In this document: positions 1 to 64,000 of the stretch, one piece after another
How the letters are laid out: the number at the start of each line of letters is the position of its first letter
How positions within the stretch are numbered: position 1 is the first letter of the stretch
Source of the DNA: Ulota crispa
Taxonomy: Eukaryota; Streptophyta; Bryopsida; Orthotrichales; Orthotrichaceae
DNA: 64,000 nucleotides
Reading direction: 5' to 3'
Assembly (NCBI GenBank): GCA_963920765.1
Contig: OY987244.1
Coordinates: forward strand, 30,174,358-30,238,357
Notes under the pieces: model-generated
Seen by the model: only the letters and a program-made list of their open reading frames with translations
Told to the model about the DNA's origin: nothing
Database searches by the model: none
Made by a program: the position numbers and the translations under genes

Positions 1-59
1 TTTTGGGTTTAAGGTGGAGTACAAAATGGTACCTCTGTTTTCCCTAATTTAACAAATAT

Positions 60-330
60 GGTGTTATGGGTAAAAAATTGCATGAGTAAAAAATGACATG
101 TGTAAAAAAATTGCTTGGGTAAAAAACAAAAAACAAAAGAAAATTGCATGAATGGTTATTATGTGAGTAAACAATATGTGTAAGTAAAAAGTAAATAATA
201 TTTTTATACGTGAGAAAACCATGATGTTCTTTTTATTATGTGGGTAAAAATATCTATGGGTACAAAACAAAAAATGCTTTAATGCAACGGAATGTTTGTT
301 AAACAAAGACAAATATTGCACTTCATGGGT
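60..330. repeat. Degenerate short tandem repeat
   Basis: A low-complexity AT-rich stretch in which units like gggtaaaaaattgcatga recur with variation (ggtaaaaaattgcatgag, gtaaaaaatgacatgtg, gtaaaaaaattgcttggg). The open frame across it on the minus strand is a by-product of the repeat. Nothing else recognisable is seen between 1 and 910. Confidence 0.45.
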
Positions 331-910
331 AAAGTTTGAAATTAGAGTGCGCAGATAAAAAGTAAGAATTATTTTCTTGCGGGGGAAATGTTTTGCTTAA
401 TTGGGCTGAAATGATTTTGCGTCTTGTTGAACCGACATGTGCTTATGATTATTGTATTGTCAAACATTCAAAACATTTTATGGTGAGACTCATTTACTTA
501 TTCATACATCTATTGTCAAAAGGCTTTGGGAGACAAGTTTAAACATTTAATAGATTATTCCATAGGACACACAGGTTATACTAGTACCTTATGATAACTT
601 TCCGCAACGTGAAGTAAAAACTTGGAACAAAATTCCTTCTAGATACTTGCACATGTATCCTATGAGATTAAGAACATACAAGCCCGAGGATTGATAGTTG
701 TCTCCTTAAGCTCATCCCCAAAAGCTACTAAAGATTCGTAAACTTTTCCAAATAGTGAAGCAAGAAAAATTCACTCATTAAACCCTTGATGATTTCTAAA
801 TTATTCACTTCAATTATGAATAAGGACGTAATTGTCTTGGCACTAGGAATGTATTCAAATTTTATATGTATTTTATCAAGCACTTAAACATAGATGCTAG
901 TCATTAGTTA

Positions 911-1103
911 ATGTAGAAAACTGCGTTGGAATTCACCTTTTTATGTAAAGTAGTTTTTGTTGAGTTCCTTGTTTTTAACACAAAATTTTGCTGAACAATG
1001 TAAAATTTTGCGTTGTTCAACAAATTTTTGTGTTGGAAATAAGAAACTCAACAAAAACTATCTTACATAAAAAGGTGGGTTCCAACGCAGTTTTCTACTA
1101 GTG
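911..1103. mobile_element. Foldback MITE with CACTA-like terminus
   Basis: Two arms of about 90 bases (913-1005 and 1015-1103) are inverted copies of each other around a short loop. The right terminus read inward begins CACTAGTAGAAAACTGCG, the same opening as the CACTA element at 11645-14726. The left end matches only from GTAGAAAACTGCG, so its outermost bases have decayed. No coding capacity. Probably a CACTA-derived miniature element. Confidence 0.6.
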
Positions 1104-1500
1104 TAGCCACTAGCCATTACATAACAAGCACTACATAATGAAATGCCATCCAATCTACATATTCCAATTTCACTACAACCTCATCTAACTTCATCCAAAA
1201 ATGGTCTCACAAAATTGAACTTTGATTTAACATTTCACTCGTCTTCAAAACACACATTTACATAAAATTTTAGTAAGAATCAACTTAGATATGTGGAGTA
1301 ATTTTTTGTTTGAGATAAGAGGATAGTATGGCAAATCAAAATAGGATTAGAATCAACCCAACTTTCTAGAGTGCATGTCGTATAGGTCACAAAATGTTAT
1401 GGCGTATTGAGAAAGAGAAAATATTCACGTGAATCAAACAGAAAAGGCTAAAAATTTGAAGCAAAATCTGGAGCAAGTGGAGAGCAGATACAAAAGGAGC

Positions 1501-4500
1501 CTACTCCTGTTCCAAGCGAACCTCGTACCACTGGAGGGATCCCTGGCCTCCTCCGAGGTCAAGTTCGCAGACAGCATTAACCAAAAATTGGACTGCTTCG
1601 TCTATACTGTTGAATTTGCTCAAGTCTATAGGAGGCTCCTCTCCCGGCCATTCTTGCAACCAACTCTGTCATAAAAGTACACAAAAGAATAGTTTCAAAT
1701 ACAGAGCACCAGGGCTATTTTTTTGGCTTTCTGGTGCCAGATCGCACCAAAAAAAACATAGTCTGGCTAAAAAATATCAAAATAATGCCAAAAAACTTGG
1801 ATGAAATCATCAAGAAGGTTTCAAACTTATAAAAGAAAACCGGGATGAAATCGTCAAATTGTGGATGAAAACCAAACTATAGACATGTAATATGTACTAA
1901 TGTGATATTTTCTATCCAATATGATGAATGTTGAAATTTTGAGCACCACTAAAATATTTTAAATCGCCGCTTCGCACTTCTTGAAAAATGAAAAAAAAAA
2001 AAAAAAAGCTTTGCAGAGTACTAGTATAGGATTTTCTAAGAAAGTACCCAAAAAAAAAAAAAAAAAAAAGCAACAAAGGCTTCTCTAAAACACACAGAGC
2101 CTTAAGGGCGGTTCGCACTATATCCCAAGTCCCACGTCTTAGTTAACTCAGAAGAAAAACATATTGTAGCACTTTTGGAAGTTTTGGCATCAAGAAAATG
2201 GGGCTTCACTCAAGAGTTCAAACCAAAGTAAAAACCCAATTTTCAGCCTAAGTCCCACCTTTGCACCAATTTCCCTTTGTAACCAATAGAGCTGGGATCT
2301 GGTATTGAGGTATTGGGAAATGGGACATAGTGTGAACCACTCGTGGGTGTGCTCACAAAACCAATAATCAATAAGATCAAACCCTAAAGAACTTTTATCT
2401 TTCATATACTAGATGATTTTTTTTTGTTAGACCCAGAGCAGGACGGCTTGTAACAACCTACTCGTTCCAACTTTTATCACAAACCCTATTCATTTTGCTT
2501 TGTAAGATTTGTGACTTTGCAAACTCCAAGGGGGAAGAAACCCTAAAGCATGCTGGGGGGCTTGGACCACAAACTCAAACATTGGGGAAGACATAGCACC
2601 TTGAGTTTCTCTTGTAGCTCTTCAGCTGTGACGAATTGCTCGTCTTCACCAGGCTCCATCAACACGTAAGTTTCTGCATCTCCATACAACGCACTCCGAC
2701 CAGACCGTCCGTGTACCACAACCTGCATTCATCACCATAAAAACTCTCAGAAAATGACACTTTCTCACATGCCATGACCGTCAAGTCACCTTTTTTTTTT
2801 TGCAGTAATGTCAATGGCATTTCACATTTTGTCTCCCCAATGTACTTCAAAATATTCTAAGAATTCAACTGCCTATGGTCGGTTCAGGAACGTGACCCTT
2901 AATCTAGCTTGAAAAGCCTTCCAAGTCACATGTCCATCTAATAATACTAGCACTTTTGTTTCTACAAGCCTGTACATTTGAATGTCACAACTTTGGTGCT
3001 TTGAGTGGCAGTTCACACTACGTCCCAAGGTCCCATCTTTGCAAGGCCCAAATCAACACAAGAGCCCAACTTTGTTAGGTTATTAAGGGCAAAAAGGAGT
3101 ACCAAAGAAAGTCACGACTATTTTATGCAAAAATATTGATTGAGCTGAAAGTTGGGTTGGGTCAAGCAAAATGGTCTATCCAAACCTTAAATGAAGTCCA
3201 AAATTCTTGGCGCCAAAAGTTTCAAAAAATGCTGCCATGTAAGCAGTCAACCAAATGCGGGACATAATGTGAACTGCCACGTCCCAACTTTTAGCTCTCA
3301 ACAACTCAGATTTTAATAATTCAATGGGACGTAAGGTAGTGTGCTTTAAAAGTGACCTCATATAAAGTTTCCCATAGGTAGCTCAAGAATGGATATGAAG
3401 TGATCCTTGAATGGATCTTTTTAAGCCATAGAAGAAAATGTGTATTCTATTGCAAGAGCCTTTCATAAACCTTGGTTTCACCTCATCTCTTTACAAGTTG
3501 CAAGGGAACAATTTTTGGAAGACCTATACTCATAAATAGGTGCCTATTATAGAAAACTTTGAAAATTCATCAACAATTCAATAATGCTTCAAAAAACATG
3601 AAAAAATTTGTGTTACATTTGGCATCCATTTCCCTTTGTCTGAAAATTACACAAAAATCTTCATGTTTAGAAAAGCACATGAAAAAGCAGACCACCCCCT
3701 TCAAGTGACGGTTTTAGAGCATACTTCCTTAATATGAACCGGCCCTAAGACACGCCATTTTCACAGAAATGGGCAAGATTGATACAGACAAGAGTTCTTC
3801 TGAGAGCGGACGAGATCGCTAATGCCAGCACAACAAAGCAAAGCACGGATATGACCCTGGAGCAACGGATTGGTAAGGCAAAAAACCTGGGATCTCCTTC
3901 TGATGAATTCTCCACCTCCAGGAGCAACACCTCCGCTACTTACTCGTAGGCTTCTCGTCAAATTGAGTACAATTTCCACATTCCTTTCATTTGCTCTATA
4001 TGCAGTTCTCCTCAGTGCTACTACCTGCACAACAAAAACCCTAATCAGATCCTTTGTCACAGACCAGTGTTGGTTTTAAGAAAGTGTAGGAGGTAAATGG
4101 AACATCAGCTACAACAACTCCTTCTTCATCTACCAAAACTACTGGAAAAGTTTCAAAAAAGTAGGTAACTAGGCATACGTCGAACAAAGAGTTCACGTTC
4201 TTCTTTTATCTTCAAAAACAGCATGATGACCTAATCATCCAACAGCTAAGTAAGTCCATCTCCATTATCCATTGCACGATCCACCTTTAGCTGGATTATT
4301 ATTACCAATATAATCATAAAAAGCTAAAATATTCTGAAATTTTAAAGGAATGTCTCCAAATTGAGAATAAGACAATCATTACGAGGAGACAAAAGTCTGA
4401 CGTCTCTAAAAACCCCACACTCTCAATTCCCTCAATTCCCTCAATTCCCTCAATTCTCTCAATTCTCTCAATTCTCTCAGTTTTCTCAGATTTCTGGATT

Positions 4501-4967
4501 TTCTTAATTTTCCAATGAGAGGTAGTAAAGAAGAATGCGAGTGTGCCAAATGGCAGGTTCTGTACAACAATAAGAACCTCCGGCGATGGAAGCGGATACT
4601 ACTGTACTAAAATCACAATGACCTCTGTAGTATCACATGCCAGACCTCCGTAATATCACATCTCCAAGATCTCTGTGATACGTTTGAAATATTATCACAT
4701 AAATACAATTTGAAGACTTACTAAAAAATTACTTTGCATTTTACATAACATACGAAAATCCTTCCTAATAAAATTAGTAGCAAGCGCCAATACTAACTTA
4801 CTCTGAAACCGACTAGAAATGAGCAAAAGCCCTGAAAGCCAAGAAAAACGAAAGAAAGTAAAGACAGACAGAACCTGCAGTATGGAAGAGGGCAGAGGAG
4901 AAGGAGTTGTAGCTCTGGTGAGAGAGGATGGCATTCCTCCAGGGCAAGAAAGGCATTGAACCGCCAT
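1501..4967 (-). CDS. CRR7: CRR7, chloroplast NDH complex assembly factor (4 exons)
   Basis: Four coding exons on the minus strand: 4875-4967, 3944-4024, 2600-2722 and 1501-1665. All introns are GT-AG and all junctions are in phase 0, giving 153 residues; the Arabidopsis protein is about the same length. Exon 1 (residues 1-31) is rich in Ser, Thr and Pro, like a chloroplast transit peptide. Exons 3 and 4 carry the conserved domain: [20 protein letters not shown] (near 75-94), then SWLQEWPG (100-107), a CELD motif, and QWYEVRLE close to the C-terminus. CHLORORESPIRATORY REDUCTION 7 is a stromal factor needed to assemble subcomplex A of the chloroplast NADH dehydrogenase-like complex. Exon 2 is the least certain in family terms, but its splice sites are good (GCAG acceptor, GTAAGT donor). 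Introns 2 and 3 each hold a MITE of one family. Identification rests on recalled family motifs. Confidence 0.85.
2107..2341. mobile_element. MITE in intron 3 of CRR7
   Basis: Inverted termini: GGCGGTTCGCACTATATCCC on the left and GGGACATAGTGTGAACCAC on the right. The same termini bound the elements at 3005-3280 and 21363-21812. No coding potential. Superfamily not assigned. Confidence 0.6.
3005..3280. mobile_element. MITE in intron 2 of CRR7
   Basis: Inverted termini GTGGCAGTTCACACTACGTC and GACATAATGTGAACTGCCAC, nearly perfect complements. Same family as 2107-2341, so two copies sit in neighbouring introns of one small gene. Confidence 0.65.
4418..4488. repeat. 10-bp minisatellite in CRR7 intron 1
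   Basis: About seven tandem copies of ctcaattccc / ctcaattctc, degenerating at the right end to ctcagttttc. Confidence 0.8.
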
Positions 4968-5454
4968 TGATCCGTTTTTTCAGGTTGAAGCACTCACGAG
5001 CAACAACAAACGCTCGGAAGTTCCAGAGCGCCTAAATCCTAAATCCCCCCACCCGATGCGGGCAATTGAATCAAGCTGACACAAACTCCATTGACAACGA
5101 CGTCGTCATCGTTTGTCGTCAAGTCCCCAAGTGCGAAAGGCGGATTGTGGCTATGGCGAGAGAAGCCACATGATTCAGCAGGGCTTGCGCTTCCTTCAAT
5201 TCGCAAACTTTGCTTCTCTCGCAAGACGGGTGGGCGACGAGTGACGAGTGACGACGAGTGATGAAGACGAAGATCATGGAGGAATTATCGCTTTCGTTCG
5301 TCCGTCACAACGACGGTCTTCGTTTTGTCCAATTTCTGTGGCCTATACTAATTGGCAACCATCATAGATCCCAAACGTATTTTTGCATATGTATAGCTCA
5401 AGTACCTCAAAAACACTCTGCCAAAAGTGCATAATACACTCCAATAACCTCTAA

Positions 5455-5860
5455 AGGATGTTGCCTACCTAAAGTGTTGGCTGTATTCGTACAAGGACTA
5501 TTTGGTACTCTTTATGATAAATGTCAAAAAAATTACAAAAAATCCTAGTTGATCAGTACAGTGGTGCCAGTGGTGCCTTGTTAGGATGAATCTTTTCAAG
5601 AAAAAGGATATATTAAGGTGACTGTCCCTGTCCCATTCACGCTTGCCGTTACTTGTTTGCCTATGATGAATGCTTTCCTTTCATGAAATGAATATATTAT
5701 CCGGATACCTTCATTGTATTGAGACACTACTCTAGTGTGTTTATACCTTGGTTGAAAATTTACAACTCCAATGGAATTCATGTGCTACCCAAATACCCCA
5801 TTTGTATACAACACAAGAGAGCGTAGACAATATAGCAACATTCATTAGGGGTTAAGGTGA
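5455..5860. repeat. Dispersed repeat, related to 52044-52265
   Basis: Shares several blocks with 52044-52265: the caaaaaatcct block, then a block around aatttacaactccaatgg and attcatgtgctac, ending in an aacattcattagggg / aacattcttaaggg edge. Its left edge (gatgttgcctacctaaagtg) matches the sequence made by joining the two flanks of the copia element, so it is a paralogous empty site. The rest of 5340-5955 shows no gene. Confidence 0.6.
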
Positions 5861-5957
5861 GGGATTTATTTGTTCAAAATGAGAAAAGACATATCTTTTT
5901 GTGTGTATTTTGAGGTTTCCTATGTGTTGAGGGATTAAATGGAAGTAGTACTAGTTG

Positions 5958-6191
5958 TTAACCCCTAAACATCTGAGAGGCCCCTTGCGACCAGTACAAT
6001 ACGGGGTATTTTTCTTGTATTTAGAATGGATCCACACCTCTACTACATTTGAAACCAACAAAGAAGTTGAAGAATAGATCAATGCAGTTCTAGTGAGCTA
6101 CTTGAGATCCCAAATTAAAATTTCTTATCAATAGCAAATGGCAATTATATGTCAGCGTATATACTATGCCCTATAGACGTTTAAGGATTAA
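5958..6191. mobile_element. Short TTAA-bounded MITE (piggyBac-like), copy A
   Basis: Bounded by TTAA on both sides (5958-5961 and 6188-6191), with a CCCCTAAACATCT left terminus and a decayed right terminus. In reverse complement it aligns along its length with 42839-43080, which fixes both ends independently. Confidence 0.65.
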
Positions 6192-6984
6192 AGGTATGAA
6201 TTTTCTAAATTTATAAACATTCTTTATATATTTTATCCCACGTCATTAGATGACATACGTGATTGTCTTGAAGGAGCCAGATTTTAGTAAATGAGAATTG
6301 AACTTAGAGGTAGGATCAAAATGGACTACTAAATGCATAGTTTCCTATTAGCTAGTTGTGACTTATAGGATAACTAGAAGTGAATTTATGCTATACGTAC
6401 TTGTAAATTTTGTAAATAGCGGGGAGGTCACCAAAACGACATAAACTTGAACTAATCAATGAACCAAATTATGTTTTTGGTTGCTTATGTGATCTCAATG
6501 TCATCTTTCAAGATGTTACATTTCTTTGATTCTGCAAGGCTACAAAAGATATTATCGTAGGTAAAATTAGGGCTTTTTAAATGAAAAATATCGAGTCTTT
6601 TTGTAGCATGAATAATTTTACGCTGTTACAATTGTAAGGTTTGACTGTGTAATTGACGATAACATGAATAGTTTGAAGTCACAACAAGCTCTAGGTGAAT
6701 ATTTGGTATATTAGACGTGTCACTTTATGGATCCAACATAATAAAGTCATTAAATTCATAAAGTAATTACATAAGAATCTTGAAAGTCTAGAGATCAAAT
6801 TTGGAAATTTGAATCCATATCTGAATTCAAAAACCATGAATTCCACTTTGGCCTCAAAATGAGGTACAATTGACCAATCATAGGAAAAAAAGAAAAGAAA
6901 GGAAGAAGCATGTTTTTGCTTTTATCTGTGTATGAAAATAACCTCAAGCTCTTTCACCCTAGCTTCACATTGCATGTATGTAAC

Positions 6985-7413
6985 AAGGTAGGAACACTCA
7001 TAAGCGTGAAGCTAAGGATTTTGGAGTTGGAAAACTAGCTAATGAACTTGAAAAAAATAGTGTTAAGTAAGGAAGAGGAAACTAAAAATATTGGCATCAA
7101 TGTGAAAGTTTCAATTGCAAGCATTTGTTTATAAAGATTTTTCAAAGTCTAAAATCATTGAAAATGTATAGTTTTGTGTAGGAGATGCTAAAGAAAAAGC
7201 TTTGTGAAGTCTTTAGTGTGCTCCTATGCTCATAATCCTAGCTTGAGGAGTTCTTAAATAGTGAGATGAGACACTCAAAATAGTCATGCTAGTCACCCAA
7301 AACCATCACTTTGTCACCCATAACCAATTTTTTCTTTAATTGTCAATCACTAACATCACTAACACAAGTAGGTATGGAGGATGGCAACACCCACTAAGGG
7401 GTGTTCCTACCTT
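6985..7413. mobile_element. AAGGTAGG-type MITE
   Basis: Terminal inverted repeats AAGGTAGGAACACTCATAAG and its counterpart ending GGTGTTCCTACCTT. The interior is alignable with the copy at 46838-47234 (shared aaatattggcatcaat, tcttaaatagtgagatg and tagtcaccca blocks). Further copies: 58744-59127 and a fragment near 14951-15021. From 7414 to about 8600 no gene is recognised; 7842 onward starts with another copy of the left terminus. Confidence 0.65.
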
Positions 7414-8599
7414 GAGCACCACCACACGTCTTACAAAATGCAAGCTTATTTGCAAGCTTGTCAATCTAGTTTGCAAGCCAATGAAGAAGGGTCTCCCCAC
7501 CTGCAACCTCTAAAGAGGCCATCTCCACCTTAAGAGGCCATCTCCACCCAATGGGCTATGTCCACATTCATGGATCAAATCCTTGATTATTGAAAAAGTA
7601 CAAAAGGTGCTTGTCTTATGCCATTTGCAAGCCTCCGTTGGGCTTGCAAAAGAGCCCGGTTTAGCAAGCTATTGGAGATTTTTGCTAGGCTTCTTGACAA
7701 ATTTATCCATTATGCAAGATGGGTGGGATAATTTTGCAAGCCAATGGCAACAAGCCATCTGTTTAAGAGGACGGGTGGTAATGCTCATATACCAAAATCG
7801 AGGAGCGTTGTTTGTTTGTGGAGATTTTGTGCTTCATCACCTAAGGTAGGAGCATCCATAAGTGAAAAAGTAAGGATTTTAGACGGGTTAGAGTGAATGA
7901 ACAAGCTTGGATTGAGTATATTTAGGTTAGGAAGAGAAAATTAAAAATATTGGTTCATCTAAATCAATTGTATTCATAGCCTATTATTTGTGCAAAATTG
8001 TTAAAGTGAAAAATCTGTGAAAACCCATGGTCGTTGGTAGACTGCACTACAGTAGTGTGTGAGGGGGCCTTGTACCATGCTCACTTCTTTCATTACCAGT
8101 TGAAGGAATCAATGTACTAGTGATGGTGGGCACTAAAATCCGTGAGAGTGTATTAAAATAATCCAAGCTTGGGATTTAGTGGGAACTGACCCAGCTGGCT
8201 ACAAAAATAACTTGAAGAACCTGAAGGTCGCCACATGGGCACCAAAAGCCATTGCATGGGGAACCTAGCAAAGTTCATCAAGAGCCTTGCGTCGTGGCTG
8301 TGGATTCTAAAGCTAGTGGCCTTGTGAGTTGGTCGCTGTTAGCGCTGCCTTTTAGGGGCTCGAAGCTTGAGTCCAGCGCATCAAAAAGAGCCATTTCGGG
8401 CATAGGAACTGCGTGCCTCAACAAAATTGCTCACAGACTACACTCCTTAGCCCAAACTGGCATTGAAGTCCACTGAGCGCCTGCAAAAGTGGCTGTTCAA
8501 AAGACTACGCTGGCCCGCTAAATGTGTCGCCGAGTCTTGGCATGAGCTCCAAACCGCCATCCATATCTACATCCCCCACGCTACATTGACGGCGAGATT

Positions 8600-10810
8600 C
8601 AACTTCTGCGCAAACTCTGCCCTTTTGCTAGCCTTGCAAAGTCGCTCTCTCTCTCGTTTTGCTTTTTTCTGTCAGCCTGGATTTGGCGCATGAGTTTCTT
8701 AGCCTCTTTGCACAACTTCTCTTGTTATCTCAAATTTTTTTTCTGCTCTGTTTGGATTTTGCAAGCCTCCCTCTCTTTTGCTACCTCCTCTTTACATACT
8801 GCCTTGGCTATCTTGGTGGAGATGTATTCATCTGATGTCATTAGATGTGATGTAGTGTAATCGATAAATGGCTCCAAGCGTCTTTGTGTTGGGCGTCAAA
8901 CCTGCGGCAGCGGAAACAAATGTGCCAAATTTAAAGCAACGCCTTCAGCACCTTCTTCTCCTTCTGAGTCATCATGCATGCTGCTTGTAAATGACGGGGA
9001 TCCCCCATCCACAAAGAACTGAGGCTCCACATCTGAATTTTGAGTTTCGAATGTGCATTCCCCTAAATCTGTAGTGAGTGCAGGAGTCGCTGCTCTTGCT
9101 ATCGCAGTTGTTGCTGAAGCTAGGGTGAAGGGTGCTCTGGTTGTAGGTGCTGCCACACGGCTTAGGAGAGCGAGGGTTGAGGGAGAGGTGGTTGCCCCAA
9201 AGATTGACAAAAGAGGTCCATCCAAGCTTGCAGGTGTGAGAGGCTGTGTCAAAGGAGCTGAAGGAGGGGGAGGGGTTGCTGCTGGAGCGTCGCTGCTAGG
9301 AAAAGAGGCTGCTGAACTTGTTGCAGGATCCGTGTTTGTTAGATAGACCTTGTCGTTGTGCTATCTTCGAGGGGTTCCAAGTAGCAAGCACTCGGTCTAA
9401 TGTGCTCGTCCATGGCGGAAGGGTTAAGAGGATAGATTCCCATTGTCCTAAAGCCTTTCGCAATCTTTGGAACCATAAGTGCCTTTCTCAATCCATGTGA
9501 GATCCATTCCGCCAGATCTTCCTTTTTTGCTACTTTTCCCTTGTTTACAATACTCCATCTATCTCTGCGTGCTTGAAATTTTGTTTTGAAGAGTTTGAAC
9601 ACACTAACATCTAACGGTTGCAGTCTATGGCTTGTATGGCTTGGAAGAGAGATGATGTCAAGTCCTTCATCCCTTGCTTTTATGCATACATCTAGCGTGA
9701 CATGAGAGCAGTGTTTGTCTAGCAATAGGAGGTGGCGATATTCTTGTGACAATCTAAACCTTTGTCTAACAATGTTTATGAAATGTGAGATCCAGGCCAG
9801 AATTAGGAAAGAGGTCATCCAACCATTAGGTTGCATGGCCATACATGACCCTAGCTCATAGTTCACTATGTAATTTTGAAACTTAAGCTTCCCTTTAAAA
9901 ATTAAAAAGTTGGGTAAGGATCACCTACTACATTGACGCAAGAAAGCACCGTGAGGCGCTTGTTGTTGTTTGGAGTCACTTTATGAACGATTCTGCTCCC
10001 TTTGACTGCAAAAACAAGTGAGCTTCCACTATTTCTTCTTGCTTGAGCGCCAGACTTGTCTGCGTTCCAGATCTGGCTTGGTGAGAAATTGTGGTGGTTG
10101 TAAGCATCTCTCAACTTCTTGTACAATGACGCTATACTTTTTGGATTCAATCCCTCTACCACAATTTCTCCTCTAGTCCCTGTGCAATTTGAAGTGTGAG
10201 CTCTTGATGTCGGTTCCTAAACCACCGCATCCACCCTCAGCCAGGTACACCTTCTTTAAAAGGTGTCCACCTTTCTTGAGTAATTTTCACTACTTTCTTT
10301 CTTAGCTCCATAGGAGATACAAGACGGACATGTTTTTGCATCTTTACCACCCAGTTCACCAATGCAAGTTCTTCTTCTACGGTAAGAACACCCTGCCTAC
10401 CCTTCTTGCGTTGTAGCATTTTCCCATTTTTGTGATTGCGCACGGAAGAAGGAGGGACTCCAAAGTTCCTGCTCGCTGCAGCTACAGTGTTGCCTGCATC
10501 TATAGCATCAATCGCTGCCGAAAGTTGGACATTATTCCACATTCTTTGTCTCTTCCGTAATATCTGACCTCTAGGCGCACGGCCTAAGTCTGATGCCGTC
10601 ATCACATTCTCTGAGTTCTGCTGCACTGGAACAGTTGCAAGTCGTGGGATTTGGTTTGGTACTATTGTAGGTTGTGGGATCTGGTTCAAAACTATTGTAG
10701 GTCGTGGGATTTGGTTCGGTATTGTTGTAGGTCGTGGGATCTGGTTCGAAACTATTGCAGGTCGTGGGAATTGGTTTGAAACTATTGCAGGTCGTGGGAT
10801 CTGGTTTGAT
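8600..10810 (-). pseudogene. Decayed pogo-type DDE transposase
   Basis: Several broken reading frames form one degenerate transposase of the pogo/Tigger/jerky group. The N-terminal part (10689-10237) has a psq-like helix-turn-helix (RKRQRMWNNVQLSAAIDAID, then SRNFGVPPSSVRNHKNGK) and a CENP-B-like stretch (MELRKKVVKI, WMRWFRNRHQELTLQ after an in-frame stop). The DDE part follows: QIWNADKSG (9902-10162), LLLLDKHCSH and the family signature LPSHTSHRLQPLDVSVFKLF (9339-9866). A frameshift near 9340 leads into a Ser/Ala/Pro-rich segment and a basic coiled-coil C-terminus (TSDEYISTKIAKAV) that runs to about 8600 with stops. At least three stops or frameshifts make it non-functional. Terminal inverted repeats were not located. 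Confidence 0.75.
10630..10807 (-). repeat. 30-bp minisatellite encoding NQIPRPxIVx repeats
   Basis: Six copies of a 30-base unit (gtcgtgggatctggttcgaa plus a variable tail on the plus strand). On the minus strand it stays open and encodes a ten-residue repeat, NQIPRPAIVS and variants, just upstream of the helix-turn-helix of the pogo transposase. Confidence 0.8.
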
Positions 10811-11403
10811 GGAGGCCTGGATGGAGGGTGCTCAACGTCTCTTGCAAATACTCAACTATTGGGCCCCTTTGTCGGCTGTTGTCCTCCTCCATCGCGTGTA
10901 CGTCCGTCGCGATCTGCCCAACTGCTTGGCCAATGCAGCCATTCTCCAACTGGTTGAACTTCATGCTGCCTAATTCTCCCTTTGTTTTGATCCCTAAAAC
11001 TATTGGGCTGGTGCTTCAAATACTAGCCGGTGAGATTGATGTCCCCCTTACAGCTGCCACGACTCCCTTTGAAGCTCCTACAATTCCCCCTATTGCTGTT
11101 GTTGTATTCATAGAGCCTGCCTTTACTGCAATGAATATCTGCATGACCTGCAATAGCAATACAAGCATCGAGACCTCTCGAGATGTGGCCTTGCACATCT
11201 TGGAATGCACTGATCCATAATTCTCGCAAGTGTGCAAGCAATGGACCTAATCTTGCAGGTACAATGCTTGCATGAATGCGATTGATCTCAAAATTTAGCC
11301 AATTGCCACCAACTTGGAATTCGAATGCTTGTATCTTTGGCACCCATTGTGGTACTACATTTTGCCTCTCATACTCATGTATATCTCTCCCAAGAGTCGA
11401 CAT
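10811..11403 (-). pseudogene. Unrecognised broken ORF upstream of the pogo transposase
   Basis: The minus strand holds a stretch of coding-like sequence split between frames: 11403-11100 (contains LRELWISAFQDVQGHISRGL), then a Gly/Ala/Thr-rich segment ending at a TGA near 11018, continuing in the same frame with KFNQLENGCIGQAVGQIATD to about 10785. It matches no family I recognise. It may be a second gene or N-terminal extension of the neighbouring transposon, or a captured host fragment. Treat as hypothetical. Confidence 0.3.
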
Positions 11404-11844
11404 CTCTCTAAATTGCTCACGACTGCTATGAACTTAGCAAGTGCTTATTGAATTTGCTTAACTTAATCTCCAAGCATGGTTGAAGCTTTACAGCTGCACT
11501 TGCGCAGCCTTTGCTACAACATGTTACACTAATCAATAAGGTATGCAAACGTTGTCACATATGGTCTGGTTTAATGTGAAGTGGCTCACTTCTAAATCAT
11601 GCATTAAAATCCCATGTATGTTGCACAGTGACTGTGCAGTCACTCACTAGTAGAAAACTTAGCACAAAATCAACAGAATTTCAACCAAAAACTGTTGATT
11701 TTTTCTATGGATTTGGTCAAGTTGATTTGGGTACTTTTTAACAAGAGTATGTTGATTTTCTGTTGATTTTTTGTTGATTATTTGCTGATTTCTATTAATT
11801 TTCTGTTGATTTTCTATTAATTTTCACGTATTTTATGTTGTTCA

Positions 11845-12012
11845 ATTTTTTTTTTAATTTTTTAATTTTTTTTTCATAGAATTTTATTTTATTTTATAAA
11901 ATAGTGAAATTTTTTTACGAACTGGGCAGCTGCCCGCTTCACCGGATAAGGCTGCCGGCAGTGGAGTTTGAACCCCCCACCTCCGGGCTCACACTCCACA
12001 ACTCTACCACAT
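11845..12012 (-). mobile_element. tRNA-derived SINE-like unit
   Basis: On the minus strand, TGGTAGAGTTG (11999-12009) matches a pol III A box and GGTTCAAACTCC (11963-11974) matches a B box. The unit continues through a GC-rich body to an A-rich tail (about 11910-11845), as in plant SINEs. The A-B spacing of about 24 bases is short and no tRNA cloverleaf was confirmed. It lies inside the CACTA element. Confidence 0.45.
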
Positions 12013-12550
12013 TCCCAAAAATCACTAGAGAATGTACAAACACACATGCACATAGTAGAATCATGATTCTATTTGTACATTAAATGTTCATGTTTTTAGT
12101 AACCCAATAGACTTTGGAAGCTATTTTGGTCCATTAAAGGACTTTTTTTCAAAAAACTTAGAACTAAGAAATGGTAAATGTGTTTTACTTTCACCTCCAA
12201 CATTTTTTTTTGAATTTCAATCTTTTTATCAAAAGTTATGAGTTAAAATCAGAGAAGGTGTTTAGAAATTTTAAATAAATTGTTTATTTCCATCCTTTTG
12301 ATTTTGTTTATAAATTTTCATTGGAATTCACAAATCTCAAAAAGATTGTTGCAAGCAAAGGTTGGATTCATTAATAATTATTATTTAGTGCTACTTTTTT
12401 TGTAAAAAAAATTTTATTTTGTTAAAATAGCCTCCATAGTTTGATAGCTTCAAATAACATGAAATCGTGAAAAGTTACAGAATTAAATCCTTGCAATTAT
12501 AAAATCCAAATTCTATAGACTTTTGAATAGTTTTGGATATTTTTTAAGGG

Positions 12551-12960
12551 CATTAATATGTGAACCACACCCTTTGAACTACTATACCACATCCCGGGGT
12601 AAATTTTAGATTTCTACCATCAAAAATTTGAGTTTGAGAATTTTGAATTCAAATTTGGATTTAGAGACCATGATATTGTCTAGGACCATAAAAAAAGTTG
12701 CAATTCAACAACACCCAATGAAATAGCTTATATTTTTTTACAAACAAAAGTAAAATTAACAATTTTCTCCCTAACTAAACTTTTTCATTGGGTGTTGTTG
12801 AACTGCAACTTTTTTTATGGTTCCAGACAATACCATGGTCTCGAAGTCCAAATTTGAACTCAAAATTTTCAAATTCAACTTTTTGATGGTAGAAATCTAA
12901 AAATTACCCCGTGGTGTGGTATAGTAATTGGAAGGGTGTGGTACACATATCAATTCCCAT
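12551..12960. repeat. Foldback with 175-180-base arms
   Basis: The arms 12551-12725 and 12781-12960 are imperfect inverted copies (gtgaaccacaccct, agatttctaccatcaaaaa, caacaacacccaatgaaa) around a 55-base loop. A block of the arm (atttggatttagagacc) also occurs in the element at 20512-20769. Transcription would give a long hairpin. Confidence 0.75.
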
Positions 12961-13924
12961 CTTTTAAAGCTTACAAAAATATTTTATAAGATTGTTTTTT
13001 TTTAAATTCATTTGGTTAGTAGTAGAAGGAAAAATACTAAAAATGCCCTTTAAGTCTTTCAAAATATCAAGTTTATGCCGAAAATATTTGAAACATAAAA
13101 AATATTCTTTATTTTTAGTAGGAATATCAATTATACTCTTATTATTTTGGAAAAATAATAAAAATGCTCTTCTATTTTGAAATGTTAAATATATCCTTGT
13201 GTTGTTTGAAATGTAAAAATTACCTTTGGTTTCTTGTAAGAATTTGCATTAAACCATACACTTGGTTATCATATAACACAAAGATATAAATAATTTAAAA
13301 TAGTTGAGGAGCATTTTTAATATTTTCCCAATATATTAGAAGCATGGTTGATATTTATACGAAAAGGAAAGATATTTTTGATACTTTTAATCCTTGAGGG
13401 ACATATATGATTTTTTCAAAGAATTGAGGAGCATCTTTTATATTTGTTTGTAAAGAAATTTTGGTATGTAAAACAACACATTGTTGTACTTTTTATATAA
13501 AATTTTGTTGAATTAGTGAAGTTGTGTCCAAAAGTGTCCAGATCAACAGAAAACTATTGATTTTTTTGTTATTATGGTCATGTTTTTACTTGACTTTAAA
13601 GGCTGCTAATTTTAAATCTAACCAAATTGTGAAAAGTAAAGAAAATAAAACCAGTCAATGTACACTCAAACTTCTAAAAGATTCTATTTTTTTGAAAACT
13701 TCTTTTATTTTTGAAAACTTCAAAACATTTTAATGAGGTCCAAAAAGATTCTAGAAAGATTTCAAAAACAAACCTAAACTATTGTAATAGTTTTTTAATT
13801 AAATTTTTTTTTAAAGTATTTTGATGAATTACAAAAAGATTCCTAAAGGACTCTAATTCAAGTCTAAGAGGTTCTATTTCTATAAATATTTTGAAGTACT
13901 TTAACAAATTTCATAAAGATTTTA

Positions 13925-14580
13925 AAAAGATTCTCAAAGATTCCAAAAAGGTTCTTGAAAATTCTCAGAGATTCTCAAAGATTTTTAAAATTTCCAAAAA
14001 GATTCTCAAAAGATTCACAAAGTTTCTTAAAGATTCTTGAAGCTTCTCAAAGCTTCTCGGAAGATTCCAAGAAGATTCTTAAAGGTTTTCAAAAATTCTC
14101 AAAAAAATTCAAAATTCCTAGAACAATTCCAAAGATTCTCAAATATTCCAAACCATTCTCAAAGATTTTCAAGAATTCTCAAAAATTTCTAAAAGATTCT
14201 CAAGAATTCTCAAAGATTCCTAAAAGATTCTCAAAGATTCCAAGAAGATTCTCAAAGATTTCCAAACATTCTCAAACATTTTCAAAGATTCCAAAAAAAC
14301 TTGAAAAGGTTCTCAAAGATTTCCAAAGATTCTCAAAGATTCTCAAAGATTCTCAATTGTCCTCAAACATTCTCAAAGATTCCAAAAAAACTTGAAAACA
14401 TTCCCAAAGATTCCAAAGATTCTCAAGGATTCCTAAAAGATTCTCAAAGATTCCAAGAAGATTATCAAAGATTCTTAAACATTCTTAAAAATCCTAAAAA
14501 GATTCTCAATGATTCCCAAAAGATTTTTAAAAATTCTTAAAAATTCACAAAAAATTCCCAAAAGATTCCAAAATTTCTGT
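13925..14580. repeat. Degenerate satellite, unit about 11-14 bases
   Basis: About 650 bases of variants of ctcaaagattcc / aaaagattctcaaagattcc. It stays open over long distances in plus-strand frames only because the unit lacks stops. A copy of the element's right subterminal sequence (14585-14705) also occurs at about 13455-13570, bracketing the array. Confidence 0.8.
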
Positions 14581-14729
14581 TGATTTAAATAATGGTGTTC
14601 AAATCAATAGAACGTATTTAGTTTTTTATAGAATTATGTTAAATTAGTCAATTTGCGTGCACAAATGCCCAAATCAACAAGAAACTATTAGTTTTCTGTT
14701 ATTTTGGACAGAATTTTCTACTAGTGACT

Positions 14730-15215
14730 GCTCCTTGTTCCATTAATCACATTAGCATCTTCCCATAACTACCAGCCGCATACCCATAAAACCGCCATAT
14801 ACATCTCTTTTAATGTTAGATGACATGACAGTAAAAACGACCACCATGCATTGAACCTACTTATACAATATCTGTCACGAATGTCTGTCATTGACAAAAC
14901 ATTAAATCGCCATTTTTTTCTGATAAACGGGGAAGGGGACAAAATCCAATAGATATGGATCAAAATATAGGTGACGGCGATGGGATACCCACGCGTATGG
15001 GTGCTCCTACCTTACAATCCCTCATGTCCCACATTCGACTTTTCACTTGCCTGCACCCGATAGCGCCTGTTTTTTAGAAGTTTTGAGGAGAACCCTCTCA
15101 CAATTTTTTGCATTTTGCATTTTAACCGTTTGAGAACTCTCTAATTACCGGTTCAATAAATCCCGTTAAAAACCCACTAATTACCGATTCTCCCCAACAT
15201 CGCAACCCAAGAGGA
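14730..15215. other. Intergenic, with a fragment of the AAGGTAGG-type MITE
   Basis: No gene seen. 14951-15021 ends gggtgctcctaccttac and resembles the right terminus of the 46838-47234 element; a left partner was not found. Confidence 0.4.
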
Positions 15216-16025
15216 TCATTGACCGGGGAAGTAGGGTTTGGAGCACCCGGGGAAATCCGTGCGCCCGAACGGCTGCCCGAGGCCCTGCTTGTCCACCACC
15301 ACGATCGATCGCAGCTCGCAATTCCCATACCCACCCTGCAGCTCCTTTCTCACCTTCTCCGACACGTCCTCGCCGAACAATCTCGTGAACTCCCAGATGA
15401 ACCCGCTGTGCGCCACCACAGCAATGCGCTGCTCCGTCTGATTCAGCAACCAGTTCGCAAACACCGCCGCTCGGTACTGCACGTCCTCCTCCCTCTCCCG
15501 CTTGCCCACCTTCCAATGCACGTCCTGGTCGTGCGCCATGTCGGAGAAGTCGATCGCCGGGTACTGCGACTGCAACTCCGACACAGCCCGACGCCGATCG
15601 CAGGGGTGCTCCCCGATGCACTCGCGGCACCATTCCAGGGCCTGGAATTTGGGGCACCCCTCCGCGGAGATTCCTGGGCGTCTGCCCGCGACGTTATCCA
15701 GCATGAGCGCGTTGAATTTGGACTCCGACGGACGCAGCGAGTTCCCCGAGCCGAACACGCCGATCGCGGTCTGGATGGCGCGGGAGAGCGGCGAGCAGAC
15801 GACGAGCAAGGGTTGGATGGAGTTCGTGTCGGCGATGTGCTCGCGGAGGTATAGCGCTTGCTTCCACCCTAGGTCTGTCAATGGCGCGTCGAAGTAGGCT
15901 TCGTCTTCGTATACGTTGGCCGTGGGGAAATCGTCCCGCGCTTTGTTGTGGGTGGCTTGGCCGTGGCGCACCAGGTGGATTATCTTGCACCGGGTCATTG
16001 GGTAAGCTCCGGACGCTTTCGGCAT
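15216..16025 (-). CDS. Histidine phosphatase superfamily, phosphoglycerate-mutase-like protein
   Basis: Uninterrupted 269-residue frame starting at ATG 16025. It carries the RHG signature at residues 17-27 (HLVRHGQATHN), with phospho-acceptor His21, the conserved CSPLSRAIQTA segment (77-87), WCRECIGEHPCDRRR (132-146) and the second catalytic histidine in VVAHSGF (His206). This arrangement, including the HPCDRRR motif, matches the plant phosphoglycerate-mutase-like proteins (the Arabidopsis At5g64460 group), which are about 270-280 residues. True glycolytic mutase activity is not implied; the family includes various phosphatases. The gene is GC-rich against an AT-rich background and has no coding intron. 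Its upstream region is a 200-base direct duplication (16055-16464). Confidence 0.88.
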   Translation of the reverse strand: MPKASGAYPMTRCKIIHLVRHGQATHNKARDDFPTANVYEDEAYFDAPLTDLGWKQALYLREHIADTNSIQPLLVVCSPLSRAIQTAIGVFGSGNSLRPSESKFNALMLDNVAGRRPGISAEGCPKFQALEWCRECIGEHPCDRRRAVSELQSQYPAIDFSDMAHDQDVHWKVGKREREEDVQYRAAVFANWLLNQTEQRIAVVAHSGFIWEFTRLFGEDVSEKVRKELQGGYGNCELRSIVVVDKQGLGQPFGRTDFPGCSKPYFPGQ

Positions 16026-16142
16026 TTTGATATGTTTGTGTTGCCGACAGAATCGTTACTCATTTACACTCTCAAACATCAGTCATGCAATGATGATCGT
16101 AACACCGGAGGTTTGAAAACTTTCCAAACCTTCGTTCGTGGG

Positions 16143-16157
16143 AAACCCTAACCCTAA
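16143..16157 (-). promoter_or_regulatory. Telo-box, copy 1
   Basis: AAACCCTAACCCTAA on the plus strand, in the duplicated region upstream of the PGM-like gene. Telo-boxes occur near start sites of many plant housekeeping genes. Confidence 0.5.
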
Positions 16158-16345
16158 TTCAAACATTCTTGCGCAAAAGCATAATATTTTGAAGTTGTAG
16201 TATGAATATGTAACCTTTTATGAAACCACTTACCTGCACCGTACATGCAACTGTTACCCACTTATACTCTCAAACATGACTCATGCAATGAAAACTTTAC
16301 TGTTTCGATCGAGGTTTGAAAACTTTGCAAACCTTCGTTCGTGGG

Positions 16346-16360
16346 AAACCCTAACCCTAA
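16346..16360 (-). promoter_or_regulatory. Telo-box, copy 2
   Basis: The same 15 bases as at 16143-16157, conserved in the second copy of the duplication. Confidence 0.5.
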
Positions 16361-16464
16361 TTCAAACATCCTTGCGCAACAGTATCATGTTTGAAAATGA
16401 ATTGAAGTTGTAGTATTAGTATGTAATGTTTTATGATACCACTTACCTGCATCGTAGATGCAAC

Positions 16465-17186
16465 GTCTTTCGACTCCTGCGCCGCATTTCGATTCATTTT
16501 GCACGAGCTAAGAATAGATTTCGACTCTGTTTTTTCCAATGCCAATATCTATTCGAAGCGAAGGGGTGGCACTACGAATGCATTTGATACGGTTTTATGA
16601 TGTTTATACTTTCACACCTGTTCGATACGACACTCTGTTTAATCAGAAAACGTTATTTATCATGTTAAAAGTCTTCAACATATAATCACATATGCTGCCA
16701 CCTCATGGTTTAACATACATGTCCGGCTGCCAACTGTTCCCCACAGTAGATGACGAATCCACTGAAGCGATGACGAGATCGGTTCGCAACGTTGGCAGGC
16801 TCATCTGTAAGCTGCTGGTGTAAAACGTAGAAAACCGAACATTGTGAGCAAGGCACGCAACGGACTCGTGAGTCGTGACACCAATCCATGCGCATTACAT
16901 CACATGCACTGCGACAAAGCCCCGACGTTGATTTGACATTCTCAATCTCGACCGAAATTTGTCTCGATATAAATCTGTGGACAATATGTCCAAAAGAATA
17001 GTTAGTTACATGATATACATTCGTCACCACCTCTACCCGACGCGGACTCGGGGCCAGGGGATTTATAACACCGAGTTACTTCGTGATTCCAGCTCTCTCC
17101 ATCCCTGCCTAGCTCGCGGAAGAATCTCTCTACCTTTTTGTACACTTGCTCGCTCCTGTGCTTTCCCGTGTGCTCTATGCTCTAAT
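16465..17186. other. Intergenic, PAL downstream region
   Basis: No further gene is supported. The first part lies upstream of the PGM-like gene; the part next to 17187 is the expected 3' UTR of PAL. Confidence 0.4.
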
Positions 17187-19379
17187 CTACACGGGAAACG
17201 GGCCGGGGGCTCCGTTCCATCCTTGCACGCACTGCAGAAGAGGTTTGATCAAGTGCCCATCCGACATGGCTTCGAACACCTTCTGAATCTCCGTCCCGGG
17301 TGACACTGTCCGCAGTCCGGACAACAATTGCGTTCCCAGCTCCTCCCTCACGAACTTGTACAACGGGTACGTCCTGCACTCCTCGATCCTGTTCGCCACC
17401 GCCGACGACCCCTTGTTGTCGTATGCTTCGCGCACCAAGGGCACCACGGTGCGTAATCTCTCCTGCACTTCTGCTTCGAACACAGGAATCTGCTCGAACA
17501 CAACACTGGATGCGTCCTTGTGCAGCTTGAGGGCGTGGCTGACAAGCACTGCTCGCAACTTCTCCATCAGAGGGTATGTCTCGGAGGCAGCGTCATCGAT
17601 GTAAGTGAACACTGGCTGGCGCTCCACCACTAGCAATAGATCCTTCTCACAGAATCGGGAGGGTAGAAGAGCACCATCCTTGCCCATGAACAACGTCTTC
17701 TTTGCCACTTGCGCTACTACCTGCTTCACTGCTGTTTGCATGGTCTCCTCCACATGGCGTAAGTCAATCGCCTGGCACAGCCCTACCAAGAATGTGGAGC
17801 TCATCAGCTTCAGAATCTCCACCGCCTCCTCCGTCTTGCGCGCGGACACCAGGCCCAGCGAGTTCACGTCCTGGTTGTGCTGCTCCGCGCTCTGCACGTG
17901 CGTGGTGACGGGGTTGGCCAGGTAGTTCAGCTCCGACAAGTACGACGCCATGGCGATCTCGGCACCCTTCATGCCGTAGTCCAGGCTCGGGTTGGGGCCG
18001 CCACTCAGGTTCGATGGCAGCCCGTTATTGTAATAATCGTTCACCAGCTCGGAGAACTGCGCGAACATCAGCTTGCCGATAGCGGCCACGGCCAAGCGCA
18101 TGTTGTCCATGGACACACCAATGGGCGTACCCTGAAAGTTGCCCCCATGCAGTGCGATGCCTCTGGCGGCGTCGATGATGGGGTTGTCGTTCACGGAGTT
18201 AATCTCACGCTCAATGGAGTGCGTGGCTGCGCGGATGACCTCCACCTGAGGACCCAACCATTGCGGAGACGTCCTGAGCGCGTACCGATCCTGCTTCGGC
18301 TTCTTCAGCGGATCTGTCTCGTTCAGCTTAGCAGCGGCCTTCATGAAGTCACTGCCTTCCAGCAACCACTCCATCACAGCGGCTGCCTCCATCTGGCCCG
18401 GATGGTGCTTCAGCTTGTGCGTCAGGGGATCAGCAAACTCTGGCTTCCCTTGCATCACTTCGCAGAACAACGCTGACAATACCTCCGCAAGGAGAGCCAA
18501 GAGATTGGTGTCGAAGCACACGGTGGACGCCAGAGCGGATCCCACTGCGGTGCCGTTCACTAGCGCCAATCCTTCCTTGGGCTGCAGCTCAAACGGCTTC
18601 TCCACGCCTGCCATCCGAAGTCCTTCCAGCGCTGACACCTCGCGGCCATCTTCGGTGATAGCCCTGGAATTGGGTCTGGCCGTGAGAAGCCCAGCAATAT
18701 AAGACAGGGGAACCAAGTCTCCAGAGGCCGTCACGGTGCCCCTCAACGGCAATTTTGGGGTGACGTGAGCATTCAGGAGCTTCTCCATAGCCTCCAGAAT
18801 CTCCCACCGGATGCCGGAGTATCCCTGCATCAAGGTGTTGGTGCGCACCAGCATGGCAGCCCTGGTGGTCTCAGCAGGCAAGCTGTGGCCCTTCACGAGC
18901 ACGCCGGCGTTCAGGAAGCGAATGAGCTCGCGCTGAAGCTCCACGCCCTGCTGCGTGCGGCGATGGGAGGTGGCACCGAATCCCGTCGTGACACCGTAGA
19001 TGTCACCACCGTTCATAATCTTGTTGAGCACCCAGTTAGAAGACTCATCCACGCGAGCCTTAGCGTTGGCAGCGTCCAGCACGATTTGCACTTCGGGTCT
19101 TCGAGCAACGGCGGTCACCTGACCCACCGTGAGGTTCACGCCCTCAATAGCCACCTCCGCCGAGTCGAAGTACGTGGCCACCATCTGCTTAATCTCGTCC
19201 AAATGATTCCCTTGCAACTTGGCCGCCGTCTTGACCCAGTTGAGAGGATCCGTTGTGGAGGTCGCAACAGATTGCTGGAATGCGCCAGTGCAGTCCACCA
19301 CATGATCTGAAGTTCTCTGCTTCTTCAAGTAAAGCTCGGTTCTGTCCTCCATTGTCGACATAACTGCTGGTGGCGCCAT
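17187..19379 (-). CDS. PAL: Phenylalanine ammonia-lyase, intronless
   Basis: A single open frame of 730 residues from ATG 19379 to TAG 17187, the usual full length for plant PAL. The enzyme deaminates L-phenylalanine to trans-cinnamate, the entry step of phenylpropanoid metabolism, as a cytosolic homotetramer. The catalytic MIO cofactor forms from Ala218-Ser219-Gly220 in [17 protein letters not shown] (codons at 18720-18728). The active-site loop [11 protein letters not shown] (128-138, Tyr128) and the Asn-rich VNDNPIID motif are present, and the C-terminus ends GPFPV after the shielding domain. Most seed-plant PAL genes have one intron; none is needed here. The gene is markedly GC-rich compared with its surroundings, which also leaves long antisense open frames. 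The 5' flank holds two MITEs (20182-20450 and 20512-20769). A weak TATA-like TTTATATC lies near 19600. Confidence 0.97.
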
Positions 19380-20181
19380 TTGAATTTCTGCTAATGCAAT
19401 GAGCTAATATCCTGTCAGCGAATTCCTGATATCGGGAGATCAACAACTAAGCAGACTTCGAACTGCTCTTGCAATGCTGCTCACTGTGTTCGACGCTGAT
19501 GATTCTAAGAGATCTCACGTTGCAACTAGAGATGGTTCTGTACTTCAAAGACTGTATACGAAGTTCAGTTTGTACACAACTGGTGAGAGTCAGATATAAA
19601 CTGGTTGCAGATGAATTGCTGCGAGGCACACTGACTGAATGTTGCTCGACCTGAGATGATTGATGTCGAGTGAGGAGGGCAGTGGCATTTGTATGAAACC
19701 ACGAGGGTGCCAGTGCCACCCTGGGGAGTGTGGGCGTGGGCGTTGTCGTCGTCATGGGGAATGTTTTGACTGGCAGCGAGGCACTGTAGACTGTAGAGGC
19801 TCGCTGCAGTCCACGACAAGGTGGACGAGACTGGGATGAGGGTTGATAAAGCGCTGAAAGGAGACGCATGCGACGGGGTGAGACGAGGAGGAGGGTTGAA
19901 AGTGCCGCGGAAAGGCTGAGAGGCGCGACGGCAGTCTAGGGGAGGACGAGACGTCGAGACGCGTCGCCCGCGTGGCTGCCAAGTCTGCATAACTTTATTT
20001 TGTGGATTCTCCCCCTGGGAAAGGACCTGTGGAACGGGAGCCAGCAGCTTTGTCAATAACTTACTTGACTGGGGCTGACTCCTGCGTCACGACTTGCGAT
20101 TGACCGTGGCTGTCGTCGCATCACTCGCGTGTCGTGTCGTGGGACTTTTGTGGACGTGGGCTGGCGAAGCTGTCGGGAAGA

Positions 20182-20450
20182 CAATATATCCCCCTGCGAG
20201 TGCCATGCGCCATCTTTCTCGATATGGGACCAGGGTCCAAACAGGGGTAAGAGTAATAATTTATCAATCATAAATTTTTTGAAAGTTTTTGAAATAAAAT
20301 AGGGTCCCTGAATCCAAATTTGCATTCAAAATTTTAAAATTCAATCTTTAGATAGTAAAACTCTGATATCTTAGAATTTTTGAGATGTGAAAAAGCTCCT
20401 TGGCCCCACCCCACAAAAGGTGGCGCATGGCACTCGCAAGGGATATATTG
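20182..20450. mobile_element. MITE with 35-base inverted termini, upstream of PAL
   Basis: Terminal repeats at 20182-20217 and 20415-20450: caatatatcccc followed by tgcgagtgccatgcgcca on the left, its near complement on the right. No clear target duplication. Confidence 0.7.
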
Positions 20451-20511
20451 ATTTCCAAGCTGTTGTGGGGTTCTTGCCAATCACCTAGGGAAATCAGCTC
20501 ATATTATTGCA

Positions 20512-20769
20512 CATACATTGATGTGGGGCCAGGGTGGAAAAGCAATGTTTTTTTCATCCGTCAAAAAATGTGAGAGTTTAGATATTTACCATGGGGAGAT
20601 TGAATTTGAAAATTTGGAATTCATATTTGGATTTAGAGACCTTGCTTTAGTCTAGAACCCTGGAGTAGGATACAATTGAACGACAAAAAAATAGGGGGTA
20701 AATTCTTATTATTATCCTTGTTGGAGAAGATAGCTGTGCTTTTCCGCCGTGACCCCACATCAACGTATA
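20512..20769. mobile_element. MITE with 30-base inverted termini, upstream of PAL
   Basis: Left terminus around tgatgtggggccagggtgga, right terminus around ccgtgaccccacatcaacg, near-perfect inverse. The interior shares atttggatttagagacc with the foldback at 12551-12960. Confidence 0.7.
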
Positions 20770-20869
20770 AGTAGTAAACTGAGCCATGGAAATCATGGAT
20801 AGTTCTGTCCGTTTGTCCTGGTTGAATGGGTGTGGGGAATTTTCGCCATCTTTTTTTTCTTTTTCTTTT

Positions 20870-21110
20870 TTCATTTTACTAGGGCAAGAGCGACCTGCAC
20901 CCAACAATGCAAGCAAGTAAGGAAAATATGGACAAAGTTGGATAGAATAGTGGACATGTGGATGTTCATCCTTAAACTATATTAAAATTAACAAACTTCA
21001 TTCAAAATATGGCAAATTTGGTGTAGGCTTGGGGAAGGATTTGGCAATTTCATTCGTTTTTCCACCGTGTTTTTTCAGTGTTACTGTGGCCAGTGACCAT
21101 ATGAAAAGAA
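20870..21110. repeat. Dispersed repeat, family of 37486-37765
   Basis: Shares blocks with 37486-37765 (gcaagtaaggaaaat, ttggatagaa, tggggaagga, cagtgttac). Related inverted copies lie at 35762-36090 and 57232-57495. Confidence 0.5.
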
Positions 21111-21362
21111 CCTTGGTCGTCATGACCAGTTATTATCCAAATTTGTCTCATGTGGCCTACTTTGTAAACGAATGTATTTCCTTCAACCGAGTCTTCGGAG
21201 CGATTTCCCCCAAATGCAGCGTCATCCAGGTTGTGGTTCTTGTGCTGTTATATTTTAAATGGAGCCTGAAAGTGCGCCTGTTTCAACGCTTGCTACGTGA
21301 ACAAGGCTAGTTCTTTTTTGAGGACTGGATGAACATGTGATGCCCCTCCCAAGCATCTCAAA

Positions 21363-21812
21363 GGCCACTTCACACTATGGCCAAAGGTCAAGAGGTTGTC
21401 GGTTTCCACCAATGAGGCTGTAAAAAATCAAGGGTTTGGACCTCTTGGTTTTTCACACTAGAGGTCATCTTTCAAATGTTTATATGGTAGTACTTTATCA
21501 TCCAAAGTGACAGCTTCTCAAGAAAAGTTTGGGTCAAGCAAACATGGAGACCCAAACTGTAATTCAGAAGCCATCATTATTTTTTCCATAAAATAACCAA
21601 AAGTCAACAAGATCTTGATCATTAGATTTGAAAGACTTAATAAATGTTATGACTTTGGACTTTGGACTTTAGAGACTTCACACTAAGGACATCCAAAGGT
21701 GTCAAAAAAATATTTCATTACCTATTTTCCACTCATTTGTTTGGCCTCCCAACAAAGTTAGGTCACTCAATCCTAGAGCTTGTTGACTTGGTTGGCCATA
21801 GTGTGAAGCGGC
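21363..21812. mobile_element. MITE with TTCACACTATGGCC termini
   Basis: Left GGCCACTTCACACTATGGCC, right GGCCATAGTGTGAAGCGGCC. Its right end is followed by a 55-base tandem duplication (about 21790-21897) that repeats the terminus and the ttatagtagatggcgtgat segment. Related to the two intronic MITEs in CRR7. Confidence 0.65.
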
Positions 21813-22222
21813 CCTAAGCCAAGACATTATAGTAGATGGCGTGATTGGCCATAGTGTGAAGCGGCCCTAAGTCAAAGCATTATAGTAGATGGCGTGATCA
21901 GTGAAAAGGTGGACACAAAGTTGACCCTATCCATTTTTTCCTACCTAAAGGCATGAGGCATCTAGGGGGAGGTGTTGCTCGTCGCCTCGTCCTAGTGAAC
22001 AACAGAAATGCTTGGGTAGAGGAACCTTTTAATTTCATGGTATGGGGCAATAAGTGGCTGTGATCGGAGCTGGGATTTTTCTTGGGTATAAGCTATGCCA
22101 ATATTTTTTGATTTCCGTAAAAATTCACTAGGAATTCTGCATGATCAGAGCAACGGATATTGTCTTAGTTTGTGAGAGCTTTGTTTATCCTCGTTGGTTG
22201 AGAGGAATGGTAGGTGGCTGAC

Positions 22223-23144
22223 TTAACCCCTAAAGGACCAAGCAAAGTTTTTACCAAAAACTCTTCAAAACTGTCATTTTTAGATATCAACCAAATTTGA
22301 AAACAAAAACATTTTAAAGCATATTTGACTGTAGGATCTTGTAGAAGAATAGTTTTAGAAGATGTGGAAAAAATTTCAGAGTTTTCCACCGAGTGGATTG
22401 GAAGTTAGGATGATTTGAATGTTCAAAAACGTCTTGTGAAAAACCAAGTAGCTACCCTTCAGAAGATGAAATTCCTAAGGAAAAAAGGCCATGTGGGTGG
22501 TGCTTCTCTAAATTCCTTATTCCACCCAAGTAAAGTACATGTCAAAAAAGTTTCAAATCATTTGGAGTTGTATAATATATGGAAAAAAATTAGTAAGTAA
22601 AAAGAAGTAAAGAATGATTCAAAACACTAAATTGTTAAGAATTTAATTATGGAAATGAAAATTGCCAATCTCAATGGTCATAATGTTGTCATAAACAATA
22701 TTCATCCTTTGGTTTTGTTTTTTTTCCAAAATGTTGAAAATTGAGTAAAATAAAGGACTTCAAAGTTTATTTTGGAGTAGAGAATCCATAACTGCCCGCA
22801 AACAAAAAATCCTCATAACTTTCATCTCGTTAATCCAAATGGAATGATTCAAAGCTTCCTACATTCACATGAATCTCTCAAACCGATTTAAAAATTTTGT
22901 TTTTGAAAAAAGTGATTTTTAAAAATCTGCCTAGGCTGCCCCTCAAATGGAAAAAACAACATATTAGGCCATAACTTTTTACTCATAATTCCAAAATGTC
23001 ATGAAATTTAGTGCTTATGAAAGATAAACCTTGTCCCCACATTCTATTAAAATTTCAGCCTAAAATATGAAAAGCTCCAATCACAAGTACCTGCCCGGAA
23101 TCGCTATGTTTCTAAAAAATAGAGTCTGGTCCTTTAGGGGTTAA
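22223..23144 (+). mobile_element. Long TTAA-bounded element (piggyBac-like), copy B
   Basis: TTAA at both ends (22223-22226, 23141-23144) with inverted termini CCCCTAAAGGACCA and TGGTCCTTTAGGGG, essentially perfect. 922 bases, no transposase. The interior aligns with copies E, F and J (shared agtaagtaaaaagaagta, aattgagtaaaataaaggac). Confidence 0.75.
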
Positions 23145-24916
23145 GGGTATGTTCAGATTTGGTGTTAAGAGTGGTAGTAGCTAAGGATAATTAGATGCAT
23201 TTGGACACATCTTTGGATTGTATTTATATTGCTAATATCCCTCCTAGTGTGAACACATTATTAGATAAGACAACATCTAGAAATTTTTAACCTTAGTTTG
23301 TGTTTTTATTTAGTGTTGGAATTTAGGACTACCTATGATGGAACTTCATTAGCTTTGGCCCCTTGCTACCTTTATATTTTCATCATATTCACTTTGAGAG
23401 GGTCTTTTCTTTCCATGATAAAATATTAAGGGATGTAGTATTGACAAACTTAAGTGGTTTTTTGCAATGTTCTAGGTGTTGACCTTCTTAATAGTTGGTC
23501 TTTTGTTAAATTGTTGTATTCCTTAATAGATATTAGAAGCTTGAGGGACTTGTTTTGCTTCAATCACATATGTTTCACTTTGTTTTGGATTGTAATGTTT
23601 ATTGGCATTTCCTCCTCAAAAATCATTCACATGTCATTTTTTGGTCCAAATCATGAAATGCTTGAAATATATCTAAGACATAGTTTATTGCATATTGATT
23701 TGAGAAAATCCCTAACTTTTGTGTGTTTAATGTTGGAAAAGAAGAAGGTTTGAGTTGATGAGTATACAATTTGTTCTTGATAGCTTAATCCTTAAATCAT
23801 CTTTTTAAAATCTTCTTTGGAAAGTCTTGACTCTTGAACTATAGTGGTTCTTGATAAAAGAGAAAAGAAAAGCATAGTCAACTATTGCAGTGAGCAAATG
23901 TGAATATTCCATCACATGGATTTACAATTTTAACAGCAAGCTATGTGAACTTGATGTGCGTTTAAGATTTACATAAAACAGGGTTATTTTTGTAAACCAG
24001 CAAAGCTCAAAATATTTGGCAACAAATCAACTAGATCTTTTGAAACAATGCTACACAAAAAAATGGCTCATTAGAAAAAATGAGGAAGTGGTACGATCCT
24101 TAAACCAATATTATTTTGTGTCTAAAGAATAACAAACAAAACATGCAATCATTTTGATTTATGGATAGTATTTTGAAGTTGATATATAAAAGTTACAATG
24201 TCTAACAATGTGACATAAATAATGCTAATTTATCCTAATGTCCAAATTCCTTTTAAGAGTATAGTTAGAAATTCCATTTGAATCACAAGAACCTAAACAT
24301 CTCACCTCTCCTATCATGTAGTTGCATTCTTGACATTGGACATTTGTAATTACTCTATTTGAGTATCAGGAAAGATCAACTAGGCATCACAATAAAAAAC
24401 GCTTCCAATAACATCAAACATTTTGTTCAATAAAACTTATGGACAGTTTCCTAAAGATATGGAGTTAATAATAAGGAATTGTCTAGAGAATATTACTCAA
24501 GATAAGTGGTTTGTTGGTTAAACACCTAAACTTGCATGTTAAGAATAGTTGTCAATCAACAAAACTGTTCTATCTATGCGTGGTTTTCAAATTGCTGTGT
24601 TGAAGCTCAATTCTTCTCAACAAAACAATAATATTGTCAATTGGCTTTAATTTACAATATTGGCACTTTTCAAGATGAGTACCTTGAAAGACACTAGTAC
24701 TAGCCTTGATTTTTAGAGCTATATCCAACTGCATATCACAAATTCTATAATTTGAATTGTTACATTATAATGAAATTAATATTTAGCACTCAAGAGCTTG
24801 CTAAAGCCCTTAACATTGTTTTTTTGGCAACATAGCAATTTTGGGCAATTCACTAAAAACAGGTTTTTCATTTTTTTTCTTTGAAATTTTCACACATGAT
24901 GTGTCCCAAGAGTAGC
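23145..24916. other. AT-rich spacer, no gene seen
   Basis: No recognisable coding exon, RNA gene or structured repeat was found. The 99-codon frame at 23454-23753 has no family resemblance and is unsupported. Confidence 0.4.
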
Positions 24917-25010
24917 TTAATCCCTAAGCATCTAGGGGGTAATTGTGGATACATGGGGTTTTGTGTATTTGCGGGGACAAAAAACATCCTCTTGGACGTT
25001 TAGGGGTTAA
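24917..25010. mobile_element. Very short TTAA-bounded unit, copy C
   Basis: 94 bases between TTAA tetranucleotides, termini TCCCTAAGCATC and GACGTTTAGGGG. Its right TTAA (25007-25010) is also the left TTAA of the next element. Confidence 0.45.
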
Positions 25011-26464
25011 CCCCTAAAGCTTGAAGGATGTTGTAGAGAAAAACAAGACCAAAATTGCCTTTTTGATGATATTTTTAAAAATAAAATAAAAACTTTTTTT
25101 TTTGAGTTTCAACCATACAAGAAGTGTAATATACAAGTAAGGCAATGTGTGAAAAAAAAATTTAGCCCATTTGACAACGTGGATTTGTAAGGTTATAATG
25201 TTTGAAGTGAGAAAAACAACTACATTTCATTCTTGCTAAACAAGGTTAGTAGACTTCAAGCCCTCCTAAAGTAAAGTTTTTGCTCTACACAAAAACAAGA
25301 TTTTTGACCATTCACAAGTATATGATGTTAGGTCATCTTCAATCCACCACGCAAAAAGGCCCATTATACCAAGCCTGATCTATTAATAGCAAGTAGTTCA
25401 TCACATAAAAATTACATGATTTGAAGGGCATGAAAACTTGTATTTTGAAAATGCAACAAAATTTTGGTTTGGACATTGCATGATTTAGATACTTCACATC
25501 AAATGGAAACTAAATCCCAAAAAACTAGAGGCCTCTCCAATTCAAGCCCAAATAAATAAATTTTAGTAAAGGGGTCTCTATTATTGCTCTCCCTTTACTA
25601 AAATTTATTTATTTAGGCTTGATTTGGAGAGGCCTCTAAGTTTTTTGGAATTTAGCTTACATTTGATGTGATGTTTCTAAATCATGAAATGTCCAAACCA
25701 AAATTTTATTGCATTTTCAAAATACAAGTTTTCATGCCCTTCAAATCATGTAATTTTTATGTGATGAACTAGTTGCTATCAATAGATTAGGCTTGGTATA
25801 CTGGGCCTTTTTGCCAGGTGGATGCCCTTAGGTTTGCTCATGAAAAAATTTAGAAGCAAATATAGAATCTAGCTTGTTCTTAATCACCTTGCAATGCAAG
25901 GAGCTTCAGTGAATCGGCAATACACTAGTCATTTTTTCATGATTTCTTGTGCAATGAAGAAGTCTTCTATTTGAAATCTAAACGGTGAAAAGTTAGAGGC
26001 AAATATTTGAAATTTGTGAAAAAAGTTTCAATGACTTGAATTTATGGAATACAAGACAATAAAACTTGAAGTTAGAAGAAACTATTTTTTCTTGAAACTA
26101 CCCAAACATAGTTAGTAAAGCTTGACTCCTCTTAGAATGTGATTTGAGAGCTCAATTCTTTTTTTTTACAACTATATATACGGTTTTATTAGTTGCATAC
26201 ATGCCTAATTTCAAAAGCTAATAAGAGTTTTAGCATAAGATTCTCCAAAGATGTCCAAACTGCCCAAGGTGCCCAAATTCTTTTGGGCAACATAACTTTT
26301 CACTCCAACATCCAATCAAAGTTTTTTTTTCACATAAAGGTGTTAATTGTGTGCACAATTGTGTGCACTTTGTCTCTAAATTTCAGAAACATCCACCAAA
26401 AATCAACCTTGTAGAACCTACCCAAACTTTCAACTTGAACAAACAACTGTGCTTTAGGGGTTAA
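25007..26464. mobile_element. TTAA-bounded element with internal hairpin, copy D
   Basis: Left TTAA-CCCCTAAAGC, right GCTTTAGGGG-TTAA (26461-26464), perfect 10-base inverted termini. The interior contains the long hairpin 25341-25823, probably a separate insertion. Confidence 0.6.
25341..25823. repeat. Long hairpin: 230-base arms, 17-base loop
   Basis: The arms 25341-25573 and 25591-25823 are inverted copies with few mismatches (ttttagtaaaggg against ccctttactaaaa at the loop; gaggcctctccaa, catgatttgaagggcatgaa and aaaaaggccca further out). A transcript would form a near-perfect duplex, a possible small-RNA precursor. Confidence 0.8.
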
Positions 26465-26724
26465 AGGTCCAACAATTTTCATCATTTTTGATTTCATGGT
26501 TCAAAAGTTATTGCATGATATGTAGTTTTCTTTGCTTGTCAAGGAGTCTGGATAGCTCAAAGAACTTTTTTTTAATTACTTTTTTTAATTACCTTTTTAA
26601 ATTCTTGTTTGAAATTGGTCATTTGGATTTATATGTATAAGAAGCTTTGAATCATTCAAATTCAATTAATGAGATGAAAACAATGAGGAGTTTTAGTTTG
26701 CGGGTAGGTACAATAGAACTCCTC
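26465..26724 (-). mobile_element. Truncated copy of the long TTAA-bounded family
   Basis: aagctttgaatcattcaa followed by tcaatgagatgaaa-type sequence and aatgaggagtttt (26640-26705) matches the interior of copies F and J. It is cut off where mitochondrial-type sequence begins. Confidence 0.5.
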
Positions 26725-26852
26725 TAATCTAATATGCTTGGCTGCCATGTTATTATGTGACTACATTGGCCAAGCATATGAGGGTCTTCAGGGCACAAAT
26801 CCTTTTTTTCTAAAAAAGAAGTAAAAAAATAACAGAAGATATGAAAAAAGAG

Positions 26853-26887
26853 GAGCCGTATGATAGGCAACTATCACATACGGTTCT
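26853..26887 (+). ncRNA. Group II intron domain V (mitochondrial origin)
   Basis: GAGCCGTATGATAG, a GCAA tetraloop, then CTATCACATACGGTTCT: the canonical domain V hairpin with the AGC catalytic triad, a GNRA loop and a small bulge. It belongs to an intron interrupting atp9 and is non-functional here as a fragment. Confidence 0.85.
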
Positions 26888-26888
26888 A

Positions 26889-26903
26889 TTGGGGGGGGGG
26901 GGG
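26889..26903. repeat. Poly(G) run
   Basis: A run of about 14 G between domain V and the atp9 exon, in the domain VI position. It may be slippage or an assembly artefact. Confidence 0.6.
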
Positions 26904-27105
26904 TTGTGCATCATAGGTACCTTCTTATTGCTACGAAGGGCGATATGAAAATAACCCCCCTATCCAACCTCATTCTGTTATGCAAAATCCATCATTAGCT
27001 AAGCAATTATTTGGCTATGCCATCTTAGGTTTTGCTTTAACAGAAACTATTGCTTTGTTTGCCTTAATGATGGCCTTTTTGATCTTGTTTGTTTTTTAAT
27101 TTTTT

Positions 27106-28627
27106 GGTGCTACAATTCTTTGGGGGTAGGTGGGTACAATGGTTTGTGGAAATTATAGTGGGATAGGTAGTGTTGGAATATGTGAGATATTAGTTTAGAG
27201 TTCTACTGTATGGAACAAACGCTTGAAAACTGTGGTCTAATGGTATTTGTGCAATTTCTGAAAAACCAGGGGTATCTATACTATGGCAAACTTCAGGGGT
27301 ATCTTTGAAATTTTCTATGTTAAAATAATCTACAGTACACTACAATTTTTCCAAAGTGCTCATTCAAGGTTTGCCTAGCCTCGAATATTCAGAAGCTGAT
27401 TTAACTTAGGCAAGAACAAGCACTCATCAATATTGCAAACAAAGTCAGATTTGAATGTTACCTGGTCTATTATTTCCCACTTTGAATGATTACTTAAAAA
27501 AATTGTTAACACTACTATAAAATTTGACTTTCAATCAGATAAGAGCAGTCCATGGTATTTTACAGCTTCAGAAAGTCACATTCCTGCAATTGTGAAAAAT
27601 GCTTCAACTGTCGCAATTAGCACTCTGTTCTTCAGCACAGTTGACATGCATCTTTCACCCATTCTAGAAAGGAGTCTTAGATGTGCTCAAGTAGTTCTGT
27701 GAGAATGTCTGTGCCAGTGTCTCGTGGCACCATAAAAGTGACCTCAATGTTGACATCAATACAAGAAAACATCATTTTTACAAGCAAGGAAGTCTGATAT
27801 ATAGAAATTACATAAATTGATATGTTTCGACGATATGCCCATTTTGGTACCCCTTATTGAGGACCTCAAGAGTCTGACAAACATTGGGCAAGAAATTACA
27901 AAAAGTATGAAATAGACAACTCCAAGATTAACAATAGAGTATTTGGGCATAAAACAACCGCGTGTTCTAGGGTTGTGGCAAATTATTCAAACCTAGATCA
28001 GATTCGGTAATGGTTAAACTAACCATCCGCATTGTCTGCGAATACTAGGTTCTATCGCCTAGTGTCACTGGCAGCATTGCCACAACCTTTCTCATACATC
28101 TCTAGCACCTGAATCGCACATGATTTTCAGGGCGGCCGTGTCAGTTCCTAAACAGACAGGGAAGAGTAGAAGACCTAGCCAGCAAAAGCCCACTCCACCA
28201 GCAGCGGCACAAGCTTGGTCAACATTGTGTTAGCACTTGCTTTCCGTAAATGGCAGCCACAAATGATGGATGGCAACTTTGAGCACAGCAGATAATGATA
28301 CCTACGGCCCAAAAGGGATGTCTGCAATCCAAAATCGGTTGCAATCCAGTATACAGTTTTCACGTATAGGGAGTCAGATCTCCCTCCTTGCCAGTCTGCA
28401 GAACAATAGCGCTCATGAATCAATGTTTTTGGTAGCAACACCCACTGCAGTCCTAGGAGATTGTTTTCCAATATATAAGACATCTTAAATTGGACTAATG
28501 CAGGCATTCAGACGATTGATGGTGGATAGTTCTATTTACTTTCCATGAAAGTTTACTCGTAAAATCGCTAAAATCATGCCGACAGAACGACCAAAGATAG
28601 AAAAGAATCAGATTCTCAATACCTTAA
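27106..28627. other. PEPC downstream region with repeat fragment
   Basis: 27233-27325 matches one arm of the foldback at 41485-41800 (atttgtgcaatttctgaaaa, aggggtatctatac, tggcaaactt). The rest, down to the PEPC stop, includes its 3' UTR; no separate gene is supported. Confidence 0.45.
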
Positions 28628-31600
28628 TTATCCTGTGTTTTGGATACCAGCGGCGATACCCTTCATGGTGAGAATCAGAGTATCTTCAAGCCCTGGGGGG
28701 AATTCCGTTGTAGGATTCAACCCAACCAACTCCACGGCACGCCTGGGCGATTTGGGCACTTCCTCAGGCTGACCGTTCTGAAGAGCGCAATATTGAGAGC
28801 TCTGGTCACGCATTTTCTTCAGCACTAGGGCTTGCTGAACATTGAGAGCAGTAATATAGGGCTCTCGAAGTCGCAGACGTTGTTTCAGAGTGGGGTTGCC
28901 TTGTAAAATATCCTCATGGCCTGCAACCTGTATAATTTAAAGTTCGCATTTCGCGGCATTAGATTGTTGATCGTCCAAGAACTAGTGAACTTAGGCATCT
29001 TCCGTCGCTCAGAAATATGCACATAATATCCATCAAAGTGCACAAAAATTAGGTCCTTCGTAACCAAGTTCCAAGAACTGGTTCTTAATAGCAAACTACA
29101 AACCAGAAGTTTTATAATAGTAATTGCTTGTGATAACTCGTACCCTCAGAAGAAAGTCTCTTGTCTCGTTGTACTTGTGTCTCAGCTCGTCTCCAAGCGG
29201 CTTCAGCTCGTCCGATACAAGCAAGTTATCATACAGAGCAGCGATGCGAGGATCACCCTTTGCGAACACCATCTCCACTAAATCGATAGTCACGCGGAAA
29301 AAGGGCCACTGGTTGTACATCCGACGGAGGATGGCAATATTTCTGGGATCAGTCAGCAGTACCTCTTTCAGAGCAGATCCAAGGCCTAGCCAAACAGGAA
29401 GATGAAATCGTGTCTGCGTCCAAGCAAAAATCCAGGGGATAGCTCGGAGTGACTCAATGCCTCCACTTGGTTTGCGTTTGGAAGGACGACTTCCAATGTT
29501 CATGCGCCCATACTCCAACTCCGGTGTAGCCTGTTCAACATAAAAAGGAATGTATGTAACACAGTCAAACAGGATACTTGATTCCAAGATGAACAAAAGT
29601 ACAATACAATGGTCACAAACAATGATAAATTATTCGGAAGTCGATGATAGGAATTGCTAAGAAAAGTTCTACGTACACAAAAGTCTCAGCTAATAAGAGT
29701 CATAAAGCTGTAGGTAAACCGTCCTCAGGTACTCACCGCACGGAAATACTCCACAAACTTCGGGTTCTGAAATACAATAGAGCGGTACTCCTTAGTAGAT
29801 GCTATAGCCATCCTGTCCATGATCTCTCTCCATTCGGGTTTTGGAGAGATCGGAGGGTGCATTCCATGCTCCAGGGTAGCTGCTGTGAAACGCTGCAATG
29901 TCCTGAAGCAAAGATGTTCTTCTCCAAAAGACTGTTCAATAACCTCCCCTTGGATTGTCACCCGCAATGAACCATTAATTGTATCCGGAGGTTGAGATAA
30001 AATAGCAAGATGTGTTGGGCCTCCACCCCTACCCACGGTGCCTCCCCGACCGTGAAACATAGTCAGACGAACTCCATACTGCTTGGCAACTTTCACCAAA
30101 TCCTCCTGTGCTTTGAACATTTGCCAAGCTGCTGACAGGCGCCCTGCGTCTTTTCCTGAGTCCGAGTACCCAATCATAACCTGAAAACAGATATCAGTGG
30201 AATGAAATGAGTATTCAAAATGGATGTGCTCAAAAGTGGTGCATTTCGATCATACAATTATGAGTGTGGATAGACTTTGGTCAACGTTAAATTCTTCAAA
30301 CAGGAAATCTCAGAACAGGTGCACGCAGAAAAGTAGAATACAAAGGCTATAACCTACCTCTTGCTTCCCATTTATGCGATCCAGATACCAGTCAATCGAA
30401 AAAAGGCGTGACAGGGCCGCTGGGGCAGCTTCTAAATCAGCCAACTTCTCAAACAACGGCACCACGCGCAGTGGCTTTGGAACACGACATTCGCGTTGCA
30501 AAAGCTCCACTACTAGTACATCTGATGGCGCTGTTGCCATAGAAATGACATAAGCTCCAAAGCAATCTGATGGTAGCTCAGCAACCACTTTGAAAGTGTC
30601 TAAAACATCCTTAATTTCCTCCGTCATTGGTAGGTCGGCTCCAAAAAGAGGACGCTTCCCACGAAGTTCGGTGAGGAGCCATTCCTGTAATATTTGGTAG
30701 CTATCAGTCATTAAGCACCATGTTGCAATGATCGGGGAAAAACTTCCAATGCATACTCCGCTCTTCCACTATACCTTCATATCATTTGCTCCTAATCTAC
30801 AGAACACATCCGTGTGAAGGAACATACCTGACGTTGCTCTTCCGACCAATTGCGATAGGAACCAATGCCAAGAAAACTGGTGATAGCATCCATAACATCG
30901 GTGTGACGGTCAGACTCTTGCCGAATATCTAACTTCACCAGGCTCAACCCAAAGCATGAAACTTGACGCATGAAGTCCAAAAGACTACCATCAGCAATGG
31001 GTTTGTCTCCAGTCTCGCTAAGCGACCTGTGGCACAATTCTAGTGGCTCCAGTATCTGTAATAAGAGTGAAGGAAGGAAGCATGAATACAGACTTTTGGA
31101 AAAGCAGCCTCTGGTGACAATTCTGGCCAACCATGTCTTGATAATTCCGTCATCAAGTGAAATGTGAACTAGAGAAACTTGTTCTTGCGAGCTCGGTGCA
31201 ATATGAGATACAAGAACGACACTATTGGCACCCAACTGCTGCTAACCATATTTGAATAAATCCTTGATAGAATCTGCAATAATCATATTCTGAATGCAAA
31301 CTTGACCTAACAATAAATAGGTAAGAAAAAAATTTGATACCTGTGAAGCATCAGTGAACGTATCCTCAATAGGAATATCGCTCTTGCCAGTGGCCAACAT
31401 CTGCCGCATACGTTCACGTGTGTTGTACAATTTGTCACGCATGTCCCCCAACAACACCCTAAACGGTTCATTGGCTGGAATTTGCTTCCAGAATTCTGAT
31501 TCAGACCAGACACCACACCTTAGATAATTAGGAATGTGATTGTCAATATGCGACAGAAACTATCCAAAAGATTACCCACCCACGAGAAACATGGAATCGA

Positions 31601-34552
31601 GAACAGTATCATTCCAATCGTCTATGGAGATAGCGTTCCGGTCAGCAAGTACCAATATAATGTTTAGCCTCCTTTCGTTGAAGAGACTCAATTTTCGATA
31701 CTCGTTCTTTCAGCTCATCACTACACCGCCACATCGACAGCTACAAAATGCACCTTAAAGTCAGTTTCACTAGCTCATTCATTCCAACGAAATTTGCAAA
31801 TGCGGTTTACGCATAATAGTTCTCAAAAATTCAAATCCACTATTCCTATGTTCAGTTTTCCTTCCATAGAGGCAGAACTCTTTTGAAATAACAACAAAGG
31901 GCGTATGTCGTGCAAGAGTTTGGGAACCTCGAACATGAGATCTTCAATCTGTGTAAAATAAAGGTTGGCTGCCATCAGCCGAGCCAGCAGGCAGACATCT
32001 CTCGTAACCTCTGGCGTCACACGTGGGTTACCTGTTATAAACCAACAAAATTTAAAGTAAGTAACATCACCAACCTGCGGAGGGACCTGTAACGCACACT
32101 AAACAGCGGGTCCAGTTGACAAAGTAATGGAACAAACTAAACCTCTGAATGAACAATATACTCAATCTCGTGAGTTCTCGAGAATAACTGAACTTTTGGC
32201 TCAGGTTAACAAACACCCCAGGGTCACACTTTAGCTCTTGCAAGCTCTGATGAGAAATCAACAAGACAACACCACAGGCCAATCCTAAGAAAATTGGTCA
32301 CTTGAAAACGTCAAGTCACCCTCTACCTCGGCGGTTTACGAACAAACTGCCGTCGTAACTCTAGTTTACGTCTGATACAGATATGATCAAATGCAACGAT
32401 CGGCATACTTCTGCTACCCATACCTTTTGACCTTTATAGTGATTGTTTTAGCGTAACTGGATCATTCAATCACAATTGGCCGGCGTTCAAGAGACATCAC
32501 AGACCAAAGGTAAATGTGAAAAGTTATCCCCGGTGTAGTATCAACGATATGGTCAGACTACATGTGTCGCCTCTCCTTCCTACATCATAGATATAGGAAT
32601 AGATTGTAAAACATGAACAAACAGAATTTGTTATTTTCAAAGCTGAGTATAACACATGCTAACAGCGTACAGGATAATATCGGATCAGCCAAGGATTACC
32701 GTCGCGGTCACCACCCATCCAAGAAGAAAACTGGATAAGAGTAACATTGTGAGGTAGACGCTCCTTGACGCCAATTCCCTTCAATGCGGTATCAACACGA
32801 CGTAAAAACTTGGGAAGACCGTTCCATATGGTCTCATGGAAATAACTCATGCCAGCACGCATCTCATCCTGAGGTGTAGGTTGTGATCGCCGAATCTCAT
32901 CAGTACGAAAGGCTGCTTGAATCTGCCAAAAATAGCAACTATCAGAAATCTTATTACTCAAGCCCGAAAGACTATAAATTTACCATCGGTCAGATCTCTT
33001 GAGATAAAACCTTTACACTTACAGGTCGGTGAAGGTCGATTAGTGACTTCTAGGTCGAGCTACAAACAAGACTTTGAGATCTATCATTTGTAACTCAAAT
33101 ATTAACGCACCTCTCGTTGGAGACTTTCATCCAGCTCCTTCTTCTCGTCGGGTAATATGTCTTTCTGGTACATTTCCGATAGGCAGCTTCGGATGCTGCC
33201 AAATTCACCCACCCGTCAAGGTTAAAGCAGTGATGAAGAAACTCGAAAAACTCAATAGACAAAAACAGGGAATAAAATAATAAATGTACGGCCTCTATGG
33301 CTTAAGTGCATGACAGTGAGCCGGCGTACACACTAACGATTCTTGCTTTGCAATGCAAGTTCCATCGAAAGAGACGATAGCTTTTGGATATCACCCGACT
33401 TATCCTTTCACAAGCACACCTATCAAGAGATATCAAAGTACACTTGCTACAAAGGAAATTCAAGAAAAATATCTGTGCACAACTATACTTTAAGCACAAA
33501 TCACGTCGCGTACCGAGAATGCTTCTGAAGGAGGGACCGACGAACGGATTGAGTGGGATGCGCTGTCAACACCAAGTCCACAGTCTGGTCCTTCAATGCC
33601 TCATAAATCTCCTTCGGAGTTTTTTTCATTTGTTTCACCAGACGCTGAAATGTCTCCTCCATATCCGATTCGGTCAAGGCACTGTTCTCATCTCCAATGT
33701 CACCTTTCTTTGCATTTGAAACACGCCGTCTGTATGCGATTTGGACCTCCTCAGCCAAGTTCCCAAGATTAAGCATGTGCGAGAACGAACTAGCCACCAC
33801 GATGTTATCACCGGGATCGAGTTTATTGAACTGATCTACGAGCATCTGAAGCTTAGCCACGTCACCTCGACCATCATTCTTAGAATACAGGCCCGCCAGT
33901 TCATACAAATTCTGAATCTGCAAAGAAGAGAAGCGCTTGTCAGCACTCAGAAATTCAAGCTCTGCGTTTCACCAATCCAACGAAGATACTTGCAGCGTGC
34001 CAAACCAAAAATACTTTACCGTAAGGTCTTGCATTATTTTACAGTATTTTCTCCCCTTCAACTGTAGTTACTTCCAGTATACAAGGAAAGTTCTCCAAGT
34101 TTTAACGCCTGGAAGACGTTGCATTGAGCCAACTTTACACAGTAAAATTTACACTAACAGCACAAATTTCGCAAGCAACAAACCTACACCTGAACTTCCT
34201 AAAACATACACGACGGATCTACAAGCGTCATTCAAATCAAAATCCGCACTGCTTCACTTAAGAATCACATCACATCAAGACCGAACTGAGCACGTACAAG
34301 TACCCGCTCAGTCGCAATGGACTACTCCCTCGCCAATTTTAACAAACAAATAACGCTACTGCAGATCAAACACCAATGTTCCCCTGCAGTTACCTTGTCC
34401 TTGAGTTCGACGCTATGCAGATCCTCGAGAACGTCGAGGAACCGATCCAGAAGCAGCGCATCGTATTCAATCAGCTTGTCATCCTCCGAGACTCTTTTCG
34501 GCACAAGCAGCCGCATCTGAGCGTCAATAGACGCCATCTTTTGTAACATCAT
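28628..34552 (-). CDS. PPC: Plant-type phosphoenolpyruvate carboxylase, 12 coding exons
   Basis: Coding exons: 34394-34552, 33514-33917, 33111-33195, 32700-32922, 31928-32031, 31653-31740, 31341-31495, 30828-31055, 30358-30684, 29737-30180, 29144-29530 and 28628-28927. All introns are GT-AG and the exons join to 967 codons plus stop. The enzyme carboxylates PEP with bicarbonate to oxaloacetate in the cytosol. Seen: catalytic His173 in [35 protein letters not shown] (exon 10), the [20 protein letters not shown] block (exon 11) and the plant-type C-terminus QNTG. Starting at ATG 34552 keeps Lys at -3 of the phosphoserine motif ([11 protein letters not shown], Ser8); starting at 34537 would remove it. 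Ala775 (in IFAWTQTR) and Arg885 correspond to C3-type states of the positions that change in C4 enzymes. Confidence 0.97.
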
Positions 34553-34559
34553 CTTGAAA

Positions 34560-34665
34560 ACTCTCTCTCAAACCGTTCCGCCTTTCAAACCAACTCAATC
34601 TCCAACCACCTCCTCCTCCTCCTTCTCTCTCTCACTCTCTCTCTCTCACTTCTAACCTCACCTCC
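34560..34665 (-). promoter_or_regulatory. GA-rich leader of PEPC
   Basis: The transcript leader would be dominated by GA repeats (tctctctcactctctctctc on the plus strand). GA/CT tracts near start sites are common in plant core promoters and leaders. Confidence 0.55.
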
Positions 34666-34678
34666 TCTGCAGCTCCTC

Positions 34679-34684
34679 TTTATA
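34679..34684 (-). promoter_or_regulatory. TATA box of PEPC
   Basis: TATAAA in the context GCTATAAAGAGG, about 130 bases upstream of the start codon and immediately before the GA-rich leader. Confidence 0.65.
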
Positions 34685-34699
34685 GCATCAGCTGTCCAA

Positions 34700-35761
34700 C
34701 CGCATCAAAAGCAAAATTAGCAAAAAGAAATTACAAACAAAAAATCCTTCACGCAAGCCGCCCTCTCACAACAGTACGGACAAACACCTCCTCCTCCTCT
34801 CTCCCGAAGCTGACAACTTCCGATCCGCTTTTAGAATGATGCCGTCCGCACTGGAACCAAAAAGAAGCAGCCAGCGAGCTCTCTCCAAAATTAAGAAACG
34901 GAAGATGTTAACTTAACATCAACATCAAACCAAAACTAAATAGAAATAGCCAAAAGCAGCAATACTCTCTCACAAGAGCAAGAAAACAGAGGAATATCGA
35001 TCGCTGTACTTGAAACTTCGATACAAAAAAGGCAAATCGGCAAAATGCGAGTAAGCTTAACGAATAACGAGTTTCGGTCCACACAATGCGAGGCAACTCC
35101 CCCTCCACACAATAAGCTGCTTAAGTTTTAAAGCCAAAGCAGAGCAACTCTCCCGGTGGCGGGCCAAGGGCAAAAAACAAACAGAACGAAGCTACTTTCA
35201 AGTCCAAAGTCCAAACCCTTGCAGAAAAGATTTGTCTCGAGCATCGAGCTTCTCGCAACAGCAACAACAACTGCACCTCCGGAGATTATGTCCGTCCGAC
35301 CGTCAGCAGCTGTTGTTACACAACATTTGTTCAAACCATCCATCAACCACCCTGCATGATGCTGCTACTGCTGCTGTTGCTGTTGCTTTGCGCTTTGCTT
35401 GGCTACCCTCGGGAAGCGCAGTCGGGAATATTCCTTTAGATTCTTCGAGATGCTGTACCGGTGGCACTAGAGGCAGCAGCACTGAGCATACCCGTCTGTG
35501 ACTCTGTGTAACTTACATAAAAAGACTTAAGTTACAATAGAATAAGCTTAGAAGTCGAGAAATGTAGCTTTTGAAGCGTCAACAGGAACTCCATTTTTAA
35601 GCTTTTGTGTGCAGTGGCCAGCTCCAGATGGTGTACCATATTTTGTGCATGTAGTGGTTTTCTCTAATTTTTGCTGGATCTTTAAGTTAAACTATTCTTA
35701 TTAGTTTAGAACTGCTTGACAATTATTGGTTTGGTGAACGTAGCGTTTAATTGCTTGGTGA
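34700..35761. other. PEPC promoter region and flank
   Basis: Higher GC and free of recognisable transposons. Short frames on both strands have no family resemblance. No other gene is supported. Confidence 0.4.
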
Positions 35762-36095
35762 ATTTTTGCCTAAATCTTACCTCAAAAGTCCGATGGCAAT
35801 CATTACACTAAGAAATCCGGTGTGAAAAACTGGATGACATTGGTAGATCCTTTTTGGAGCAAAATCCCAATTTAGCCAAGTTTTGGATGAAATTGCCAAA
35901 TCCTTCTTGGCGCAAAATCCCGATTTGTTAAATTTTGGATGAAAGTAGCTTATATTAGCAATTGTTGGATGAACTTTTGTATACCATTCATTTATTCCAA
36001 TTTTATCCAATTTTAGCCTAATTTTCCTGCCTGCATTCTGGGGTGCGGGTCGCTCTACCCTGACAAAATCTAAAATTAAACCCTGGGTGGACGGC
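35762..36095. repeat. Dispersed repeat, inverse of the 37486-37765 family
   Basis: Shares with 57232-57495 the blocks gcctaaatcttacctcaaa, attttggatgaaagtagctt, and gcattctgggttgcggg-type sequence followed by gctctacc. Confidence 0.6.
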
Positions 36096-36850
36096 ATCGT
36101 TTTAGGCTTGAGTCGTATGATCCAAAAAAGAGTCTTATGAATGTTGGTACTATAAATCGGATGATTTTCATCCAATTCGCTGTATGATGCTTTGTTTTCC
36201 CCTCAGTCCCATTGGCAGGGAATAATTTCATCTTGTCATTGGTCGAGCGATACGCAACCCAATTGCATGCCAGTTTGGAAAAGTTTGGATACAATGAATG
36301 CAACTTCATCCACAATCTCAGTTACTACACCGAATATTGCGTTTAGGTTGCCGCACACTAATTGCTCGACATTTCACTGTATAAATACTTCCTATATTAC
36401 ACAGTAATTTTTGTCAATACTTCAATAAAAAAAAAAGACCTAGTAATAACAACAAAGTTGCAAAAAATAAATTAGTGGCATTCAAGCCATAGATTATGTT
36501 AAATCCTAATATCAAAAAAGTTGCATGCACCTCCAAGTAGTCAAGCAATAAGTTATGAGATAATCTCCCAAGGTAAGGCAACCTAATTGTTAAAATTACC
36601 TAAACGTAATATTTAGTGTAGTTGATGAGTTGAATTTGGTCCCAAGTTTGCATGGGTCAATTGGTGGGTTGGCATTCCTTTTTTGAAAACGTAATTATAA
36701 CAATCACTTTACACCTTGTAATTTGTTTTGCTCTTTATCATGATTTTTCAATATAGAAACAATGAGGGTAACAAATGCCAACAAGGCCTAATTTCAAGAT
36801 GGCTCCATTGTAGAGCAGTATAGAGTTCCGTATGAAATTGAAGAGCCATA

Positions 36851-37158
36851 AGGGCATTTCCACCAGTGGCTCAAACATGCTCAAAGTGGATGAAAAGTGT
36901 TGAGGTCCCTCTCAAAACCCTCTCAAGACACTTTGACCTACCATGTTTAGTAAGGGCTCTTCAAGACACTATTCATTCTAAGTTTAGTAAACTTTGATAT
37001 CATCTACTTTCCTTAATAAGTGGTCAACTGATTATTTATGGGGCGTGTTGGAGTGCAAGGCCACCTTTTTGAAGAGCATGGATGGAGATCAAGGGGATTG
37101 AGAGCCGACCAAAATAGATGAAAAACTTTGAAAGAGCTCGGACCAGTGGAGATGCTCT
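36851..37158. mobile_element. MITE of the AGAGCATCTCCAC type
   Basis: Left agggcatttccaccagtgg, right ccagtggagatgctct, inverted. The same terminus type bounds 52269-53011 and 53654-54000. Confidence 0.6.
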
Positions 37159-37485
37159 AAGCATGATTCTATGGTACCATATGTGTCTGCATTTGTGGGC
37201 TGGGCCGGACAAATGGACAATGTTTGACAATCTAACATGCAGCTTCCAAAGTAGGTTATAGTTGTCTATCAAATTGTCTATTGTTGTTTTAGCCTGTAAA
37301 AGTAGCAAGCAACAGGGGAACTGGGCAAATGTGATTGGCCCCCGGGTTTCTAGGTATCACAAGTTACAAGGGGACTGCTTCAAAGCATGAGGCATGAGCC
37401 GTATGGGGGAAAGATAACCGTACATTTGAATGGCAGTTGGTACCATCGGCATATCTGTGGTACACATGCCCTTTACCATCCATTA

Positions 37486-37765
37486 CGGGCCAGGATCAGG
37501 GTTTATTTTTTGTGTATTCGATGGTAGAGCGACACGCACCCCAGGATTTAAGCAAGTAAGGAAAATTTGGATAGAAGTGGATAGAAAATATGATGCTTGC
37601 ACATTCATCCATAAAGTCTATTTATACTATTAGATGTCATCCAAATTTTGGCAAATGTGGTGCTTAGCTGGGGAAGAATTTGGGGATAACATCTGTTTTT
37701 CACCAAAATCTTCCAGTGTTACAATTGTCAATCAAAGTTTGAGGTAAGATTTAGGCAAATTTTTA
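37486..37765. repeat. Dispersed repeat
   Basis: Family also seen at 20870-21110, and inverted at 35762-36095 and 57232-57495. The ends carry aggatcagggtttatttttt-type and ttgaggtaagatttaggcaa-type sequence, which are inverse to the ends of the 57232-57495 copy. Confidence 0.55.
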
Positions 37766-37799
37766 CCAAGAATTTTTTTTCCTTGGCGAGGATCACAGG

Positions 37800-39737
37800 A
37801 TAACAAACATTTAGTGTATTGTCAGCTAAGTCAAATTGAAATAAAATCGGCTAAATTTGAAACTTTCCAAAAATCAATTGGTCAAAGTTTACAAAAACTT
37901 AAAAATAATATATTACAGCATAAATATAGAAAATATCTAGTGCAATTCAGCAAAAAAAATTGATTGAATATGGGAAATGTGGAATTTTAACCAATGAAAT
38001 CAAAAAAATTGGTTGGGATTGTTCACTACAAGTTTTGTACATGGTCGCAAGGTCTGAGGAGAACAAAACATTTAGTGGACTTATGGTCCAGGGAGAACCG
38101 GCATCTAGTGTAGTGTCAGCCAATTGAAATTGCAAAGAATCTATTAAAACTTGAAACCATTGGATAAAAAATCGGCCAAATTTTCATAATTTTTTTAAAG
38201 TATATTATAATTTAAAAGTAGGAAGTTTATATATAACAACTAGTGTATCTTTGTAAAAAAACCTTTTATAAATGAGAACTATTGGATTTTAGCAATTGAA
38301 GCTAAAATTCCTCCTCAATTGTTGCTTGGACAATGTTTGTTTGGAAATATTCTCTCTAGTTATTTGTCAAATAAGCGCACACTTGAAGCTCCATACTTTC
38401 ATACTTTGTACGGTATAAAAGCGCCCATTGAAAGTGGGTAGCGCAATTGGCCTTTTGCAGTACCATGCTTAACCCTTTAACAACCACATGTATGTGAAAT
38501 ACACTGCAAATCAACCATCTAATGATCGCGCAGCCATTGAAAGGTTAAGTTTTTTTCATACTTTTTTCTACTTTTTTATGCTTCAACTATAAGCAGCTGC
38601 TCACCCCAATTGCACTTGGTTCTTTTCTTTTCTTTTATCTTTTTCATTTTTTTTTAAAACAATAGAGTTCCATGAGTTTTTTAGGTGACATTGCACCAAA
38701 ATTGTTGAGTTGAAATGTTCATCTAATCACTTGCTTAAATGAATGAACAAGGGTTTCACCTTTGAAAGGGGGTGGGTGCTTGGATTGACCAAAGTCAATA
38801 TACTCAAAAAGTTGAAACTAAACAAACAACTTTATTGAAATGTAGCATGTACAAAATCAAAACACTTTATTGAGAAAATTAGTTTGTGACATTTTGTGTT
38901 TATGTTGATTACAAACACTATAATACAAATGCTTAATATATCTTATTTCTATAATAGGCTTGGTTCTATTAGTTGGGTAGTTGGATGTCAAAAGAATAGA
39001 ATGTAAGGCAGTTGAGAAACTAATTAATAACCAATTTTTTTGTAACCAAAATTTCTACCTTACTAGCCAGTATTGGATGGGGGCCATGGGCATGGGATGA
39101 GACAAAAACTGAGAATGCAAATCAAATTTCATGTTAATTTTTTTGCAAGGACCTCCTCCCGTGATGGCCCCTAGCGGAGGATACACGGGTTCACTATTAT
39201 ATATATAACAACTTACAAGTCTTTGTGTGATTTCATTTTATTTTTATTGCAAGTTTTTTTCTTCCCCAAGTTATCCATCCAAGTTGACTACTTGACGGTG
39301 CATGTATCCATTTCACACTTCAACTATCAAACTTGTTGCCTCCCAAACACAACCACATATGATAGAACTCTAACTTCAAGAAACACAAACCTTCTCTCAA
39401 AAACCCTGACAAAAGAATTGCAAGTAGAAGAAAAAAAAAGTGGGTACATCTTGCAGCTACCCAAAAATACTTTCGGGCAAGTGTCTTTGATAGTCATATA
39501 ATGGCTAATTCGTAAGGATTTTAACACGTGATTCCCAATTTTGAAACATGATAAATGCTTAGATTGACCAAATGCTATATACTCAAAAACTTCAAACCAT
39601 ATAACTATATTTAGAAAAAATCTTGCATATCAGAGTACAAACCCCCTATTCAACTCTTCCTTCTTTGTGTATTAGCAATATGCAAATGTGTTTAGAATGT
39701 GTGCCACCACTAGGTTTATTTTCTTTATTATTTTCAC
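37800..39737. other. AT-rich spacer with small direct repeats
   Basis: Two pairs of diverged direct repeats (37795-37900 with 38045-38200; 38770-38830 with 39560-39610). No gene recognised. Confidence 0.35.
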
Positions 39738-40652
39738 TTAATCCCAAGAGGACTGAGCCATTTTTTCACTGAAAATCACTTAAAACTGCCACTTTTGGGG
39801 GTTAGTAAGAAGGTAATTTTTTAAAAAATTTGGAAAATCCAACCATAAAATCTTGCCCTAGACTGGATTAGGTACTTGTGGAAAAAAAATCAAGTCATTC
39901 CAGATGGACATGAGTGAGATATTTACGTCTAAAGTGAAAAGAAAAGTTTATATTCATGCTACCCCAAAATTTCAGAAGCCTTTGATCACTCTTATAACAA
40001 AAAAGTTGCTCTATGCAACTTTGCGCTTTATTTTTCCCATGTAGGAGATCAAGTTAGCTATGTGTCAAAGAATTTTCAAATCAATTGGAACTATACAACA
40101 CACGGGAAAAAATAGTAAGTAAAAAGAAGTAGAGAATGAGTCAAATCACTAAATTGTTAAGAGTTTAATTGTGGAAATGAAAAATGCTAATCCCAACGGT
40201 GATAATGTTGTGATAAACAATCTACTTCCTTAGGTTTAATTATTTTTCCAAAATATTGAAAATTGAGTAAAATAAAGGACTTCAAAGTTTATTTTAGAGT
40301 AGAGAATCCTTAGCTACCCGCAAACAAAATCTCCTTAAACTTTCATCTCACAGATTGAAATTGAATGATTCAAAGCTTCTCACCTATTAAAAAATCCAAA
40401 GAACCAATTTCAAATTTTAATTTAAAAAAATTTAATTTTTAAAAAAGTTTTTGGGCTGCTTGGATGGGCAGTCTTCCCCAAAATTTCAGAAATTCTTGCG
40501 TAACTTCTTCAATAATTGTTGGAATGAGGAAAAAATTAGATGCCCACTTAGATCTTTGAATTTCCCACCTTCAATAAAAGTTTTAGAAAATCACACAAAG
40601 TAGCTTATCCAAAGGTACATGCCCAAACTCCCAACGATACTTTAGGGATTAA
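39738..40652 (+). mobile_element. Long TTAA-bounded element, copy E
   Basis: TTAA at 39738-39741 and 40649-40652 with diverged termini TCCCAAGAGGAC and TACTTTAGGGA. Its interior is closely related to copy B and, inverted, to F and J. Confidence 0.65.
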
Positions 40653-41484
40653 TTTGGACAATGTAAAAAACAATCTTTCCTTTAGTGAAAAAGCTATTCA
40701 CATCCATGGTGGATGAACATAGATTGTTGCCATTGCAAACTACGGATGAAAACTCATTTCTTTGTCAAAAATATTCTATATTTATTCAAAAAGAGCAATA
40801 TCATCTCAAGATTGTGGAACAATTCAGCAGCCATTCATCCACTGTAACGGGTAGAATATATAACCAAATATTCTCTTTTGGGTTTGAAGTTTGAACAAAG
40901 GATTGCCAGAAAATAAACAATGCTCACTGTCGGTCAAAATTGGTTGCTGCAAGATCTGCCAAATGGTCCCCTGGAACCAAAAGTATCCCATTTTGCAGAA
41001 ATTAAGGAACCATGTTTTTAGCGACTGATTGATTTTGTATGTATTTTATTTTATTAAGTGGAGTTAGTCTATTGCAAGTCTAACAATCTTGTAACAAATG
41101 AGATTAATAGCTTAACGCTGATTCAGAGCGGAAATCTTGGAGTTGTAAACTTGTAACTGACAACTCTGATACTGAAAATGGGCAAATGTGCACTTTAGGA
41201 GTGGTAGCCAGCAAAACTTGGAGTCATCCAAACCAGCATTTTGCAAAATTTGGGAGGTTTCAAACATATTTTGTTTACTATTAAAGTGTTGTGGGGCCTT
41301 CTTTCAAACTGTATGTAGGCTTTGTAGGTCACAAACGTCGAAATTCTAAAATTGAAAAAAAAGAAAAGAAGAAAAAGAAGAGAACTACTGTAGTGAAGAG
41401 GGACACGCAATAGTGCAATGGAAATTTCAGTTTCATTATATGTTGTTGATCATCCTAATAATCGTACACAATAAAATAAAGAGA

Positions 41485-41800
41485 ATATTTTATGGATACC
41501 CCAAAAGTTTGCCATATTTGTATAGATATCCTTGGTTTTTCAGAAATTGCACAAATATTCTTGGACCGTAATTTTTAGGGGTTTGTTTTATTATGCAAGA
41601 AACTTTCTTCATGACCTATGTTAAAGCACGGAGTGTAACAAAACGTGAAAGAAGTAGCGTGTACACAAGGAAAAAAGAAGTGGCATGCCCTAAGAACAAG
41701 AGCGTGACAATTATAGTCAAGGGTATTTGTGCAATTTTTGAAAAACTAGGGGTATCTATACAAACATGGCAAACTTTAGGGTTATCCAAGAAACTTTCCC
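41485..41800. mobile_element. Foldback element
   Basis: Arms 41485-41575 and about 41712-41800 are inverse (ttatggataccccaaaagtt, ttgtatagatatccttgg, attgcacaaatattcttgga). One related arm occurs alone at 27233-27325. 40653-41484 shows nothing recognisable. Confidence 0.65.
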
Positions 41801-41902
41801 TAAGATAAATGGCAAATAAAGGTGTGAGAAACTTTATGAATAGTGACTGATTCATGGACAAAATATAGAATTTTTTTATAGAATTGCACCAATTTCTTTT
41901 GC

Positions 41903-42842
41903 TTAACCCCTACATGACCATTGTCCCTTCGGGGGACAAGTTGGACTGCGGGCATGTACCTATGGCTAAACTACTTTGTGTGATTTTTTGAAACTTTTAT
42001 TGAAGGTGGGGAATTCAAAGATCTATGTGGGCATCTAATTTTTCTTCATTCCGACGTTTGATGAAGAAGTTATGCATGGATATATGAAAATTTGAGGAGG
42101 GCTACTTGTTTGGGCAGCCCAAGAACTTTTTTGAAATTACACTTTTTTAAATTAAAATTTGAAACTAGTTCTTTAGATTTTTTTAATATGTGGGAAGCTT
42201 TGAATCATTCAATTTCAATCAATGAGATGAAAGTAATGAGGAGTTTTTGTTTGCAGGCACTTATGGATTCTCTACTCTAAAATAAACTTTGAGGTCCTTT
42301 AATTTACTCAATTTTCAATGTTTTGGAAAATAAATTAAACCAAAGGAAGTAGATTGTTCATCACAACATTATAACTGTTGGGATTTGCAAGTTTCATTTC
42401 AATAATTAAATTATTAACAATTTAGTGTTTTGACTCATTTGCTACTTCTTTTTACTTACTATTTTTTCCCGTGTGTTGTATAGTTCCAATTGATTTGAAA
42501 AAAAAATTCGACACATACCTAACTTGATCTCCTACATGGAAAAAATACAGCGCAACTTTGGGTAGAGCAAGTTTTTTGTTGTAAGAGTGGTCAAAGGCTT
42601 CTGAAATTTTTGGGTAGCATGGCAAAAAACTTCTTTTTCTTCACTTTAGATGTAAATATCTCACTCTTCTCCATCTAGAATGAGCTAATTTTTTCCGCAA
42701 GTATGTCTTCTAGTTTGGGGCAAGATCCTACAGTTGGATTTTCCAAAAACAAAACAAAAATTCCCTTTTTACCAAACCTCCTAGAAGTGGTAGTTTTTAG
42801 TGATTTTCACAAAAAAAAGGGCTTGGTCCTCTAGGGGGTTAA
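41903..42842 (-). mobile_element. Long TTAA-bounded element, copy F
   Basis: TTAA-CCCCTACATGACC on the left and GGTCCTCTAGGGGG-TTAA on the right. The interior is inverse to copies B and E and parallel to J. Its right TTAA is shared with copy G. Confidence 0.75.
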
Positions 42843-43080
42843 CTCTTAAAGGACAAGGCTACTATTATACATAATATATATGCTGCTATATAACTGGCAT
42901 TTACTACCAATTTTTTTTTAATAATTTGGAATCTCAACCACCTCACTAGAACATCATTGATCTATATTCTAACTTCTTTGTTGATCTCAAATGTAATAAA
43001 GGTGTGGATGCACTCCAAATAAAAGAAAAATACCTTGTATTGTACTGGTCGCAAAGGGCTGCCTTGTCCTTAGGGGTTAA
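42839..43080. mobile_element. Short TTAA-bounded MITE, copy G
   Basis: TTAA-CTCTTAAAGGACAAGG ... CCTTGTCCTTAGGGG-TTAA. 242 bases, homologous to copy A in inverse orientation. Confidence 0.75.
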
Positions 43081-43082
43081 GC

Positions 43083-43316
43083 TTAACCCCTGAAGGGCCC
43101 TTGGACTTTGGAGCTACAGTACCAAATACTGTTGCAACCAATATTCAAAAGTTTGAATCAGCTAGAAAATTAAGTGTTACAATCATACATATTGAAGGGT
43201 TGTATGATGATGGATGCATTATTATTTTTTGGAAAGCCCTTAGAGCAACTCAAATACGTCTGTACATACGACCATACATATGGCCGCAAAGGGCTTTGGT
43301 GATGTTCAGGGGTTAA
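43083..43316. mobile_element. Short TTAA-bounded MITE, copy H
   Basis: TTAA-CCCCTGAAGGGC ... GATGTTCAGGGG-TTAA, 234 bases, two bases downstream of copy G. It shares the ggccgcaaagggct right part with G. Confidence 0.7.
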
Positions 43317-43430
43317 GCAACGTGATCCTCTTAAATCCTTTGCTCCTAAAAGGAACGTAGATACAAAATTTGATTATATATGATTTTATTTCTTTTTTTT
43401 CCATCCACATTTTTTTGGATGTGATGTATG

Positions 43431-44316
43431 TTAACCCCTAAAATTCTTTTGTGTTTAGAGACCCAAAACTGCTTCAAAATACTAGTCCCCAAACCAATAA
43501 CAAATCCAATTGTAGGATCCTTTGGATGACTTGCACAAGTACATTGCCCCAAAATTTCAAAATGAATATCCCAACCAATTGCAAGATCAATGTGCCTAAA
43601 CTTCAAAATGTAGGCTTTTCTAGTCCTTTCGGAAGGAGAAGTTGTATTTTTCAAACTTTTTAGAGAAAAACACGTATGTTGTATTTCTTGTGCAATTTTG
43701 GCAATATGTTGGAAAACAAGTTGAAAGGATATATATCAAATTTTAACCAAAAAAAATATGGATTCATTTTTACAAAAATTGTAAAGTGAAAGGTATTGAT
43801 GAATGAAAGATATAACTAATATGCTAATAAGTTTTGGAAGAACTTGAAAATTGTTAACCCCAATGGTGAGAACGCTCTAACAAACAATTAGTAGCTTTCA
43901 ATTTTCATTTTCATTTGAAAATTTTCAAAATTGAGAGTAAAAGATAAATTTATATGTATTTTCTACCCTCTTCCTACCTTCATTGTCTGCAAAATAAAAC
44001 TCCTTTTAACTCTTTCCTCATTATTTGGAATTGAGTGATTTAGTTTTTTTAGTAGGTATCAATTTATACAATTCTATAAATTAATAAATAATTTAGAATA
44101 TATTTTTTGCTACCCAATTTGACATTGAAATTGAAAAAACCTTCTAACTTTTGCATTACTTATTGGAATAACATGAAATAAAGCTTCACATGTAGATTAT
44201 GATAAATAGCATCCATCCTAAAAATTTCACTAAAAATTTCCAAATTATAAAGTCAGTAGAACCTGCCCAAATTATCATAAAGCCCAAAGTGGGCTCCTTG
44301 GTCCTTTAGGGGTTAA
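43431..44316 (+). mobile_element. Long TTAA-bounded element, copy I
   Basis: TTAA-CCCCTAAAATTC ... TTGGTCCTTTAGGGG-TTAA. 886 bases; the interior is a diverged relative of copy B (ttgttaaccccaatggtgag, aaaattgagagtaaaa). Confidence 0.65.
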
Positions 44317-44847
44317 TAGTAGAACCTAAGTACTGTAATTGTTACGTGGTAGAATAAAATAGTGAAATTATTTGTCACTATGACTGATAGATGGTAATTA
44401 TAGGTGCATAGTGTAATTAGGTTTAGATGCACCCAACGGATAGATTTGATCTGATTTTTTAAAATTAAAAGCGCGACCCTCTACTAGATGTCACTCTCTC
44501 TTTTCCACATATGTTTTGTGTGCACTACTTTGATAGTTTTGGACTCAACGCTGTGACATGAAAATAATTTAGGTGCTATATTATAAATCGTTTATCGTGT
44601 TTATTGGAAACTGCAATATCTACCAATTGGTATATTGATTTATACACGGAGCAACCAAATGGCTACAACTTTTGTTTGAAAGCAACCCTTGATTATTTGA
44701 ATTGTTCATCAAAAATTGAATTGGTACTACATCTTTACGTTTAAAAGACGCAGGCCTTTCAAGAGTTTAGGACCTAATGGCTCTTTTATGCATTGAAGAA
44801 GCAGTTGGTCGTTTAGCTGTTGGCATTGGTCAAGAAGTGTGTTATAG

Positions 44848-45177
44848 AAGGTAGGAGGCTCATGAATGGATCATCTAAGGGCTGAAATTGAATTTTGGGA
44901 GGTGAAATTTTTTGAAATGTTTTTTAGTAAATTTTTCTTGGAAGACAAGAGGAGTTGGCATCTAATCCAAGTTGTTTCATATTTTTTGGAGCTTTGTGGC
45001 AGTAGTTATTAAGTTTTGAAGTGGAAAGGCCATAGGGCTCTAAAATGGTGCACCTCCTCAAATGTACATTGTTTGTACATTGATGAAGGGATATGATAAA
45101 CAACATGTACAAACAGTGTACATTTGAGGAGGTGCACCATTTTAGAGCATGCACGCTTTTAGAACCTCCTACCTTAG
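44848..45177. mobile_element. Nested inverted repeat with perfect 42-base stem
   Basis: Inner arms 45034-45076 and 45110-45151 (gctctaaaatggtgcacctc ... gaggtgcaccattttagagc) are almost perfect complements around about 33 bases. Outer ends aaggtaggagg and cctcctacctt suggest a slightly larger element. Confidence 0.6.
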
Positions 45178-46837
45178 AGCAAGACACCATTAATCAACAA
45201 ATTATTGGTTGGAAATTGTCAAATAGTGGTCGATTGTGAATGTGATAAAAAAAATTGGCAAACGTTAGTTCCAATTTTGTTTTTGTAACTTTTATTCTAA
45301 AACCTTCTTGCTCATAGCTACAAAGAGTTTCAACTTATTGAGGGGTGCTACAATGCAAGATAACATAAAGCAATAAAGACCTAATAACCATATGAGCTAT
45401 TCATAACACCCCTCAATAAGTCAAAACTCTTTGTAAATGTAAGTAGAAAAGTCTTTGGATAAAAATCAGAGAAATAAAATGAAGCTATTATTTGCCAAAA
45501 AAGATTATTGACATTCAAAGTTAACCACTATTTGACATTTTTGACCGATAATTTGCTAATTTATGGTGTCTTGCACTATAAGCTTAGACTTTAATATGTG
45601 GTTGAATTAGTAAAGAGAATAAACATAAAAATATTAAATGTGTTTATGCATAGAGATGTGATTAGCATAACCAGCAAATGAAAAATTAGAAGAAATGGTT
45701 GGCATGGTTTAAAGGGAAGGTTCAAAGTTTAAACAATCTTGTTGATCACTTTGTTGATTTTGGTACGTGAATAGGACTTGCAATGGAGATCACCATCCTA
45801 ATGTAACTTGCTAGAATTGATCCTAAAAAACTCAATAAAAATCTCAATTTTGTTCCAAATGTTGGTTCTAACATATTGTTGGAAAACCATTTTCTAGGAC
45901 TTTCTAACAATGTACCATGCATTCAATGTAGAAAGGAAAAGAAAAATGCACTAGTGAAAGACTATTAAAGAATTGATGATATCATATTATGAATTTTAGC
46001 ACATGTGTAATTTCTTTAACAACAAGACAAGTTTTTTTCTTCCTTTAGGAAGAGCCTTTAATTGCAGTGAGAGAAGCTAATTTAAAGAAATTTGAGTAGG
46101 TACTTTACTCAAAAAACATACCAATATTACAAGGACAAAGCCTACTATAGCATATTTTCTTGCTCAAAAAACAAACCAATATTACAAGGATAAAGCTTAT
46201 TATAGCATAGCTTCTTGTTATCTCCATAATAATATGGCAGTGATTCTCTAAAATATTATTTACAAATGTGAAAATGCTTTGCCAACTCCACTAAATGTCA
46301 AACTTTTGCCAACTTTGCTGGTTCTTGAAAAGCTACCAACGCCATATTTGTTAAATTGGGAAAACTCTATTCCCAAATTGAACTTCACCTTAAACCCAAA
46401 ATTTACCTTAAACCAAATTCGAATGTATTAGATTTAGTTTGAGCCACTAAGATTTTTTCCCTCGCAAATTCCTCCTCTCAGGTGAGGGCACGTGTACCAA
46501 AAAAAATGTTGCTTAAACTTAAAACTGGGTTTAAAGTGATCACCTTAAACCTTCAGAAATCCCAAATTCAAATATAGTTCCCAAATTAATGAATATGACG
46601 TTTACCCCGTGAGCTTGTAGAAATAGCTCCCTTCCCCTCAAAAGTTTGCTAATTGTTGTGGTGGGTTGTGTGCAAGAGCATCCCTTCAGTTACTGCTGCA
46701 GTAGTCGGCAGCCGCATGCTTCTGCCCCTCTTCAACTCAACCTTGTTCATCTGGTGTCCACAAATGTGGTTAAAGTTGGCAAAACTTACTGGTAGAAACA
46801 GAGTTTTTTGGTAACTAATTTACTCTCTTAACCCATT
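45178..46837. other. AT-rich spacer, no gene seen
   Basis: Contains an inverted pair around caacttattgaggggtg (45331-45347) and cacccctcaataagtcaa (45409-45426), and a short direct duplication near 46080-46220 (accaatattacaaggacaaag). No coding exon recognised. Confidence 0.35.
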
Positions 46838-47234
46838 AAGGTAGGCGCACCCATAAGCGTGGAAATAAGGGTTTTGGAGTAGGTTAAACAATTGCCTAAC
46901 TTTGAAAAAAATACTGTAAGTTAGGAAATGGAAACCAAAAATATTGGCATCAATTTCAACTTTCCAACTGCAAACATTTGTTCACAAAGATTTTTCAAAG
47001 TCCAAAATCACTGAAATTGTAGGAACCATGTGTAAGAGATGCTAAATACAAGGCTTGTTGGTTCTTAAATAGTGAGATGGGTACTCCAAACCTCATGCTA
47101 GTCACCCACAACCATCACTTCATTACCCATAACCATCACTCAGTCACCCACAACCATTTGTTTTTTTATTGATTAGCCCTGCCACTGTCAGGTGACGGGC
47201 ATGGGGATGCAATGCTTATGGATGCTACTACCTT
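46838..47234. mobile_element. AAGGTAGG-type MITE, adjacent to the copia element
   Basis: Inverted ends AAGGTAGGCGCACCCATAAG and CTTATGGATGCTACTACCTT; the interior is alignable with 6985-7413. It ends a few bases before the copia target duplication. Confidence 0.7.
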
Positions 47235-47241
47235 ACAAGAT

Positions 47242-47246
47242 GTTTG
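47242..47246. repeat. Target site duplication GTTTG (left)
   Basis: Matches 52039-52043. Joining the flanks at this pentamer recreates sequence found at 5457-5480. Confidence 0.75.
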
Positions 47247-47442
47247 TATTGGAGAATAGTGCTGGAATCCTACAGCGACTATCTGAGAGAGACACTTGCT
47301 GAACAAGACAAAGGTTTACGTTGTCTTAAGTACTAATACAATGACCTAATCACTACGACCTAACTACGCCTCCATGGATGGATCCTATAAGACTAGATGA
47401 ATATATTGTGGTACAGGATGAATACCTAATTTTATGCTAACA
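47247..47442 (-). repeat. 3' LTR
   Basis: 196 bases. Read on the minus strand it begins TGTTAGCATAAA and ends TCTCCAATA, a mutated or variant form of the usual CA end. It matches 51864-52038 with few differences. Confidence 0.8.
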
Positions 47443-47450
47443 CCCCCTTT
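47443..47450 (-). other. Polypurine tract
   Basis: AAAGGGGG on the minus strand, directly abutting the 3' LTR start TGTTAGC; plus-strand priming site of the retrotransposon. Confidence 0.75.
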
Positions 47451-47456
47451 CAATCT

Positions 47457-47966
47457 ATGATTGCCCTTGTTACTTGTTTTGTTGTTGCAGATATGGCACA
47501 GGTGCAGATGTGGAGTGTGGATTGTCTGAGAGAGATTGTGAGTCATCTTTCAGTGTTGGGGTTGTTATGCTTCTTCTTGTGGAGTTGTTGCAAACTGGTG
47601 GGCCGAGCGGTCTTGTTGTGTAGCAGGTGGTTGGGCTTGGCGCTTGAGGGCCATTTTTGCACTATGGAAGATGAGTTTGCTCCTGCCAATGTTGATGTTG
47701 AGGCACAGAGCATGGCGATGGCATATGCCGCTCAGAAGCCAGAGCGATTATTTGCGTCTCGTGAAGTAGAAGGGTCGAGGCGGCAATTCTCAGCTCGGAG
47801 CGATGCTGGAGCCAAGAGGAAGATCTACGTTGTCAGACGAGGTCAAATTCCGGGGTTGTACTTCACGTGGGATGATTGTTCCCGTGAAGTTACTGGTTTC
47901 AAGGGAGCAGAACATAAAAGTTTTAGGACATTGCATGAGGCAAAAGCATATCTGTATGGAGGGTAG
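47457..47966 (+). CDS. Antisense ORF in the copia element with an RNase H1-type hybrid-binding domain
   Basis: Intact 169-residue frame, opposite to gag-pol, starting six bases from the polypurine tract and ending three bases from the pol stop, so it fills the whole space. Residues 122-166 (KIYVVRRGQIPGLYFTWDDC, then EVTGFKGAEHKSFRTLHEAK) match the hybrid-binding or viroplasmin-like domain found at the N-terminus of eukaryotic RNase H1 and in the inclusion-body protein of caulimoviruses; it binds RNA/DNA or double-stranded RNA. Residues 27-56 are hydrophobic and Leu/Cys-rich, perhaps a membrane segment. No RNase H catalytic domain is attached. Antisense transcription would have to start in the adjacent LTR or flank. 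Whether it is expressed is unknown. A captured host fragment is the main alternative. Confidence 0.75.
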   Translation: MIALVTCFVVADMAQVQMWSVDCLREIVSHLSVLGLLCFFLWSCCKLVGRAVLLCSRWLGLALEGHFCTMEDEFAPANVDVEAQSMAMAYAAQKPERLFASREVEGSRRQFSARSDAGAKRKIYVVRRGQIPGLYFTWDDCSREVTGFKGAEHKSFRTLHEAKAYLYGG

Positions 47967-47969
47967 TTT

Positions 47970-50900
47970 CTAGGATTCTACAAGTAGTGGCAGTATCTTA
48001 GTTGTGCTGTCAATGTCTATCAACTGTTGTAATCTAAGTGCCATTTGATATTGTTCAAATTTAATATGACCTAATGACTTTGTGAGAGCATCTGCCAATT
48101 GTTCTTGTATAGGAATGTAACGCAATTGGATCTCCCCCTCTAAAATTCTTTCTCTAATGAAGTGATAGTGGATTTCAATGTACTTGGAGCAAGCATGGAA
48201 GATAAGATCTTGCGCTAGTTTCATGGCTGCTTGATTGTCGCAATGCAGGGTTATCTTGGAATCTGGAATTTTAGGGTTTGGTGGCTAGAGCTCTTGGACG
48301 AGTCGATGCAGCCACACGGCTTCTTAGGCCCCGTTGCTCAAGGCTCTATATTCAGATTCGGTTGATGAGCGTGATACAGTAAGTTGCCTTTTGCTTTGCC
48401 ACGCTATGGGTCCATTTGTTAGGGTAAAGATATAAGCACCAGTAGATCTCCTTGTTTCAACGCATGATCCCCAATCAGCGTTGGTGTACCCGGTGATCTG
48501 GATGGAGGTGTGGGCTTTGTACAAAATGCCGAGATCAATTGTGCCTTGGAGGTAGCGCAGTAAGTGCTTCCCTGTATTGAGGTGGGAATCCTGTGGGCTT
48601 GCCATGTAGTTGCTAAGGCGGCTAGCTGCGTGAGTGATATCAGGTCGAGTGACAGTCAGGAATATCAGCTTTCCAATTAACTGGCAGTAGTAGGTGGAGT
48701 TCACTGGAGGAGATTGCATATCTGTCACTAGGACATGGTCTTCTGGTAGGGGAGTTTTGGCTGGATTGCAATCTTCCATTCTGAAATCACGTAGGATGGA
48801 GGCCGCGTAGTCTCATTGGTAGAGAAAAGTCCCTTGTGTTACTTTTGTAAAGGTGATACCGAGGTAGCACTTGATATAGCCTAAATTGGTCATGTCAAAT
48901 TCTTGATGCAAGAATTGTTTAAGCCAGGAGATCAGGTGTTCAGAGCTACCGGTGATGAAGAGATCGTCAGCATATAGCATATGGATAAGTGTTTCCCCCT
49001 CTTGGTGCGTGTTGTACATGTTGCCATTGGATTTGCTGCGTTGTAGACCTAGGCTTATGAGGGAGGTGTCAATTTGATCATACTAGGCGCATGGGCTCTG
49101 TTTCAAGCTGTAGAGTGACTTATTGAGTCGGTATACTAGCTCTTCTTGTCCATGAGCTTGAAATCTTGGTGGCTGCTTCATGAATACTTGTTCCTTCAAG
49201 AAACCATGCAGGAAGGCGGTACGAATGTCCATGTGGTGGATAGGCCAGCACTTAGCAATGGCGAGTGCAACCGTCGTACGCATTGTAGCCCATTTGATTA
49301 CAAGAGCAACGATATCCGTGTAGTCAATCCCAAGGCGTTGTTCAAACCCTCTTGCGACGAGTTTTGCCTTTTTTACTAGTAGGTTTGTGCTGGTTGCAGG
49401 TTTGCATTTGTATATCCATCTGCAAGTGATGGCTCGCTGGCCTGGTGGAAGTGGTACAAGGGTCCACATTTGATTGTGTTTGATGGAAGCCGTCTCCTTG
49501 TTCATGGCCTGTCTCCATTCGGGATCGAGGTTTGCCTTGGAGAAGGTGATGTCAGCTGCATTCGGGTTAGAGGGACTAAACGTTGAGGGTGGAGCTGGTT
49601 CACATTCGTCAGAGGTGAACAAGCAAACGTCAAATTTGTCAGTGGACATGCAGATATTGTACCCGTCAAGGGGGACATTTTGTCGACGGGGACACTGGGA
49701 TCATTGTGGAGCTGGTGCTTGGGGTGGAGTTGGTTGGGCAGGTGGTGAGGCGGGAAAGGGACTGGTGGGAACTTCATTGGGCATTGATTGTATGGGTGGT
49801 GTGGTGGGTACTGGAGGGGGTGGGTACCATGGTCTGCCCAAGTAGGGTGATTGTATGTCCATCAAGATAGGGTCAAGCAGTGGTTTCATGGTCTCCATTG
49901 CTGGTTGCCCTAGGTTTAATTCATCAAAGCAAACATCTCTCAATATGAGTATTTTCCAACTACAAGGATCATAGCACCGATATGCCTTGCTGCTTTTGTC
50001 ATAATCCAATAGGATTGTGGCAACTGCTTTGGGCTAGAATTTGTCACGACGCTCGTCAGGGACGTGGCAATAGGCTATGCAACCAATGGTACATAGGTGA
50101 TCCAAGTGAGGCTTGGTGCCTATATAGGCATGCTTTGGGGTTTGTTGTTTGAGGGCTCTAGTCGGGAGTATGTTTTGAATATAGTTTGCTATTTTAGCAA
50201 TTTCGTCCCAAAGAGCTGGCAAAATTTTTGTGCTAGTGACTATTGTGCAGATCCTTTCTAGTAAGGTCCGGTTCTTCATTTTGGCCACGCCATTTTGGTG
50301 GGGGGAGTATCCCGCTGTCAGTTGTTGATGGATGCCAAGTGTAGCGTAGTAGGAGACAAAGGCTGTCAAAAGGTATTCACCGCCACAATCACTGCAAAGG
50401 TTTTCAATCTTCTGTGTGGGTGTATCTACCAAGGCCTTGAATTGTTTGAAGTATTCTAAGGTTTAAGATTTCTAGGCTAGTAGGTAGATCCATGTTTTCT
50501 GAGAGAAGTCGTCGGTGAAGGTCAAGATGTACCTGTTACCGGAACGAGACATGATGGGCATCGGCCCACACATGTCCGTGTGAATAAGCTGTAAAGGCTT
50601 GGTGGAGAAAAAATGGCAAAGCTTGGGTATGGGTTCGCGTGATTGTTTCCCAATCATACAAGACGGGCATATGTGTTTGAGAAGAGGTAGAGGTGGGATT
50701 CCTGCAACTAGCTGTTTGTTGGTCATGTGGTAGATACTCTGATAATTCACATGCCCTAGGTGTTTATGCCACACATGGATTTGGTGATTAGGCAGACGTC
50801 TGGCGGGGTGCTGCTCTAGTGGATAGCAAGAAGATAATGAAACAAGGTTGCATTCTAGCGTACTGGTTTGTGGGAGAAGTGAGTGGTTGGGGCGCGTGAC

Positions 50901-51866
50901 TGTCGCAAGCTGTAGTGAGCCTGGGAGACACTGTATACAATAGGGATTGTTTCTAGGATAGCGGGAGCCTGTCATCAGGATTTCTCGGTGATTTTCTCTA
51001 TCAAAGATGATACATCGCGTGGACTCAATGAGGACGGTGTAGCCGATGTCCGTGAGTCAACCAACAAAAAATAGGTTTGTTTTGACACTTGGAACGTATA
51101 AAACTTGACGGATTGGTTTTATTTTCCCTGATGGGCTAGAAATGTTTACAGTTCCATGGCCTACTACCAGCATGGCTTGGCCTGCGGCCGTTCTAATGAA
51201 TGGTATATTAGAAGGGCCTACATTGGTAAGGAGGCTGCGGTTGCCTGTAACATGCAAAGATGCACCAGAATCTAGAAACCAGTCTTGCTCCACATCTTCT
51301 GTGACGCAGGCGTTGATGATTTCCTCTGGGCCATTGTATTTGTCATCAAAAGCGTTGATGCAGGCTTGAAGTGCTAGCTAGGATTCAGCAACTTCTTCTT
51401 CAGGTTCGTCATTGATCTTAGTAATGTTGACATGGTGGCTAGGTGAATTCCTGCATAGCTCCAGGGCGGCCAGTTGGTGTTGAAGTGCCTTGATCTGCTC
51501 TTTGATTGTTGCCACTGTGCAGTTGCAGGAGTAGTGACCCGTCTTCTTGCATTGGTGACAAGTCGCTTGTGTCAAAGGTTATGCGGGTGTAGGAGCGGAG
51601 GTCAGGGTCCTGGTGAGCTGGTTGGTGGAGGGTGGGTCGCGCGATGGAGTAAGGCAACCGCGGGAGTACGAGCGGCCGCCGCGAGGATACTCTTGTGAGT
51701 GTCGGACAAAGTTGACGTCTTGGCGTTTGTCACGTTGAGCCTTGAGGATCCGCCCCTGCTCAATCTGGAGGTGGAGTCCTTCAAGTTCTGGGAAGGTAGG
51801 CCTGCGATCGCGTCCATGTTGGACCATCTTGAAGGTTGCCCAGCTATCCAGGAGGTTGTTGAGTGT
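47970..51866 (-). pseudogene. Copia gag-pol remnants
   Basis: Segments on the minus strand: gag C-terminus (from about 51860; PTFPELEGLHLQIEQGRILK), CCHC knuckle CHQCKKTGHYSCNC (51378-51575), protease WFLDSGASLHVTGN (51057-51293), integrase zinc finger HKHLGH...CPSC and acidic residues in HTDMCGP and TFTDDFS (50472-50975), integrase C-terminal part (50034-50432), RT with MDIRTAFLHGFL (49083-49649) and LYADDLFITG (48813-49019), and RNase H with SSTESEYRAL (48324-48779), ending in YHFIRERILEGEIQLRYIP (47970-48224). The integrase glutamate position reads GVAKMKNRT instead of the usual GVAERKNRT, so the catalytic Glu is replaced by Lys. In RNase H, GYTNADWG replaces the usual DADW. Stops separate most segments. 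Confidence 0.92.
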
Positions 51867-52038
51867 CTACAACAACTATTTGAGAGAGACACTTGCTGAA
51901 CAAGACAAAGGTTTATGTTGTCTTAAGTACTAATACAATGACCTAATCACTACGACCTAACTACGCCTCCATGGATGGATCCTGTAAGACTAGATGAATA
52001 TATTGTGGTATAGGATGAATACCTAATTTATGCTAACA
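51864..52038 (-). repeat. 5' LTR, inner end deleted
   Basis: About 175 of the 196 LTR bases. Similarity to the 3' LTR stops at about 51864, where the sequence runs directly into gag codons (LLDSWATFKM), so the LTR end, primer-binding site and gag start were removed by one deletion. Confidence 0.8.
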
Positions 52039-52043
52039 GTTTG
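52039..52043. repeat. Target site duplication GTTTG (right)
   Basis: Matches 47242-47246. Confidence 0.75.
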
Positions 52044-52265
52044 TCTACCAAAAGTGTTGGTTGTTTTCATACAAGGACCATTTGGTACTTGAAGAAATGA
52101 CTTTATGACGAATGTCAAAAAAATTCAAAAAATCCTAATTGAATAGCAGTATCTTTATAATTTGGCTTGAAATTTACAACTCCAATGGGATTCATGTGCT
52201 ACTCAAGTACCCCATCCATATACAATATAAGAAAGCCTACACAAAACAACAACATTCTTAAGGGA
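52044..52265. repeat. Dispersed repeat, related to 5455-5860
   Basis: Continuation of the repeat into which the copia element inserted; shares aatttacaactccaatggg and attcatgtgctac blocks with the 5.5-kb copy. Confidence 0.6.
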
Positions 52266-52268
52266 TTA

Positions 52269-53011
52269 AGAGCATCTCCACCCTTGCTTGCTGCACTAAG
52301 AAGTACCAAGCCTTGGCTTTACTGGCATGCAAAATGAGATTCAACAAGAACACGCCAATTAGAAACTTTTTTGGCCGGCCTCGCCAAGCCTGTACTTTGA
52401 CACCTCAAGCTCCAATGTTGTGTTCAAGCCTTAGCGCCCTTGAAAGTAGTGTCTTTTTTTGGAAATTTGATCTTTTACCTTCCAAATAACAGAAAAATAC
52501 CAAGAGTTGTTGTTGTTTGCTGAAGAGCTCCCTCACATGTTTTGAGGAGTAGGGTTGATGATGACGTTTGCAAGAGCAGACATTAGTTTCAAGAGGTCTA
52601 GTGAAGAATGCTAGCTCTCCAACTTGGAGATGCTTCCTTCAACCAAATTATAGCACTTCAAATCTCCCTTGGTACCCTATAACAGCATATTTGTTAAAAT
52701 GGGAGATTGGGCACCTCTCAAAATAACCATGTTAATCTTGACCTGAATCAGCAATTTCCATTGAAAGTAGAGTTTTCAATTGAATTGACATATAACCTTC
52801 TACTTTTAGGTCAATTTTGAAAGGTTTTACATAAAACATTCTAATTTTAGGTCAGTTTTGAAAGGTTTTATTGCAATTTAGCTTGACTCAAGCTAAATTG
52901 CAATAAAACTTTTCATCGAATTTCCTTTCAACTACCTCTCAATTCAATGGAAATCTCTCCTTTTAATGAATATGGTGTTCTATGTGTGACAAGCAAGAGT
53001 GGAGATGCTCC
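52269..53011. mobile_element. MITE of the AGAGCATCTCCAC type
   Basis: Left agagcatctccacccttgc, right gcaagagtggagatgctc, inverted. Contains an internal inverted pair around aagctaaattgcaataaaac (near 52860-52910). Confidence 0.6.
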
Positions 53012-53012
53012 A

Positions 53013-54437
53013 AGGGCATCATCAATCCAGCACTAGGAACAACTTGGTTCAAAATTTGGCGTGTCATTATCTTGAGTTTTCTTTAGTAGGCATGGTTTGC
53101 CATGTTGTTTGTCCTTTAGCTATTTTTCAATGGGCATTATTTTGGTTGTCTAATTTCCAATACCATATGTTATTTTGTTTGTTTGACAAATTTTTGTATA
53201 CGCTTCCAATGATAGTAATTTCACATTCTAACAATACACCAATCAAAAAATAGCAATGTTTTTGCCGGATCGTTCCCAATTTTGGATTGATGATGCCAAA
53301 CTTGATCTAGATTAGAGACTAGCCGAAACATGAAAACCAGCACCCTGTCTGGTGTTTCACCTGCCGGAAACTTTTCCATGCCATCATGCGTCATCCAAGA
53401 GTGTGCTTCTACTAGACAAGTTTGGTACCACCCTTGGAGCAAGCCCCAAAACTTCACTATCTTGACCGTTGACATGTCTATATTGGTTGGTGAACATGGA
53501 TGTTAAAGTACCAGACAAACCCCCAGTTTGAACCCTGCAATAGACAAAAGCCATATCTCAACCAATCACATTTGAGAAATTTTCGGCCGGTTCCTAGTCT
53601 GAACCAGGCTTTAAGGCTTGGTTTTACAAGCCCATTTGGGACAACGCTAGGCTAAGAGCATCTCCTGCCACCCACCAAATGAAGCCCATGGAAACGAGGT
53701 TTGGAAGGGACGGGAGCAACAAGTAGCACAACAGGATGTGAAGTTCTCTTGTAGTTCGGAAGGTATCAAGGCTTGCACTTGTGTTACAACAAATTGCACG
53801 GGTACATCTGGCTACGTAGCGTGAACAATACTTGGTAGGTACTATGAAGGGGCTTGAAGAAACCTCAAATTTGTTGCAAAAGTGGCTAAACCTGAACAAC
53901 CCCACTCAACGAGTACAATGCTGTTGAAGACTTAATTTTGCAAAAGCCGTTATTGGTGGAACACAAAGGGCTCGTTTGGCTGGTGGCAGGAGATGCTCTA
54001 AAGGCATGCTCAATTTGGTTGGGTTAACACCCCTCCATCGGTACTGTAACGGTGAAGAACTGTGAACCTGCTCCAATGCATCCGGCAAGTGGCACGCAAT
54101 TTTGGAGGGGACAACAAAATCTAGTCTAGAATCGTTACATTCAGCATTCTTGGAGAGGCCTTCAAACTCATCTCTATATTGCTGTCAGAGCAATGATGAC
54201 TACTTTACAAGCCAAAAATAGATTTGCAAGCTGAAAATAGATATGCAAGCCGGAAATAGAGATTGTGTCAAAAATACCTAACAAAAATCTGACAGAAACA
54301 ATGTTTAGAGTCTAGCTACCTTGTGCGCGTTGGATTGGAGGAACCGCTATGCCGCCCGCTTTGGATGAGGCCACGCGATGAAGATCATTAATTGTCGTTA
54401 AGCGAGCACGATGCCGGCTCTGGACTGAGGATGCCCT
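53013..54437. mobile_element. Inverted-repeat element with another nested inside
   Basis: Left agggcatcatcaatccag, right ctggactgaggatgccct. It contains the complete element 53654-54000. Short open frames in the interior have no recognisable family. Confidence 0.5.
53654..54000. mobile_element. Nested MITE
   Basis: Left agagcatctcctgccacc, right ggtggcaggagatgctct, perfect inverted termini of 18 bases. Confidence 0.7.
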
Positions 54438-55065
54438 AACAATACACTGATTGCTGGTGCTCCCCGGAACATTATTGGGTCCCAACGCCAAGCCCCAAAT
54501 CACACACTGTTTCGTCATTCATGTGCTGCACGTCTTTCCAGCCAAGCCTGGTGCTTCACGCCTAAACCCGGCGTCCACCGAAAACGGTTCGCCCTGGTCT
54601 ACTTTACAGGTTTCGTATCCCAATTCCTACCCAGCATGCTTCCCTGTATTGCTCACCGCCATAACGTGTTTTCATGAGAGGAAAAAGCCCTAATTGTGGA
54701 TTTGGTCAATTTTATCTCATTTTGTGGTTCTAGACTTCTAGACTCTTTTGGTGGTAAATTTCTTAATTCGAAAAATCAGAGCTCAGTTTATGGGTGAATA
54801 GTACAAGGAAGCCTCCAGCATTATTTTATTGGACATCATCACCCATAATCAGTGTGTAAAGAGAATTGGCAATTAGTGCGTTGTTAGTTGATTAGAATGC
54901 GAAAAAAAAAAAAATGTTAAATTTCGAAACTTCAAGGAAAAAAATTGTTCATATTTTCAAAAAACTATACAATTGCAGTATAGATAAAGGCAATGTTGAG
55001 ATCCTGGTGCAAGCTCAGGAAAAACTGCTTAAAAGTTGAGATTATAGGAAATGCCTGATGATATT

Positions 55066-55521
55066 AGAGCATCATCAATGTGTATGCTCAAAAGAGACGG
55101 GCCTGTATTTTGCTTGGTGGGAGCCATTTTAGCAAGAGGTTTAGGGATTTCTAGGGCTCCAACGTTGTCATTGGAACAGAAACGCCGGACCTTACCCCAT
55201 TACAACCACCTCTTGGAGTGGCATAGTATCTTGTTTTCCCGTGCCCCTGCTCATTTTCCCAATGCGCACTACATTTGCTGACGGAGTGACATGTTGCTTG
55301 TGATAGTTTACAATAGGTTGCAATAGCTAGCAGTTTCCTAGCAACAACTTGCAAGTACTTACATTCTTCTAGTACTGTGCTTGAATCTGCAACTGGGAGT
55401 TACATCAACATTGGGAGGATCCGGTTGGTGAAAGAAACTGCATACTTAAGGGACAAAGAGCAACGCAAGACTAGATACTTCCGAGTCCCATTAGCAGTAG
55501 TGTACACATTGATGATGCTCT
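55066..55521. mobile_element. MITE with AGAGCATCATCAATGTGTA termini
   Basis: Perfect 19-base inverted termini (55066-55085 and 55502-55521). 54438-55065 and 55522-56006 show no gene. Confidence 0.7.
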
Positions 55522-56006
55522 TTAGTAGGTGAAGCTCAAAAGTTCCCCCGAACATTCCACAATTAGTCTGTTTCCGTTGCAACTAGTGTTTTTTTTGTTA
55601 GTTTAATTTACACTAAATATGGCATTCAAGTTTTCCCACATTAATTTCTTAATATTTTACACTTTGTAAATACTTGTTGATACTACAATAATTTTCATCA
55701 ATAACTATTGCAACAATTAATTTTTAGTGGCTCTTGTAACAACAACAAAGTTGCGGAAAAATAAATTAATGACATCCAAGTTGTAAATTATGTGAAATCT
55801 TACTAGAAAGTTGCATGCACCACCAAGTGGCCAAGCAATGAGTAATGAGATGACTTTCCAAGGTAAGACAACCTAATTGTTTAGGCAACCTAAATGTAAT
55901 TTTTAATGTACTCAATGCAAAAGCGTTCTTTGCAAGGGTAGCAAAGTTGTTTACATTCATGGATATGGATGCCATATATAAAACGTATAAGAAAACTTGT
56001 CTCCCC

Positions 56007-56945
56007 TTAACCCCTGAAGGACTGTTGTCCCTTTGGGGGACAAGTGGGAGTTTGGGCATGTACCTTTGGATAAGCTACTTTGTGTGATTTTTTGAAACTT
56101 TTATTGAAGGTGGGGAATTCAAAGATCTACCTGGGCATCTAATATTTTCCTCATTCCAACAATTATTGAAGAAGTTATGCAAAAATTTCTGAAAATTTGG
56201 AGAGGATTGCCGCTTGGGCAGCCCAAAAACTTCTTTAAAAATTAATTTTTTTAAAATTAAAATCTGAAATTGGTTCTTTAGAATTTTTTATAGGTGAGAA
56301 GCTTTGAATCATTCAATTTCAATCAATGAGATGAAAGTAATGAGGAGTTTTTGTTTGCAGGCAGTTATGGAATCTCTACTCTAAAATAAACTTTGAAGTC
56401 CTTTGTTTTACTCAATTTTCATTGTTTTGGAAAAAAAAATTAAACTAGAGGAAGTAGATTGTTTATCACAACATTTTGACCATTGGGATTTGCAATTTTC
56501 ATTTCCATAATTAAATTCTTAACAGTTCAGTGATTTGACTCATTTGCTACTTCTTTTTACTTACTAATTTTTCCCGTGTGTTGTGTAGTTCCAATTGATT
56601 TGAAAATTCTCCCACACATAGCTAACTGGATTTCACACATGGGAAAAATAAAGCGCAAAGTTGCGTAGAGCAAATTTTTTATTATAAGAGTGGTCAAAGG
56701 CTTCTGAAAATTTTGGGCAGCATGAAAAAAAACTTTTTTTTTCACTTTAAATGTAAATATCTCACTCATCTCCATCTGGAATGACCTGATTTTTTTTTCA
56801 CAAGTACCTAATCTAGTTTAGCGCAAGACATAATGATTGGATTTCCTAAATAAATAAATAAAACTACCTTCCTACTAACCCCCCCCAAAAGTGGCAATTT
56901 TGAGTGATTTTCAGTGAAAAAATGGCTCAATCCTTCAGGAGTTAA
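56007..56945 (-). mobile_element. Long TTAA-bounded element, copy J
   Basis: TTAA-CCCCTGAAGGACTG ... CAATCCTTCAGGAG-TTAA. 939 bases, close in length and sequence to copy F (shared ggtggggaattcaaagatct, tgcaggcagttatgg-type blocks). Confidence 0.75.
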
Positions 56946-58475
56946 AAAACAATGCACATTCATATAAAAAAATTACTACTAAGACTTTGTAATATCACAT
57001 CTTGACCTTTGTAATATCACATCTCACTCTTTGTGATATTATTACGTGGATACAATTTGAAAATTTGTTGAAATTTTTACTTTGCATTCTATCAAACACA
57101 TGAAAATTTGAATAAAGTTCTAATGGTGAATGCATACTGTAGCAAGCACCAACCACTAGTAGAGCAATAAAATCTCAAGCTCGTGGAGCATTTGAGCAAT
57201 TCCATCCAGCATTTAATAAGTTGGCAAATTTTTGCCTAAATCTTACCTCAAATCTCAAATGGCTATCGATACATTAAGATTTTCGTGTGAAAAGTTGGAT
57301 GAAATCACCAGATTCTTCCTGGAGCTGGATCCAATTTGCCAAATTTTGGATGAAAGTAGCTTATATTAGCAGTTTTTTGGATGAACGTTTGTAGATCATT
57401 CATGTGTTCCAATTTTAGCTAAAATTTCCCTACCTGCCTGCATTCTGGGTTGCGGGTTGCTCTACCCGGCCAAAAACAAAAATTGAACCCTGATTCCATC
57501 CACTGGAGAAGGAAGAATATAGAGCCAAACATTCCCCAGAGTGAAACCAGAATCACTTTTGAACGAGATATCACCCAAAAAAGAATAATCGGTTGCAGCC
57601 ATTCCTTTCGTTTCCTGATAAGGTTCTCATGCAGTAACCAATCTCAATGGATAGCCAAACTCACGGGCCACGGTTTCGGAAGTTATTAACTGTTTTTTGA
57701 GACCCCAGATGAGTGGTTGTTGTCCTCTTCATGCAACCCAACTCATCATTTCTCTTGCATCATCACTTTGCCTTGCCACAAAATTCATACGGCTAACCTG
57801 CGTACTTGTCTCGTTTAGCAAATATCTTTTCTCCATAGCACTGAAACTCTTTTTCTCAGTCTACTACAACTGTCAAAAGAAAGAGCCAGCCAGGCTTTTG
57901 TTGAATCGTTTTTGTTTGCTTGTGTCCTCTGCTGACAAAAAACTGCAGCAAAAGCTCATTAATTGCATGCGGATTGTACAGAAAAAGGAGTACCTTCAAG
58001 TACCAGTGTCCTCACATAAACAGACCTTGCTCTTCCTCCAACACCCCTTCAGATTTTTCTCATCATTCCAGCTCTTTTAGGATCACTTTGAGTGATTACT
58101 AATGGATTGGTATTTTTGGTTTTATTTGTTTATTATTGGTCTAAGTTCGTACGGTGGAAGTCACGGATTCAGTAACTCGTTTCCTCACGTATGTGATTTT
58201 TTCAAATTCTGGGCTGATGTGGCTTATGAAATATAACCTTTATAGGGCTTTTGTTTTTGTATCGTAAGGCACTGCAACTGCCTACCAGCAGAAGCCAAAC
58301 TGATCACTTCCGCTCTCCACTCCCAAGAGTTCACTGTTTTCTATCTCCTTCCAATGGATTGTTGCACTTGCGTGTAATATATCGATCATTGTTGAAAAAT
58401 GAGTGTTTTCCTGCGTGTCACTACCACTTTTTCAGGTTGCCTAGCAAAAAAACGTTAGCTGAGATCGACAGTAAT
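56946..58475. other. Intergenic repeats, no gene seen
   Basis: 56985-57140 resembles 4590-4790 in CRR7 intron 1 (gtaatatcacatct, tttgcattttacat). 57232-57495 is a copy of the dispersed repeat at 35762-36095. The rest holds only unsupported short frames. Confidence 0.4.
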
Positions 58476-58696
58476 TAAGGTACACACCCAATCTGGAGCA
58501 TGATCCTAATGTGGTGCATATGTACACACAGAGTACACTTGAGATCTAAAGTCTAGGCAAATCATAGATAGCTTATTTTTTATGTCATAGAATTTAAACT
58601 ATCTATGATTTGTCTAAATTTTAGATCTGAAATGTACTCCATGTGTACATATACACCACATTAGGGTCATGCTCTAGATTGGGTGTGTCTACCTTA
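58476..58696. mobile_element. Foldback MITE
   Basis: Two 100-base inverted arms around a short loop near 58580 (taaggtacacacccaatctg, catgatcctaatgtggtgca, aaatcatagatagctta). Nearly a perfect hairpin. Confidence 0.75.
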
Positions 58697-58743
58697 GACC
58701 TAAATTGAATCACAGGACCAATCCAAATGTAAGTTGCAATAGT

Positions 58744-59127
58744 AAGGTGAGCGCACCCATACCCAATAACTTAAGCAATTTTGTAACAAACGACAAAAGG
58801 TTTGAGACAATGCATATTTTTTCCAAGTAGGAAGATGAGAAATATTGGGATTGCAAATTTCAAATAAAATTACTGTGAATTTTGGAAATCAAAAAGGGCT
58901 TTGGACTCATTGTCAACCTCTAAACTCACACGATTTTGATAATATCCAAACCACTTTCCACTCATTACTTCCTACTTTTCTGTTCATCACTTTGGAACAC
59001 ATGCCATGTTGGGACACATGCCATGACTTAAGTGATCTCAACCTTGAAAAGAACAGAACGTATTCCTAAGCTTGATTGAAAATCTATCCGTATTGAAATT
59101 GAAAAAAGCAATGGGTGCATTCACCTT
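58744..59127. mobile_element. Diverged AAGGTAGG-type MITE
   Basis: Left aaggtgagcgcacccat, right atgggtgcattcacctt. Length and position of the aaatattgg block fit the copies at 6985 and 46838. Confidence 0.55.
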
Positions 59128-60951
59128 AACCGCAAAAAGTATCCGGGGGTATGAAGGTACTAAGAAATGGTGTTTCTAAGAGCAAAATATCTCAACAACC
59201 ATTACTCGCCAGTAACACAAATGCGGAGTATCCTTGAACAAAATTGTGTGTGAAATACAATGAACGTAATGTTAATTTTGACACACATTACCTCTTTATC
59301 ATCCGCACAATGCATTTTAAATGTTAAGGGTTGTTGTACGTACAGTGTGAGCCAAGCGTCGAATGTTCAATGTCAAGAGGTGCAATTTTGCTTAGATTTT
59401 ACATATGATAACTAGAGCCACTCAGATCGTGGCCTCATCAATATAAAGCAGCTCAGACTAGGCCCACTAGGGCTAGCTGACCCTACAAAATAGGTACACG
59501 CTACAGTAATGAGCTTGAAAGCTTAGCAACGAATAGATAAAGGCGAAGCGTGCAAACGATCAATCTCTTCGTTTAACAGATATTGGTGAAGTAACTTGAA
59601 TGAATCAGATAACTGTTATAAGTGCATCTAGATGCACCTCATTATGCAGGTGTAAAATTTCGATTACCGTAGAGAAAGTCATTTAAATTTGTGTCCATTT
59701 TGTAAAGGAAAAGACAGTGGCACGGCTCTGTCAATGCAGTACCTTTTCATTTCGTCAGCAGTTGTGCACGTGTCAATTTGTTGCAGAAAATAAGGAGCGC
59801 AGTTTTCAGCATGACCAAGGACAAGTCATAAAGCCTACTTTCGGTACGGCCGTACTGGTTCATTGTGACAAGTGGAAGAACTGATGGAGGACGCAAAGGT
59901 GACAGAAAGAACCCATACCTGAGTGTTCCTGGACTCAGTGGAGCCATAGATATTTCGCTTGCACTGCCTGCTACATTGTCCATCCTTAGGTCCTTCAGGA
60001 ATTATAGTAGTACAATTATAGCTGTGACAGTGTCATGTGACTTCAGTAAAAAATGATACAGAAAAAAAACAGAGGCATTAGCGTTTGAATTTCGTATTCC
60101 AACTAGACTCACAAATCTAGATCCAACAAACGGCATGCTGTCAAATCTTGAGGCTCCTCAGGTACCTGAGTGAAGATCTGACAGAAATCGACTCCATCGA
60201 TCTATGAACAGATCCTGATAGGGCCTACAGGGTGTTACAATTAGTGAGAGTACACATAAGTAAAAGCCTAATGCAAGTTGGAAAGTTTCGAAGCAAAAGA
60301 ATTAACAACCAAAACAAGATGACACGAATAAAATGAAACAAAAACAATCTATCTCAGTAAGAAATTGATTAACCTGCCGCAAAGGCATACATACCGACAG
60401 AATAAAGATACAATGAACCAAGATTCACATCCGCTCTGTGAGTAGAAAGTAAAGAATTGGTCTGAAGAGTATTTCTGGCTCAAAGCTCTACTCAGCAAGA
60501 AATTATCTTTCTTCTTCCAAGTCGGCTACCACCTACTGACGTCACGTCGTGCGTTGGTTCTTGGTCGAGGTGATAAGAAGTCATATTCTTAATCAGTCAG
60601 TGGACTAATGGCCACCATTCCTGAGCTCATGATCAACCTGTGCCCCGACCTCACCCCTGCTTAATGATGTCTCCGAATTTACAGAAATCTACTATTGTCT
60701 AACAAAACCTGGAGCTAAACCTCTTGTCATATCACTTGATATACAGACTGAAAGTGACAATCACAAGCATCCAGTGACTGGCTTGCTTCTATAAGCATTC
60801 ATAATAGCCATTTAAAAATGTTCTTTTCTAACCCACCAATACAAGTTTGACCCTAAAGGACATGGTCAACATGTAAGTGAAAATGTCAATGTACAAGTTT
60901 TGAATTGCCAACAACACTAATGAGGAAAAAAGTTAGCTCATTATCGTCAGC
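59128..60951. other. Sec14 gene downstream region
   Basis: Includes the expected 3' UTR of the Sec14 gene. Frames at 59747-60056 have no recognisable family. No RNA gene seen. Confidence 0.35.
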
Positions 60952-63178
60952 TTAATTAAGTGCAACCATTGTAACCATTACCCAAATAATAAGAAAACCC
61001 ACTACTAAAAGCCGTAAAGTACTCATGGGGGACTGCTCCGCTGATAGGAGATCCCCGTTCAACTCTGCTTGTATTGATTTACCTGCATCTTCCAGTTCCG
61101 TGAGTCTCGCTTCAGCTTGTCTTTCTAAAATTCTGCGTTGCTCTGCTTCTGAAATCACTTTGCTGCTACAGACCTGGCATTTGCAATTGCCACCAAGAAA
61201 AGGAGGAATGTTTTCGCTTGACCCAAGTTGAGCAGCCAACATTCCCATGTAACGACGATAGCCTTTCAAATGTACTTTCTTCTGTGATACAGGACTCAGA
61301 ATCTGTTCCAACAACATAGCTCCACATCAATTTTTAGTGCTTCACGGGCGATTTCTGAAGTTTTGAATGACACAAAAGAAAAAGGAAATGCGAGAGTATG
61401 CGAGGTAGAAACTCGTACGCAAAAGCATGACATCAAATAAATAAATAATATACCTGTAGAACTTCCTGAGCAAATCTACGCATTTCTGGTGGGAGGTTGA
61501 CCACCAGAAGCAAGGACAATCGGCACGGGTAATGGTCCTGAAGTAATCGAATTCTAGATTTTAGTCTCTCCAAAGGAAAACCAACAGTATTTTCACATTC
61601 ACAGTCCATCACCACTGTAATAGTTGGGTCATCCTGGTCTGCCACCAACTTCAACACTCCAGCCTCCACCTGCGACACTGCGATCCAAATGCAACAACGA
61701 CTTTCTGAGAGGTGAATCTCACCAATGTAATAGATCGATTACAAACTGTGAAGCAAGGTATAGACTTAATAAATATACAGCAGCAACAAGAACAAGAGAG
61801 CTATGAGTAGTTGAATTCGAGCACTCCAACTTCATGTAAAGAACCTAGGACATGTAAACGTCGTAAGAAGAATGATCTACTTTTAAAGATATCTATTTTG
61901 CTACTTTTTTGAGACTATGTCAATCGAAGTACACGACATCTGCACATACCGACAGCTTGGGCGAAGCCCGGATGGTCAGTAGGATCAAGCACAGTGAAGG
62001 CGAGGCCCAGTCGTATGATAAGTGCAGGTCTGCCTTGGGCATCTCTTCCATGCCAGTACACAAGATGTTCCCACCGCTTCAATTCAGGTGCAGAGAATAT
62101 ATGATGCCTTTCTCGCCATTGCACCGTTTTCTTCACCCTTGCAATGAAATTGGAAACGTTCCCATTGGCAGCTACAAGAAACCTTCCCAGTTCATCAGCA
62201 TCCATCCTGTGGGCCGCCCAGTCCAACCCAACCCGATCCAACACACCCTCAAGCACTTCCTTCAGATGTTGCCATGCAGTTGTATCAGGCGCAATACGTC
62301 AAGAAGCAAGAAGTTCTTGAAAGCAAGGAAATAACAGAGCCTGTCATAGTCAGTCGTTGTAGACGACCAATATATTATGTAACCCGGATTCTGAAGTCCT
62401 GAACACTAGTCATCATTCATTATTTCTCTACCAAGTCACGTCTTTCGTATTCAGAAGGTATCCACCTTTCAGGCAGGGTGATGCCTTTGTCCTCCAACTC
62501 TTCTTTTAGAAGAAGCAGCGTTAAAGCTCTTTGATCTGTTGGTTGAATCGGCTCCTCGCTATCTTCACTGTCAGAGTGATCACGATGAGCTGAATCATCC
62601 AATGCAGCAAATATATCCTCGCCTGTTGCATTTCGTATCTCCTCAATTGCACTTGTTACAGCAGTTGCTATTGACAAGAAAACAAGAGGCTTCGAGAAGC
62701 TCTGTCAAGCGACCAATATTCTGCTCAGAAAGCTGAAATTAGGAGCTCGAAACGTACAAGCTTGAGACAAAGAAGAGCACTATCAGCAGGGAGCGAAAAA
62801 GTAGAGAAAAACCTGAGTGGCTTGCGCAATGTGCTGGAAAGGGGAAAAGCGCTGCAGCCAGTTGAAAGGTGGAGCTTGGATGGTGAAGATGCCTTGCAAA
62901 CCCAACCACAGAGGTCGACATCTCGCTTGCGAAATTCGTCGGACAGCTTCCAATGCCGCCACTTTGGCACCGAACAAAAGCAACTGGCCTGCTGCATTTG
63001 CAAAGTTCACATGCTTCAAAGACTTCACTGGAGAAATGGACTTCCTCCACAGTGCTTGAGGCAAACTTGACCTAGTGCCCCTGGTCATTACCGTCGGTTC
63101 TTCATCCTCAATTGCACTGTAACTCTCCTCCATCTCGCTGCTCATCTCTTCTGCTCTCAATTTAGCTTCAGAGGACAT
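60952..63178 (-). CDS. Sec14-like CRAL-TRIO protein with C-terminal membrane segment (5 exons)
   Basis: Exons 62813-63178, 62432-62701, 61950-62259, 61454-61677 and 60952-61302 join to 506 residues with GT-AG introns; the acceptors of exons 2 and 3 were chosen by frame and are less certain. Residues 1-210 are a plant-specific N-terminal region (KVAALEAVRRISQARCRPLW; acidic SDSEDSEE). A CRAL-TRIO-N-like stretch (DELGRFLVAANGNVSNFIAR, VQWRERHHIFS) is followed by the lipid-binding core (YWHGRDAQGRPALIIRLG, VSQVEAGVLKLVADQDD, RLSLLLVVNLPPEMRRFAQE) and a Cys-rich FLGGNCKCQVC near 425-435, a helical acidic/basic stretch, and a hydrophobic tail (about 487-506, LLVVGFLIIWVMVTM). It resembles the Arabidopsis Sec14p-like group around At3g22410. 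Likely a phosphatidylinositol or other lipid transfer protein anchored to a membrane by its tail; the ligand is not known. Confidence 0.88.
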
Positions 63179-63330
63179 CGCTAATCACTAAAGCAAATGT
63201 TTTTGACCCTATCATCCAAGTCTGAACTTCATCATTCCATGACAATGTCGATACTCGCGAAGCCGATAACCTAAAATCTGCAACCACCACAGCACCGAAG
63301 CCATGAGAATTCTCGGAAAAGTGGACACCA

Positions 63331-63343
63331 GGGGTTTAGGGTT
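63331..63343 (-). promoter_or_regulatory. Telo-box-like motif upstream of the Sec14 gene
   Basis: AACCCTAAACCCC on the minus strand, about 155 bases upstream of the start codon. Confidence 0.4.
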
Positions 63344-63707
63344 ACGGAATGCGGACAAACGCGTCTCAGTACAGTAAAAAGCAATCTCCTCACCCTATTT
63401 CTTCTCATTGTCCAATTCTTTAGTTTAATTCGCGCACCGGCTGTACTGATTAATGAAAGTTAATAACAGAGTTAGTACTTTCATACGAAACAAGTAATGC
63501 ATGCATCGCGTTCTCACTCACACTACCACTCCCCGCAACCACTTGAATCCAAATTCCACTCCAAAGCACTCCAAGAGCAACACATTGTAACGCCAACATT
63601 AAATCCTCCCGCCAAATGCGAACAAGGCTCCACTCCAGGCAACAAACGAACCATCTACATGCGATCGCCAACGCAGGCACAGATCCTCTCGATCCACACT
63701 CCTCCGG

Positions 63708-63905
63708 GACATTCAAAGTTTCAACACCTGATTATACAATCCGATATATAAAATCTGTAATTATAGCAAAATTCTTTCAAACTAATCACAAGAATGCAAA
63801 AGCGCGACATTCAAAGTTTCAAAACCTGATTAGACAATCCGATATATAAATTCGGTAATTACAGCATATTCTTTCAAACAGAACTAATCACATGAATGCG
63901 AAAGC
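63708..63905. repeat. Tandem 98-base duplication upstream of the Sec14 gene
   Basis: Copies 63708-63805 and 63806-63905 share gacattcaaagtttcaa, caatccgatatataaa and attctttcaaac blocks with few changes. Confidence 0.8.
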
Positions 63906-64000
63906 AAAACTTACTAACCTTAGCTCATCTTCGAGGATCACATCGTTACAACGCCATCGTTGCCAACCACCACCGCTGCACAATCAATCTCACAATTAAA

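Follow-up and report, generated by a model that had tools for sequence, protein, structure and literature searches.

The question raised by this locus is whether a long open reading frame (ORF) lying antisense in a decayed moss retrotransposon is a gene of that element, a recently captured piece of host DNA or a product of chance. The window, by which the whole analysed stretch of 64,000 nucleotides is meant, includes a Copia element on its minus strand, and an ORF of 169 codons was confirmed on the plus strand at positions 47457–47966. The ORF sits between the minus-strand end of pol (47970) and the polypurine tract (47443–47450) and fills the gap between them, in agreement with the coordinates given in the initial annotation.

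The host element is a Ty1/copia element, with the integrase before the reverse transcriptase (RT), an RVT_2 domain, LTRs and a polypurine tract. The 3' end of pol (RNase H tail; 47970–48224, minus strand) adjoins the stop of the ORF and was recognized from its position and from relatives, being without a Pfam match of its own. Upstream of it on the same strand lie broken pieces of the RT/RNase H region (48324–49649; RVT_2 at 49083–49649, E 4.5e-39; no Pfam match at 48324–48779) and of the integrase, pre-integrase and zinc-knuckle (CCHC) region (50034–51575; gag_pre-integrs, E 8.4e-10). The rve match remained below its cut-off, and the CCHC motif was read from the sequence in the piece 51378–51575, which has no Pfam match. 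Three of the five pol/gag pieces tested were without a Pfam match, RVT_2 and gag_pre-integrs being above their cut-offs. The element is wrecked to the extent that eight separate open pieces served as queries.

The polypurine tract AAAGGGGG (47443–47450, minus strand) abuts the LTR, which starts with TGTTAG at 47442, and most relatives are similarly arranged. The 3' LTR covers 47241–47442 on the minus strand, of which 47270–47442 aligns with the 5' LTR, the end at 47241 being set by analogy with the related copy L024. The 5' LTR (51867–52038, minus strand) is apparently truncated. The distance from it to the zinc-knuckle piece is about 290 nt, compared with about 980 nt in L025, and because of this the primer binding site and the 5' part of gag, like the LTR end, have probably been deleted. 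The LTR pair is 96% identical (six substitutions in 172 aligned positions, K2P 0.036). No target-site duplication was visible at 47230–47270 and 52030–52120, where the 5 nt flanking the two LTR ends differ, and the copy may be rearranged. Among the 12 relatives with two recognisable LTRs, the LTR starts with TGTT in nine, and a putative primer site of tRNA-Met type, TGGTATCAGAGC, is found next to the 5' LTR in three; eight have a near match, and in L040 none is visible.

The element is flanked by direct repeats at 41902–42638 and 56006–56741, about 14.1 kb apart and 83–90% identical, and looks like a nested insertion within a larger LTR element. Related sequences in inverted orientation lie at 39817–40633 and 22585–22925, and the window also includes a short-repeat array at 13879–14608 with spacings mostly in steps of about 10 nt.

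The length of the ORF alone is only mildly unusual: when its 510 nt were resampled 5000 times with a Markov model, 105 of the resamples had an open stretch of at least 160 codons in any of the six frames. A chance ORF is nevertheless ruled out by the match to PF01693 and by the conservation of this domain elsewhere. The profile matched residues 122–165 (47820–47951, plus strand) with E 1.2e-16 and 61.1 bits against a curated cut-off of 21, and all five genome relatives tested also exceeded the cut-off (50.1–61.4 bits). The initial description was thus upheld in that the Copia element has an antisense ORF and that this encodes a hybrid-binding domain of RNase H1 type. Three relatives of solved structure were found, and each is either an N-terminal domain of RNase H1 or a whole RNase H1. 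The domain search of the ORF gave PF01693 only, the catalytic RNase H domain being absent. Full conservation begins at the second methionine, residue 13 (47493), which is shared with the protein P0004 and the copy L004, and for this reason the product is probably a protein of 157 aa starting there. Residues 27–45 (47535–47591, plus strand) form a hydrophobic segment with a Kyte-Doolittle 19-residue mean of 2.01, a candidate membrane anchor.

When the structure was modelled on the basis of 20 aligned sequences, the hybrid-binding domain reached a pLDDT near 95. The modelled domain superposed on 3bsu, the hybrid-binding domain of human RNase H1, with an rmsd of 0.8 over 45 columns and, for 3bsu_H, a TM score of 0.90 by target length. 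A helix predicted at residues 33–69 overlaps the hydrophobic segment. Folding from the single sequence produced a poor model (mean pLDDT 59.5).

In the human domain, Trp43 and Lys59 are contact residues, and Lys60 is a DNA contact. Tyr29 and Lys60 are named as contacts in PMC7657459. In an alignment of 16 proteins, consisting of 14 chosen from the protein-collection matches together with P0001 and L004, the equivalents of Tyr29 and Trp43 are Tyr and Trp in all 16, and 15 have Lys or Arg at the place of Lys59. The place of Lys60 is occupied by Ser in 14 of these chosen proteins, from which it follows that affinity could differ. The 19 genome copies compared have Tyr at the first place without exception, Lys at the place of Lys59 in 13 and Ser at that of Lys60 in 17. 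At the place of Trp43 they have Trp in 13, a stop in four (L021, L022, L024 and L032) and another residue in two. The stops at this conserved place would fit C-to-T decay of methylated copies.

When the ORF of the window was compared with the host genome in all six frames, 39 rows resulted, which represent 37 distinct places, the window's own included, since C5:16910904 and C11:2687413 were second pieces of loci already counted. Queries with two relatives added C10:4529833, C6:11117372 and C3:13262158, raising the number of places to 40. In 39 of the 40 the ORF or domain is antisense directly behind Copia pol, so that the search for further members with the ORF at the same place, suggested from the window alone, gave a positive answer. 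Altogether 20 of the 36 other loci were fetched at about 10 kb, and all 20 have the ORF or the domain on the opposite strand directly behind a Copia RNase H tail.

The genome was also searched, independently, with one pol piece; 150 of 399 candidates were scored, and 70 of the 150 rows were compared with the ORF places. By these coordinates, 34 of the 37 places are antisense downstream of pol, 30 at 321–955 nt and four at 3.6–4.1 kb. An RNase H tail lies close by at all four distant places, at C11:471914 as a weak match of 26 residues, and the spacing in them is therefore probably split by an insertion. At the remaining three places, where this comparison had no pol match, pol was seen beside the ORF on closer look. 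Pol is on the opposite strand also at C10:4529833 and C6:11117372. At C3:13262158 both halves of the domain are present in two frames, separated by about 100 nt (251–513 of L076), and Copia pol was not detected in the approximately 0.8 kb behind the domain. This one split fragment leaves the overall pattern unchanged. Identity of pol between the domain-bearing elements and the window goes down to 34% over the compared piece, and many of the ORF copies have stops.

Copia copies, often with frames that are open over a long stretch, form clusters on all 11 contigs listed (on C8 as two rows only), for instance at C2:36.48–36.59 Mb, C5:25.00–25.08 Mb and C11:2.63–2.70 Mb. RLC5 of Physcomitrium is described as forming one such cluster per chromosome, at presumed moss centromeres (PMC7466625). 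The clustering and the Ceratodon relatives of the protein given below point to a moss as the host.

Relatives of the whole protein were found also outside this genome. A search of the protein collection with P0001 alone found nothing, and two alignment-based searches yielded 97 and 48 proteins, among which bacterial-type RNase H with a PF01693 domain was frequent. The relative P0004 (145 aa) starts at the place of Met13 of the window ORF and matches it at 37% over 91%. The second alignment search added P0099 and P0102 among others, as well as P0100 and P0110 of the moss Ceratodon purpureus. Both P0004 and the Ceratodon protein P0100 share the N-terminus, the hydrophobic segment and the domain with the window ORF, P0100 diverging from the other relatives beyond the middle of the domain, and P0099, P0102 and P0104 share the hydrophobic segment and the domain.

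On a hydropathy scale, seven of the nine proteins tested have a hydrophobic segment (19-residue mean at least 1.6), the maxima of the other two being 1.34 in P0110 and 0.85 in P0101, which starts later. In a shuffling test of five proteins, 10 to 57 of 2000 shuffles reached equal hydropathy. Nearly all continue with a charged linker and end in the domain. The product thus has about 145–160 aa: its N-terminus is short and is followed by a single conserved hydrophobic segment, 50–72 residues of charged linker and the domain at the C-terminus. Other short proteins with this domain have hydrophobic stretches at the C-terminus, P0091 and P0092 (Iris pallida), or at both ends, P0082.

The tree constructed of the RT/RNase H region included 43 pieces and 151 columns; it is unrooted, and six of its 43 rows are unlabelled. 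The 29 carrier rows represent 28 elements, since L024 forms two of them, and L043, which was examined for the domain, is not among the rows. All 29 rows are on one side of one branch against the eight non-carrier rows (support 97/92; 100% of 200 bootstrap trees), and the fork holding all the carriers, together with the unlabelled L065, has a support of 93/86. Because the carriers are separated from the non-carriers by this one branch, the distribution fits a single old acquisition of the gene. The domain profile gave no match (0 of 10) over 1.5–1.9 kb downstream of ten pol-matching elements without an ORF hit, of which L041 is uninformative, being interrupted by a nested younger element. The element nearest by RT (67%), at C11:2699373, was considered as a case of domain loss and is uninformative in this respect: younger nested Copia sequence starts right behind its RT piece.

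The initial annotation had proposed comparing dN/dS across the copies. Within the 45-codon domain, third codon positions make up 49% of the differences, and pN/pS was below 1 in all 210 pairs (median 0.40), which are not independent of each other; domain values near 1 were confined to part of the closest pairs, L036/L038 and L025/L031 among them. L026 and L031, which have frame breaks, were included in these pairs and excluded from the domain profile and the six-frame control. A search by protein similarity, as used to find these loci, is biased towards conserved copies, and more weight is therefore given to the phase test made over the whole ORF on DNA alignments. Three of the four deep pairs showed an excess of differences at third positions (p = 0.0012, 0.00021 and 0.0032), their upstream flanks being flat; the fourth, L027/L035, was flat over the whole ORF. 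Among the three closest pairs two were flat, and L036/L038 had an excess at second, not third, positions (p 0.015). A pattern of about this kind is predicted if selection acted long ago and the copies, once dead, decayed. In the six-frame control of 19 copies, the coding frame had the highest pairwise amino-acid identity (0.544, the next being 0.436) and the fewest stops (10, against 34–62 in the other frames). These comparisons show that the coding frame has been conserved within the lineage, and to that extent the suggested selection was borne out by both pN/pS and the phase tests.

The same cannot be said of the window copy, in which the open ORF beside a wrecked gag-pol had been taken as a sign of selection. 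A frame of 157 codons at K2P 0.036 gains no stop with a probability of 0.66–0.71, counting substitutions only. Selection keeping this copy open is therefore unneeded, and its open frame says nothing of selection at the locus.

On this evidence the gene identity of the antisense ORF is nearly certain, and it is in our view likely to be a lineage-specific accessory gene of a Ty1/copia lineage, located antisense between pol and the polypurine tract. The hybrid-binding domains of other proteins bind both RNA/DNA hybrid and dsRNA, the latter weaker or stronger (PMC7657459, PMC5902531), and by analogy there is a good probability that the product binds RNA:DNA hybrid or dsRNA. As the ORF is conserved, we lean towards a role that benefits the element. 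The protein would be made from an antisense transcript whose start lies in the 3' LTR or close to it, and its domain would bind the RNA:DNA hybrids of the element, that is, reverse-transcription intermediates, or dsRNA. Such binding would protect or position these molecules in favour of the element. The hydrophobic helix could hold the product at a membrane, a tethering to which we give somewhat less than even odds. Antisense promoters have precedents in plant LTR elements, AtRE1 among them (PMC7264820). A conserved antisense promoter motif was not seen in the 21 upstream regions: TATAWR is present in ten at scattered distances, once (L040) as a TA run, and is unconvincing as a TATA-like motif.

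The conserved protein could also be read in other ways. If it were a dsRNA binder, the antisense transcript would pair with the RNA of the element and the domain would sequester the duplex, shielding the element from RNA silencing. The yeast hybrid-binding domain binds dsRNA tighter than hybrid, while those of human and fly prefer the hybrid (PMC7657459). The corresponding part of CaMV P6 binds hybrids and dsRNA in vitro, yet the domain is dispensable for silencing suppression in CaMV (PMC5902531), and a shield of this kind seems unlikely to us. Rather improbable is also a self-limiting regulator, an antisense protein which restrains its own element and keeps the copy number low. For other plant LTR elements, a regulatory function of antisense ORFs has been proposed (PMC7264820, PMC11963269). 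Of the 150 Copia matches scored, many fall into a clustered group that has long open frames and lacks an adjacent ORF hit, which makes the carriers the less common and more decayed Copia elements in the genome. Low numbers and decay are, however, equally expected of any old lineage, and restraint itself was not seen.

Antisense transcription alone can regulate retroelements (PMC7264820), and the antisense RNA might matter without its protein, or the DNA might be conserved for some other reason, the protein being a by-product. This is largely refuted by conservation that tracks the codon positions of the antisense frame, and on the sense strand no open stretch at the ORF position in the window exceeds 63 codons; we consider it very improbable. 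The RNase H1 type of the domain would also suit a host RNase H1 exon that was inserted by chance, or captured recently, in the window copy only. The recent capture put forward in the initial annotation is contradicted by the 39 places with the same antisense position, by their restriction to one side of a single branch and by the relatives of the same layout outside this genome, which leave it next to no probability. An accessory gene of the lineage is the reading followed here.

Grande and RIRE2 are Ty3/gypsy elements. Together with Retand, which has a Transposase_28 domain, and PvRetro13, they likewise have an antisense ORF (aORF-3R) between pol and the 3' LTR that is kept across the family or lineage, and the domain of the Retand ORF is predicted to bind DNA (PMC11963269, PMC7264820). 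Retand is a Ty3/gypsy element as well (PMC11963269), in contrast to the Ty1/copia element of the window with its PF01693 domain. Among Copia elements, SIRE resembles the window element in having an extra ORF downstream of pol, but its ORFs are heterogeneous, in forward orientation and counted only from 250 codons up (PMC6317226). The 3' ORF(-) of sunflower Athila is also an extra 3' ORF, with a single predicted membrane helix in its product; this product has no similarity to known domains, and the element belongs to another superfamily, Ty3/gypsy (PMC11728184). On the extra ORFs of rotifer elements, nothing about a hybrid-binding domain was seen in PMC5408684. Antisense extra ORFs behind pol are thus known (Retand, Grande, RIRE2), and a Copia antisense gene with PF01693 was not found described in the literature searched, which was mostly open-access.

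The same hybrid-binding domain is found in eukaryotic RNase H1 (3bsu, 1qhk), where it is N-terminal, whereas the window ORF lacks the catalytic domain and has the hybrid-binding domain at its C-terminus, behind the hydrophobic segment. It is also found in a reverse-transcribing plant agent, in the P6 transactivator/viroplasmin of caulimoviruses, which is sense-encoded. Eleven viral structural models were matched at E 0.001 or better; eight of them bear the name of P6 transactivator/viroplasmin, six of these being from caulimovirids. The low-rmsd viral matches span only about 45–55 columns, corresponding to the domain and not to the full architecture of P6. The caulimovirid hits have up to 531 residues, in contrast to the short, antisense-encoded window protein with its hydrophobic helix, and P6 has translation functions (PMC5902531). 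Tentatively, and with less than even probability, the moss Copia lineage may have evolved a viroplasmin-like factor, a membrane-held, antisense-encoded hybrid binder that would gather reverse-transcription intermediates at a membrane, convergent with the P6 of plant pararetroviruses. If this were true, some annotated moss genes for an 'RNase H1 N-terminal domain' would be these retrotransposon genes.

Conserved antisense genes without known function are present in plant LTR elements (PMC7264820). In the present case the structure of the domain is solved and its ligand can be tested, so that the function of an antisense retrotransposon gene comes within direct reach. The Copia antisense gene occupies the whole of a gap of about 0.5 kb. 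A large plant survey counted extra ORFs only if they had at least 250 codons (PMC6317226) and would for that reason have missed it, which suggests that surveys limited in this way miss conserved short ORFs. Among the genes annotated in mosses, some may in fact belong to retrotransposons.
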